47,507 bases of DNA from positions 1 through 47,507 of the forward strand of contig PKUV01000062.1 of assembly GCA_003131315.1 (NCBI GenBank). The letters run 5' to 3'. Positions 1 to 47,507 of the stretch are shown here, in pieces (positions within the stretch are counted from its first letter, which is position 1; every line of letters begins with the position of its first letter). The translations under genes and the position numbers were made by a program. A model generated the notes under the pieces. That model worked only from the letters and a program-made list of their open reading frames with translations, did no database searches and was not told where the DNA came from. Source of the DNA: Acidobacteriaceae bacterium. Lineage in GTDB: Bacteria; Acidobacteriota; Terriglobia; Terriglobales; Acidobacteriaceae.

Positions 1-25
1 GAACATGCACGGCGTACAACAAAAA

Positions 26-47
26 CCCCGATCCTCGCGGATCGGGG
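26..47 (-). terminator. Rho-independent terminator of the pseudopilin operon
   Basis: A perfect 9-bp stem (CCCCGATCC at 26-34, GGATCGGGG at 39-47) has a 4-nt loop. Read on the minus strand it is followed at once by TTTTT (complement of 21-25). It lies 26 bp past the stop codon of the pilX-like gene, so it is placed to end the minus-strand operon that starts near 5909. Confidence 0.9.
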
Positions 48-73
48 TGAGTGGATTTGGTCGCCCCGTGCGT

Positions 74-3000
74 TTAGTAGGTGCGTGCCGTAAACAGCTG
101 CCGGTAACCCAGGCTTTCCACGTCGCGGAACATCGGCGTTCCGGGCGGCAGGCCTGACGGAAGGGTGAAGTCCGAGTCGAAAATATAGTTACGTGTCGGC
201 GGCGAATACACCGAGTAGGTGCAGCATTTGAATGTCCCGGTGTTATAGGTCGCGTAGTACAGGCTCACCAGCGAGCCTCCGTAATTCAGCGTGGATGAGC
301 TCCAGTCTTCCAGGAAGCGCAGGAAGTTGTGGACTCCGCCATCGGTGCCGAAGGCGTAGTCGGTGGAGTTCTCCCATGCCGGGAACGGGAAGGCAATGTT
401 TTTCCCGCCAGCGACCGCCACCCGGTAATACGTGGTGCTGGCCGTACGGTAGCTTGAGGGATTCGTGGGGTCGGTGGCCATGCTGTTCAGGTCCGACCAT
501 TTATTGGAGAGAATCGTGACCGCGTCGGCAATGACCGCTGCTGCGGAATGCCCCGCCATGTCCGGTCCCGGTCCCGCAGAGGTCGCCCCCGTAAAGAACG
601 TGTCGGCCGGATTGCTGTTGTAATTACCCTGGATGTACACCGGATTCTCCGCTGCCACCGTGAATCCGCCGGTGTTCGGTGGTCCGGCCGCAGCCGTTAT
701 CAGCGGTACGTTGCCGAGCGAACCATCCACCAGTTTCAAGACGTGGCGCGCCCCGCTGACCCAGTTCTTGCGCGCGGTGCTAACGCAACTGGCGATTCGC
801 GGAAGGTAAGGATTGTCAGGTGTGGTCAAGATGATCTGGACATCCTGGTTTACCGCGCCGGTGATCTGTCCAGAAGTTGTGTTGAGCGTGCCGCTCCACT
901 GGCCCAATCCCAGGTTCGCCGTGCCGTACTCGTCCAGCACTGCATTCTGATTGACGTCCTCGGGGGAAAGCGAGTGGCCGGCCGGAACCGGTTCCAGCAG
1001 TCCGTTGGGCGCACCCGCGGCGGTGCTGGAATTCACCACATCCTCCAGCCCCGCGTCCCCGGTCTTGTAGCCTGCGGTGGGGTTGGTCAGCATTCCGCGG
1101 CGATCGGAGAAATACAGCACGTATCCGTTCTGCGCGACATAGTCCACATTGCTGCCGCTGCTTCCGATCGATCCCGCCAGCCATCGCTTCAGGTTGCCTA
1201 CATCGATTTCAACGGCATTCATCACCCCGTTGGTGGTGCAACTGTCGTTGCCCGACTTCGTGTCCCGAGGCTCGCCTTCGCGGGCATCATAGAAGTTGAT
1301 GGGATACCAGTTGTTCACGCTGACGCTCTGCCCCGTTGAGGTCAGCCTACTCCCCGCCGACGGTACCCCGGTGGCAGTGTTGGTGGCGCCGAAATATGGG
1401 CTGGTGCTCGCCGCATCGGCCAGAATTTCCGGAGGCAGCGGATTGCTCCAGCCTCCTGTGCAGACGGTGTGAGCGGGCGGCACGGGCCCTAGGTTCCAAC
1501 CAGCGCAGACTGGCGCAATACCCACAGTATCGAGCGTGCCGCCGCTACCGTTACGGTCCGCCGGTTCTTGCAGCAGCAAAATCGCGTTCGGATTGATCGG
1601 GTTGGCAGTTCCACCCGCAGGCGTCCCCCCTCCAGACATCGTAGGCGCGGTCGTGCCCCGCGCAAATCCCAGTTGCAGCCACTCACTGGTTACCGGGTGC
1701 CAGACGCCCGAGGCGTCCTTGTACTCCACGCGCAGGTAGCCATCAATCAGGTTCCAGGTGGCGGTATTTGCTGTGTTCGAGATGGCGACATATGGAATGG
1801 CGGGCGTGGCCGGGCAACCGGCAGGCAAGGTGGTGCCAGGAATGCCGGAGCAAAGCGCAAAGGTCGGGTTTGGCGCGGCGCCCGCGGCGAGCACCGGCGC
1901 GTATGGTGGCCCAGTGGGCACCAGTGTCGCGGCCCCGGCCTGTGGTGTTTGCGGAGCGAAAAGCCAGTCCGGGGCTAGGTATTGTGGAACGCATGCAGTC
2001 GCGCCGCACTTGACGACCGGACAGGCTGCGCCCCCGCACGAAGTTGTGTCCGGAAGATACCCGTTCGAGGCGGCGGCAAAGTACAGGTTGAAGTTGCTGC
2101 CAGCCGGTGGCGCTCCCATTGACGCGGGGTAATTGGGCGAAGCTATCGCAATTCCGTAAGGATTGCTGGCAGTCCCACCCGTTGCCAGCGCCTGTGCAGT
2201 CGTAATGTTCGCCAACCGGACGTTGTTCGCATCCGCAACACAGCCCAAGCACAATTCCGCCGGATTGTCGCTCAGCAGCACGCGAATCTGCGCCAGGTTA
2301 TATTCGCGCGATTGAGTCAGCGCGGTCGTGTCGGTCGACTCTGGCCGGCGAATAACTTCGTTCGGCAAGACGCCCGGAGCGACGAATGGCATCGACAGTT
2401 TCTTGGCCCCCGTCCCCGGGTTCGTGGTACTTCCATAATTCCCGTTGATCAGCATGTAGTTAGTGCCGGCGGGGGCGCCCGACTTGGAAAAAGGATTCCA
2501 ATAGGTGCCGTTATAGGTCGACTGCGCCGGACTTCCCCCCGCACCCTGCACGCTGCCATCCCCGTATTGACTACCGCCGTTCGTAGCCTTGGTCACACAA
2601 TTCGTCGTCGAAGTGCTGCAACCTCCGACGGTAGTCGGAATGTATACGTTGCCGGTGTCACTGTAGGTACTGGCCGACAACCCGTTCGGAAGCACCTGGG
2701 TGACAACGTTCCCGTAGGCCTCCAGTTTGTTGTTGAACGTCAGCGTGTTGCCGCTTGCCACGCCCAGGTATAGATCAGCGTTGGTGTGCACGCGTCCGGC
2801 AAAAGTGAGATCGGGGCTGTTGAAGAACCCGCAATCGCCTTCGCAAAACACTCCGAACTGGAACACCGGAATCAGCGCCACCTGCGCGCTCCGCGTCATG
2901 CTCACTTCCTGCCCACCCGTTAAGGCCGCTGTCGCCAGCATGTTCACCGGGATGATCTGCGCCCACAAGCCCTGGTTCGATCCGGAACTGATCTGTCCCC

Positions 3001-3340
3001 AGTGCGCGGTAAGCGTTCCCGTGCAACCCGACGCCGGCGCCACCGTATAGTCTTTCCAGGTGACTCCCACCATTGTCGGCTGCATCGTGCTGACGTTGCA
3101 GATTTGGGCGGCGGTGGGGGACTGCGCGTTCTGGAACGTCGCGGCCAGATCGGAGGCCATTTTCTCGATCCCACCCTCGGCGCTGTGATAGGCGGCGTTG
3201 TTCTGCAGATCGGTTCCGCCCACCTTGCCTTCGGTGTTGACCATCATCATCAGCCCGATCGCGATCCCCGATAGCAGCAACAGCAGCAGCAAAGATGCAA
3301 TCAGCGTGAATCCTTTGGTGTGCAGTCTCGCGCTCTTCAT
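74..3340 (-). CDS. PilX-like type IV pilus minor pseudopilin, very large (1088 aa)
   Basis: The N-terminus has a type IV prepilin signal: a short basic leader MKSARLHTKG, then FTLIASLLLLLLLSG, a hydrophobic helix. Cleavage would follow the Gly. Position +5 is Ala rather than Glu, as is usual in PilX_N-type proteins. About 1050 residues of Ser/Thr/Gly/Asn-rich sequence follow, with several Cys, consistent with an extracellular domain; I recognise no catalytic motif. The frame stays open to a GTG at 3412, but I chose ATG 3340 because GGGGAG lies 7 nt upstream and it gives a normal leader length. It is the last gene of the gspH-pilV-pilW-pilX order. Likely role: minor pseudopilin or tip-associated protein of a type IV pilus or secretion pseudopilus. 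Such a length is far above proteobacterial PilX (about 200 aa), though I recall long forms in Acidobacteriota. Confidence 0.85.
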   Translation of the reverse strand: MKSARLHTKGFTLIASLLLLLLLSGIAIGLMMMVNTEGKVGGTDLQNNAAYHSAEGGIEKMASDLAATFQNAQSPTAAQICNVSTMQPTMVGVTWKDYTVAPASGCTGTLTAHWGQISSGSNQGLWAQIIPVNMLATAALTGGQEVSMTRSAQVALIPVFQFGVFCEGDCGFFNSPDLTFAGRVHTNADLYLGVASGNTLTFNNKLEAYGNVVTQVLPNGLSASTYSDTGNVYIPTTVGGCSTSTTNCVTKATNGGSQYGDGSVQGAGGSPAQSTYNGTYWNPFSKSGAPAGTNYMLINGNYGSTTNPGTGAKKLSMPFVAPGVLPNEVIRRPESTDTTALTQSREYNLAQIRVLLSDNPAELCLGCVADANNVRLANITTAQALATGGTASNPYGIAIASPNYPASMGAPPAGSNFNLYFAAASNGYLPDTTSCGGAACPVVKCGATACVPQYLAPDWLFAPQTPQAGAATLVPTGPPYAPVLAAGAAPNPTFALCSGIPGTTLPAGCPATPAIPYVAISNTANTATWNLIDGYLRVEYKDASGVWHPVTSEWLQLGFARGTTAPTMSGGGTPAGGTANPINPNAILLLQEPADRNGSGGTLDTVGIAPVCAGWNLGPVPPAHTVCTGGWSNPLPPEILADAASTSPYFGATNTATGVPSAGSRLTSTGQSVSVNNWYPINFYDAREGEPRDTKSGNDSCTTNGVMNAVEIDVGNLKRWLAGSIGSSGSNVDYVAQNGYVLYFSDRRGMLTNPTAGYKTGDAGLEDVVNSSTAAGAPNGLLEPVPAGHSLSPEDVNQNAVLDEYGTANLGLGQWSGTLNTTSGQITGAVNQDVQIILTTPDNPYLPRIASCVSTARKNWVSGARHVLKLVDGSLGNVPLITAAAGPPNTGGFTVAAENPVYIQGNYNSNPADTFFTGATSAGPGPDMAGHSAAAVIADAVTILSNKWSDLNSMATDPTNPSSYRTASTTYYRVAVAGGKNIAFPFPAWENSTDYAFGTDGGVHNFLRFLEDWSSSTLNYGGSLVSLYYATYNTGTFKCCTYSVYSPPTRNYIFDSDFTLPSGLPPGTPMFRDVESLGYRQLFTARTY

Positions 3341-3417
3341 TCCGTCACTCCCCATGGTGTCAATCCCCATCGCTTCGCTCCCCATCGTCTTATTACTCGC
3401 CTTCTCCATCACCGCCG

Positions 3418-4614
3418 CTACTGGGGATAGTCGTTGGTGTAGGTCAGATTCCGTGCGCTTACCGATGTCTCCAAATCCAATCCCTGATAACCCTTCGTGC
3501 CCTTCAGCGCGCTATCAATCGCCATGTGCAGAATGTTGATCTTGGTGATCTGGTTGGGCAGAAGTCCATTCGAAGCGGTATCGTTGGCATCGCCAGAGCC
3601 AGGGTTGGGCTGGTTCGTCGCCGGCGCCGCGGTGGCGTCGTTGTAAAGGTCATAGCTGAACTTCATGTAAACCACGCTGTCCGCCACCGGCATCGGAGTG
3701 TGTCCATTCACCTGCCGCATCAGCCGCGACGGGCTGACGGTGTTGTCGATGTAATAGGTGACCGCCAGGATGCGGCATGGCCCCGTTCTTCCGCATGGCG
3801 CCGCGGTAGCCGCTCCGGTAGCATTCAGCGGCACGCTGTTCAGGCCGGTGCCGGTGGTCTGGTTCATATGCAGCACGTCGCCGTTGGCGAAGGGGACGAC
3901 GAAGGTGTTTGCGGCCGACGAAGTGATGGTGCCCGCCGTGACTTCACCCACCATAGGGGTGCCGTTCAAGGTCATCAAGACCAGATCGCCAGGCGTCAGC
4001 CCCACCACCGCATCGTTCACGTTTTGCGGCGCGACGCCGTTTTGCGGGGTGACGTTGCTCGGCAAACAACCCGGCGGCGGCCAAGGCGTGACCGGCACGG
4101 TTACGACCGGCGCGAAGGTTACTACCCCCTTCGCCGTGACCGTTGGTGCGTAGCAGTTCAAATAGAAAGTGGTGTCCGTATACACCACCGTGACCGCATC
4201 GGTGGCTCCCGCCGGGGTGCTCGTTATCGGCCCGACGTTATATCCCGGGAGCAGCCCGTAAAGATAGGGCGCGGTGCCCTGCTTGGGATAGGTCGCCGGG
4301 GCGATGTTGGTGCTGCCGAGGTAGCACTTCCCCGTCTGATCGCAGCCATACACCGGAGTGATCGTGGACGGCAGGGCGATAGCCGCAGCGTTGGGCAGGC
4401 CCGCCCCGGCCAGGCTCAGGTCCCGCGTCAGCATGTTGGCGGTGGCCCGAAAATCCTGCTGCATCTCCGCCCGCTGCGTAACCGTCCAGGTCGCGGCCAC
4501 ACCCTGGCTGTAAAGCTGCACCGCCGCACCCAGCACAATCGTTCCGAGTGCCATGGCGATCACCATTTCCAGCAGGCTGAATCCACTCTCGCGCTTTGTT
4601 GAACGATCGCTCAT
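3418..4614 (-). CDS. PilW-like type IV pilus minor pseudopilin
   Basis: 398 aa. The N-terminus is a class III prepilin signal, RESG then FSLLEMVIAMALGTIVLG, with Glu at +5 and a following hydrophobic helix, cleaved by PilD. The next segment (QRAEMQQDFRATANMLTRDL) is typical of the PilW family, where the helix leads into a domain that starts with RD-L-AG. The rest is a Thr/Val/Pro-rich beta domain. An AGGGGAG stretch lies just before the ATG. It sits 9 bp after the pilV-like stop and 5 bp before the longest form of the pilX-like gene, so the genes are co-transcribed and probably translationally coupled. Role: minor pseudopilin priming or decorating the fibre. Confidence 0.88.
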   Translation of the reverse strand: MSDRSTKRESGFSLLEMVIAMALGTIVLGAAVQLYSQGVAATWTVTQRAEMQQDFRATANMLTRDLSLAGAGLPNAAAIALPSTITPVYGCDQTGKCYLGSTNIAPATYPKQGTAPYLYGLLPGYNVGPITSTPAGATDAVTVVYTDTTFYLNCYAPTVTAKGVVTFAPVVTVPVTPWPPPGCLPSNVTPQNGVAPQNVNDAVVGLTPGDLVLMTLNGTPMVGEVTAGTITSSAANTFVVPFANGDVLHMNQTTGTGLNSVPLNATGAATAAPCGRTGPCRILAVTYYIDNTVSPSRLMRQVNGHTPMPVADSVVYMKFSYDLYNDATAAPATNQPNPGSGDANDTASNGLLPNQITKINILHMAIDSALKGTKGYQGLDLETSVSARNLTYTNDYPQ

Positions 4615-4623
4615 AACTCCCCT

Positions 4624-5262
4624 TTACTGGTACTGCGAAATGAACGAACTCAGAACGTAGGTTTTCTGCTGTTTCATCTGAGGAGTCGAGTACTGCACCG
4701 TGATATTCACGCCTCGCAGCGTAGTCACCGGGGTGCCGGTCGGTCCGGTTAGCGCCGTGATCAGAATCGTGCGCTGATAGCCAGTCAAAGGGATCAGTAC
4801 ATCGTCCGTGTCCCCATAGACCCCACCGGGTCCTGGTTCCCTTAAAGTTTGCTCGGGCTGGCCCACGTCGTAAGTGGTCCCCAGGATGCCGGCGTAGGTT
4901 CCCGTCGTTATCGCCTGGTACATCGGTTGCGGAGTACTCGGATCCGCGAAGATGCCGCAGCTGCTGGCGCCGCTGATGGGGCAGTTGGGGGAGCCCACAT
5001 TCTGAATGTCGTCCCAGCTTATCTGCGAAGTGTTGCGCGCGGTCACGATACTCTCCAGCGCCTCGTTCGCCAGTTCCTTGGCGATCATGTCCTGCTGCGA
5101 CGTCTGCGTCGAAGCCATCGCCAGCCCGAACACGCCCAACAGACTCACCAGTCCCACCGTCAGCACGACCATCGAGATCATAACTTCCAGCAGCGAAAAT
5201 CCGCGCTCCGCTTGCTTCCGCACTCGACCATTCCCGCCGCGCCTGATTATTGACGTAGCCAT
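4624..5262 (-). CDS. PilV-like type IV pilus minor pseudopilin
   Basis: 212 aa from ATG 5262. The leader ends RKQAERG, followed by FSLLEVMISMVVLTVGLVSL, with Glu at +5: a prepilin peptidase site and pilin helix of the PilV type. A strong ribosome site GGGAGG lies 6 nt before ATG 5262, deciding the start. A longer open frame reaches 5403 but has no prepilin logic in its extra 47 residues. The start overlaps the end of the upstream gspH/fimT-like gene by 16 bp, a sign of translational coupling. The C-terminal half is polar and contains two Cys that could form a disulfide after export. Confidence 0.88.
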   Translation of the reverse strand: MATSIIRRGGNGRVRKQAERGFSLLEVMISMVVLTVGLVSLLGVFGLAMASTQTSQQDMIAKELANEALESIVTARNTSQISWDDIQNVGSPNCPISGASSCGIFADPSTPQPMYQAITTGTYAGILGTTYDVGQPEQTLREPGPGGVYGDTDDVLIPLTGYQRTILITALTGPTGTPVTTLRGVNITVQYSTPQMKQQKTYVLSSFISQYQ

Positions 5263-5909
5263 TGATAGCCTCCCAAACCATTGCTGTAGATCCGCCATCC
5301 GCGAATGCGGCCCGTTCCGCCCCACAGCGTCACCGCCCGCGAACTCATCAGATCTCCCGGACGCGCGATGTACACCACGCCTCCGTCCCAATTGCCCGCG
5401 CACTTTCCTGTAGTGTCATTCTGCGCCGAACCGTCCGGGCAGAAGTAAACATACGTTAATCCTCCGGTGGTGTTGCTCCCCGTATAGCCAAAGTCAATCG
5501 CCGCCGTCCCCGTTCCGTAGCTGTCCGGACCCGGCGTGGGGAACCCTGTTTGCACGTTAAACGTCACATCCGTCGGCAATTGATAAATCACGGTATTCTG
5601 CGCGCCCTGAAATCCGCCCGTTAGCGTCGGGGCCACCGTGATCGTGTTGGGCGTGGCAGTCGTGGAAAAAGTCACCGAGTACGATGTCCGCTGCGACACC
5701 GCGTTGTCGCGCGCCAGACGCATCGCCGACAGCGTCGTGTTATACGCATTGGTCACGCGCTGCTGCTTCATCACCGGCGCCAGGCTGATAAACGAGATCG
5801 ACGCCAGGACGATGATGATCGCCACCACCGACAACATTTCGATCAAGCTGAAGCCGCTCGCCCGATGCCTGCGACGCCCCGCATTTGTTTCCAGGCTTCT
5901 CATAAGCAT
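5247..5909 (-). CDS. GspH/FimT family pseudopilin
   Basis: 220 aa. The leader MLMRSLETNAGRRRHRASG is followed by FSLIEMLSVVAIIIVLASI, with Glu at +5: a prepilin signal. The next stretch (VTNAYNTTLSAMRLARDNAV) matches the GspH/FimT pattern, where a helix precedes a beta-sandwich domain. It is the first gene of the four-gene pseudopilin operon, so the operon promoter should lie in 5910-6435. ATG codons at 5909 and 5903 are both possible starts. Role: minor pseudopilin in a type IV pilus or a type II secretion-like fibre; no ATPase, secretin or PilC gene is in the window to decide which. Confidence 0.88.
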   Translation of the reverse strand: MLMRSLETNAGRRRHRASGFSLIEMLSVVAIIIVLASISFISLAPVMKQQRVTNAYNTTLSAMRLARDNAVSQRTSYSVTFSTTATPNTITVAPTLTGGFQGAQNTVIYQLPTDVTFNVQTGFPTPGPDSYGTGTAAIDFGYTGSNTTGGLTYVYFCPDGSAQNDTTGKCAGNWDGGVVYIARPGDLMSSRAVTLWGGTGRIRGWRIYSNGLGGYQWLRQ

Positions 5910-6435
5910 TTGCCGTACCTGTGGCTCCCCGCTCTGTGAAACAAGATTGTCAAAACAAATTCGTGGTACTGAAATTCGTCAGTCCGGTATCTCCCGCGCC
6001 CCTTTGCGGATCACCGTCCCGATACCTGTCTGACTAACTCGATGGTAGGAACTGTCCCGTAGTACGTCAAAGTACCGGGGTACACCGGCCCTTCGTACAC
6101 TGTCTTTTCGTAAGGTAATTGCAGGAGAGTTACGATCGTGCCATTCGCCGCCCGTTTGCGAAAGCGCACTCCCTATTCAGCACGCCCCCGCCGTATGCTC
6201 GGAATGGAGTCTGCTAATTGAGGCTTGCGCTCAAAGAAAATCCAACCAACGTTCTGTCAGCTTATTCCCCACCAACAGAAATCGAAAGATGACTAAAGTT
6301 GTGACCTGCTGCGCGCTCTCAAAAGCCGGAGGAAGATTGCGAAGGGCAAGAACATGAAGAAGGTCCAAATTGCACCACCACCGTGACGCAGGTAACTTGT
6401 CGTGGGCACCGACCCTCTCTTACCATGCTGTCACT
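5910..6435. other. 526-bp divergent intergenic region between pseudopilin operon and PilZ gene
   Basis: No convincing gene. It must hold the promoters of both divergent units. A tiny frame at 6354 (MKKVQIAPPP) ends at once. On the minus strand TGGCACG (6143-6137) resembles a sigma-54 -24 box, but the -12 part reads TAAC instead of TTGC, so I do not call it. Confidence 0.5.
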
Positions 6436-7575
6436 ATGGATCTACGCGCCCTCGTGGTGTGCCCGGATCAGGACTCAGCCAGCCTGCTCATGCTCATCCT
6501 GTCCGAGTTGGGGATGGCGGCCGAGCATACGCCCTCGATCTCCTGCGGAGTAGAACTGCTCGACAGCCAGCGCTTCGACGCCATCGTCCTCGACTATCGC
6601 GCCGACCAGACTTCCGCGGAATTCCTGACGCGCTTGCGTCAGTCCGCCAAAAACCGCGCCAGCATGCTGATTGCTGTCGTTGATGGCGATTTCAACGCTC
6701 GCCCTGTGTTCGGACTGGGCGCCAACTTTGTTCTCTATCGCCCGCTCTCTTCCGAGCGCACCCGCATCAGTTTGCGCGCCGCCCGCAGCCTTATGCGCCG
6801 CGAACGCCGCCGCGCTCCCCGCACGCCCGTAAGTTCGACCGTCAACGTCGCCTATCCGGGAGCGCCCGAACTCAACACCGTTTTGACTGACCTCAGCGAA
6901 GGCGGAACTTCGATCCACACCGCCAACCGCCGTCTTCCGCCCGCGTGCAAGGTTTATTTCGAGTTCGCACTTCCCGATCAGCAGCAACGGGTCCGCTTGT
7001 CGGGGGAGGTTGCGTGGCAGGACGCCAGCGGCCGCACCGGAATTCGTTTCCTCGACGTGCCCCAGTCTTCGCGCCGCCTCATGCAGACCTGGCTCCAGCA
7101 GAATAATGCCCCGGCAACCGGACTGCCGGCCCAGCCGCCGGCAAGCAAGTCCTCTGCGACGCAGTCGTTCGCGGCCGAGTCCCGCCCCAGGCGCGAGAAA
7201 AGGCCCGACTCAAAAGATGCCACCCTCGTCTCCAATGCCGGCAACCGCCGCGGAGAGCAACGTTTCGCCTGCAAACTCGGAGCGGAAGTCTACAGCCTGG
7301 GCACCAACGTCCCCAATCGCTGTATCCTGTCCGACATCAGCGAGGGAGGTTGCTACGTCGAAATGCCATCCCCACTCTCCCGGCAGTCGGGCGTGGAGAT
7401 TTTAGTCCGCACCGCCGACACGAAATTGAGAATCAGGGGTCAGGTGCTGGCCACCCATCCCGGTTTCGGCATGGGCGTGCGCTTCATGTTCCAAGATTCG
7501 GTCGAGCGCGAAGAAGTTCTGCGCCTGCTCGCAGTTCTCGCCACCGGTCCGTCGCTGGACGAACACCATCGCTGA
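6436..7575 (+). CDS. Receiver-like protein with two PilZ domains
   Basis: 379 aa. Residues about 1-115 resemble a CheY-type receiver fold (LRALVVCPDQDSASLLMLIL, then DAIVLDYRAD with the candidate phospho-acceptor Asp). Two PilZ domains follow. The first has a basic stretch RRERRRAPR and DLSEGG; the second has RRGEQRFACK and DISEGG. These match the RxxxR and DxSxxG c-di-GMP contacts, and both look complete. A Ser/Pro-rich linker of about 50 residues separates them. I chose ATG 6436 because the receiver-like fold begins there; a TTG at 6370 is also in frame but adds a low-information tail. Likely role: cytoplasmic c-di-GMP effector. It is divergent from the pseudopilin operon, which suggests but does not prove a link to pilus control. 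Confidence 0.85.
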   Translation: MDLRALVVCPDQDSASLLMLILSELGMAAEHTPSISCGVELLDSQRFDAIVLDYRADQTSAEFLTRLRQSAKNRASMLIAVVDGDFNARPVFGLGANFVLYRPLSSERTRISLRAARSLMRRERRRAPRTPVSSTVNVAYPGAPELNTVLTDLSEGGTSIHTANRRLPPACKVYFEFALPDQQQRVRLSGEVAWQDASGRTGIRFLDVPQSSRRLMQTWLQQNNAPATGLPAQPPASKSSATQSFAAESRPRREKRPDSKDATLVSNAGNRRGEQRFACKLGAEVYSLGTNVPNRCILSDISEGGCYVEMPSPLSRQSGVEILVRTADTKLRIRGQVLATHPGFGMGVRFMFQDSVEREEVLRLLAVLATGPSLDEHHR

Positions 7576-7631
7576 GCGGGAGTTCTCACTCCACTGAGTT
7601 TGCAGTTTGCCCGACGTCGAGGGAACGCCCG

Positions 7632-8588
7632 CTACGCCCGCTGCTCTTTCTCCGCCACTGCCCGGCGAAAATATTCCAGCGAAAGCTTCAGCCCGCTCTC
7701 CAACTCCACTTTTGGCTCCCATCCCAGCAGCCGCTTCGCTTTCGAAATATCCGGACGCCGCTGCTTCGGATCGTCCTGCGGCAGCGCTTCGAACTTGATC
7801 TGGCTCGCCGACGCCGTCGTCGCAATCACTTTCCGCGCGCACTCCAGAATCGTGAACTCCGTCGGATTCCCAACATTCACCGGCTCATGCTCCGGCGATC
7901 GCGCCAGCCGCAGAATCCCATCCACCTCATCGCTCACGTAGCAGAAGCTGCGCGTTTGGCTGCCGTCGCCATACACCGTAAGATTTTCTCCGCGCAACGC
8001 CTGCCACATAAAATTCGGAATCACGCGCCCGTCGTTGATCTGCATCCGCGGCCCATACGTATTGAAGATGCGCAGAATCCGCGTGTCCACCCGGTGATAG
8101 CGGTGATACGCCATCGTCACCGCTTCCGAAAACCGCTTCGCCTCGTCGTACACCGACCGCGGCCCAATCGGATTCACATTCCCCCAATACGTCTCGGTCT
8201 GCGGATGCACCATCGGATCTCCATAGCACTCCGATGTCGATGCCATCATGAACTTCGCGCCGCACCGCAGCGCCGTTTCGAGCGCTTCGAACGTCCCATA
8301 CGATCCCACCCGCAGCGTTTCGATCCCGTGTTCGGCATAGTCGACCGGGCTCGCCGGACTCGCGAAGTGAAACACATAATCCAATGCGCCCCACTCGCCG
8401 GGATTGCAAACATCCTTCTCCACAAACTCAAATCGCGAATCGTTCCGCAGATGCTCAATGTTCGCCAGCCGCCCCGTCAGCAGATTGTCCGCCGCCATCA
8501 CCGTATAGCCCTCGCCCAGCAGCCCATCGCACAAATGCGATCCCAGAAAGCCTGCTCCTCCAGTCACCAGCGCACGTCGCGTTTTCAT
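7632..8588 (-). CDS. uxs: UDP-glucuronate decarboxylase (UDP-xylose synthase), SDR family
   Basis: 318 aa, the length of short bacterial UXS. The Rossmann motif is [11 protein letters not shown] (residues 9-19). The extended-SDR catalytic set is present: TSE at 118-120, Tyr147 and Lys151 in YDEAK. The stretch [12 protein letters not shown] before the Tyr is typical of UXS rather than dTDP-glucose dehydratase. It would oxidise UDP-GlcA at C4 with bound NAD+, decarboxylate it and re-reduce the product to UDP-xylose. The ATG is 4 bp after the stop of ugd, whose product is its substrate, so the pair forms an operon for nucleotide sugars used in surface polysaccharide. A related NAD-dependent epimerase is the alternative but fits less well. 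Confidence 0.9.
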
Positions 8589-8592
8589 GGAT

Positions 8593-10008
8593 TCAGGCGC
8601 GCTCCCTTTTCTTCGGAAGCGTCCCCGCCGGCAACTCCTCCGTCAACGCCGCCGGACGCCCCACGCTGTAATAAGAGAATCCGTGCTCCACCATCATCGC
8701 CGGATCGTACAGATTCCGCCCATCCAGTATGATCGGATACTTCACCAGGGTGCGCAGCCGCTCCAGATCAAGCGACGCGAACTCTTCCCACTCCGTCAGG
8801 ATCAACAGCGCATCCGCGCCCGTCGCCGCCTCATACGCATCCGCCGCGAACTCGACGCCCGATTTCAGCACCTCTTTCGCCCGCCCCATCGCCGCGGGAT
8901 CGTAGGCGCAAACGTGACAGCCCTCGCGCAGCAATTCCTGCACCAGCAGCAGCGCCGGAGACTCCCGAATATCGTCAGTCCCGCCCTTGAACGCCAGTCC
9001 CAGCACGCCCAGCCGCTTGCCGCGGAAAGTCCACAGCACGCTCCGAACCTTGCGCAAGAACCGGTGCCGCTGCTCTTCATTAATGCGGATCACTTCTTCC
9101 AGCAGCCGGAAGTCGTATCCGCTTTCCTTCGCGACCGCGCGGAACGCCATCAGGTCTTTTGGAAAGCACGACCCTCCATACCCGATCCCCGGGTTCATAA
9201 ATCGCGGCCCGATCCGCGAATCCGTCCCGATCCCGTCGCACACCTGCTGCACATTCGCCCCCACCGACTCGCAGATCGACGCCACCGCATTGATGAAAGA
9301 AATCTTCATCGCCAGAAATGCGTTGGATGCGTGCTTGATCAGTTCCGCGCTCTTCGTGCTCGTGACGATCAACCGCGGCGGCGCTTTGGCTGTGGCCGCT
9401 TCCGGACGCGGAATCGCATCCCCACGCCCGTAATACCATCCGCTCGTCAGCGGCCCGTAGAGTTGGCGCATCACCTCCGCGGCCCGCTCGCTCTCGACTC
9501 CCACCACGATGCGGTCGGGATAGAGAAAATCCGTAACCGCCGTCCCTTCGCGCAGAAATTCCGGATTCGAAGCCACATCGAACAGCGACGGATCGGCCCC
9601 GTTCCTCATGATGATGGTGCGGATCCACTGGCTCGTATACACCGGAACCGTACTCTTCTCCACCACCACTTTGTATTCGTCCACACCCCCGGAGATTTCC
9701 CGCGCCACCGACTCCACATACGACAGATCCGCGTCCCCGCTTTCGGTCGGCGGTGTCCCTACCGCGATGAACACTACCTCGCTCTCCCGCGTGGCCGCCT
9801 GCAAGTCACCGGAAAACTTGATGCGCTCGCCACGATGCCGCGCCAACAACTCGGGCAGGAATTTCTCATGAATCGGCACCTCGCCGTTCCTCAGTGCCGC
9901 GAGTTTCTTCTCGTCGTTATCGACCAGGACAACCTCGTGCCCCAGATCCGCAAAACACGTTCCCGTCACCAACCCCACGTACCCGGAACCGACCACCGCG
10001 ATGCGCAT
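8593..10008 (-). CDS. ugd: UDP-glucose 6-dehydrogenase
   Basis: 471 aa. The N-terminal NAD site is [24 protein letters not shown] (148-155) and the catalytic nucleophile Cys281 in [11 protein letters not shown] are present, as is the C-terminal [16 protein letters not shown] motif of the UDP-binding domain. It oxidises UDP-glucose twice with NAD+ to UDP-glucuronate, the substrate of the next gene, uxs. Compared with typical Ugd there is an extra stretch of about 15-20 residues at about 190-212 ([20 protein letters not shown]) before the conserved [14 protein letters not shown] helix. An AAGG lies 6 nt before the ATG. Enzyme identity is secure; the final polysaccharide is unknown. Confidence 0.95.
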
Positions 10009-10360
10009 AGCGAGCCTTCTCTCCTTGAGCTTTCATGTGCACCTCCGGCTCGTCGGTGTGCACTTTCTTATTTACTGTAGCAGTCTTTCCAGCGCTCACA
10101 GCCTCTCTATCGTCATCGCCGCGTAAACCGAGCCCAGAAACGGGAATTCGAATCTCACAAAAACATAGTGACTGCCATCACCGTCCGAACGGTCGGCATT
10201 CTAGCAGCCTATTCGTCCTGGAGACCGTGATGGCGTTGTCAAGCGGAAAGGCGATGCGGTGCGTTTTCGTTTCCCGATCTGAAAAGGCTACGACGTGTTT
10301 CAGCGGCTGAACCAGCACCTCGCCCAATAAATGCTGGACTTCGCCGCCGTTCCTTTGTGC
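10009..10360. other. 352-bp intergenic region upstream of ugd
   Basis: I see no gene. It lies between the end of brnA and the start of ugd, both on the minus strand, so it should hold the ugd promoter. A small inverted repeat GTGCAC...GTGCAC and ACCGT-ccga-ACGGT are visible but weak. Confidence 0.4.
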
Positions 10361-10654
10361 TCATCTTTTCTTTACCATGATCTCTCGGAGCAAGGAATTG
10401 GCTCTGGTCTGATAGCCTTTGCCCTGCTTGCGGAGCCAAGCAAGCACGTCCGCATCCAGGCGAAGTGTCACCTGCTTCTTGATGGGCCGGTAGAATGGGT
10501 TCCGCATGGCATTGCGCCAGAACTTGTCGGTCAATTCGGGGATGTCGGACAAATCGATTTCACGGTCGGGTCGGGTTGCGAGCTTGGCCAGCTCCCGCTT
10601 CCGCCTGGCAGTGGGCTTGCACTCAGTAAGAGTCTTTCTGACGATTTTGCTCAT
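10361..10654 (-). CDS. brnA: BrnA family antitoxin
   Basis: 97 aa. The C-terminal half reads FYRPIKKQVTLRLDADVLAW followed by LRKQGKGYQTRANSLLREIM, the BrnA pattern: a short strand plus helix-helix ribbon-helix-helix DNA-binding fold, with YQTRAN as the conserved turn. The N-terminal half is charged and would wrap the toxin. It overlaps the 3' end of brnT by 32 bp and has AAAGGAG 10 nt before its ATG, as expected of a coupled toxin-antitoxin pair. BrnA binds and neutralises BrnT, and the complex usually represses its own promoter. The family call is strong. Confidence 0.92.
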   Translation of the reverse strand: MSKIVRKTLTECKPTARRKRELAKLATRPDREIDLSDIPELTDKFWRNAMRNPFYRPIKKQVTLRLDADVLAWLRKQGKGYQTRANSLLREIMVKKR

Positions 10655-10925
10655 AATGAATTCGCTCCTTTCGGGTTGCTCGGCGAGCTGAAATGAGCCG
10701 GATGACCTCGTCTTGCCCTACTTCCTCAATGGTGTAGGCCATGAGTACAACAGTCACTCTCTCAATCATGCCGACGATCTGCCATCGGCGTTCGCCGCTT
10801 TCGATGTGGTCCTGGCCGGCAATAGCGAACGGATCATTGAAGACTTGCGCGGCGTCTGTAAACGCGATGCCATGCTTGCGCCGATTGTTTACGGCTTTGT
10901 CGTCGCTCCCCTCGAAGAAGATCAC
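10623..10925 (-). CDS. brnT: BrnT family ribonuclease toxin
   Basis: 100 aa. The sequence follows the BrnT family closely: FEGSDDKAVNNRRKHGIAF near the start, a VFNDPFAI segment, RRWQIVGMI, then VIRLISARRATRKERIHYE at the end. BrnT toxins have a RelE-like fold and cleave mRNA, halting growth. The toxin-first order and overlap with brnA are standard for this system. The family's usual FxWD motif is FEGSD here, a small divergence that might lower activity. The probable operator/promoter lies directly upstream (10935-10962). Confidence 0.92.
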   Translation of the reverse strand: MIFFEGSDDKAVNNRRKHGIAFTDAAQVFNDPFAIAGQDHIESGERRWQIVGMIERVTVVLMAYTIEEVGQDEVIRLISARRATRKERIHYEQNRQKDSY

Positions 10926-10934
10926 GCTGACAGT

Positions 10935-10962
10935 AGTATAATGCTAAAACTGTAGCTACAAA
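10935..10962 (-). promoter_or_regulatory. Candidate brnTA promoter and operator
   Basis: TGTAGCTACA at 10951-10960 is a perfect 10-bp palindrome 25 bp upstream of the brnT ATG. On the minus strand TATACT (10940-10935) could be the -10 box, with TTTGTA (10962-10957) 16 nt upstream as a poor -35 box, so the palindrome overlaps the core promoter. TAGTAT also occurs on both sides (10934, 10964). BrnA-type antitoxins repress their own promoter, which makes this a sensible operator. Inference from position and symmetry only. Confidence 0.45.
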
Positions 10963-11053
10963 ATAGTATGTTGTGTCGTAGCGGATATCCCGCTTTTCAT
11001 GACGAAGAACATTCTTCCCGTTTTTTGCGGTTCAAGCTTATACACGAAAATAA

Positions 11054-11092
11054 AAAAGGCCGGAACAGGGTACCGCCCTGGCTCTGCCTTTT
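11054..11092. terminator. Terminator-like hairpin between brnTA and the TonB receptor gene
   Basis: AAAAGGC (11054-11060) pairs with GCCTTTT (11086-11092); inside, CAGGG (11066-11070) pairs with CCCTG (11076-11080). Both strands carry T-rich tails, so it could end transcripts in either direction. It lies in the divergent space between brnT and the TonB receptor, so it may be a leader attenuator or a remnant; the role is unclear. Confidence 0.4.
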
Positions 11093-11132
11093 CAGTTGGT
11101 TGCGCGGTTAGGCGGATTTCCTATGACGTCCG

Positions 11133-13601
11133 TTGGTCTTTGGTCGTTCAGGACAGCCGCCTCTCCCGCCCGAAAGTAGTAGCGCTCCCGTCCAACAGCC
11201 TTCGCCCGCGATCGCTGTAAAATATCCCCAAGGCATTTCCCGCCGACCTCGGAGAATCCATCTGCGCCGTGCCCTGATCAACGCCGCACTTCTTCTCCTG
11301 CTTGTCTCCTCGCTGGCACGCGCGCAGGATCGCTCCGGCGAACTCCGCCTCTCCGTCACCGATTCCGACGGCGCCGTCCTGTCCGCCCACGGTCTTCTCG
11401 TCAGCCAGGCAAGCCACTTCGAACTCACCTTCGACACGGCTCCCACCGGCGAATACACCGCCAAGAAGTTGCCTCTGGGCACTTACCATCTGACCCTCGA
11501 GCACGCCGGATTCGCTCCCTACAATTCGCTGGTCGAGGTCCGCTCGCAGTTGCCGCGGAAGATTTCCGTCGTCCTCTCCGTTGCCACCGTCGCCCAAACC
11601 GTAGACGTAAAAGATTCCGACACGCTCCTCGATACCACGAACCCCGGCAACACTTACCAACTCGGCGCTCCCGCGTTGCGCGATTGGGGCGCCACCATTC
11701 CCGGACGCCAGGCCACCGACGTCGTCCAGTCGCAACCCGGCTGGGTGCTCGAGGCCAACGGAGTCGTTCATCCCCGCGCCTCCGAATACGACACGCAGTA
11801 CGTCGTCGACGGACTCCCCATCCTCAACAACCGCTCCCCCGCCTTCTCTCCCTCCGACGATCTCGACGATGTGCAGTCGGTCAAGACTTACACCTCGGGC
11901 ATTCCCCCCGAATTCGGCCGCAAGGTTGGAGGTGTGGTCGAAACCGTGACCGACCGCAATCCCGCGCGCGGCGTGCACGGCGCCGCCATCCTCGGCGGAG
12001 GAAGTTTCGGCACCGCAAACGCCTACATGGGCACCAGTTATTTCGACGGCCGCAACGTCTTCGGCCTCTCCATGGATGCGGCTCGTACCGGTCGCTTTCT
12101 CGATCCCCCGGTGCTCGAAAACTTCACCAACCGCGCCACCCTCGCCGGAATCAAAGCCAGGTTCGAGCGCGACCTCACTACAAAAGATCGTCTCCGCCTT
12201 TCGCTAAGTTTCGATCGCGCCGGTTTTCTCGTTCCGAACGAACTCATCCAGCAGCAGAACTTACAGCGCCAGGATCGCAGCAATCGGGAAGTCTCAGGCC
12301 AGGTCTCGTATCAGCACACGTTCTCCTCCAACGTCCTGGGCACCGTGCAGGGGCGCGTGCGCGACGACGAAGCCGGCCTCACTTCCAACGCATCTTCCTG
12401 GCCTATTCAACCGTTTCAGGATCGCGGTTTCCGCGAAGGGTATGTCAGCGCCACCGTCGCCGCCGACTTCCATCACCACGAAATTAAAGCCGGAGCCGAC
12501 TCCATCTACAGCTTCGTTCACGAACAATTCTCCTACCACATCACCGCGACCGAGCTTAACGGCCAGCCCATCTTCGATCCCTCCACGCCGCTCGATTTTT
12601 TCTTCCACCAATCGGGGGACGACCTCGAGCAGGCGTTCTTCGTCCAGGACAACGCGCATTTCGGCAACCTGAATCTGAGCGGCGGAATTCGCTTCGACCA
12701 CTACAGCGTTCGCGTCACCGACTCCGCCTGGAGCCCGCGCTTCGGTTTCGCCTGGTACGTCCCCAAGCTCGGCGTTGTGTTCCGCGGATCCTACGACCGC
12801 GCCTTCGGCACTCCCGCCATCGAGAACCTGCTCCTCAGCACCTCCGCCAAAGTGCGCACCCTTGACGGTATCGCCGCGCAACTCACCCTCCGGCCTTCGC
12901 GCGCCAACTATTACGAACTCGGCGCCACCAAGGAGCTCTTCCACAAAGCCCACATCTCCGCCAACGTCTTCCAGCGCGACACCCGCAATTTCGCCGACGA
13001 TGACGTCCTCCTCGATACCGGCGTCAGCTTTCCCATCGCGCTCAGTTCCGCCCACATCTACGGCGCCGAAAGCCAGCTCGCTCTCCCGCAGTGGGGCCCG
13101 TGGTCCGCCTGGTTCAACTATTCCTACATGGCCGCCTCCGCGCGTCTTCCGGTGGTCGGCGGATTATTTCTCGGCCAGGACGCTGCCGACCTCCTCAACT
13201 CCAACGCCCGCATCTGGATCTCCCAGGACCAACGCCACACCGCGCACGGCCAGCTCCGTTACCAGCCCTGGTCGCGCTTTTGGACGTCCGTCGGCGCCTC
13301 CTACGGCACCGGCCTTCCCGTCGACCTGAACGGCGAGAGCACCGCAACCCTCGTCGAAGAATTCGGCCAGGTCGTAGTCGACCGCGTCAACCTCAACGCC
13401 GGACGCGTGCGCCCATCCTTATCTCTCGATCTCTCCGCTGCCCTCGACCTCTACAAGAAAGAATCGCGCGCCGTGCGCCTCCAGGGCGATATTCGCAATC
13501 TCAACGACCGCCTCAACCTGATCAACTTTGCCAGCGTCTTTTCCGGCACCGCCATCGCCGCTCCCCGCACCTTCTCTCTCCGCCTCCGCTTCGATTACTA
13601 A
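11133..13601 (+). CDS. TonB-dependent outer-membrane receptor
   Basis: Up to 822 aa. A signal peptide (RRALINAALLLLLVSSLARA, cut before QD) leads to a carboxypeptidase-regulatory-like beta domain (ELRLSVTDSDGAVLSAHGLL, LPLGTYHLTLEHAGFAPY), then a plug region (QYVVDGLPILNNRS, VKTYTSGIPPEFGRKVGGVV), then a 22-strand-type barrel ending LRLRFDY with the usual terminal aromatic residue. The only accepted start after the upstream TGA is TTG 11133, leaving about 44 residues before the signal peptide. That is unusual, so translation may start at a rarer codon downstream, or the 5' end may be altered. Role: active uptake of an unknown ligand across the outer membrane, powered by TonB-ExbBD. The plug-barrel organisation matches acidobacterial CarboxypepD_reg receptors. 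Confidence 0.9.
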   Translation: MVFGRSGQPPLPPESSSAPVQQPSPAIAVKYPQGISRRPRRIHLRRALINAALLLLLVSSLARAQDRSGELRLSVTDSDGAVLSAHGLLVSQASHFELTFDTAPTGEYTAKKLPLGTYHLTLEHAGFAPYNSLVEVRSQLPRKISVVLSVATVAQTVDVKDSDTLLDTTNPGNTYQLGAPALRDWGATIPGRQATDVVQSQPGWVLEANGVVHPRASEYDTQYVVDGLPILNNRSPAFSPSDDLDDVQSVKTYTSGIPPEFGRKVGGVVETVTDRNPARGVHGAAILGGGSFGTANAYMGTSYFDGRNVFGLSMDAARTGRFLDPPVLENFTNRATLAGIKARFERDLTTKDRLRLSLSFDRAGFLVPNELIQQQNLQRQDRSNREVSGQVSYQHTFSSNVLGTVQGRVRDDEAGLTSNASSWPIQPFQDRGFREGYVSATVAADFHHHEIKAGADSIYSFVHEQFSYHITATELNGQPIFDPSTPLDFFFHQSGDDLEQAFFVQDNAHFGNLNLSGGIRFDHYSVRVTDSAWSPRFGFAWYVPKLGVVFRGSYDRAFGTPAIENLLLSTSAKVRTLDGIAAQLTLRPSRANYYELGATKELFHKAHISANVFQRDTRNFADDDVLLDTGVSFPIALSSAHIYGAESQLALPQWGPWSAWFNYSYMAASARLPVVGGLFLGQDAADLLNSNARIWISQDQRHTAHGQLRYQPWSRFWTSVGASYGTGLPVDLNGESTATLVEEFGQVVVDRVNLNAGRVRPSLSLDLSAALDLYKKESRAVRLQGDIRNLNDRLNLINFASVFSGTAIAAPRTFSLRLRFDY

Positions 13602-13639
13602 CAGCCCGTGTCTAAAACGTGCTGTTTCGACAGTGGTTC

Positions 13640-14185
13640 CTGTTGCGTGTACCGATGGCGATGTGGCATTCGACGCGAGATGACAGCCGGGAGTGGGCGT
13701 GCCGGTTTATTTAGGGCGTCCATGGTCGAGATAAGCTGCAAGAGAACGAAGCAAAGATGTGCCACAGCGTCCTGCATTGCTCGCGGCATCCCCGCGCCGA
13801 TCGTCTTTCGGAGGAGCAGCGCCAAGTTGCACGCCGCCGCTTGTAGCAGCAGCCTCTTCTGCACGTTCTGTTTTCCGCGCACGTACAATTGCCGCAGAGT
13901 TCCGGTCTCGTAGGCGTGCGCGAACGTCCGCTCGACCAGCGCGCCCCGTCGCCTCAACAACTGCTCGCCGCGATTGCCACCGATCCGCTGCCGGTTGGCG
14001 TAGAGTGCCGCCTGCTCTACCCGCTTGCCCGTCCACTCCCGCTGTCCGCGATCCGGTTCCGCAATGTAGGCCCGCTCCTCAAGTCCCAGCAGATCAACCA
14101 GCACGTCCCAGAGTGTCCACGGCACGTTCAGCCTTGTAGGCCAGGGCAGTACGCCCATCCGCGGCAAAGGAACCTATAACTTTGG
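13640..14185 (-). pseudogene. Remnant of an IS1182-like DDE transposase (C-terminal part)
   Basis: The minus-strand frame ending at 13598 encodes ERAYIAEPDRGQREWTGKR, GEQLLRRRGALVERTFAHAY, ETGTLRQLYVRGKQNVQKR and LLLQAAACNLALLLRK, the conserved C-terminal part of IS1182-like transposases (the last catalytic Glu region and the RxxLVERTFAH box). Just upstream, in another frame, ADGRTALAYKAERAVD (about 14110-14170) is an earlier transposase segment. In intact proteins some 50-60 residues lie between these two pieces, so there is an internal deletion with a frame change. The N-terminal half is missing altogether. Not functional. The open frame runs past the element end. Confidence 0.8.
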
Positions 14186-14741
14186 ATTTTCTTGCTTCCA
14201 CAATGAACGTTTCGCCAACCGACCCAGTTGCACGGCTGAATGAAAGATTGACGAATTCAGCACGATTCAGTGCGACCCTCATTGCTCGCTCGGTCTGAAA
14301 CGATTCCGTCCTCCCCTTTAGGAACCCGACAGTCTTGCCGGTACAGTGGAACAATAACCCGTTTGCCATGACGTATAGCCGAAAGAGCGTGGGGACTGGT
14401 TTCGGGATGGCATGGTGGAGAAGTTCAGCTATCGTGAAACTCGGGAGATGCAGGCTTAGCGACAAACCGCCGCCAGGAACGAGGATGCGGTGAATTTCTG
14501 CAAGCGTTTTCTGAATGTTCATGTAGGGGAGAGCAACGGCGGAAATTACGCGATCGAAACTCTCATCCTCGAATGGCAACCATTCACCGGCGCCTTGCAG
14601 ATAAGTTCGGTTTGGAAATCGCACCTTGGCAGTAACCAGACGGCTGTCGTCGATGTCAAGTCCCGTAACCTCATCCGAAGCGGTGACCCCCCATGAAGCC
14701 AAGTCCCGCCCCGATCCGCAACCTAAGTCGAGGACTCGCAT
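14094..14741 (-). CDS. Class I SAM-dependent methyltransferase, probably truncated
   Basis: 215 aa. Motif I is VLDLGCGSGRD right at the N-terminus, followed by TGLDIDDSRL (motif II), WLPFEDESFDRVIS (motif III-IV) and ILVPGGGLSLSL (post-motif). This is a Methyltransf_11-type SAM-binding fold. The usual 30-40 residues before motif I are missing; ATG 14741 has GAGAGG 8 nt upstream. The last 30 or so residues (from about FAADGRTALAY) are transposase sequence, so the gene's own 3' end has been replaced. It lies between the inverted repeats of the decayed transposon and reads in the same direction as the transposase. Substrate unknown; it may be a non-functional captured fragment. Confidence 0.65.
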   Translation of the reverse strand: MRVLDLGCGSGRDLASWGVTASDEVTGLDIDDSRLVTAKVRFPNRTYLQGAGEWLPFEDESFDRVISAVALPYMNIQKTLAEIHRILVPGGGLSLSLHLPSFTIAELLHHAIPKPVPTLFRLYVMANGLLFHCTGKTVGFLKGRTESFQTERAMRVALNRAEFVNLSFSRATGSVGETFIVEARKSKVIGSFAADGRTALAYKAERAVDTLGRAG

Positions 14742-14784
14742 AAACCACGCCTCTCAGCCATGATTTCCGTTTTGGACACCGGGC

Positions 14785-15190
14785 CGACAGCATTATATGC
14801 CAGATTTCCTTGCTGCGGAACCGAGCGGTTCACCATGTAAGTCGTGCCCGGCGGCTTCAGCAAAAGCCCGCACTGCCCTCCAGAGGAAAGCGATTTTAGA
14901 CACGAGCTGCTAACTGCCTCGCGCAAAACTTGAATTTTGGGCGGAGCAGCCCTTCCAGTGCTGCATGAAAAGGGGTCGCTCTGAAGAAAAAGGGCGCAAA
15001 TGTGCAAACATTTGCGCCTGGCCAAAAAGTGGCATTGTGATTCCACCGCCTTCAGGTGTATAAAACCCTATCTAACTTGTTGCAGTTCACTGATTATTTT
15101 GCTTTTTCCAGTAAGCCCCTTCCCCGGCGTTCCAAGTGCTATTTACCAGCGTAAACACCTGGCCGTTATATTTTGGAGGCAACAAAGGCG
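14785..15190. other. About 400-bp gene-free region with a strong hairpin
   Basis: No supported gene. A minus-strand frame spanning 14723-15046 has no recognisable content. The region holds the leader of the propeller gene and one perfect hairpin (14993-15018). Confidence 0.4.
14993..15018 (-). terminator. Terminator-like hairpin without an assigned gene
   Basis: GGCGCAAATG (14993-15002) pairs perfectly with CATTTGCGCC (15009-15018) around a 6-nt loop. On the minus strand the stem is followed by CTTTTTCTTC, like an intrinsic terminator. No minus-strand gene is seen upstream, so it could end an unannotated small RNA, or be a remnant. Confidence 0.45.
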
Positions 15191-17716
15191 ATGCGCCACT
15201 TTTTGTCACACCACGTTGGGAACATCCGTTCCGGTGCGTCTTCCCGGTCCATGAATCATTCGATGTTCAGTGCGATGCCCGCCCGCAATCTTTACCTGAC
15301 TCTACTCGTCGTCTGCATTGGTTTTCTGTCGTCTTCCTTCGCGCAGCAGCCCTTGGCAACCAGCCGCGGTGATAACGCCCGCGACGGCGCCAACACTAAT
15401 GAAACTCTGCTCACTCCCTCCAACGTCAATAAGAACACCTTCGGCCGCCTCTTCAGCTTTCCCGTCGACTATGTCGTGATGGCCCAGCCCCTCTACGTGC
15501 CCAACGTGAACATCCACGGGCAGGGCACGCACAACGTCATCTACATCGTCACCGAGATGGATTCGGTCTACGCGATTGACGCCGATACCGGCACCCAGCT
15601 CTGGTACGCCAGCATGCTTAACGGTGGCACGACTGCCAGTGGCAAATATCTCCCTTGCGGCACCGGTCCCGGTTTCACCCAGGAAGGCATTACCGGAACT
15701 CCAGTTATCGATACCACCACCAACACCATGTATCTGGTGGCCAAGACGCTTCTCAACACGACCGTCCGTCACCATCTCCACGCCCTCGATATCACCACCG
15801 GCGATGAGCAATCGGGCAGCCCCGTCCTGATCGCCGCCACCAGCACCAGCAATAAGGGGCACAAAACCGTCTTCAACAGTCTCCACCAGAAAAACCGCCC
15901 CGGCCTCTTGTTGCTCAACGGTGTCCTTTACCTGGGCTTCGGCTCGAACTTCTGCAACGATGGCAACAGCGGCTGGGTCCTTTCCTACGACGCTGCCAGT
16001 CTGTCGCAACGCGCTGTCTTCAACACCTCGCCCGACTACGGATTGACTTCCATCTGGCAGTCCGGCACCGGTCTCGCCGCCGACGAAGACGGCAACATCT
16101 TCGTGGAGACCGCCGAAGCCGGCGGCAATGGGTTCGATGTCCCAAACGGTGGCCAGACCTACTGCAATAGCGTCATCAAGCTTGCCCCCGATCTTACGGT
16201 CGCCGATTATTTCACCCCGTGGAGCGTGGCTTACCTCAACTCCCACGATCTTGACTTGAGTTCCACCGGGGCCATTGTCCTCCCCGATCAAGACGGCCCC
16301 CATCCCTATGAACTCGTCGCCGCCGGCAAGCAGGGCTACGTCTATGTTCTCGATCGCCACAACATGGGAATGTTCTCCGCGAACGATAGTCAGATCGTCC
16401 AGGAATTTGCTCTCGTCCCGGGCGACACCAACGATGTCCTGTTCGGTTCTCCCGCCTACTGGAACAACACCGTGTACTTCGCCCCCAATGGCTCTCCGCT
16501 CATGGCTTTTCCGTTGTCCGGCGGATTGCTCGGCACTCCCCTCAAAACTTCCGCGAAATATCCCGGCAGTCACTCCCCATCCATTTCCGCCAGTGGCAAC
16601 ACCAACGGAATCATGTGGGTCATCAGCAGTGGACTCGACGCCTTTGACGCCGTTTCTCTCAAACTGCTCTATACCACGAATCAGGCCCTCAACGGACGCG
16701 ACAAGTTGCCACCCGTCGGCCATTTTGTCACGCAGACCGTCGCCAACGGCAAGGTCTATGTCGCCACCCGAAATAGTCTCGAAGCCTACGGACTGTTGCA
16801 CGTCGTTACCGTCACCGGAGGCAACGCCCAGACTGCTACCGTTGCCACTGCGCTGTCCGCTCCCATTCGAGTCAATGTCGCCAACCCATATAGCGGACAA
16901 CCCGACGTCGGCGCCACCGTCACCTTCAGCGATGGCGGCAAAGGCGGCTCATTCAGTCCCCCGTCCGCCACCACCGATCCCAACGGCAACGCCTCCACGT
17001 TCTATACGGTTCCAACAAAATCTGGCACCTTCACCCTGACGATTACCCTGGTGATCAACGGGGTCGGCTCAGGTACTGCCACCGCCACTGCCACCGCTAC
17101 GCCCGCCGCTGCTGTAAGAGTGATCTCCTACCGCGGAACGAAGCAGACCGGCGCTGCCGGTTCCATCCTCCCCAATCCCATCGTTGCCCAGGTCCAGGAC
17201 GGCTATAAGAACGGCGTCCCCGGTGTCACCATCACCTTCACCGCTAACAATGGTGCTATTCCCAATCCGTCTTCCGTGGCCACCGACGCCAACGGCTTGG
17301 CCAGGACTATTCTTCAGTTGCCCACCACCGTCGCGACCGTTACTGTGAAGGCCAGTCCTCCTCCTGGTCTCAATCTCAACAATATGCCCTTCACCGAGTA
17401 CTCCGTTGCCGGATCCGCCGCCAACATCGCCATCACCAGCGGCAATAAGCAGTTCGATCCTGCCGGAACGCAATTGCCCCAGGCCCTCACCGTGCTCGTG
17501 ACCGACCAGTACGGCAATCCCGTTTCCGGCGCTCCCGTTACCTTTGACGACGGCGGTGCCGAAGGCACTTTCTCCAACGCCAATCCCGGCGTCACCGGCA
17601 CCAATGGAACGGTAACCCAGTTCTATACGCTCCCTTCGTCCCCCGGAATCGTCACCATCACCGCCACCGCCACCGGAGTACCCAACCCCGCCGTCTTCAC
17701 CGAAACCGCGCAGTAG
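15191..17716 (+). CDS. Secreted PQQ-like beta-propeller protein with bacterial Ig-like (Big_1) domains
   Basis: 841 aa from ATG 15191, which has GGAGG 11 nt upstream; TTG 15173 and ATG 15251 are alternatives. A signal peptide (NLYLTLLVVCIGFLSSSFA) ends before QQP. Residues about 40-540 form a propeller with PQQ-like repeats (VYAIDADTGTQLWYAS, YVYVLDRHN, KVYVATRNSLEAYGL), but there are no obvious dehydrogenase active-site residues. Three Ig-like repeats follow (GATVTFSDGGKGGSFSPPSA; GVTITFTANNGAIPNPSSVA; GAPVTFDDGGAEGTFSNANP), each with TDxNG and a TLP/VP motif as in invasin-type Big_1 domains. Likely an exported surface or periplasmic binding/scaffold protein. No lipobox or sorting signal was seen. 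The function cannot be named. Confidence 0.85.
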   Translation: MRHFLSHHVGNIRSGASSRSMNHSMFSAMPARNLYLTLLVVCIGFLSSSFAQQPLATSRGDNARDGANTNETLLTPSNVNKNTFGRLFSFPVDYVVMAQPLYVPNVNIHGQGTHNVIYIVTEMDSVYAIDADTGTQLWYASMLNGGTTASGKYLPCGTGPGFTQEGITGTPVIDTTTNTMYLVAKTLLNTTVRHHLHALDITTGDEQSGSPVLIAATSTSNKGHKTVFNSLHQKNRPGLLLLNGVLYLGFGSNFCNDGNSGWVLSYDAASLSQRAVFNTSPDYGLTSIWQSGTGLAADEDGNIFVETAEAGGNGFDVPNGGQTYCNSVIKLAPDLTVADYFTPWSVAYLNSHDLDLSSTGAIVLPDQDGPHPYELVAAGKQGYVYVLDRHNMGMFSANDSQIVQEFALVPGDTNDVLFGSPAYWNNTVYFAPNGSPLMAFPLSGGLLGTPLKTSAKYPGSHSPSISASGNTNGIMWVISSGLDAFDAVSLKLLYTTNQALNGRDKLPPVGHFVTQTVANGKVYVATRNSLEAYGLLHVVTVTGGNAQTATVATALSAPIRVNVANPYSGQPDVGATVTFSDGGKGGSFSPPSATTDPNGNASTFYTVPTKSGTFTLTITLVINGVGSGTATATATATPAAAVRVISYRGTKQTGAAGSILPNPIVAQVQDGYKNGVPGVTITFTANNGAIPNPSSVATDANGLARTILQLPTTVATVTVKASPPPGLNLNNMPFTEYSVAGSAANIAITSGNKQFDPAGTQLPQALTVLVTDQYGNPVSGAPVTFDDGGAEGTFSNANPGVTGTNGTVTQFYTLPSSPGIVTITATATGVPNPAVFTETAQ

Positions 17717-17987
17717 CCAAGCTCGTGTGGCGCGGGCGCCCCCGCCCGCGTGCCGTGCGCGCCGAATCCAATGTCAGCCCACGAGCCCGATCTCACTCCC
17801 GGATAGCCCTTTTGCGTTCGGCCGCCAAAAAAGCGCGGATCGCTCCCGCACCGCAATTACAAAATTACCAATTGCCAATGACCAGACTGCCAATCCCTCC
17901 CCACCAATTGACTTCCCCCCGATTTCGCGGGAAACTCGCCTCTGAGCCTGCGTTCCACCGCATCACCGCAGGCTGCCGGAACAAAAT
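17717..17987. other. Intergenic region with palindrome and AT-rich repeat
   Basis: 271 bp between two plus-strand genes. It contains a palindrome (17731-17750) and a stretch near 17860-17885 with CAATTACAAAATTACCAATT, resembling AT-rich repeats at 30589-30630 and 43772-43808. Confidence 0.5.
17731..17750. repeat. GC-rich palindrome CGCGGGCG-cccc-CGCCCGCG
   Basis: Perfect 8-bp arms with a CCCC loop, 14 bp after the propeller gene's stop. The design matches the palindrome at 18802-18823 (also a CCCC loop) and more loosely the double-hairpin family at 30384, 31465, 39450 and 46361. Confidence 0.7.
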
Positions 17988-19388
17988 ATGTTCCCGCAAC
18001 CTATGTCGAGGTCCGCGTTCCGCCCTGACGATTCGCATCTTGACCTGACCCGCCTTCTCGATCAGCACCTCCTCGCCGGTTTTCCACCCGACCTCGCTCT
18101 CGATTTAGTCCTCAACGAACTCGTAGTCCGCGCCGCCGAAGCCACCCGCGCCAGCGCCGCCGCCTTGGCCCTCGCCCGCGGCGATGATATGGTCTGCCGC
18201 GCCGCCACCGGACACCTCGCCCCAGATCTCGGCGTCCCCCTCAACCCCCGCGACGGTCTCTCCGGCGCCTGTCTTCAAACCCGTCAACCCCAGCTTTCCG
18301 TCGATACCGAGTTCGATCCCCGCGTCGACCCCGCCATCTCCCGCCGACTCGGCATCCGCTCCATCCTCATCGTTCCCGTCTTCGACAGTAACGACAAGAA
18401 CGCTCAGTTCACCGGAGTCCTCGAAGTCTTCTCGACCTCTCCCGCCGCCTTCTCCGACTCCGACCAGAAACTGCTCGAAGGTTTCGCCGAGGAGTGCGCC
18501 CGCGTTCGCCACGCCGCCATCGAACTCAGTCAGCGCAAGCCCGCCGCCGCGCTCGTTCCGCCCGAGTTCATCCCGTCCGATTTCATCGCAGCTACTCCTC
18601 TGCCCGCTCGCCGCCCTCGCTACGAAGCCTGGACCCTAGTCCTCGGAACTCTAGCCATTCTTGCCACCATCGCCGTCAGCTTCCTAATCGGTTCCCGCAT
18701 CGGATGGTTGCGCCCATCTCGAACTGCATCCAGCAGCCAGATCGCGCAGCCCATCCCCGCTGAGACAAGCGTGCCCCGAGTGCCAGCAAAGTCTTGCGTA
18801 GGGACAGCCGCCCCCGGCTGTCCAGCCGAGCAAAGCGAGGCGGCCGCAGCCCACCGCGCAAATCCATCATCGTCAGAAAAAGCGTCCAAGCCGACGTCTC
18901 CGACTCCCACCTCAGCCGCCGACGAACTAGTCGTCTACGAAAAAGGCAAAGTCATCTTCCGCATGAAGCCCGCTCCCACCAAGCCCGACCAAGAGAAGCG
19001 CAACCAAGCCAAGCCCGGTCCCATCCAGCCCGATGCAACCAAGCAAGACAGCGATTCCATCGTGGAAGCATCGTCCACAACGAAGATCGTCCCACTCCAA
19101 AGCGTCTGGCTGTCTCCCGAGAAAGCCGAAACTCGCCTCCGCAGCCGCACCGAGCCCCAGTATCCCGCCGAAGCCCGCGCCGCCCACCGCGCCGGCACCG
19201 TCGTCCTCGAAGTCCAAGTCGCCGAAGACGGCTCCGTCTCCTCCATCCGCACCCTCAGCGGAGATCCCCTCCTGGCCGCCGCCGCCACCGAAGCCGTCCG
19301 CAACTGGCGCTACCAACCCTATCGCCAACACGACCACCCCGCCCAGTTCCAGACGGATGTAACCCTGACCTTCGCCCTCCCCGACTGA
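17988..19388 (+). CDS. GAF domain - transmembrane - TonB C-terminal domain protein
   Basis: 466 aa. Residues about 20-185 form a GAF sensor domain (DGLSGACLQTRQPQLSVDTE, SILIVPVFD, GVLEVFSTSPAAFSDSDQ). One membrane helix lies at about 214-235 (WTLVLGTLAILATIAVSFLI). A Ser/Pro/Lys-rich linker (about 240-375) then leads to a TonB C-terminal domain (EPQYPAEARAAHRAGTVVLE, VAEDGSVSSIRTLSGDPLLA, NWRYQPY). Predicted topology: GAF in the cytoplasm, TonB domain in the periplasm, unlike canonical TonB, whose short N-terminus meets ExbBD. A palindromic element (18802-18838) encodes part of the linker. Possible role: transmitting a cytoplasmic ligand signal to a TonB-box partner in the periplasm. This is inferred from architecture only. 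Confidence 0.85.
   Translation: MFPQPMSRSAFRPDDSHLDLTRLLDQHLLAGFPPDLALDLVLNELVVRAAEATRASAAALALARGDDMVCRAATGHLAPDLGVPLNPRDGLSGACLQTRQPQLSVDTEFDPRVDPAISRRLGIRSILIVPVFDSNDKNAQFTGVLEVFSTSPAAFSDSDQKLLEGFAEECARVRHAAIELSQRKPAAALVPPEFIPSDFIAATPLPARRPRYEAWTLVLGTLAILATIAVSFLIGSRIGWLRPSRTASSSQIAQPIPAETSVPRVPAKSCVGTAAPGCPAEQSEAAAAHRANPSSSEKASKPTSPTPTSAADELVVYEKGKVIFRMKPAPTKPDQEKRNQAKPGPIQPDATKQDSDSIVEASSTTKIVPLQSVWLSPEKAETRLRSRTEPQYPAEARAAHRAGTVVLEVQVAEDGSVSSIRTLSGDPLLAAAATEAVRNWRYQPYRQHDHPAQFQTDVTLTFALPD
18802..18838. repeat. Palindromic element inside the GAF-TonB gene
   Basis: GGACAGCCG (18802-18810), a CCCC loop and CGGCTGTCC (18815-18823) form a perfect 9-bp stem. Then GCCGAGC-aaa-GCGAGGC gives a second, imperfect stem. 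The order matches the double-hairpin family. It is read in frame as GTAAPGCPAEQSEAA in the protein linker. Confidence 0.65.
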
Positions 19389-19493
19389 GCGATCGGCGGG
19401 TGAATCACAAAGATAGGCGGCGGCCAAATGCTTGCGCCGTTCGCTCTCAGGGCGAAGTACCCGGCCTGCGGAATTTCCAATTCCCATGCCCAC

Positions 19494-20330
19494 TTATGGA
19501 GCCCAGAGCGGCGCGTTTGGGTGACACCTTTGGCAGTTGTTGAGCGGGAAAGCGACCTTTCCATGGCAGGCACCGCAGTATCGGCCTTCGATATTAGAAA
19601 ACATCGAGAAGCGGATCGTGCCTTTCTTGGCAGTTGGGAATATTTCGGGATGGCAGAGTTCACAGCCGTTCCAGATGGAATGCTTCTCGTGAGAGAAGGC
19701 AATAGGGTTGACCCACGAGAAACCTGCTTTGACGGAAAAATCTTCCCTGCTCCGCATCGGTGCCTTTTTGACGGATAGACCTTCAACAAAATCGACGGGT
19801 TTGATGACTCCAGATCTCTCCGCCGCCTCCCAATTCACACCGTAAATGCCTTTCGGGAATTTCGCGGTAAACTCCTTGTACTCATATTTCCTTGCGCCCT
19901 TCTTGCCCAGTGAATGGCACCGGTCGCACTGCTTGTCATTCGCGGCATCGGAGCACGCAGCGAAGATGGTTTTTCCATCGAACAACTTCTTCCCATCATG
20001 GCAGGCGCCGCAATGGAAACCTTCGCGGTTCGTGCTCGCTCTGATGCCGGTGGCCTTCGCCTGCATCGCAAAGCCGACATCTACATGGCAGAGCCGGCAG
20101 GTGAACTTGGACCGGTGAAGCCAATGATCGAATACGACGGCACCGGGCCCAGCCGTCGAGTAATTGTCAAGAATCACCTTGCCATACTCTGACGGTTCCG
20201 GTGGAGGTTTAGGCAAATAGATTTGGGCTGACGCGATATTCCCCAGGAGCAAAACTCCGCAGGCCAGCACGAGCAGGAGAAGCCCGCGCTCATTTTTTCT
20301 CGTTCCTTTTTGCATCGAGCACATAGGCAT
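19494..20330 (-). CDS. Exported hexaheme c-type cytochrome (c7-type triheme domains)
   Basis: 278 aa from ATG 20330 (GAGG 5 nt upstream; ATG 20315 is also possible). A signal peptide (GLLLLVLACGVLLLGNIASA) is followed by six CXXCH haem sites: CRLCH, CGACH, CDRCH, CELCH, CGACH, CQRCH. Extra His residues in FDHWLHRSKF and FSHEKHSIW can act as distal ligands. The C-terminal half (FSHEKHSIWNGCELCHPEIF ... CGACHGKVAFPLNNCQRCH) fits the c7-type triheme domain also found in metal-reducing bacteria, and the N-terminal half is a divergent second copy. It would move electrons in the periplasm or at the surface. It overlaps the preceding gene by 41 bp and is a paralogue of the cytochrome at 20644-21444. 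Confidence 0.9.
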   Translation of the reverse strand: MPMCSMQKGTRKNERGLLLLVLACGVLLLGNIASAQIYLPKPPPEPSEYGKVILDNYSTAGPGAVVFDHWLHRSKFTCRLCHVDVGFAMQAKATGIRASTNREGFHCGACHDGKKLFDGKTIFAACSDAANDKQCDRCHSLGKKGARKYEYKEFTAKFPKGIYGVNWEAAERSGVIKPVDFVEGLSVKKAPMRSREDFSVKAGFSWVNPIAFSHEKHSIWNGCELCHPEIFPTAKKGTIRFSMFSNIEGRYCGACHGKVAFPLNNCQRCHPNAPLWAP

Positions 20331-20625
20331 AAAGGCCTCGGCACATTCGTAGTCGTCCCATGTAGACCTTTTTCCGCGTTTCGTCGAGCTTTTCAATCTG
20401 CGGCAGCAGATCGTCGCACCTCCGAATAAGAACCGTGAGTTCCTCCTGCGAGAAGGTCATGGCGTCCTGGGTCTTTGAGCAAACGTCATCGAACTCCTTC
20501 CGCCAAGCCTCCTGCGCCGGATCCGCTTGCGAAGCAGACCAGTGGGGCCCGCCGATAGCACGCACGCCGCACAGGCCGACGAGCCCCATGAATAGCAGTA
20601 CCGCCATGATTTTCGCCTTGAACAT
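20290..20625 (-). CDS. Small exported protein between two multihaem cytochromes
   Basis: 111 aa. A hydrophobic signal (MFKAKIMAVLLFMGLVGLCG) probably ends near VRA. The rest is helical and charged (AWRKEFDDVCSKTQDAMTFS, EELTVLIRRCDDLLPQIEKL). It has several Cys but no CXXCH, so it would not bind haem covalently. GAGG lies 5 nt before the ATG. It sits 18 bp after the first cytochrome and overlaps the second, so it belongs to the operon and may be a partner or assembly factor. I do not recognise the family. Confidence 0.75.
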   Translation of the reverse strand: MFKAKIMAVLLFMGLVGLCGVRAIGGPHWSASQADPAQEAWRKEFDDVCSKTQDAMTFSQEELTVLIRRCDDLLPQIEKLDETRKKVYMGRLRMCRGLYAYVLDAKRNEKK

Positions 20626-20643
20626 GGACGCCTCGACTCCGGG

Positions 20644-21444
20644 TTATACCGGTTTGGAATGGCATCGCTGGCAATCCGCCAAAGGAAATGCCACCGTGGT
20701 ATGGCACACGCCGCAGGACTTTCCTTCGGATATGTCCACCATCGAGTACCGCACGGTGCCCCTTTTCACGCCCATGAATATCTCCGGGTGACAGAGCTCG
20801 CATCCATTCCAGACAGTATGTTTCTTATGGGAGAAGATGATGTCAGGCATTCCCTCAACCTTCGGGTTGAGCGCGAAATCCTTCTGCACGGTGAGAGACT
20901 TCCTTTGTATGGAGACGCCATCGAGAAAACTAGCCGGCTTGATGAGTCCCAACTCCTCCGATTTTTCCCAATCCAGCCCGTTCCCGAAGCGCTCTTTTGG
21001 AAGCGGTTGACTGAATTGGAAGAAGTCGTAATCGGACGCGACCTTCTTTCCGAAGGAGTGGCATCGCTCGCATCTCTTCGCGTCTTCCGCGGTCACCTTC
21101 TTCGAGCAGGATTGGAAGACCGTTTTTCCTTCAGCGACCATCTTCCCGTTATGACAGGCGCCGCAGTAATAGCCTCGCGCGTTGTCCGCGGCCCTGATGC
21201 CCGTGGCTCCGGCCTTCATCGCAAAACCGACGTCCACGTGACAGACTCTGCAGGTGAACTTTGAACGGTGGATCCAATGTTCGAAGACGACGGGCGCAAG
21301 GTCCGCTTTATCGGAGTAGTTGTCGATGATGACCCGGCCGTACTCGTAGGGAAGCGGTCTTTTCTTCTTGGTACCCGTTTGGGATAGGGCTTGACCGCAG
21401 AAAACCAGAATCACCGCCAGTGCAATGAATATTTTTTTGTTCAT
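20644..21444 (-). CDS. Exported hexaheme c-type cytochrome (c7-type triheme domains)
   Basis: 266 aa from ATG 21444, chosen for the excellent AAGGAGG 6 nt upstream; the frame stays open to 21555. A signal peptide (MNKKIFIALAVILVFCGQAL) is followed by six CXXCH motifs: CRVCH, CGACH, CERCH, CELCH, CGVCH, CQRCH. The two halves resemble triheme c7 domains (FEHWIHRSKFTCRVCHVDVG; FSHKKHTVWNGCELCHPEIF). Residue by residue it is close to the cytochrome at 19494-20330, so the pair arose by duplication. First gene of a three-gene operon. Likely a periplasmic or surface electron carrier; the donor and acceptor are not encoded here. Confidence 0.92.
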   Translation of the reverse strand: MNKKIFIALAVILVFCGQALSQTGTKKKRPLPYEYGRVIIDNYSDKADLAPVVFEHWIHRSKFTCRVCHVDVGFAMKAGATGIRAADNARGYYCGACHNGKMVAEGKTVFQSCSKKVTAEDAKRCERCHSFGKKVASDYDFFQFSQPLPKERFGNGLDWEKSEELGLIKPASFLDGVSIQRKSLTVQKDFALNPKVEGMPDIIFSHKKHTVWNGCELCHPEIFMGVKRGTVRYSMVDISEGKSCGVCHTTVAFPLADCQRCHSKPV

Positions 21445-21602
21445 CGAGAACCTCCTTCCCGATTGAACTGCGCTTATCGCATTCTGCCCATGCCGACGCG
21501 CTCCGCTGCTCCTCCTCGAGTGCGCCGCTGCCAGGAATGGCTCCTGGCGATGCACGACACTAATTCCACTTTGTATTTACCACTCAACCCTAATGTAGCG
21601 CA

Positions 21603-21848
21603 GTGACTCGAATCACCGTTCGCCGTGATAACCGGGCCGAGCCGAGCAGCCGGGGGAACCTGCTGGCGACGGCGACGCGGTGGCAGTTGCAGACGGCCAA
21701 GGCATGGTTCAGCGAGCTGTTTCGGAGGGCGCGCACCGAGGGGGCCACCGTGGATTACGCGGGCGGCCCGACTTTCGCATCTATCTTAATCTATCGAGGG
21801 GCACCCGGCTCTTTCGCGTGGCGGGCACGTGACCGAGCGTTCGTCTAA
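21603..21848 (+). pseudogene. Fragment resembling a Phd/YefM-type antitoxin
   Basis: The frame contains RWQLQTAKAWFSELFRRART (about 21675-21740), which matches the N-terminal strand-helix of Phd/YefM antitoxins (WQLQxAKxxFSELxxRA). After that the sequence runs into a GC-rich repeat (21759-21808) in place of the antitoxin C-terminal part. No toxin gene follows. It looks like a truncated remnant; the 81-aa open frame is probably not a working gene. Confidence 0.45.
21759..21808 (+). repeat. 50-bp dispersed repeat, copy 1
   Basis: GCGGGCGGCCCGACTTTCGC... through ...CGAGGGGCACCCGG. A near-identical copy is at 22601-22649, and a more distant one starts at 40889. It truncates the antitoxin-like frame. 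Confidence 0.75.
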
Positions 21849-21990
21849 GTTTTCATGGTGTTGGACTCTGGATCGGCGTAGACAAAATGTTGGCTCCATT
21901 CAGAGAAACAGTAAAAATCTGAACTTCACTGCCTTATAGCCTCCGCCGATCCTCTGACACTGTTCGTCTTCGATAGCCCAATCCCCCGGC

Positions 21991-22019
21991 GATGTGAAAG
22001 GGGCACGTTGTTTCACATC
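21991..22019. repeat. Perfect 9-bp inverted repeat
   Basis: GATGTGAAA (21991-21999) and TTTCACATC (22011-22019) flank an 11-nt GC-rich spacer in otherwise AT-rich intergenic DNA (21849-22147, no gene seen). It could be a hairpin or a regulator site for the small genes that follow; no T-tract makes a terminator unlikely. Confidence 0.5.
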
Positions 22020-22147
22020 TGAGATGCTACATTTCGCAGATTAGTACAGACTGTTCAAAACCGCACGGTATGAAAACAATTCTGAAATTGCCAGCCCCTG
22101 TTCCAAATTGACCTGTAATCCCTTTGGACTCGTGACATCGTGCAAGT

Positions 22148-22327
22148 ATGCGTAAACACAAAAACGAGCCCAGGCAGGAATCCAATCAAGCGACACTCGC
22201 TCGCGTCAAAAAGGAAATGGATGAACCGCGCATGGCCGCATCCACGCGGGAAGAAAACAGTCAACCAGACCACGCGGCAGGAGTTGGAAGAGCTGCCGTA
22301 ATCCAGCGTGGTAAAGATCAAAGATAA
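22148..22327 (+). CDS. Small charged protein of unknown function (59 aa)
   Basis: ATG 22148 to TAA 22327. The product starts MRKHKNEPRQESNQATLARV and is very hydrophilic (Lys, Arg, Glu, Gln rich). No domain is recognised and no ribosome site is clear, which lowers confidence. It lies 51 bp upstream of the next small gene in the same direction, separated by a hairpin at 22333-22353. Confidence 0.35.
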   Translation: MRKHKNEPRQESNQATLARVKKEMDEPRMAASTREENSQPDHAAGVGRAAVIQRGKDQR

Positions 22328-22332
22328 AGAGT

Positions 22333-22353
22333 CCCGCGCCGTGTGTGCGCGGG
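22333..22353 (+). repeat. Hairpin in the leader of the 73-aa gene
   Basis: CCCGCGC (22333-22339) pairs with GCGCGGG (22347-22353) just before the ribosome site of the gene at 22379. With no T-tract it is more likely an mRNA leader structure than a terminator. Confidence 0.4.
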
Positions 22354-22378
22354 GGGATGCTCCCGAGGGAGGAAAATA

Positions 22379-22600
22379 ATGGCAAAGCTAACCAAGCCAG
22401 CTCGTGATCGGATATCCGCAACCAAGTTCGCTTTCCCCAAGCAACGCAAGGAGCCGCTGGAAAATGCCTCTCACGTACGCAATGCGGTTGCGCGCTTCAA
22501 TCAGGTGAAGAGCGTTACGGAAGCGGAGCGTCGTGCGGCGTGGAAGCGGATACAGTCCGCCGCAAAGCGATACGGAGTGGACCTTCAAGAGTCCGGCTAG
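22379..22600 (+). CDS. Small conserved protein, DUF6582-like
   Basis: 73 aa. ATG 22379 has a strong site GGAGG 6 nt upstream. The sequence FAFPKQRKEPLENASHVRNA followed by VARFNQV and AWKRIQSAAKRYGVDL matches a small family (DUF6582-like, from memory) with an FAxPxxRKxPxxxxxHVRNAxARF core, often seen as a domain in phage-related or stress-related proteins. Cytoplasmic, no membrane segment. Function unknown. A dispersed repeat starts at the base after its stop codon. Confidence 0.75.
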   Translation: MAKLTKPARDRISATKFAFPKQRKEPLENASHVRNAVARFNQVKSVTEAERRAAWKRIQSAAKRYGVDLQESG

Positions 22601-22649
22601 GCGGGCGGCCCGGCTTTCGCATCGATCTTATCTCTCGAGGGGCACCCGG
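22601..22649 (+). repeat. 50-bp dispersed repeat, copy 2
   Basis: GCGGGCGGCCCGGCTTTCGC... through ...CGAGGGGCACCCGG, differing from copy 1 (21759-21808) at only a few positions plus a one-base gap. It begins directly after the TAG of the 73-aa gene. Confidence 0.75.
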
Positions 22650-22754
22650 AAGCCCTTTGGTCATCCCGTTAGAGTAACTACAGGAATTCGAGCTTGACTG
22701 TGACCGGGATCTCAATCAGATTGTGACAATCGCACTCATTCGCAAAAAACGAGA

Positions 22755-22976
22755 ATGAGCGGGTCACCCGGCAAGGAAACTGACCAAGATTCGAGTAGTG
22801 TGCTCTCGTTCTTAGCCGGAGAACGGATTCGTGCCGCCTACCACCTTTGCCAAGTTCTCAGCGATGACTTGAAACGAACTGACATCAAATTTCAAGCAGG
22901 CAGCCTTGTTCAACTTTACAAGGTCACGAAGGTCCTGACAGAGCAACTAAACGGCATCATCAACAGACTAGGATGA
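22755..22976 (+). CDS. Small hypothetical protein (73 aa)
   Basis: ATG 22755 to TGA 22976. After a polar start (MSGSPGKETDQDSSS), the product looks helical and amphipathic (FLAGERIRAAYHLCQVLSDD, LVQLYKVTKVLTEQLNGIIN). The ribosome site is weak. It overlaps the end of the convergent PilZ gene by 9 bp. No family recognised. Confidence 0.45.
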   Translation: MSGSPGKETDQDSSSVLSFLAGERIRAAYHLCQVLSDDLKRTDIKFQAGSLVQLYKVTKVLTEQLNGIINRLG

Positions 22977-23750
22977 CGGTTTACCCGTCCCTTTATCCTG
23001 CTTTCTATCGGCCACGGCCGTTATGGAGGAGCTTTCCGCCTTCTGGAATTTCCGAGCAACGAATTCCGGAAGCATCTCTTCCAGCTTTTGTGATAGCCAG
23101 TCCTGTAGTTCAGATTTGCGCTCCCGCGAAAGAGACACAAAGCGAACACCGAGATGGCCCGTTTTCCACCAGCAGATTGTCGATTCTGCCAAGAATGGTA
23201 CTTTGTGATCCGGTAAAGTGAACTGAACCTGCACCTCTTCTCCAGCGCTGAGCGGAACGAACGTACTCACGGCCATGCCCCCTTCGCTGATGTTCACGCT
23301 GTAGCAGCGAACTTCCGGCATGTTTCGTCTCAGGATGGTGACGGGAATAGCGACCGGATAACGGAAATAGCGCCGTCGTTCTCTCAGAATCAGTCCGTAC
23401 GCAGGCTTGAGTGTGCTGCGGATTGACTGCGTAGAAAGAGGCCTTTCGAAGACAAAACCCGTCCTCTTGCGGAAGGCGGCTGTGGCTTCCACATCACTGC
23501 CGCTGATGGCAAACGTCACCGCCGACCGGTTTGATGGAGAGAGACGCACCTCATCCAGAATCACTCCGGACTGTGCCCCTAGCTGGAGATCAACTATAAC
23601 AGCATCGAACTTTCGGCGGTTCAAGAGGCGAACCGCGCCTGCCGCTTCCTGACAGACATCAGGCGAAATAGACAATTCTTGTAGGGCGTGGCTGAACTGC
23701 TGAATTGTGACTGGATCAGCGGACACCAAAAGCGCAAGGGCGATTGCCAT
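22968..23750 (-). CDS. Receiver-like protein with one PilZ domain
   Basis: 260 aa from ATG 23750 (GTG 23762 also possible). Residues about 1-115 are receiver-like (ALALLVSADPVTIQQFSHAL, DAVIVDLQLG with a possible phospho-acceptor Asp). A PilZ domain follows: RERRRYFRYPVAIPVTI carries the RxxxR motif and VNISEGGMAV replaces the usual DxSxxG Asp by Asn, which may weaken c-di-GMP binding. The C-terminal tail is charged. It is a shorter paralogue of the protein at 6436-7575. It lies 69 bp downstream of the GGDEF-EAL gene on the same strand, so the enzyme and this effector may form a local c-di-GMP module. Confidence 0.85.
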   Translation of the reverse strand: MAIALALLVSADPVTIQQFSHALQELSISPDVCQEAAGAVRLLNRRKFDAVIVDLQLGAQSGVILDEVRLSPSNRSAVTFAISGSDVEATAAFRKRTGFVFERPLSTQSIRSTLKPAYGLILRERRRYFRYPVAIPVTILRRNMPEVRCYSVNISEGGMAVSTFVPLSAGEEVQVQFTLPDHKVPFLAESTICWWKTGHLGVRFVSLSRERKSELQDWLSQKLEEMLPEFVARKFQKAESSSITAVADRKQDKGTGKPSS

Positions 23751-23819
23751 AATGAAGTACACATCTCATACACGATTCGTTGAGACTGCCAATACGGCAG
23801 TTCTTTTGCACCGCTTTCA

Positions 23820-26800
23820 TCACGCTCCCTGGTTTGCAGACAAGGCGTGCACCGCGGTGCCTCGCAGCTTGTCGACTACTGCGTCGACCGTTAAAGGCTT
23901 GCTGAAGTAATAGCCTTGAATCTCGTCACAATGATGTGCCCGCAGGAATGACATTTGCGCTTCGTCTTCGACGCCTTCCGCAATCACCTTGAGATGTAGG
24001 CTTTTCGCCATGCTGATGATTGCGGTTGTGATCGCCGCGTCATCAGGATTCACGGCGACTTCTCGGACAAACGAACGGTCGATCTTGAGCTTGCCAACCG
24101 GGAACTGCTTCAAGTAGCTGAGGCTGGAATAGCCGGTCCCAAAGTCGTCAATCGCTAGCGTCAACCCCAGGGCCTTTAATTCCTGAAGAACCGAGGACGT
24201 CACGTCTGCATTCGATAGCAGGAGGCTTTCTGTGAGCTCTAGTTCGAGATATTGCGGGGCGAGGCCGGTCTCGTGGAGCACTCTCTGGATGAGTTCGCAG
24301 AAGCCCTCTTGGCGAAACTGGACCGCTGATACATTTACTGCTACCGGCACCGCGGGAAGCCCTTCGTCTTGCCATTTCCGAGCCTGACGGCAGGCCGTCC
24401 TGAGTACCCATTCACCGATTGGCACGATCAGGCCGCTGTTCTCAGCAATTCGTATGAACTTATCGGGTGGTACAAGGCCCAACTCCGGGTGCTGCCAGCG
24501 GAGGAGCGCTTCCAACCCGGTGATCCGTCCAGTGGCAATATCCATCTGCGGTTGATACACCAGGAAGAGTTCTTCCCTGCCGAGTGCCAGTCGCAAGCTG
24601 TTCTCCAGGGTCAAGCGTTCCATAACCTGGGCGTTCATGTCCTCCGTAAAGAAACGAAACCTGTTACGTCCACCCTGTTTGGCGCAATACATGGCCGCAT
24701 CGGCATTCTTGATCAGGGTTTCACAGTCCGTACCGTGTTCGGGGGAAATACTAATGCCGACGCTGCAGCTGATACTGAGTGAGCGACCTTGAATGACGCA
24801 TGCAGCGGTCATCGCATTCATGATCCGTTCAGCGGCGACTGCTGCGTCGGCTACGTCCTTTACAGCAGTCAACACGATGACGAATTCGTCTCCGCCTACC
24901 CGGGCCACTGTGTCCTGTTCACGCGCAAATCTCTTAAGCCGTTCTGCAACGGCCTGCAGGAAAAGGTCGCCGAACGAGTGCCCGAGCGAGTCGTTAATGG
25001 TTTTGAACCGGTCGAGATCGAGGAACAGAAGCGCAACTTTGTCCTTTCGCCGACGAGCACTGGCGAGTGCCTTTGTTAATCGATCCTGAAGAAGAGTCCG
25101 ATTGGGTAGTCCCGTAAGAGCATCGTAGTAGGCTAAGTATTGGACCCGTTCCTCGGCGACTTTGCGGTCCGTGATGTCCACGTTCGTGCCTTCGTAACCT
25201 ATCAGTACTCCATCTTTGCTCACAGCACGGCCAGTCACAGAGATCCAGATCTTGCTACCGTCTTTGCGATGGACCTGGCACTCAAAGTTCTGTACGACTC
25301 CTTGCTCTTCCATCAAGAGTTGGAACGCCTGGCGACTCTTGGGATCGACGTAGACTTGCCGAGAAATATCACTGACGCTTGTTAGCAGTTCTTGGGGAGA
25401 GTCATAACCAAGCATACGTGCCATCTCTGGATTTACGCCAAGGTAGTGCCCGCTTAGGTCACTTTGGAAAATACCAACGACAGCCCCCTCGTAGATCATG
25501 CGATACTTCTGTTCTGCCTGGCGCAGGGCTTGTTCCGCCAGCTTGCGCTCGGTGATGTCGCGAACGATGGCTTGTAAATACTCTCCCCCAGGAGTGATGA
25601 CCCGATTCAAGCTCACTTCCGCATCAAAGGGGGTTCCGTCATGACGAACATGTTTCCATTCAAAGAATTGCGGCAGGCCCGTCAGCGCAGCGTGTATTTT
25701 CTCGGCCGCCTTTTCGGACGAAAGCCGCCCATCGGGTTGTTCTGACGGTGAGAACTCGACAGGAGAATGGCCAACGATGTCTTCCTTCCGGCATCCGAAG
25801 AGAGTCTCGGCTCGAAGGTTGCAGTCGGAGAATGTTTCTCCTTTCAAAATCATAATGGCATCGTTTGCCGTTTCAAACAGGGTCTTGAATTTGGTCTCGC
25901 TTTGTTGCAGTGCATTTTCCGTCTTCTTGCGCTCGGTGATGTCGCGCACCAGGGTGACCACTTCGTCGTCGTGCAACCGGCTCATCCGGGCTTCGAACAG
26001 GGACTCCTGCCCATCCACGGGCAGCCCGTACTCGAAAGCAACAGGCATCAAGCTCTGCTCCATCTCGTGCAGGGCGTTTTCAAATTGACGTCCCGCTTCT
26101 GCGGGCAACACCGACTGCATTTTTCTCCCCAAAAACTGCTCGGGCGGGGCATACAGTTTGCGTCGGTGGTCGGAGAGATAGTCCAGAATGGTGCCGTCGC
26201 GACGCATACGGAAATACAAGTCAGGCAAGGACTGGAAGACAGCTTGCAGCTCTTCCGTTTTGCGCAACAACTGCTGCTCTGCCTGCTTGCGTTCGGAAAT
26301 GTCCTCCAAGAGTGCCAACAAATGAGGTTCATCCCCATAAATAAAGGGTACGAAACGGGCGTTGACCCAAATCTCTTTGCCGAACGTGGTGGTCATGTGG
26401 GCCTCGCCATGGCAAGGTCCACCGCTTGCCAGCGCTTCCTCGGCCAAGGCCAGCAAACCGGATCGCCGCCAGGATTCTAGGTGGCGAAAATTCTGCGCCG
26501 CGACCTGCTCAATGTTCGCGCCGACCAGTCGAGCGCTGGCAGGGTTGGCGGCCACCGCCTCACCGGAAGCCTTGTAGGTGATGATGCCTAACGGCGATGT
26601 GTCCAATATCTTTTGCGTGTAGCGCAAGGCATCAGCCATTTTTTGCTGCGTTTGCTTTCGCTCGGTGATGTCTTCGTAGGTTCCAATGACGCCGGTCACC
26701 TTGCCCTCCCGGTCGTGCAGGGGCAATTTGTTGGTCCGGAGCCACAGCAGACTTCCGTCGGGCCTGCACTGGGTTTCGTCAAAGTTGAGATTTGCAGATC

Positions 26801-27968
26801 CCTTTTCCATTACCAGCTTGTCATCGGCGCGATAACGTTCTGCCGTCCCGCTCCAGGTGAGATCAAAATCACTTTTGCCGATAATCTCTGCCGGGTTGTT
26901 CAAACCCGCATCGGTCGCAAAAGCCCGGTTGCAGCCCAGGTAGGTGCTGTTCCGGTCCTTCCAAAAGACGCGTTGAGGAATGGTGTCCAGGGTGGACTGA
27001 AGCATCTGGCGTGACCGGTACAGTTCCTCCTCGGCCCGCTTTCGCTCGGTAATGTCATGCTCGATGGCCACGAAATGTGTATCGGCGGCATTGCCGACGT
27101 CTTGGATCACAGGCGTGATCGTCAGCTCTTCGGTGTAGGTTGTTCCATCTTTTCGCCTATTCACAATCTCGCTTTGCCACACCTCGCCTGATGAAATGGT
27201 TGACCAGAGCTTAGCGTAATAGCTTTCAGGTTGCTCTCCGGATTTCAACAGGCGAGGATTCTTGCCCAATGCCTCTTCCTTGCTGTAGCCAGTCATGGTC
27301 GTAAACGCATGATTTACCCAGACGATTGTCCCGTGTCGGTCTGTGATTGTGATCGCGTTAGCGGCCGCTTCTAGCGCGGCTGATTGCAGTCGCAATTGTT
27401 TTTCTGTGCGCCTGCGAGCAGTAATATCTCGTGCAATCTCCGACATCCCGACGAGTTTCCCAGTTCCGTCTTTGATTGGAGAAATCGACAGAGACACGTC
27501 GATGATCGTGCCATTCTTTGTGAGACCTTGCGTTCTAAAATACTCTATGGCTTCCGCGTCTGCGATCTTTTGCAAAAGAACGTGAAGCTCCGCATGTTTC
27601 TCTGGCGGAACAGAAAACGAAATGTTCCGACCTAGTGCTTCAACAGCAGAATAGCCATAAACCCGCTCCGCCCCACGATTCCAGCTAGTTACGTTGCCAT
27701 CCAGCTCTATGCCAATTATGGCGTCGTCCGATTGTTGGACGATGGCCGCGAGCCGCAGCAGTTCTTGTTGCGCAGCTTTCTCCCGCTGACGAGTGATGAA
27801 GCTGATGCAGAACCCAGCACAGCCTGCGAAGAATATGGTGATGCTGTGAGATGCCAGAGCGGACAGTCGAGAAAAATATATTTGCTTCGTGATCTCGTAG
27901 ACCACCGTCGCGCACAACGCCACGAGTCCGACCCGCAAAGCCCTGAGGATTTGAGACTGCTTGGACAT
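23820..27968 (-). CDS. Membrane-anchored multi-PAS diguanylate cyclase/phosphodiesterase
   Basis: 1382 aa. Two membrane helices lie near the start (about 10-32 and 40-60). About seven PAS/PAC units follow, each closing with a version of DITERK (DITARRR, DITERKR, DITERKQ, DISERKQ, DITERKK, DITERKL, DITDRKV). The GGDEF domain has an intact active site RVGGDEF (near residue 1024) and an inhibitory RxxD site five residues upstream (REQD). The EAL domain is also intact: [45 protein letters not shown]. Both synthesis and breakdown of c-di-GMP are therefore possible, with direction set by whatever the PAS array senses. The neighbouring PilZ protein is a likely reader. Confidence 0.93.
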
Positions 27969-28060
27969 CAGATGAGTAAGATGAGTAAGAAGCGTGCTTC
28001 CACTCCGCCCCTTCCCCTAATTCGACCACGCAATCGGCCGGGTGCCTAATTACTGAAGTT

Positions 28061-28081
28061 CCGGCCGCTTGCGGCGGCCGG
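28061..28081. repeat. GC-rich hairpin downstream of proC
   Basis: CCGGCCGC (28061-28068) pairs with GCGGCCGG (28074-28081) around a 5-nt loop. It lies between proC and the downstream GGDEF-EAL gene. No T-tract follows, so a classical terminator is not supported. Confidence 0.45.
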
Positions 28082-28151
28082 GGTGTGTTGGGGACGCCAC
28101 CAGTCTGCGCTTCACCGGATTTCGATTCGGTCGGTAAGCCCGGCACCTGCC

Positions 28152-28979
28152 CTACGAGAACGCCAACTCCTTAGCCCGCTGCACCGCCTTCACCACCGCC
28201 TTGATCAACGTCACGCGCAGCTTGCCCTCTTCCAGTTCCATGATGCCGTCAATCGTGCATCCCGCCGGCGTCGTCACCGCATCCTTCAGCAGCGCCGGAT
28301 GATCCCCGGTCTCCAGCACCACCCGCGCCGCGCCCATCGTAGTCTGCGCCGCGAGCAGCGTTGCCACATCGCGCGGCAGCCCCACCTTTACCCCCGCCTC
28401 CGCCAACGATTCCAGAATGATGTAGATATACGCCGGCCCGCTCGCCGACAATCCCGTCACCGCGTCCATATGTTTCTCGTCCACGTGCACCGTCCGCCCC
28501 ACCGCATCGAAAAACTTCGTCGCCAGTTCCAGATGCTGCTTGGTCGCGAACTTCCCCTTGCACAGCGCCGTCATTCCCGCGCCCAGCACGCAAGGAGTAT
28601 TCGGCATCGCCCGCACCACCGGCACTTCTTTCTCCATCGCGCGCTCAATCATCTCCGTCGGAACCGACGCCGCCACCGAAATTACCAACTGCTTCCCATT
28701 CAAGTGCGGCCGAATCTCCCGCACCACGTCCGCCACCACCTGCGGCTTCAGGCAAAGAAAAATAATGTCCGCGCCCTTCACGGCCTCCGAGTTGTCGGTC
28801 CCCGCGTGGACCTTCAACTTCTCCTTCAGCATCCGCGCCCGCTCCGGATGCGCCACCGTTGCCCAGGTCTGCCCCGGCGAAAGCAATCCATTGCGCAAGA
28901 AAGATTGCAGCAGAATCGCTCCCATCTTCCCCGCGCCCAAAATCGCCACTTTCTTCTTCCCACTCAAACTCTGTGCCAT
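28152..28979 (-). CDS. proC: Pyrroline-5-carboxylate reductase
   Basis: 275 aa from ATG 28979 (GGAG 7 nt upstream; the longer frame to 29108 has no protein support). The N-terminal Rossmann motif is VAILGAGKMGAILL. The middle holds FLCLKPQ and VISVAASVP, then VRAMPNTPCVLGAGMTAL. The C-terminal family signature includes AVTGLSASGPAYIYIILESL and TTPAGCTIDGIMELE. It reduces pyrroline-5-carboxylate to proline with NAD(P)H, the last step of proline synthesis, in the cytosol. It stands alone rather than with proA/proB. Confidence 0.96.
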   Translation of the reverse strand: MAQSLSGKKKVAILGAGKMGAILLQSFLRNGLLSPGQTWATVAHPERARMLKEKLKVHAGTDNSEAVKGADIIFLCLKPQVVADVVREIRPHLNGKQLVISVAASVPTEMIERAMEKEVPVVRAMPNTPCVLGAGMTALCKGKFATKQHLELATKFFDAVGRTVHVDEKHMDAVTGLSASGPAYIYIILESLAEAGVKVGLPRDVATLLAAQTTMGAARVVLETGDHPALLKDAVTTPAGCTIDGIMELEEGKLRVTLIKAVVKAVQRAKELAFS

Positions 28980-29075
28980 GCGAATTCTCCAGAAACAATG
29001 TTCCCAACGGTCTGCAATCGGGAACCACCAGATTACACGACGCGGGGCAGTCTGCCATCTGGTGCGACTCCAAAG

Positions 29076-29142
29076 TTTCAAGGTTCCAAAGTGAACCCTC
29101 AACGACACACCGCTTTTTCCTTGAAACTCTGAAACCTTGAAA
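29076..29142. repeat. TTTCAAGG / CCTTGAAA inverted and direct repeats
   Basis: TTTCAAGG at 29076-29083 faces CCTTGAAA at 29119-29126 and 29135-29142, between lhgO and proC. It may form alternative hairpins at the end of the lhgO transcript. Confidence 0.45.
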
Positions 29143-29147
29143 CCTTC

Positions 29148-30362
29148 CTACTTCACAATCTCCTCCGGCACCATCTTCAATATCTCCCGCCCAATCGGCA
29201 ACGACGCCGTCGCCGCCGGAGAAGGCACATTCAGCACATGCAAAAACCGCTCGCGCCCCACAAACCGGAAATCATCCACCAGCGCGCCATCCGCCGCCAC
29301 CGCCTGCGCCCGCACTCCCGCCCCGCCCCGCGTCATATCTTCCATCCGTACCTCCGGCACCAACCGCTGGCAAGACCGCACAAACTCCCGCTTTCGCAGC
29401 GACCGCCGAAACTCCGCCAGCCCATTTTTCCAGTGCTGCCGCGCCATCGCCCGAAACCCCGCATCCATGAACACTTCCATCGTCTCGCCCAAATCAAAAT
29501 CCCGCCACCGGTATCCCTCGCGCCGGAACGCCAGCACCGCATTCGGCCCCGCATCCACATTCCCATGAATTCGCCGCGTGAAGTGCACTCCCAGAAACGG
29601 ATACCGCGGATCCGGCGCCGGATAAATCAGCCCCCGCACCAACTCCTGCCGCGCCGCCGCCAGGTCGTAATACTCCCCGCGAAACGGAACGAGCAGCATT
29701 CCCGGATCATCTCCCGCCAGGCGCGCCACCCGATCGCTATACAGCCCCGCGCAATTCACCACATACCGCGCCGAAAAATCTCCCGCGCGCGTTCGGACCA
29801 CCACCGCGCCCCCCGCCGCGTTCCCCGAACGATCGAATCCCATCACCCCCGCGTTCGTCTTCACCTCTGCCCCGCGTCCCACCGCGATCTCCGCATACTT
29901 CGCCGTCACCGCCGCATAATCCGTGATCCCCGTCGACGGCACTTCCAGCGCTCGCACTCCGCCCACATGCGGCTCGATCTCAAGCATCGCCTCGCGCTCC
30001 AGCAACCGCAAGCCCTCGAGCCCATTCGCCACGCCCCGCGCGAGTAACTCGTCCAGTCGCGCCGCTTCCTCCGAATTAGTAGCCACAATCAATTTCCCGC
30101 ACACCTCATGCGGAATCCCATGTCGAGAGCAGAACTCCACCATCTCTCGCGCCCCCGCTACACACAACCGCGCCTTCAGCGATCCCGCCTTGTAATAAAC
30201 CCCGCTGTGGATCACCCCGCTATTGTGTCCCGTCTGATGCCGAGCCACTCCCGCCTCTTTCTCCAAAACCACCACCCGCAACCGCGGAAACCGCTCGCCC
30301 ACCTGCATGGCAAACGAAAGCCCAACAATCCCCCCGCCAATCACCGCAATGTCATAGGTCAT
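29148..30362 (-). CDS. lhgO: L-2-hydroxyglutarate oxidase/dehydrogenase
   Basis: 404 aa. The FAD-binding start is MTYDIAVIGGGIVGLSFAMQ (GxGxxG), followed by VVVLEKEAGVARHQTGHNSG and VIHSGVYYKAGSLKARLC, the LhgO/L2HGDH hallmark. FVNCAGLYSD-type (YVVNCAGLYSDRVA), VPFRGEYYDL and PFLGVHFTRRIHG are further family motifs. It oxidises L-2-hydroxyglutarate to 2-oxoglutarate and passes electrons to oxygen or the quinone pool, acting as a metabolite-repair or lysine/glutarate-catabolism enzyme. No clear ribosome site was seen before ATG 30362, and a double-hairpin repeat begins 22 bp upstream, possibly in the leader. Confidence 0.93.
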   Translation of the reverse strand: MTYDIAVIGGGIVGLSFAMQVGERFPRLRVVVLEKEAGVARHQTGHNSGVIHSGVYYKAGSLKARLCVAGAREMVEFCSRHGIPHEVCGKLIVATNSEEAARLDELLARGVANGLEGLRLLEREAMLEIEPHVGGVRALEVPSTGITDYAAVTAKYAEIAVGRGAEVKTNAGVMGFDRSGNAAGGAVVVRTRAGDFSARYVVNCAGLYSDRVARLAGDDPGMLLVPFRGEYYDLAAARQELVRGLIYPAPDPRYPFLGVHFTRRIHGNVDAGPNAVLAFRREGYRWRDFDLGETMEVFMDAGFRAMARQHWKNGLAEFRRSLRKREFVRSCQRLVPEVRMEDMTRGGAGVRAQAVAADGALVDDFRFVGRERFLHVLNVPSPAATASLPIGREILKMVPEEIVK

Positions 30363-30383
30363 AAGTTTGTGCGTCTTGTGGAG

Positions 30384-30423
30384 GGACGGGCGTCCCGCCC
30401 GTCCAAGCCGTGCGCAGCACGGC
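30384..30423. repeat. Double-hairpin element, copy 1
   Basis: GGACGGGCG (30384-30392), loop TCC, CGCCCGTCC (30396-30404), spacer AA, GCCGTGC (30407-30413), loop GCA, GCACGGC (30417-30423). Both stems are perfect. The same layout recurs at 31465-31505, 39450-39490 and 46342-46381. Confidence 0.85.
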
Positions 30424-30468
30424 AGCCTAACCGATGATGATCCTACCGCACACCGGGGCCCCGTCGCC

Positions 30469-30516
30469 GTGACGCAAGAACAGGAAGATGTGACGCAAGA
30501 AGACGTGACGCAAGAA
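30469..30516. repeat. Three GTGACGCAAGAA direct repeats
   Basis: Copies at 30469-30480, 30490-30501 and 30505-30516, spaced by multiples of three bases. Intergenic; purpose unknown. Confidence 0.7.
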
Positions 30517-30522
30517 AAAGGC

Positions 30523-30560
30523 GCGGGTGCCCCACGTCTCGCGCTTTTCGAGACGTGGGT
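30523..30560 (+). repeat. 38-bp palindromic element, copy 1
   Basis: GCGGGTGC followed by CCCACGTCTCG, loop CGCTTTT and CGAGACGTGGG (30531-30559), then T. The whole 38 bp recurs exactly, inverted, at 41004-41041. Confidence 0.85.
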
Positions 30561-30632
30561 ACGGACACCTCCGCGCCCTCAATCACCAATTGCAAATCAC
30601 CAATCACCAATCACAAATTACAAATTCCAGCC

Positions 30633-33600
30633 CTACTGCACAATCAGCGTCGCCGCATTCCCATGCGCCGCCCCACCCACAGCCGTAGCCGTTACCGTAA
30701 TCTGCGACGTGCCCACTCCCGTAGGAGACTGCACGGTCACCGTAGCCGACCCCGGCGAGGTCGCCAGCGCCGATGTAGCCGTCACCGTCACCGTCGCCGG
30801 GTTTGGTACCACCGCCGGAGCCGTGTACAACCCGGTCGTGTCCACCGTGCCATTCGCGCTCCCGCCGGTGACCGCCCAGGTTACGCTCTGATTCGATGAG
30901 TTATTCACTGTCGCCGCGAATTGTTTCTGAGTAACTCCCGCCGGCCAAGAGTTACCCGCTTCATTCGCATACAAACTAGCCGACGCCGGACTTACCGTGA
31001 CCGTCACTACCGGTGGCGGGGTGGTGCAGGCGACCTGAACAGTCGTGACATTGGCGGTGGCCGTTCCGCTGCCATTGGTCACCACGCAGGATTGCGTCGG
31101 GCTGGAGGGCTGCGTAAGGACCGCGACGCTATAAGTGTTGCCACTAGCGATGAGTGTGGCGAACGTGAAGCTTCCGTTGGCGCCGACCGGCAGGCGGTCG
31201 CCGCCATTGTCCTGCAACACAAGTCCCGTGCCGGAGAGACCGGAAACCGTGCCGCCAATCGTGTAGGTGTTTGTGGCACCACTACCGCCCCCAACCCCGC
31301 CGCAGGAAATCTCCAACATCAATCCAAGTCCCAAACAAATGCCCGCGATCCAAACGTAGAGACGCGGCTTGCCGCGTCTCTTTCCCCCCAGCCCCACAAT
31401 CCCCGCCATCATCACCCATGCGAGTGTGAAGAAGGACAAAATGTGGGGACGCTCGCTCGTGGAGGGACGGGCGTCCCCGCCCGTCCAAGCCGTGCGCAGC
31501 ACGGCTCCCCTCAACTGCCCCGCCGCGTTCGGCCCCGTCGTCGAAATCGTCACCGTAACCGCCGTCGTCCCCGCCCCCGCCGCAATCGTCGCCGGACTGA
31601 AAGCGCAACTACTCAACGCCGGCAAGCCCGAGCACCCAAAACTCACCGCCGAGCTAAACGTCCCGCCCCCCATCGGAACCGCCGAAAATGTATAGCTCGC
31701 GCTCTGTCCCGCCAGCACCGTTGCCGTAGCGCTGCCCGTGTCCGTCCACGTCACATCCGTCCCCACCGTCAGCGTCTCAGTCGCCGTGGCGTGCGTCAGC
31801 GTCCCGTCCGTTCCCTGGATCGTGAAGTTGAACGCCCCTGTAGTCGCGTTACCCAGCGTCACCGTAAACCCAGTTCCCCCTGCCGTCGGCGTCACCGTCG
31901 GCGGCGTAATCCCGCAGGTCCCCGGAGCACCCGCCGTACACGTCAACGACACGCTCCCGCTGTATCCGTTCACCGCCGTCAGCGTCCCGTTCCACGTTAC
32001 GTTCTGATTCGCCACCGTCACATTCGGAGTCCCCGTCACCGCAATCGTAAAGTCCGGAGTGGGCGCCGTCACCGTCAGCCCGAACGTCTGCGTCTTGGCC
32101 GAAGGCGCTCCCGTCGCCATCGCCGAGATCGTCACCGTCCTCGGACCACCCAACGGAGTTCCTGCCGACGCCGTCACCGTCAACGTAACCGTCACCGGTG
32201 CCGAAGACGTCGGACTCACCGAACTCGATGGCGAGAACACGCAAGTCGCTCCCGTCGGCAGCCCCGCCGAGCAGCTCAGCGCTACCGTCCCCGCAAAACT
32301 TCCCGCCGCCGTCACCTGGAACGTGCTCGCCGCCGACGTTCCGCCCTGCGCCACACTCAACGAATTCGGACTGGGCGCCGTCAGATTGAAGTCCACCACA
32401 TGCAGCGTTACCGTCGCATCGCGCGTGATCGAGTCTCGGTCGGTTCCTACCGCGTGCGCGTTAAAGCTGTAATCGCCCACCAGTCCGCTCGCCGTCAACG
32501 TATACGTGGCAGTTGGCGTTTCCTGCGTCGGATGCAGTGTGCAAGTGCTCGGCAGCGCTCCGCTGCAATTCAAGTTCACCGGGCTCGCATATCCGTTCTG
32601 CGCCGTCAAAGTACCGTTGAACGTGGCAGTCTGTGTCGGAAACACCGTCTGCGGCGAAGTCGAAATCACATTCGTGTAGTCTGCCGACGTCACCAGCGCA
32701 TAGTTCCAAATGCCCCGCCCGTACGTCGATGCCAGCAGCGTCTTTGTGCCCGTGTCGGGATTAAAAATCTGCAGCGCCGTTACCGGCGCTTCGGGCAGAA
32801 ATCCCGATACACCCTGACCCGGCGTTGGACCGACTTCAGTCCAATCCGCAGCGCTTGTTGAACTGACAAAAACGCCTACGTCGGTTCCCGCATAAACCTG
32901 CCCCGCTTGCGAATCCACCAGCAACGCGTTCACTGGAGCATCCGGGAACCCCATCGCCGTTCCCGTCCCAGTCCAGTCCGTCCAACTAGCGCCGGCATTC
33001 GTGGTCTTCCAAACATGCGAGGTCGGGTACCCCTGCGTACTGAAGCCCATGACCCCGACATACGCGGTCTTGCCCGTCGCATCGGACGTATCCATCGCGA
33101 CCGCCGCAATCGCATACCCGTGCGGATTCACATTCTGGGTTACATTTGTCATCAAACTGACGCCGGCGTTGGTTGTCACCCACACTTCGCCCCCCGGCGA
33201 CCCGCTCAGCGGCCCATATCCGTTCGTCACCGCATACACCACCGTGGAATTGTTGTGAATGTCTTTTGGACCGCCCGCGGCCAGCGCATTCACCAGGTTG
33301 ATCTCACCACCCGTGCACGCGCCCGTCCCTAACGTGTCGAAGTCATTGCTGAGCTGCAACGGTGCGGTTCCGACAGTGCTGATCCGCCACACCCGGCAGG
33401 TTCCCACCAGCAATTCGCTGGTATTCTGCTGATCCAGAATGTAGGGAGTATAGAAAGCTCCCTGGTCTCCTCCCAGACTGGCCGAACTGACGACCTCGAA
33501 GAATCCAGCCTCGTTACAGGCCGTTCCCAACTCGCACTTCACAATCGTGACGTAGGGGTTCGCCGCGAACCACTCGTTGGGGTTCGCAGGATTGATCGCA

Positions 33601-35548
33601 TTGAATCCGCCATCCCCGCCCAGCGCATTCTGCCAGGTCGTGCTGCTGGTCGCGCTGCTGGTCTTAGGGGAGCCGTTATCCTGCGTTCCCCCCAATAGAA
33701 TGTCCGCGCTCGTCGGGTGCGCCGAGAACGAAACGAACTCCGTCATCGAGCCCAGGCTTTTGCTCAGGCTGTCAAACTGATTCGTCCCCGCGCAACTCCC
33801 GGTGTGCAGCCCGGCATAGCCATCGAGCGTCCGGCTGATTCCGCCGTCATGCGCGAAGTAGCCGACCGCTTTGCCACCTGCAACCATGAACGCGATCCCG
33901 TGTTGGTCCGGATGCACGTGGGCCGGCGCTCCCAGCGGGCTGCACCCATAGACGTGAGTTAAATTGATCCAGGCGCCTTGATTGCAGGTCGTGCCTCCTG
34001 TTAACGTGCACTTGTAAAGATTGATCGCGCCCGCGTAGAGATCCGTTATCCCCGCTCCATTCGGGACCGCCGCCAACTCCAGGTTGTACCAACCCTGCTC
34101 CACCCCGCAGCCGCTGTTCGCCCCAAACGCGCTGTCACCGCAATTCGTGATGCCGTTGTCTGGGATCGGTGTCCATTTCGCTCCGCCGTCGGTCGATTGA
34201 TAGATGCCCTCGTCAACGGGCGCCGAGCCTGGCTGCACATCGACAACCCACACATACATCTCGTTGCGCCCCGGTACCACCGCGAACTCGCCGCGATAGA
34301 TCAGGCAACTGCTCGCGTTCGAACCGGCAGGGCAATTCGCGGTTGCAAGTCCTGTGATGGGCAGTGTGGTCAGCCGTGTAAAAGTCTGGCCGTCGGTCGA
34401 GGAGTACAGCCCGTGTCGCCGAATAAAGACGTAGAACGTCCCGTTGCTTCCCTGGTTAGGGTTGTAAATCACGGCCGTCGCCGAGGCAGGGACTGCGCCA
34501 TCCGAGAGGGTCGCACGGTTCCACGTCACTCCACCGTCCTGAGAGTAGTAAAGTCCGCGCGCGGTCGAATTCCCATCCTCTTCCCGGCCAACGTACAAGC
34601 CGTTGTCTCCCGCCGTCGCCGCCACCACCAGGCTGGAATTCGCCGTGCTGAATGCGATCTTGCTGAAACCAATTCCCAGAAACGATTGCCCCGTTCCCGC
34701 GTTCTGGATCTGCGTCCACGTCGAGCCTCCATCCGCGGAACGCAGAATTCCCAGGCCGTAATAAGAATCGCCCGAACTGTTCGTCTCTCCGGTCCCGACC
34801 AGAATGACGTTGCTGTTTCCCGGGCACATGACCGGCTGCAAAGCAATCGCCCCCACCGCCAGCGTCGGCTCATCGTCAATCAACGCCTGCCATGTGACCG
34901 AAGCAGGATTGGGACTCAGACTGCCTGCGTTCGTCGACTTCCAAAGCCCGCCATACGCGCCGCCCAGCAGCACCGTGTTTCCCGTGCAGTCCGCAGGATC
35001 GATCAGTACCGAAGTAGCCCGCCCCGAGACCCAGTTGTAATCCTGCGCGCCATCGCCCGTAGCATCGGAAGCAAGCGGAGCCGGTCCCAGCGGCGTCCAC
35101 ACCGTGAACCCCGAATTGGAGAACGAAGACGCCGGTTCAGATATTGATGCGGGTCCGGGAAACGTCCCGGCGGCTCTCATCCTTTCACTCGCAGTCGCAG
35201 CGGCATTCGCAACCGCAGCCGCGCGCTGTGCCCGCATCGCCATCTTCTGCTGATAAGCCCGAAACCGCAGCCCCGCCGCCGATTTCCCCCCAGGCACACT
35301 CCGCCCCCGCTGGTTCCAGTTCCAGTCCAACCGATCCCGCAGATAAGGACGATCCCCGTCGCGATCTTCACCTCTTTTCTCAACGCTTTTTTCAGAAGAC
35401 GACGAGTAAGTTGTTTTCCTGTCCGACTCCTGCGCGAAGGCGCTGCCTGAAAACCGCCGCTGAAAACTCCGCCGAAAAGAGAAACGAAAGCCGCGACGAA
35501 GAGAACGAAGAAAATAAAAAGAGGAGAACGCACACCACGGCTGGCCAT
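30633..35548 (-). CDS. Giant exported BNR/sortilin-like repeat protein with Ig-like domains (apparent N-terminal frameshift)
   Basis: About 1640 aa. The main frame (open 30633-35588) holds BNR/VPS10-like repeats (GLWKSTNAGS, ILRSADGGSTWTQIQNAG, LYSSTDGQTFTRL, VWKTTNAGASWTDW), several Ig-like domains (YTNVISTSPQTVFPTQTATF, DFTIAVTGTPNVTVANQNVT), a hydrophobic stretch (SFFTLAWVMMAGIVGLGG ... YVWIAGICLGLGLMLEISCG) and a C-terminal Big domain. In the main frame the N-terminus is not a signal peptide, but the overlapping frame from ATG 35548 begins MASRGVRSPLFIFFVLFVAA, a good one. Adding one T in the run at 35450-35453 joins it to SGSAFA|QES with a proper cleavage site. Palindromes at 31465-31505 and 31358-31381 lie in frame inside the C-terminal part. 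Likely cell-surface or secreted; function unknown. Confidence 0.82.
31358..31381. repeat. 24-bp palindrome inside the giant BNR/Ig gene
   Basis: AGAGACGCGGC (31358-31368), TT, GCCGCGTCTCT (31371-31381), perfect arms. It encodes KRRGKPRL on the minus strand. A diverged copy is at 46227-46250. Confidence 0.8.
31465..31505. repeat. Double-hairpin element, copy 2, in the giant BNR/Ig gene
   Basis: GGACGGGCG (31465-31473), loop TCCC, CGCCCGTCC (31478-31486), AA, GCCGTGC (31489-31495), GCA, GCACGGC (31499-31505). Same as copy 1 but for one loop base. Translated in frame on the minus strand as AVLRTAWTGGDARPS. Confidence 0.85.
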
Positions 35549-35738
35549 AAATTGAAACGCTATTTTGCGCCGGCGCGACGCAGCGCACATGTAAAGTTTC
35601 AATGATTAAACAGAGATTTAAACGTCCACGAAAGTCCCCCCGTCCTTGGTATCCAATTTCGAAAAGCTGAGAACTGAGGACCGAGAGCTGAGAGCTGAGA
35701 GCTGACAGCCGAACGCTGCCGATCCGCCCAACATCCGC

Positions 35739-35744
35739 TATACT
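35739..35744 (+). promoter_or_regulatory. Candidate -10 box of the nuoI-like gene
   Basis: TATACT ends 8 nt before ATG 35753, so a transcript from it would start at or beside the start codon. No ribosome site is visible, which fits leaderless translation. The -35 region is weak. Short tandem GAGAGCTGA repeats lie upstream (35683-35705). Confidence 0.35.
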
Positions 35745-35752
35745 AACGACGC

Positions 35753-36268
35753 ATGTCCGTAATCAAAAACATCGGAGCCATAGCCCAGGGGATGACCATC
35801 ACCCTGAAGGAGATGTTTCAGCCAACGATCGTCGAGAACTATCCCGACGGTCCCGGCCCACTGAAAGGCGCAAAGTTTCAGGAACGCTTTCGCGGCATGC
35901 ACGTCCTGCAGCGCGATGAAAACGGCCTCGAAAAATGTGTAGCCTGTTTCCTCTGCGCCGCCGCCTGTCCCTCGAATTGCATCTACATAGAAGCCGCGGA
36001 AAACACCGCTGAAACCAGAGTCTCAGGCGCCGAACGGTACGCCCGTGTCTACAACATCGACTATAATCGATGTATATTTTGTGGGTATTGTGTGGAGGCT
36101 TGTCCTACCGATGCGATTACGCATGGGCATGGGTTTGAGCTGGCGAGTTTCAATGCGAGCAATTTGATTTACCGGAAAGAACAGATGCTGGCGCCGGCTC
36201 CGGCGCACATGGGAGCCAATCAGGTGTTTGCGCAATCGGAAACGGATGCGGGCGTGACGGGGAGTTAG
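35753..36268 (+). CDS. nuoI: NuoI-like 2x[4Fe-4S] ferredoxin subunit of complex I
   Basis: 171 aa. Two 4Fe-4S motifs are intact: C62, C65, C68, C72 in CVACFLCAAACP, and C107, C110, C113, C117 in CIFCGYCVEACP. The N-terminal GMTITLKEMFQPTIVENYPD and FRGMHVLQRDENGLEKCVAC stretches are typical of NuoI, the subunit carrying clusters N6a and N6b to the quinone site of NADH:quinone oxidoreductase. No other nuo gene is in the window, so it is either a dispersed complex I gene, as in some bacteria with split nuo loci, or a second copy. No ribosome site was found before the ATG. Confidence 0.9.
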   Translation: MSVIKNIGAIAQGMTITLKEMFQPTIVENYPDGPGPLKGAKFQERFRGMHVLQRDENGLEKCVACFLCAAACPSNCIYIEAAENTAETRVSGAERYARVYNIDYNRCIFCGYCVEACPTDAITHGHGFELASFNASNLIYRKEQMLAPAPAHMGANQVFAQSETDAGVTGS

Positions 36269-36293
36269 CGAACTTCGAGATTCTTTTTCCAAG

Positions 36294-36317
36294 CGCCGGT
36301 CCCGTGCGGGGCCGGCG
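36294..36317 (+). terminator. Candidate terminator after nuoI
   Basis: CGCCGGTCCC (36294-36303) pairs with GGGGCCGGCG (36308-36317, one G-T wobble) around GTGC, followed by TTCTTGTATG. It starts 25 bp after the nuoI stop. The T-tract is short. Confidence 0.6.
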
Positions 36318-36334
36318 TTCTTGTATGTGGAAGC

Positions 36335-36464
36335 AGTCGTTGGTCGCTAGTCGTTAGTCGTTCGCGCATCTCGAATGGCCGCGAACCCTAGATGAACGAT
36401 CCGCGACTGAACAGCAAAGACGAACGGCCGGCGACTGAAGACGAACAGCGAACGACCAACGACT
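36335..36464 (+). repeat. Inverted repeat framing the metH leader
   Basis: AGTCGTTGGTCG (36335-36346) and CGACCAACGACT (36453-36464) are perfect 12-bp inverted copies. Degenerate TAGTCGTT and CGACTGAA/ACGAAC motifs fill the space between. The right arm ends 1 nt before the metH ATG at 36466, covering the place where a ribosome site should be. Confidence 0.65.
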
Positions 36465-36465
36465 A

Positions 36466-39400
36466 ATGACAGACTTTCTCCAAATCGTAAAAGAACGCGT
36501 CGTCATTTATGACGGCGCTATGGGGACGAATATTCAGAAGCGGAATCCTACCCTGGACGATTACTGGGGCAAGGAGAACTGCAGCGAAGTTCTGGTGCTG
36601 AGCCGTCCCGATATTATTCGCGAGATTCATGCGGACTTTTTCCGCGTGGGCTGCGACATCGTAGAGACGAATACCTTCGGCGGGACGGGCCTCGTTCTAG
36701 GCGAGTTCGATCTGCGCGACAAAGTGCGCGAGATCAACCTGAAGGCGGCGCAACTCGCCAGGGAAGTGGCGCAGCAATTTTCGACCAAGGACAAACCCCG
36801 GTTCGTGGCCGGATCGATGGGGCCGACGACAAAATTGCCCTCGCTCGGACACATCGGTTGGGACGCGATGTTGGAGTCCTATGAAGAGCAGGCATTGGCG
36901 CTGATCGAGGGCGGCGTCGATGTGATGCTGATTGAGACGTGCCAGGACTTGCTACAGGCGAAGATTGCCACGGTCGCCGTGCTGGGGGCAATGCGCAAGA
37001 CGGGAAAGCGGCTGCCGGTTACGGTGCAGGTCACGCTGCAGGATACCGGCACCATGCTGCTCGGGACCGAGATTGGCGCGGCGCTGACCGCGCTTGAACC
37101 GTACGACATCGACATCATTGGTCTGAACTGCGCGACCGGTCCGGCGGAGATGAATGAGGCAGTCCGGTATCTGGGGCTGAACTCCACCAAATACATTTCG
37201 GTTTTGCCGAATGCGGGCCTGCCGCAGAACGAGGGCGGCCACGCGGTGTACAAGCTCGCGCCCAAAGACTTGGCGGAGTATCACAAGCACTTCGTGCAGG
37301 ATTACGGCGTACGCATTGTCGGCGGATGTTGCGGGACGACTCCCGAACATCTGAAAGCCGTAGTGGATGCGGTTTCCGGCGTCGAGCCGGCGAAGCGGGA
37401 TGTGAAGCCGGTGGGCGCGGCTTCGAGCGCCTACACATCGGTGCCACTCGATCTGGAGCCGAAGCCCCTAATCGTCGCGGAAGAGATGAACACCACGACG
37501 CGGGTCGATCATTTCCGCAAGCTGGTGCAAGCCAAGAAGTATGACGACATTCTGACGCTGGCGAAAAAACTGGCGAACCAAGGTTCGCACATGCTCGACC
37601 TGTGCTGCGCCATTGTGGGCGAAGACGAGAAGGGTTACATTTCCGCCATACTGGAAAAAATCGCGACCCGCGTGCCCGCGCCGATACTGATCGACAGCAC
37701 CGAGGCCGACGTGGTCGAAGAGGCGCTGAAGCGCATTCCGGGCAAAGCCATTATCAACTCCATCAATCTGGAAGACGGCGAGAAACGGACTTCGAAAGTG
37801 CTGCCGATGGCGAAGCGATACGGCGCGGGAGTAATCGCGCTGACCATCGATGAAGAGGGCATGGCGCTGACGGCGGACAGGAAAGTTGCGATTGCGCATC
37901 GCATCTTCGATCTGGCGACAAAAAAGTACGGCATCCGTCCGGTGGACTTGCTCTTCGACGCGCTGACACTCCCGATTTCCACGGGGCAGGAAGAATACCG
38001 GTCGGCTGGAATTGAAACCTTGAAGGCGGTGAAGCGCATCCGGGAGGAATTGCCGGAAGTGAAGACGGTGCTCGGGGTCAGCAACATCAGCTTCGGGCTG
38101 GACGCGTATCCGCGGCGCGTTCTGAACTCGGTGTTTCTGCACGAGGCGGTGGAGAACGGGCTGGACGTTGCCATCGTCAATTACACGAAGATTTATCCGC
38201 TGTACAAGATTCCGGCGGAAGAAGTGGAACTGGCGCGCAAGCTGATTTATCAGGACCGCTCCAATGGCGATCCGCTCCAGGTTTACATGCAGCATTTCGC
38301 CGGCGTGAAAGGCAAGGCGCAGGCGCAGACGACCGCGCACGTCGAAACCCTCTCAATCGAGGACAAGCTCAAGTATGCGATCATCAACGGCGAAAAATCG
38401 GTGGGCGAGGGCAAAACCAAGCGCAGCCTGGAAGAGTTGCTGGAAGCGGCGCTCGTCGAGTACAAGCCGCTCGACCTGATCAACACCGTGCTGCTCGACG
38501 GCATGAAGACGGTAGGCGACTTGTTCGGAGCGCGCAAGATGCAGTTGCCGTCGGTGCTCGATTCGGCCGGAGTAATGAAGGCAGCCGTAGCCTATCTAGA
38601 GCCGAAAATGGAAAAGAGAACCGGCTCGCAACAAAAGGGAACGATCGTGCTCGCCACGGTGAAGGGCGATGTACACGACATAGGTAAGAATCTAGTCGAC
38701 ATCATCCTATCGAACAACGGCTACAAAGTTGTGAACCTCGGAATCAAGCAGCCCGGCGACGCGATCATCCGCTCGGCGCAGGAGCACAAGGCCGACGCGA
38801 TCGGGCTGAGCGGCTTGCTGGTGAAGTCCACGCTGGAGATGAAGTACGTGATCCAGGAACTGGAACGGCAGAAGCTGGCGTATCCGGTGATCTGCGGGGG
38901 CGCGGCCCTAACACGGAAGTATGTGGAAGACGATCTGCGGCGCGAGTATTCGAATGCCGTGTTCTACGGGGAAGATGCGTTCGCGGGACTCCACGTGATG
39001 CAAGATCTGGCGGGTGAGGACGGCAAGCGCGAGGCGCGGCTGAAGGATGGCAGGACGGTGAAGGAATACGCGAAGGCCGCAGCGGTGGATGAGGAGACCG
39101 GCCCAGTGTTTTCGGAGCGCAGCGCGGTGGTGACCGATGCGCCGAATATTCCCGAGCCTCCGTTCTGGGGCGTGCGCGTGGTGAAGAATTACGACCTTCG
39201 CGAAATTTTCAATTACATAAACGACACGGCTTTGTTCAAGAATCAATGGCAGCTCAAGACGGCGTCGCAGGAAGATTACGCGCGGCTGGTGGAGGAGAAA
39301 TACCGTCCGATCAAAAAGAAGCTGGAAGAGGAAGTGCTGGCGGCAGGTTGGTTCGAGCCGAAGGTTGTGTACGGATATTTTCCAGCGCAAGGCGACGGCA

Positions 39401-40044
39401 ACGACGTAGTAGTGTACGACCCCAGCTCGTGTAGGGATAGGGAGTGTGGGGACGGGCGCCCTCGCCCGTCCAAGCCGAGCGAAGCTCGGCAGCAGCCGGC
39501 ACCGGCTGGGCGGACGGGGGTGTCAGCCCCAACGCAAGCAACGGAACTCCTCCGCTTCACCTTCCCGCGCCAGAAGGAAGGCCGTCGCCTTTGCATCTCC
39601 GATTTCTTCGCCGCGCCGTCATCGGGGAAGATGGATGTGATTGGCCTGTCGTTGGTGACGATTGGTCCGAAGGCGTCGGTCGAAACGCAGCGCCTGTTCG
39701 AGGGCGGAGAATACACGCGCTATCTGTATCTGCACGGCCTAAGCGTGGAGACGGCCGAGGCGCTGGCCGAATTCCACCATAAGAAGATGCGAGAAGAGTT
39801 AGGAATCGCAGCCGAAGACTCGCCGCACATCCGCGATCTCTTTCATCAGAAGTATCGCGGGTCGCGGTATTCGTTCGGCTATCCGGCGTGTCCGCACCTG
39901 GAGGACCAGACAAAGCTCTTCGCGCTGCTCAAGCCGGAGGAGAACGTGGGCGTGCGTCTGACTTCGGGTTTCTTGCTGGAGCCGGAGCAGAGCACGTCGG
40001 CGATTGTGGTGCATCATCCGGGGGCTAAGTATTTTGTGGTGTAG
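36466..40044 (+). CDS. metH: Cobalamin-dependent methionine synthase
   Basis: 1192 aa, all four modules in order. Homocysteine module about 1-320: GGCCGTTPEH and LNCATGP give the three Zn Cys. Pterin (methyl-THF) module about 340-610. Cap and B12 module about 650-890: VKGDVHDIGKNLVD near residue 736 contains the DxHxxG cobalt-ligand His. AdoMet reactivation module about 915-1192: RYSFGYPACPHLEDQ near 1134. It transfers a methyl group from methyl-THF to homocysteine through methylcobalamin. An odd in-frame insert of about 35 residues (from DPSSCRDRECGDGRP to APTQATELLRF) splits the activation module between VVVYDPSS and LLRFTFPRQKEGRRLCISDF. It is encoded by a palindromic repeat element (39450-39490 and flanks). 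Whether reactivation still works is unknown. Confidence 0.96.
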   Translation: MTDFLQIVKERVVIYDGAMGTNIQKRNPTLDDYWGKENCSEVLVLSRPDIIREIHADFFRVGCDIVETNTFGGTGLVLGEFDLRDKVREINLKAAQLAREVAQQFSTKDKPRFVAGSMGPTTKLPSLGHIGWDAMLESYEEQALALIEGGVDVMLIETCQDLLQAKIATVAVLGAMRKTGKRLPVTVQVTLQDTGTMLLGTEIGAALTALEPYDIDIIGLNCATGPAEMNEAVRYLGLNSTKYISVLPNAGLPQNEGGHAVYKLAPKDLAEYHKHFVQDYGVRIVGGCCGTTPEHLKAVVDAVSGVEPAKRDVKPVGAASSAYTSVPLDLEPKPLIVAEEMNTTTRVDHFRKLVQAKKYDDILTLAKKLANQGSHMLDLCCAIVGEDEKGYISAILEKIATRVPAPILIDSTEADVVEEALKRIPGKAIINSINLEDGEKRTSKVLPMAKRYGAGVIALTIDEEGMALTADRKVAIAHRIFDLATKKYGIRPVDLLFDALTLPISTGQEEYRSAGIETLKAVKRIREELPEVKTVLGVSNISFGLDAYPRRVLNSVFLHEAVENGLDVAIVNYTKIYPLYKIPAEEVELARKLIYQDRSNGDPLQVYMQHFAGVKGKAQAQTTAHVETLSIEDKLKYAIINGEKSVGEGKTKRSLEELLEAALVEYKPLDLINTVLLDGMKTVGDLFGARKMQLPSVLDSAGVMKAAVAYLEPKMEKRTGSQQKGTIVLATVKGDVHDIGKNLVDIILSNNGYKVVNLGIKQPGDAIIRSAQEHKADAIGLSGLLVKSTLEMKYVIQELERQKLAYPVICGGAALTRKYVEDDLRREYSNAVFYGEDAFAGLHVMQDLAGEDGKREARLKDGRTVKEYAKAAAVDEETGPVFSERSAVVTDAPNIPEPPFWGVRVVKNYDLREIFNYINDTALFKNQWQLKTASQEDYARLVEEKYRPIKKKLEEEVLAAGWFEPKVVYGYFPAQGDGNDVVVYDPSSCRDRECGDGRPRPSKPSEARQQPAPAGRTGVSAPTQATELLRFTFPRQKEGRRLCISDFFAAPSSGKMDVIGLSLVTIGPKASVETQRLFEGGEYTRYLYLHGLSVETAEALAEFHHKKMREELGIAAEDSPHIRDLFHQKYRGSRYSFGYPACPHLEDQTKLFALLKPEENVGVRLTSGFLLEPEQSTSAIVVHHPGAKYFVV
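39450..39490. repeat. Double-hairpin element, copy 3, inside metH
   Basis: GGACGGGCG (39450-39458), loop CCCT, CGCCCGTCC (39463-39471), AA, GCCGAGC (39474-39480), GAA, GCTCGGC (39484-39490). Both stems perfect. A third small stem AGCCGG-ca-CCGGCT follows (39494-39507). Read in frame as GDGRPRPSKPSEARQQ. Confidence 0.9.
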
Positions 40045-40063
40045 GATACCGAAACAATTAGCA

Positions 40064-40094
40064 AGGCTCCCTTGGGCATGACCCGCGGGAGCCT
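40064..40094 (+). terminator. Candidate terminator of metH
   Basis: AGGCTCCC (40064-40071) pairs with GGGAGCCT (40087-40094), with an inner GGG/CCC pair, followed by GTTTGTGG. It starts 20 bp after the metH stop. Confidence 0.6.
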
Positions 40095-40127
40095 GTTTGT
40101 GGTCTGGTCTTTCGGCCGGATCGTTGT

Positions 40128-40361
40128 TTAGTATGCCTTGTGCGACGCAACCAAACGCCATTGTATAGGCCCGACTCCGGGCTCATGCTGGTGATGGTTT
40201 TGCGGTGGCAGCGCGTGACCTTGGGCGATGGCTATTTCGTGTCCACATGCGTGGCAGCGATAGATGCCCGGCCAAGGTGCGGGAACGCTGGGTCGTTGAA
40301 GTTGGTCAAAGGCCGCATCTCCGCTCTTATCGAGGAACACGGCGTGTTTGTATAGTGCCAT
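40128..40361 (-). CDS. Small zinc-ribbon-like protein (CHACG ... PPQNHHQH)
   Basis: 77 aa from ATG 40361, which has AGGA 6 nt upstream. The sequence GIYRCHACGHEIAIAQGHAL then PPQNHHQH and GPIQWRLVASHK matches a widespread family of small bacterial proteins with a CxxC pair and a conserved His cluster, suggesting a single metal (zinc) site. No signal peptide or membrane helix. The function of this family is not known to me. A tRNA-like structure lies about 40-105 nt upstream on the same strand and may belong to its leader. Confidence 0.75.
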   Translation of the reverse strand: MALYKHAVFLDKSGDAAFDQLQRPSVPAPWPGIYRCHACGHEIAIAQGHALPPQNHHQHEPGVGPIQWRLVASHKAY

Positions 40362-40402
40362 TGCTGATCCTGTCTGGAACAAATGTCCCGGTTGAACTAC
40401 AA

Positions 40403-40468
40403 TGGCGGAGGGCGCGGGATTGGATCCCGTTCCCCGGTAGGGAACTAGCAGCCAGCTAGTCGCCCTCC
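40403..40468 (-). ncRNA. tRNA-like element with 8-bp acceptor stem, 4-bp T stem and encoded CCA
   Basis: Read on the minus strand: GGAGGGCG (40468-40461) pairs with CGCCCTCC (40414-40407), followed by discriminator G (40406) and CCA (40405-40403). Just before the 3' acceptor strand, CGGG-ATCCAAT-CCCG (40429-40415) forms a 4-bp T-like stem with a 7-nt loop holding T55, C56 and A58. Between are two more perfect stem-loops: ACTAG-CTGGCTG-CTAGT (loop with T33) and TCCC-TACCG-GGGA. Total 63 nt plus CCA, so one arm is missing relative to a normal tRNA. The second stem-loop could be a class II variable arm, giving a D-armless Ser-like tRNA (G73), or GTTCC-CTACCGG-GGAAC could be the anticodon arm with no variable loop. 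It may be functional, a pseudogene or a structured leader. Confidence 0.5.
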
Positions 40469-40501
40469 GATAGGGGCTATTTAGAGCGCCTCATCACGGC
40501 T

Positions 40502-40531
40502 CGTTCCGCGTCCGCCAAGGAAATCGGAACG
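40502..40531 (+). repeat. Inverted repeat with T-rich tail
   Basis: CGTTCCG (40502-40508) and CGGAACG (40525-40531) are followed by GGCCTTTCTGTTTTC. It resembles a weak plus-strand terminator, but no plus-strand gene is seen just upstream. Confidence 0.35.
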
Positions 40532-40612
40532 GGCCTTTCTGTTTTCGCCCAACCACACGATGAGGTATTGCAGCGGTGGGGAAGGGCTATTCCTCTCTTG
40601 GTCATAAATGGT

Positions 40613-40915
40613 TCACGATGTCGCCCGACTGTTGTCGCCCTCTGTGTCTGAGGCTTCCTCAGCCTCGGCCTGTTGCACTGCCTTGTTGAACGAGATGGGC
40701 GCTTGGTTCTTCATAATCTCTTCTACAGCCGCCGCGGTTGATCCATTCGTGGATTTCTTTCGGCCCGGCGTACCGCGCTTTACGTTGGGGAAATTCTCGA
40801 CTAAGCCGTAAACATCGTCGCCAGCTTTGTAGATTTCTACGGTGCTGCGGGAGAGGGAAAGCCGTAGCTCGTCACGGTTGGGTTTCAGGCGGGTGGCCCG
40901 GCCTATCGCGATCAT
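40613..40915 (-). CDS. Hypothetical protein (100 aa)
   Basis: From ATG 40915. The product is hydrophilic: LSRSTVEIYKAGDDVYGLVE, NFPNVKRGTPGRKKSTNGS, then an acidic end (VQQAEAEEASDTEGDN). No domain is recognised. Its first residues (IGRATRLKPNRDEL) are encoded within a dispersed GC-rich repeat (from 40889), so the true N-terminus is uncertain. The ribosome site is weak. Confidence 0.45.
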   Translation of the reverse strand: MIAIGRATRLKPNRDELRLSLSRSTVEIYKAGDDVYGLVENFPNVKRGTPGRKKSTNGSTAAAVEEIMKNQAPISFNKAVQQAEAEEASDTEGDNSRATS

Positions 40916-40937
40916 CTGAATTCTCGAGGGTGCCCCG
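40889..40937 (+). repeat. Distant copy of the 50-bp dispersed repeat
   Basis: GCGGGTGGCCCGGCCTATCG... then CTCGAGGGTGCCCCG, aligning with the copies at 21759 and 22601 but with several substitutions. It runs straight into the palindrome at 40927-40965. Confidence 0.5.
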
Positions 40938-40965
40938 CCCAAGCGGAGCTTGGACGGGGCACCCT
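40927..40965. repeat. Nested palindrome AGGGTGCCCCG ... CGGGGCACCCT
   Basis: Outer arms of 11 bp (40927-40937, 40955-40965) and inner arms CCAAGC (40939-40944) / GCTTGG (40948-40953) around GGA. A half-decayed copy sits at 43836-43862. Confidence 0.8.
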
Positions 40966-41003
40966 AAAGAGTAGAAGGGGATTCATAAGCCGAACCACCC
41001 GCC

Positions 41004-41041
41004 ACCCACGTCTCGAAAAGCGCGAGACGTGGGGCACCCGC
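41004..41041 (-). repeat. 38-bp palindromic element, copy 2
   Basis: Exact reverse complement of 30523-30560: CCCACGTCTCG (41005-41015), loop AAAAGCG, CGAGACGTGGG (41023-41033), then GGCACCCGC. It lies between two minus-strand genes. Confidence 0.85.
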
Positions 41042-41081
41042 AGATTGCAGGAAGAACATTAGTTTGGGGTGAGAGGAACGG

Positions 41082-41510
41082 TTACGAACTGCCTTCGGCG
41101 TATTCCGAGTGCAGGCGGGAGTGCGCGCGGGAGTGCACGCGAACGATCAACAGTCCGACCAGAACCGCGCTGACCAGCATCACGACCCGGATGTAGAGGC
41201 CGGCGTGAAAGGCCTGGTCTCCGGCAGCGGTTCGGAGCAGGCCCGAGGTGGCGCTCATGGTGCAGAGTCCGAAATAGATCTTTTCCATCCATCCGCGGGA
41301 AATGAGCATGAGCCACAAAAGAATGGCGGAGACGATGGTAAAGATTCCGCAGAGAATCCACGTACCTCGGGACACCGTGGACGGAACCCAGATGCCGGCG
41401 GCGGGATTGGCGGCAATCATCTGCCGCACCGCAATGAGGAGGAACACGACGGAATGCACCAGTGCGACGACGGCGCGTTTGCGGTTGGTGAGAATGGAAA
41501 ATCCGCCCAT
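41082..41510 (-). CDS. Small integral membrane protein, four predicted helices
   Basis: 142 aa from ATG 41510 (ATG 41543 also possible). Hydrophobic segments: VVALVHSVVFLLIAV, WILCGIFTIVSAILLWLML, KIYFGLCTMSATSGLLRTA and YIRVVMLVSAVLVGLLIVRV. The C-terminus is basic and His/Ser rich (HSRAHSRLHSEYAEGSS). No family recognised. A palindrome resembling a Crp/Fnr-type operator lies 40-53 bp upstream of ATG 41510, hinting at control by oxygen, NO or a cyclic nucleotide. Confidence 0.7.
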   Translation of the reverse strand: MGGFSILTNRKRAVVALVHSVVFLLIAVRQMIAANPAAGIWVPSTVSRGTWILCGIFTIVSAILLWLMLISRGWMEKIYFGLCTMSATSGLLRTAAGDQAFHAGLYIRVVMLVSAVLVGLLIVRVHSRAHSRLHSEYAEGSS

Positions 41511-41549
41511 GCGTGAGCATAATGTACCGGAAGTGGCGAGCATGAGACA

Positions 41550-41563
41550 GTGATCCAGATCAC
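41550..41563. promoter_or_regulatory. Candidate Crp/Fnr-family operator
   Basis: GTGATCCAGATCAC is a perfect GTGAT-N4-ATCAC dyad. The spacing and half-sites resemble Fnr-type sites (TTGAT-N4-ATCAA) with the outer T-T/A-A pair partly changed. It lies upstream of the membrane-protein gene (minus) and at the start of a possible small plus-strand gene. Confidence 0.5.
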
Positions 41564-41777
41564 GCGTAGAGTGTCCGCGCCAGACAAAAACGCTGCGAGC
41601 CACGGGCGGCGGGCTTCGAGCCATCCCGAAGATGCGTGGTTCATTATTCCGGTGAGAGCGTTCGTGCCACGTACGGGTATGAATCTGTTTCCCAAGGAGC
41701 GCGGCGATGTGGGGATGTATGCGCGGTATCGGGAAGCGTGGGGGCTGTTGCGGGGAGAAAAGTTGAATGGGGAGTGA
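41550..41777 (+). CDS. Possible small protein (75 aa or less)
   Basis: Open frame from GTG 41550 (or GTG 41571, ATG 41680) to TGA 41777. Codon use resembles real genes in the window, and the C-terminal part (GMNLFPKERGDVGMYARYRE) looks protein-like. No known domain and no clear ribosome site. The first start lies inside the operator-like dyad. Tentative. Confidence 0.3.
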   Translation: MIQITRRVSAPDKNAASHGRRASSHPEDAWFIIPVRAFVPRTGMNLFPKERGDVGMYARYREAWGLLRGEKLNGE

Positions 41778-41783
41778 GGGAGG

Positions 41784-41812
41784 GCACCCTCCGCGCGGGT
41801 TGCGGAGGGTGC
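41784..41812. repeat. Perfect 11-bp inverted repeat
   Basis: GCACCCTCCGC (41784-41794), loop GCGGGTT, GCGGAGGGTGC (41802-41812). It begins 7 bp after the stop of the possible 75-aa frame. Same style as the other GC-rich palindromes; no T-tract. Confidence 0.75.
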
Positions 41813-41882
41813 GTCGCGGTTGGGCTTTGTCCGCGAGAGCCGATCAGGAAGCAGCGCAGGCAAGAGTGCCCGCGCCTCACGA

Positions 41883-42482
41883 TCAGGCTTCCAGCGAGAC
41901 GGGCGGCTGCGCTAGCAGGGTGCTCGACTGGGAGGAGGAGAGGGATCCGCCGCCGAGGGCGAACTGCTCCAGTTGCTGCTGCAGGGTAGCGTAGGCCTGT
42001 TGAGCGCCGGCAAGGTTGCTGGAAGTCAAACTCTGGCCGATCTGGTTAAGGTCCTGGAGCAGGGAATTCTGGGTGCTTGAGTCTCCGCTTCCAGTGCTGC
42101 TTGTGCCACCGAACAGGCCTCCGGTGCTGATACGGTGGTGATTGTGCAAGTGAGTCGGGGAACCACTCGGGCTCTGGAGATCCTGTTGGAGGGTGGAGTA
42201 ATCTTTTTGCGCGGCGGAAAGGTTGCCGGACTTGAGGTCGGTGGCGAGTTGGTTGAAGGCTTGTGCGACGGGGTCGGTGGTGGACTTAGGAGGGTAGGCA
42301 GTAGATGCGGCAGCCGTACTGGTGGCGGGCTGCGAGAAGGCTGCCTGCAAGGTGGCGAAATCGGACTGCGAGGCCGAGAGATTGCCGGACTGGAGATCCT
42401 TGCTGAGCTGTTGGAAAGGATTGCTGGCGGCGCTGAGCTGGTATTGATTGGAGCTGCTGCTTAAAATCCCGGAGATGGACAT
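41883..42482 (-). CDS. Repeat protein with three SGNLSxAQ helical repeats
   Basis: 199 aa from ATG 42482, chosen for GAGG 7 nt upstream. Three related units are seen: LSKDLQSGNLSASQSDFATL, LATDLKSGNLSAAQKDYSTL and IGQSLTSSNLAGAQQAYATL, each a helix-turn-helix of about 30 residues with SGNLS in the turn. Ser/Thr/Gly-rich linkers (including LHNHHRISTGGLFGG) separate them. No signal peptide. I recall similar proteins across soil bacteria but no assigned function. It may be a scaffold or export-related protein; this is speculation. Confidence 0.75.
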   Translation of the reverse strand: MSISGILSSSSNQYQLSAASNPFQQLSKDLQSGNLSASQSDFATLQAAFSQPATSTAAASTAYPPKSTTDPVAQAFNQLATDLKSGNLSAAQKDYSTLQQDLQSPSGSPTHLHNHHRISTGGLFGGTSSTGSGDSSTQNSLLQDLNQIGQSLTSSNLAGAQQAYATLQQQLEQFALGGGSLSSSQSSTLLAQPPVSLEA

Positions 42483-42812
42483 TGATGTACCTCGATGTAA
42501 AAGTTTAAGGAGCGTTCGGCGGGGAATTCGCTGGCGGAAGATTGATGCTGGCAGCCGGCGAAGTTCCGAGTGAACCCGGTGGTGTTGAAGCACGCTCGAT
42601 TCCATTTGGTGCGGGCAATGGTGCGGAAGAAATGTTGGAGCATTTTCTGGCGGTTGCGGGCTATGGCGCTCGGCGAGATGGCGCGGTGCGGGGCGGGTGG
42701 GCAAAGCGTGCAGGGGTTGGCGGAGGCAAGAGTTGCCGGGGGGCGGCGGACAAGAGTGTCCGCCCTACACGGAAATTCTTGAAACCGAATCCAGAAACAG
42801 TAAACTTGTCGC
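42483..42812. other. 330-bp divergent region between the repeat protein and mbfA
   Basis: No gene seen. It contains short palindromes GGCAA-gag-TTGCC (about 42725) and GGCGGACA-agag-TGTCCGCC (42745-42764). It must hold the promoter of mbfA. I could not identify an Irr or Fur box with confidence. Confidence 0.45.
42745..42764. repeat. Palindrome GGCGGACA-agag-TGTCCGCC
   Basis: Perfect 8-bp arms, 49 bp upstream of mbfA. A related CAAGAGTGCCCGCG motif is at about 41858-41875. Confidence 0.65.
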
Positions 42813-43769
42813 ATGGCGCGAAACTTCAAAGATTTGTCGGAGCGCGAAATTCTGGCGCTGGCGATTTCACTGGAAGAAGAAGATGGACGGGTGTATGCGG
42901 ATTTTGCCGAGGGCCTGCGCGAGACGTATCCGGCGACGGCGAAGCTGTTCGATGACATGGGCGCTGAGGAGTCGGAGCATCGGGCGTCGCTGATCGAAAC
43001 TTATCGGGCGCGCTTTGGGGAACATATTCCGCTGATCCGGCGGCAGGATGTGAAGGGGTTTGTGCAGCGGAGGCCGTTCTGGCTGACGCGTCCTTTGAAG
43101 ATTTCGGAGGTGCGGAAGCAGGCGGAGATCATGGAACTGGAGACGCGCCAGTTTTACCAGAAGGCGATCGGGCAGGTGACGGATGCGGGGGTCCGGAAGC
43201 TGCTGGGAGATCTGGAGGAAGTCGAGCGCAAGCACCAGGCGACGGCGGAGGCGATGCAGGCGAGTATTACTCAGTCGGCGGAAAAGACGGAGGACGAAGC
43301 GCAGCGGCGTCTGTTTGTGTTGCAGATTGTCCAGCCGGGGCTGGCGGGGCTGATGGATGGATCGGTGTCGACGCTGGCTCCGGTGTTCGCGGCGGCGTTT
43401 GCGACGAAGAGCAGCAATGACGCGTTTCTCGTGGGGCTGGCGGCTTCGATTGGAGCGGGAATCTCGATGGCGTTTGCGGAGGCGCTGTCGGATGACGGAT
43501 CGCTGACGGGGCGCGGGCGTCCAGTGCTGCGCGGTGCGGTGACGGGATTGATGACGGCAGCCGGCGGGATTGGGCACACGCTTCCGTTCTTGATTAAGGA
43601 TTTTCATGTGGCGTTTATTGCGGCGGTGATTATCGTGGCGATGGAGTTAGCGACGATTGCGTGGATTCGGAATCGGTATATGGATACTCCGCTGCTGTCG
43701 GCGGCGTTTCAGGTGGTGGTGGGCGGAGTTTTGGTGTTTGCGGTGGGGATATGGATTGGGAGCTCGTGA
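42813..43769 (+). CDS. mbfA: MbfA-like membrane-bound ferritin / iron exporter
   Basis: 318 aa. Residues about 1-150 form a ferritin/rubrerythrin-like four-helix domain with the Glu and ExxH ligands of a di-iron site ([50 protein letters not shown]). Residues about 170-318 are a VIT1/CCC1-type membrane transporter ([40 protein letters not shown], and two final helices). This fusion is the MbfA architecture, which exports iron from the cytosol and protects against iron and peroxide stress in rhizobia. No ribosome site is clear at ATG 42813. Stands alone, divergent from the repeat protein. Confidence 0.9.
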
Positions 43770-43771
43770 GG

Positions 43772-43808
43772 GAATTTGTAATTGGGTAATTTGTAATTGG
43801 GTAATTTG
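43772..43808 (+). repeat. 15-bp tandem repeat, 2.5 copies
   Basis: GAATTTGTAATTGGG, then TAATTTGTAATTGGG, then TAATTTG. AT-rich, directly behind the mbfA stop. Similar AT-rich strings in the opposite orientation lie at about 17860-17885 and 30589-30630. Confidence 0.75.
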
Positions 43809-43835
43809 AAGGCTGGCGGACGAGCAACACCCCTG

Positions 43836-43862
43836 CCCAAGCGGAGTTTGGACGGGGCACCC
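43836..43862 (+). repeat. Half-decayed copy of the 40927 palindrome
   Basis: CCCAAGCGGAGTTTGGACGG continues into GGCACCC, matching the right part of 40938-40964 with one change. The left arm has diverged. Confidence 0.65.
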
Positions 43863-43887
43863 TCCTGATTTCGCCAACTGCCGCTCA

Positions 43888-44832
43888 TTAACGGTTGAAG
43901 AGGCTCGCCACGCTGGCCTTAAATCGTTGCCAGAAATCTTTCATTGGGCTGGAAGACGCCGACGCTACCGGGCTTCGCTCGATGTGTTCCACATGTTTGA
44001 ATCCCGGAGGAATCTCGAAGAGCGCTGGATCGAGAGGGCCTTCCTCGAGCTGTGTCACTTGCGTTTCAAACTTCGAATCCGACTGCTTCCTGGTTCCGTC
44101 CGGCAGTGTGTAAGTGTTTTTCGAAGTCATTAGAGAATGCAGAGCAAACCCGGTTTCCGGTTCTCCAATCGCGACGAATTCAGGTTTCTCCATTGGTTGC
44201 TTCCCATTGGCCACGTGCAAATAACCGTAAGTGTGAGCTTGCCTTCCCTCAGGCCGCTTCCGGTCGCAGGACAGTCGCTGGTTGAGATCGATGGACTTGA
44301 AATCGATGTACCATGCGTCCGTCACCGATTCTTGCGGCTCGGAGTGGGAGCCTTGAAGTGGAGTCTGCCTTCTTGTCGTGATGACGTGTCGCGCGATGTG
44401 CCCAAATATCTCTTTCCGCTCGCCGGTGTCGGTTGTCGTCACTTCTATTCGCAACGTCGGTTTTTCCGACAGGTACGTCGCGGGGATTTGTAATCCGCGC
44501 CTCTCGATCTCTTGCTTGGTTAGCGGCTTGGGCGGATACGGCGCTGAGGTGTATTCGTGGGCGTCGAGATTCAACTCGAAGTACTGTCCCAGGTCACACC
44601 GTGTAATGGCAACAAGCCGCGGGCCATATATCGGCTGGAATGACCCCTCTGCTTTCTTCTGTCCCGCGGAATTTCGAAATTCCACTCGCTTCCGGTCTCC
44701 CTGCATATAGACGGTGTGCTGGCTCGACTTTCCAGCTAACCCGTGCTCTATCGTCATTTTAATTCCGGCGTTGTCCGAGGCTTGCAACAGCGAGACACCG
44801 AGGAGAAGTAACCAGGTGGATGAAACATTCAC
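43888..44832 (-). CDS. Exported protein of unknown function (314 aa)
   Basis: Start chosen at GTG 44832 because GGAGG lies 7 nt upstream and a signal peptide begins there (VSSTWLLLLGVSLLQA, cut before SDN). The mature part begins IKMTIEHGLAGKSSQHTVYM with QGDRKRVEFRN, a pattern seen in exported acidobacterial proteins resembling the DUF4412 beta-fold. A later segment (IARHVITTRRQTPLQGSHSE) and an amphipathic C-terminus (MKDFWQRFKASVASLFNR) complete it. No catalytic motif. The family name is a guess. Confidence 0.75.
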   Translation of the reverse strand: MNVSSTWLLLLGVSLLQASDNAGIKMTIEHGLAGKSSQHTVYMQGDRKRVEFRNSAGQKKAEGSFQPIYGPRLVAITRCDLGQYFELNLDAHEYTSAPYPPKPLTKQEIERRGLQIPATYLSEKPTLRIEVTTTDTGERKEIFGHIARHVITTRRQTPLQGSHSEPQESVTDAWYIDFKSIDLNQRLSCDRKRPEGRQAHTYGYLHVANGKQPMEKPEFVAIGEPETGFALHSLMTSKNTYTLPDGTRKQSDSKFETQVTQLEEGPLDPALFEIPPGFKHVEHIERSPVASASSSPMKDFWQRFKASVASLFNR

Positions 44833-45198
44833 GGCGCGCCCTCCACATAGCCGATCAGGAAATCGTTGAAAGTACAATAGCCGTACGCTTATTCCGAGTC
44901 AAGCCACACGACCCGGTTACCTGTACACCGAGCGCTACCTCTGGGGCTAAAGCCTCTATGTTTAGCGGCTTCGGGACGGCACAGCTAAAGAGGCTGCGGA
45001 AAAACTAATTGAGGGCGTAAAAAGCACACCTCAGGCGCTAAAGCGCGAGCACAGTGTCAACGACTTAGCGGCACGAGTAACCTCGTGCCCTTCCCTTTTC
45101 GCAGCGAAGTTCGAGTTTGTCCGCAGCCTGTAAAGCCGTGCCCCTTCAAAACGGATTTATAAGACAGCTTCTGGTCCCACCCAACTGCTATTTCGTCG
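44833..45198. other. 366-bp gene-free region with TAAAG-type small repeats
   Basis: No gene seen. It holds AGCCTCT (44951-44957) / AGAGGCT (44989-44995), GCGC-taaa-GCGC near 45038, and a perfect hairpin GGCACGAG-taac-CTCGTGCC (45070-45089) followed by CTTCCCTTTT. Several GGCTAAAGCC-like half-palindromes recur. It looks like a graveyard of small dispersed repeats. Confidence 0.5.
45070..45089. repeat. Hairpin GGCACGAG-taac-CTCGTGCC
   Basis: Perfect 8-bp arms, followed on the plus strand by CTTCCCTTTT. It could act as a weak plus-strand terminator, but no plus-strand gene precedes it. Confidence 0.55.
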
Positions 45199-46175
45199 TT
45201 ACATGATCATGGTGGTAATATTCGTAGGCTGACATTGGTTTGGCGCCGCCTTTTTTCCAGATACGGCCTTCGGCGGGGAGTTTCCTAACACACGGGCCAT
45301 CTCTCTTACGTGCATGGCGACCAATCCGCAGCAGGAGCCGATGTAGTTGATGCCGATTTCTTTGGCTTGCAGGGCGTAGTCTCCCATGTGTTTGAGAGTT
45401 AGTTGGAGTGGGTCGAGGGCGTAGGGGAATTCGGGGAGGCTGGTGAAGTCGGGCTTATCTTTCGGTGTGTTATAGGCCACGGGCTGGCACGCTAGATAGC
45501 CGTCGACGGATTGGCGCATTTGTTCCATGGGGGCGGGGATGTGCTGCGGGGGGCGCAGGCAGTTCATGCCTACGATGTAGGCTCCGGCGTCTAAGAGGGT
45601 TTTGGCGGTGGCGGCGGTGGTTCCCTCGGCGGTTTCATCTTTGTTTTCGAAGCAGATGGTGACCATGACGGGGAGTCCGGTTGTTTTGGCGCGCTCGACC
45701 CAGAGGAGCGCTTCGCCTAACCACGAGAACGTTTCGCCGACGATGAAGTCGACGCCTTCTTCGCACTGGACTTTAAGTTGTTCGTCGAAAGTTTGACGGA
45801 CACGGTCGACGGAGGAGGGGCTGTTCGGTTCGTACATCCAAGTCAGGCTTAGATTGCCGGCGACTAAGCATTGATCTCCAGCGACTTCTTTGGCGACGCG
45901 GACCACGGAGCGGTTGATGTCGTCAACGCAGTCTTCGAGGCCGACGGTGGCTAACTTGTCGCGACTGGCGTAGAAGGTGAGGGCCTGGAGAACTTCGGCT
46001 CCGGCTTCGCGGAATTCGATGTGGAGTTCGCGGAGGGCGTCGGGATAGACGATGGCGACTTCGGGAGTAAAGGGACCGGGGCGAACCCATCCGCGTTTGT
46101 CCAGTTCGAGTAAGTAGCCGCCGTCGCCTATGACGGGGCCGTGCTTCAGGCGTTCGAGAATACTTTGCTTGGCAT
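45199..46175 (-). CDS. Betaine-homocysteine methyltransferase-like protein (apparent frameshift at codon 2)
   Basis: The uninterrupted frame from 46173 encodes AKQSILERLKHGPVIGDGGY then LLELDKRGWVRPGPFTPEV, continuing into RVAKEVAGDQCLVAGNLSL, VDFIVGETFSWLGEALLW, IVGMNCLRPP and IGSCCGLVAMHVREMA. The Cys in GMNC and the CC pair in GSCCG form the Zn/homocysteine site. About 325 aa, normal for BHMT. That frame has no ATG/GTG/TTG near its start, but ATG 46175 has a perfect AAAGGAG 5 nt upstream and reads out of frame after one codon. Restoring one G (ATGGCC) repairs it. Without that, translation would start only at GTG 45906 and lose the Hcy-barrel N-terminus. Role: methyl transfer from betaine (or similar) to homocysteine. 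It sits 27 bp after the FAD oxidoreductase frame. Confidence 0.8.
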
Positions 46176-46180
46176 AAGTG

Positions 46181-46187
46181 CTCCTTT
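46181..46187 (-). promoter_or_regulatory. Ribosome binding site of the BHMT-like gene
   Basis: AAAGGAG on the minus strand, 5 nt before ATG 46175. It is the best ribosome site nearby and fixes the intended start, showing the coding frame is out by one base. Confidence 0.8.
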
Positions 46188-46202
46188 AGCGATGCAGCCC
46201 CT

Positions 46203-47507
46203 CTAAAGGGGCGTCTGATTTCCCGCAGAGACGCGGCAAGCCCCGCCTCTACTGGCGGAAGAACTTACGGCATCGGTAAAGCGATGCCCTGATACGAGCC
46301 TCTTGTTCTTCCGCAGCCTGCTGGCGTCAGCCAAGAGCGCTGCCGAGCTTTGCTCGTCTTGGACGGGCGGGACGCCCGTCCCTCTACTTGCGCTGCTAGT
46401 ATCTTTGTACTCGAAATCTGCTTTGATGGGGCGGCCCTCCTGGAAACGGGTGGAGCGGAACGGAGTTATGTCCACCGTTTGCGCTTTGCCGTCGAGAATT
46501 AGTTCGGACATTACCAAGCCTATGGCGGGAGAGAGTTTGAAGCCTATGCCGGAAAAACCAGCGCAAAGGTATAGCCCTTCTACTTGGGGGACAGGGCCTA
46601 ACAGCGGGCGCGAGTCGGGAGTTACGTGGTAGACGCCGGTGACGCCTCGCATTACTTCGGCGGATTCCAGTTTGAGGACGCGGCGGGCGGCTCGGTCGAT
46701 GATTTCTTCTAAGTCGGATTCGGAGGGGCGCTGGGGGAAGTTATCGGGGCCGATGGGGCGCTTGCCGTAGAAATCGCCGACCAGGAATTTATCGCTGGCA
46801 TCGGAGCGGAAATAGGTGGCGGTGACGGAGTCGATGCAGGCCGCGCCGCATAGCCGCATGGTGGGCGCGTTCTTTAGGATGGCTACCTGGTGGAATTCGG
46901 TCTCTATCGGCGGATCGAAGCCGGTGGACTGGACGAGGGGACGCGTCCAGGGGCCGGTGGCGGCGATGACTATGGGGGCGTGAATTTCTCCATGATCGGT
47001 TTTCACGCCGCGGATGTGCCCGCCTTCGATCAGGAAACTGGTGGCGCGGGTTTTGGAGAGTAGGTCGCGCCTGAATCGTGGGCTCGGGCTAGGAAATCGT
47101 TGGCTACTACATTGCCGTCGCCGTAACCGGAGTCCGGTTCGTAGGCGGCTAACTCCACGTCGTCTACTTGCCAGTCGGGTTCCAGTTCCTGGAGTTGATG
47201 GCGGTCGATTAGCTGGACGTTTGCGCCGAGATTCCTTTGCATGGCGACGTTTTGTTTCAGGGCTTCGGATTCGCCGGGGTGAACGATGCGGACGAATCCG
47301 GTTTTGCGGAATTCGCCGGGCTCGCCGACGATGTCACGCCAGTGCTGGAAGATTTTCAGGCTGATCAGGGCGAGTTGGACTTCGGGGGCGAAGCTGTAGT
47401 GCATGCGGACCAAGGCGGAGGAGCGTCCGCTGCCGCCGCTTCCGGCGTGGTCTTTGTCGAGGACGGCGATGCGTCCGGCGTTGCGGCGGGCGAGATGGAA
47501 GGCGATG
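46203..47507 (-). CDS. FAD-dependent amine oxidase-like protein (sarcosine/dimethylglycine oxidase type), partial and frameshifted
   Basis: The N-terminus lies beyond the window. Seen: IAFHLARRNAGRIAVLDKD, GSGGSGRSSALVRMHYS (FAD-site region of SoxB/DMGDH-like enzymes), then LARAHDSGATYS. The frame breaks at about 47055 and resumes as LSKTRATSFLIEGGHIRGV, IVIAATGPWTRPL, VTGVYHVTPDSRPLLGPVPQ and YLCAGFSGIGFKLSPAIG, the conserved C-terminal FAD motif. One lost base at the break explains it. The last 60 or so residues, from about SASRGTGVPPVQDEQ, come from palindromic repeats, so the native stop was probably lost. It would oxidise N-methylated amino acids. Its neighbour BHMT produces dimethylglycine, a possible substrate. 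Confidence 0.75.
46227..46250. repeat. Diverged copy of the 24-bp palindrome
   Basis: AGAGACGCGGC (46227-46237), AA, GCCCCGCCTCT (46240-46250), two mismatches in the arms. Related in inverted form to 31358-31381. It encodes the final residues of the FAD oxidoreductase frame. Confidence 0.6.
46342..46381. repeat. Double-hairpin element, copy 4, at the 3' end of the FAD oxidoreductase gene
   Basis: In inverted orientation: GCCGAGC-ttt-GCTCGTC (46342-46358, one mismatch), TT, GGACGGGCG (46361-46369), GGA, CGCCCGTCC (46373-46381). Translated on the minus strand as RGTGVPPVQDEQSSAA. Confidence 0.85.

Follow-up and report, generated by a model that had tools for sequence, protein, structure and literature searches.

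Rickettsia palindromic elements (RPEs) are said to go back to original papers by Ogata and colleagues. As summarized in passages of two papers (PMC10969869, PMC2996958), RPEs and the Wolbachia palindromic elements are short, fall into several families per genome, and lie in frame within genes, typically at places that encode non-structured protein segments. The GTAG/CGTC-tagged repetitive extragenic palindromic sequences (REPs) carry a foot tetranucleotide and are placed predominantly downstream of coding regions in the main text of Di Nocera et al. (2013, PMC3733652). The same text locates some REPs inside ORFs of many species, including that of UvrD/REP helicase, and describes differing REPs at about the same recB site in X. 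campestris and X. oryzae. The words "methionine synthase" are absent from this main text. Among non-subscription papers, searches with these wordings returned none pairing "Sulfotelmatobacter" with "palindromic" and none pairing "methionine synthase" with "repetitive extragenic palindromic". Protein-coding palindromes and intragenic REPs are already known, and the repeats in the acidobacterial MetH loop described here behave like them.

The loop was found in a 47,507-nt stretch of DNA, referred to as the window, from an Acidobacteriaceae bacterium whose draft genome comprises 6.0 Mb in 194 contigs. Its nearest named relatives are Acidobacteriota MAGs, judged by their titles (Acidobacteriaceae, Terriglobia or Terriglobales), and the rows compared include Candidatus Sulfotelmatobacter. 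An earlier note on this DNA drew a parallel to the elements of Rickettsia, which is apt as a likeness: set against the cited passages, and compared by descriptions only, the acidobacterial repeats are also short, palindromic, of several families, and in frame in genes. Unlike RPEs, they reside in an acidobacterial host with a 6.0 Mb genome (draft relatives 2.9 to 6.1 Mb); in one loop, several families alternate from species to species, a single family can have a different reading frame from one protein to the next, and one family matches the flanks of RAYT genes. Like the REPs presented in the main text of PMC3733652, the window's family has a foot tetranucleotide and some copies within ORFs, UvrD among them; unlike those REPs, the acidobacterial loop turns over across dozens of relatives and holds nested and inverted copies.

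The insert in the MetH activation domain

The window MetH scores 1228.8 bits against the TIGR02082 metH profile (cut-off 1010.85) and is encoded by an intact single open frame of 1192 aa that runs through the insert. The features of the gene and its insert are as follows.

36466 to 40044, plus strand: metH, B12-dependent methionine synthase (TIGR02082; Pfam S-methyl_trans, Pterin_bind, B12-binding(2), and Met_synt_B12 at residues 910-1192)
39425 to 39443, plus strand: probable partial duplicate of the element head, GCTCGTGTAGGGATAGGGA, as we read it against the gctcGTGTGGGGACGGGCG heads of genomic copies
39427 to 39540, plus strand: the part of the activation-domain loop that derives from the repeat, with the in-frame reading SCRDRECGDGRPRPSKPSEARQQPAPAGRTGVSAPTQA; the insert includes the peptide segment SKPSEARQQPAPAGR (predicted translation)
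39446 to 39449, plus strand: GTGG, the foot tetranucleotide on which stem 1 stands (of the 37 copies oriented by hairpin 2, 35 have GTGG, GTAG or GGAG here)
39450 to 39471, plus strand: hairpin 1 with a perfect 9-bp stem, GGACGGGCG-CCCT-CGCCCGTCC
39474 to 39490, plus strand: hairpin 2 with a 7-bp stem, GCCGAGC-GAA-GCTCGGC
39493 to 39508, plus strand: small third stem, CAGCCGG-CA-CCGGCTG
39512 to 39539, minus strand: probable decayed element head in inverse orientation, GCTTGCGTTGGGG..., compared with the reverse-oriented copies in MetH loops L079, L056 and L066

The insert is flanked by VVVY-DPSS and ELLRFTFPRQ. From anchor YGYFP to anchor FPRQ, 68 residues intervene in the window MetH and 32 to 33 in the least-filled relatives, so the figure of about 35 extra residues given in the earlier note is correct. 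Its double hairpin at 39450-39490 and additional small stem were likewise found, and the frame is kept as it had stated. Calling the enzyme essential was too strong and has been dropped, because the source genome also holds a MetE-type synthase (PF01717, 517 bits, 785-aa frame, L235 at G000:C19:19076-20044), and MetH need not be essential. In the solved MetH chains 8ssc and 8ssd, which we take to come from Thermus, the same site is a short connection, VFSPETGEVLERFRFPRQ.

The element head GCTCGTGTAGGG begins already within the "PSS" codons of MetH, and the 3' part resembles a decayed inverse head, so the boundary of the insert does not read as one sharp edge. In our reading, positions 39512-39539 would make an inverted pair with the main copy.

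A repeat family spread over the genus

The hairpin-1 stem occurs in 60 exact copies in the source genome, where a reversed-pattern control gave 0, so the palindrome is not a product of chance. It is present in 21 of 24 genus genomes, with up to 128 copies in one, and controls were 0 in all 24. By BLAST, 100 bases of the insert have at least 41 matches at E<=0.01, itself included, a lower bound with 40 of 153 first-look candidates scored. The layout gctcGTGTGGGGACGGGCGCCCTCGCCCGTCCAAGCCGAGCGCAGCTCGGC is common to most of the 30 copies fetched, which often end in a similar tail, and several copies start at or beside a stop codon triplet (by eye). REPs of the GTAG superfamily are marked by an unpaired GTAG-type tetranucleotide at one end of a palindrome of 20-40 bp, and such a foot stands beside the palindrome here: it reads GTGG in 20, GTAG in 9, GGAG in 6, and otherwise in 2 of the 37 copies oriented by hairpin 2. 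The strict GTAG form is thus confined to 9 of 37, and we take GTGG and GGAG to be variants of it. Compensated versions of the stem exist (GGACGGGCG, GGACAGCCG, GGACGGCCG, and GGACGGACG); the search demanded perfect stems and took classes A and C jointly, C being A in reverse orientation, and these counts are no measure of how often stems are broken.

Many copies and a mainly extragenic location are also properties of the REP GTAG superfamily; here there are 60 exact stems, and 4 of 30 examined copies (from at least 41 places) lie in frame in Pfam-supported proteins, the others being presumably for the most part extragenic. Window-type stems, totalled as the sums of two stem-pattern counts, number 84 in the source genome, 89 in G017, 93 in G003, and 156 in G009 (each 5.5 to 6.0 Mb), and 38 in G018. 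Four loop motifs counted across the genus were present in 21, 19, 21, and 21 of 24 genomes, with controls at 0. Stop-free frames make up 156 of 168 in the family copies, taken without the MetH copy and one copy containing N, compared with a mean of 138.6 and a maximum of 149 in 200 shuffles, an excess that amounts to about one observation because the copies are related. The palindrome had been described as mobile; its nature as a genome-wide repeat stands, and the copy number and distribution of the family suggest its mobility.

Two more copies lie in the window.

31459 to 31505, minus strand: second in-frame intragenic copy, inside a 1651-aa ORF (30633-35588, minus)
30377 to 30423, plus strand: further copy, just upstream of an ORF (29148-30362, minus)

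The 1651-aa ORF has weak Pfam matches, to BNR/sortilin alone, and its double-hairpin copy sits shortly before a hydrophobic C-terminal stretch. The window also contains other repeats. A 33-nt palindromic pair (40933-40965 and 43831-43863, 94% alike, CCCCGCCCAAGCGGAGCTTGGACGGGGCACCCT) lies downstream of metH. A 103-nt direct repeat (20038-20140 and 21191-21293) is 80% alike, its copies 1153 bases apart, and six repeats at 25149-27056, spaced 360 to 384 nt within a 1382-aa ORF (23820-27968, minus), have the look of tandem domains.

Turnover of the loop among relatives

No other site of MetH varies as much in length as the loop: taken as the gap from window residue 988 to 1024, it has a variance of 134, compared with 17.9 for the next gap (72 sequences, after 9 of 81 shorter than 1000 aa were left out). 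The gap spans 0 to 47 residues in 28 different lengths, and the loop itself 10 to 58 residues when one misparsed row and L111 (another phylum, 74 residues) are set aside. Of 59 distinct loops, 30 matched repeats elsewhere and the other 29 had no repeat match, whereas control segments of equal length from MetH matched in 2 of 590 cases and shuffled sequences in 1 of 590; the search was made against 0.54 Mb of DNA with MetH activation domains masked. The 59 loops are free of duplicates, of rows below 60% identity, and of anchor-pattern failures (e.g., L050, L073, L100, L082-L087).

The fillings are diverse. The window's family occurs in the window orientation in the window, L036, L035, L037, L039, and others, and in the other orientation in L079, L056, and L066. 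A second palindrome, GCGGGACGCCGGCGCTAC, is found in L079, L052, and L057, with a near-identical form in L051, and a two-hairpin GGCACGGCTTCAGCCGTGCC element in L039 and L099. A TTCGAC/GCTCAGG element is nested inside others in L035, L099, L069, and L047. Further relatives carry 7-mer tandem repeats or ACAGAGG-type repeats. The insert had been expected to be absent from most relatives, with exact boundaries revealing its target site. Neither holds: many relatives contain some filling, often a different repeat, and the target site therefore cannot be read off. An exact site and a target duplication were sought and given up as undefinable, the nearest relatives carrying repeats too, and the empty loops L076 and L098 share no target motif evident by eye.

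A tree of 74 MetH rows was computed with the loop removed (four rows, L045, L078, L089, and L095, kept it since the cut pattern failed), and 23 of its 71 inner branches are weak. On this tree, eight hand-assigned repeat classes require at least 9, 5, 6, 5, 2, 7, 4, and 2 changes, and any class versus none requires 14. Since class C is the family of class A turned round, the numbers point to turnover and do not count insertions. Supported sister pairs with differing loops include L043/L046 (support 100), L072/L074 (99), and L051/L068 (97), and the cleanest contrast is between L054, which carries a palindrome, and L076, which is empty (100). The 14-row clade around the window may go back to one ancestral entry with later remodelling, and as such a history also fits, insertions were not counted as wholly independent.

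A single frame runs through the loop in every one of the 80 relatives examined. The frame shift in L101 and L018 (the same gene; query residues 245-288) and the in-frame stop in L057 both lie downstream of the loop and are either draft-assembly errors or decay. We infer that selection on MetH acts through the loop.

The same pattern in other proteins

As with RPEs, in-frame insertions in conserved genes are seen in the source genome. Its four hosts with Pfam support are the MetH enzyme, a UvrD/PcrA helicase, a PF02636 methyltransferase, and an MFS transporter. The ORFs for DHDPS (L121) and an F420 oxidoreductase (L141) were not counted, as the element lies ahead of the domain and possibly ahead of the real start. 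What is seen in MetH recurs in a second and a third protein: among genus relatives, both the linker of UvrD and the loop of PF02636 vary and are rich in repeats. The UvrD/PcrA copy is placed between UvrD_C and the tudor domain, and this linker matches repeats in 13 of 19 loci compared with 6 of 190 controls (anchors found in 19 of 24 loci). The PF02636 loop matches repeats in 7 of 8 compared with 0 of 80 controls, its anchors being found in 8 of 23 loci only. The window's family is read in three forward frames, as CGDGRPRPSKPSEARQ in MetH, VGTGALARPA in UvrD, and VWGRVPLPVQAERSSA in PF02636, and since the frame differs among the three, no single peptide is being kept.

Link to RAYT transposases

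Matches to Y1_Tnp number 11 in the source genome and 36 in four other genus genomes, and 41 of these 47 were examined as RAYT loci (five genomes, 128 kb). The likeness to RAYT/REPtron systems lies in the 11 matches of the source genome and in loci L145, L150, and L154, where, as in L219, inverted TTYA hairpins stand to either side. The 128 kb of RAYT loci contain 13 such hairpins, as many as 613 kb of other loci. The likeness extends to the L145 unit, which is inserted in frame in the PF02636 genes of five relatives. Its RAYT-flanking copy and the PF02636 insert of L183 agree in 75 of 83 columns and score 61, where 300 random comparisons reached 25 at most. At the level of sequence, one loop-inserted family clearly matches, and can be equated with, units that flank a RAYT gene. 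In the source genome's own PF02636 gene, a family-A element occupies the place of the inner part of the L145-type unit. In the PF02636 gene (L132/L180), a family-A palindrome appears to have taken the place of the interior of a RAYT-flanking unit that was there before it, a nested insertion in the coding loop.

For a second family, present in MetH loops, the link is modest. The MetH insert of L039 and the one-sided flank of RAYT L223 agree in 55 of 67 columns spanning both hairpins, with a score of 41 compared with a random maximum of 34 (300 comparisons), and its score of 32 with the flank of RAYT L226 falls below that maximum and within the random range.

For the window's own family, any RAYT link is tentative: two palindromes of its type were found in the 41 RAYT loci, none of them on both sides, and its motif was not found in the 11 RAYT loci of the source genome. 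One of the two, the GGACAGCCG version with foot GTGG, is in L234 (position 1843), where it follows the RAYT match at a distance of 70 bases and on one side only. Given the genome-wide density of window-type stems, two in 128 kb is no clear excess. Elsewhere in the window, at 30531-30559 and 41005-41033, stands a hairpin CCCACGTCTCG..CGAGACGTGGG with similar stems (CCCAGGTCTCG..., CCCACTTCTCG...) in RAYT locus L148, which may represent another RAYT-linked REP family.

Origin of the insert

Very probably, a REP-like palindromic repeat came into the MetH activation domain at a tolerant loop and is now translated together with the rest of the enzyme. The element has two hairpins and a GTGG/GTAG/GGAG foot, and would form an inverted pair with one partner decayed. 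Short repeats of several families, at least one from a RAYT-type HUH transposase system, would insert or convert DNA genome-wide. Copies landing in the tolerant loop in frame and without a stop would survive, the GC-rich palindromes of this kind usually being open in most of six frames, and frame-shifting copies would be removed by selection on MetH. The loop would then be overwritten again by other repeats, its content turning over between close relatives. For the window's own family, transposition would be the route, and its peptide is presumably translated and probably neutral for MetH.

Three other explanations can be set against the entry of a REP-like repeat. It is possible that the loop peptide is a functional, selected addition, such as a contact for a reductase partner or a regulatory tail, and that the palindrome is incidental. 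The clade around the window does keep the related peptide SKPSEARQ in the MetH of several species. Sister MetH loops carry unrelated peptides or none, the lengths range widely as given above, and the repeat takes other reading frames in other proteins, all of which make a selected peptide unlikely. Alternatively, the hairpin itself may be kept for a role in the metH transcript as a pause, attenuator or mRNA stabilizer. The 114-nt insert folds stably (MFE -63.8 kcal/mol, z -3.27, with 0 of 200 shuffles equally stable), and stems are perfect in several MetH copies although the stem sequence differs. Yet many relatives have tandem 7-mers or no hairpin at the site, the site lies deep within the coding region, and an Rfam scan of the window gave no match at gathering scores, so that we regard a transcript role as very unlikely.

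The least probable explanation, and one we would give hardly any weight, is that the loop is merely disordered and grows by slippage and local duplication, its likeness to genomic repeats being compositional. This would suit loops L041, L049, and L106, which are simple tandem runs (L041 being a duplicate of L013 and L049 of L015). It sits poorly with the same-gene controls and shuffles (2 and 1 of 590, respectively, compared with 30 of 59 loops) and with the whole two-hairpin elements, nested elements, and 80-bp RAYT-flanking unit (PF02636) that are still recognizable.

A clade-wide reading can be entertained tentatively, with the scale tipped slightly against it. Several palindrome families, at least one clearly RAYT-associated, would repeatedly overwrite "landing-pad" loops of MetH, PcrA/UvrD, and the PF02636 methyltransferase, the peptide being reassigned between species. 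The elements would be more stop-free in six frames than composition predicts, as if repeats able to pass through genes had spread.

Significance

The MetH loop looks like a place where wandering repeats repeatedly become protein. With unrelated repeats filling one loop in dozens of relatives, nature provides a replicated trial of how foreign segments are taken up by proteins, and the frame is kept in every relative examined despite the unrelated fillings. Protein-coding palindromes are thereby extended to the larger genomes of Acidobacteriota, with at least one family tied to a RAYT transposase, and the old question of their neutrality or usefulness becomes directly testable in one enzyme.
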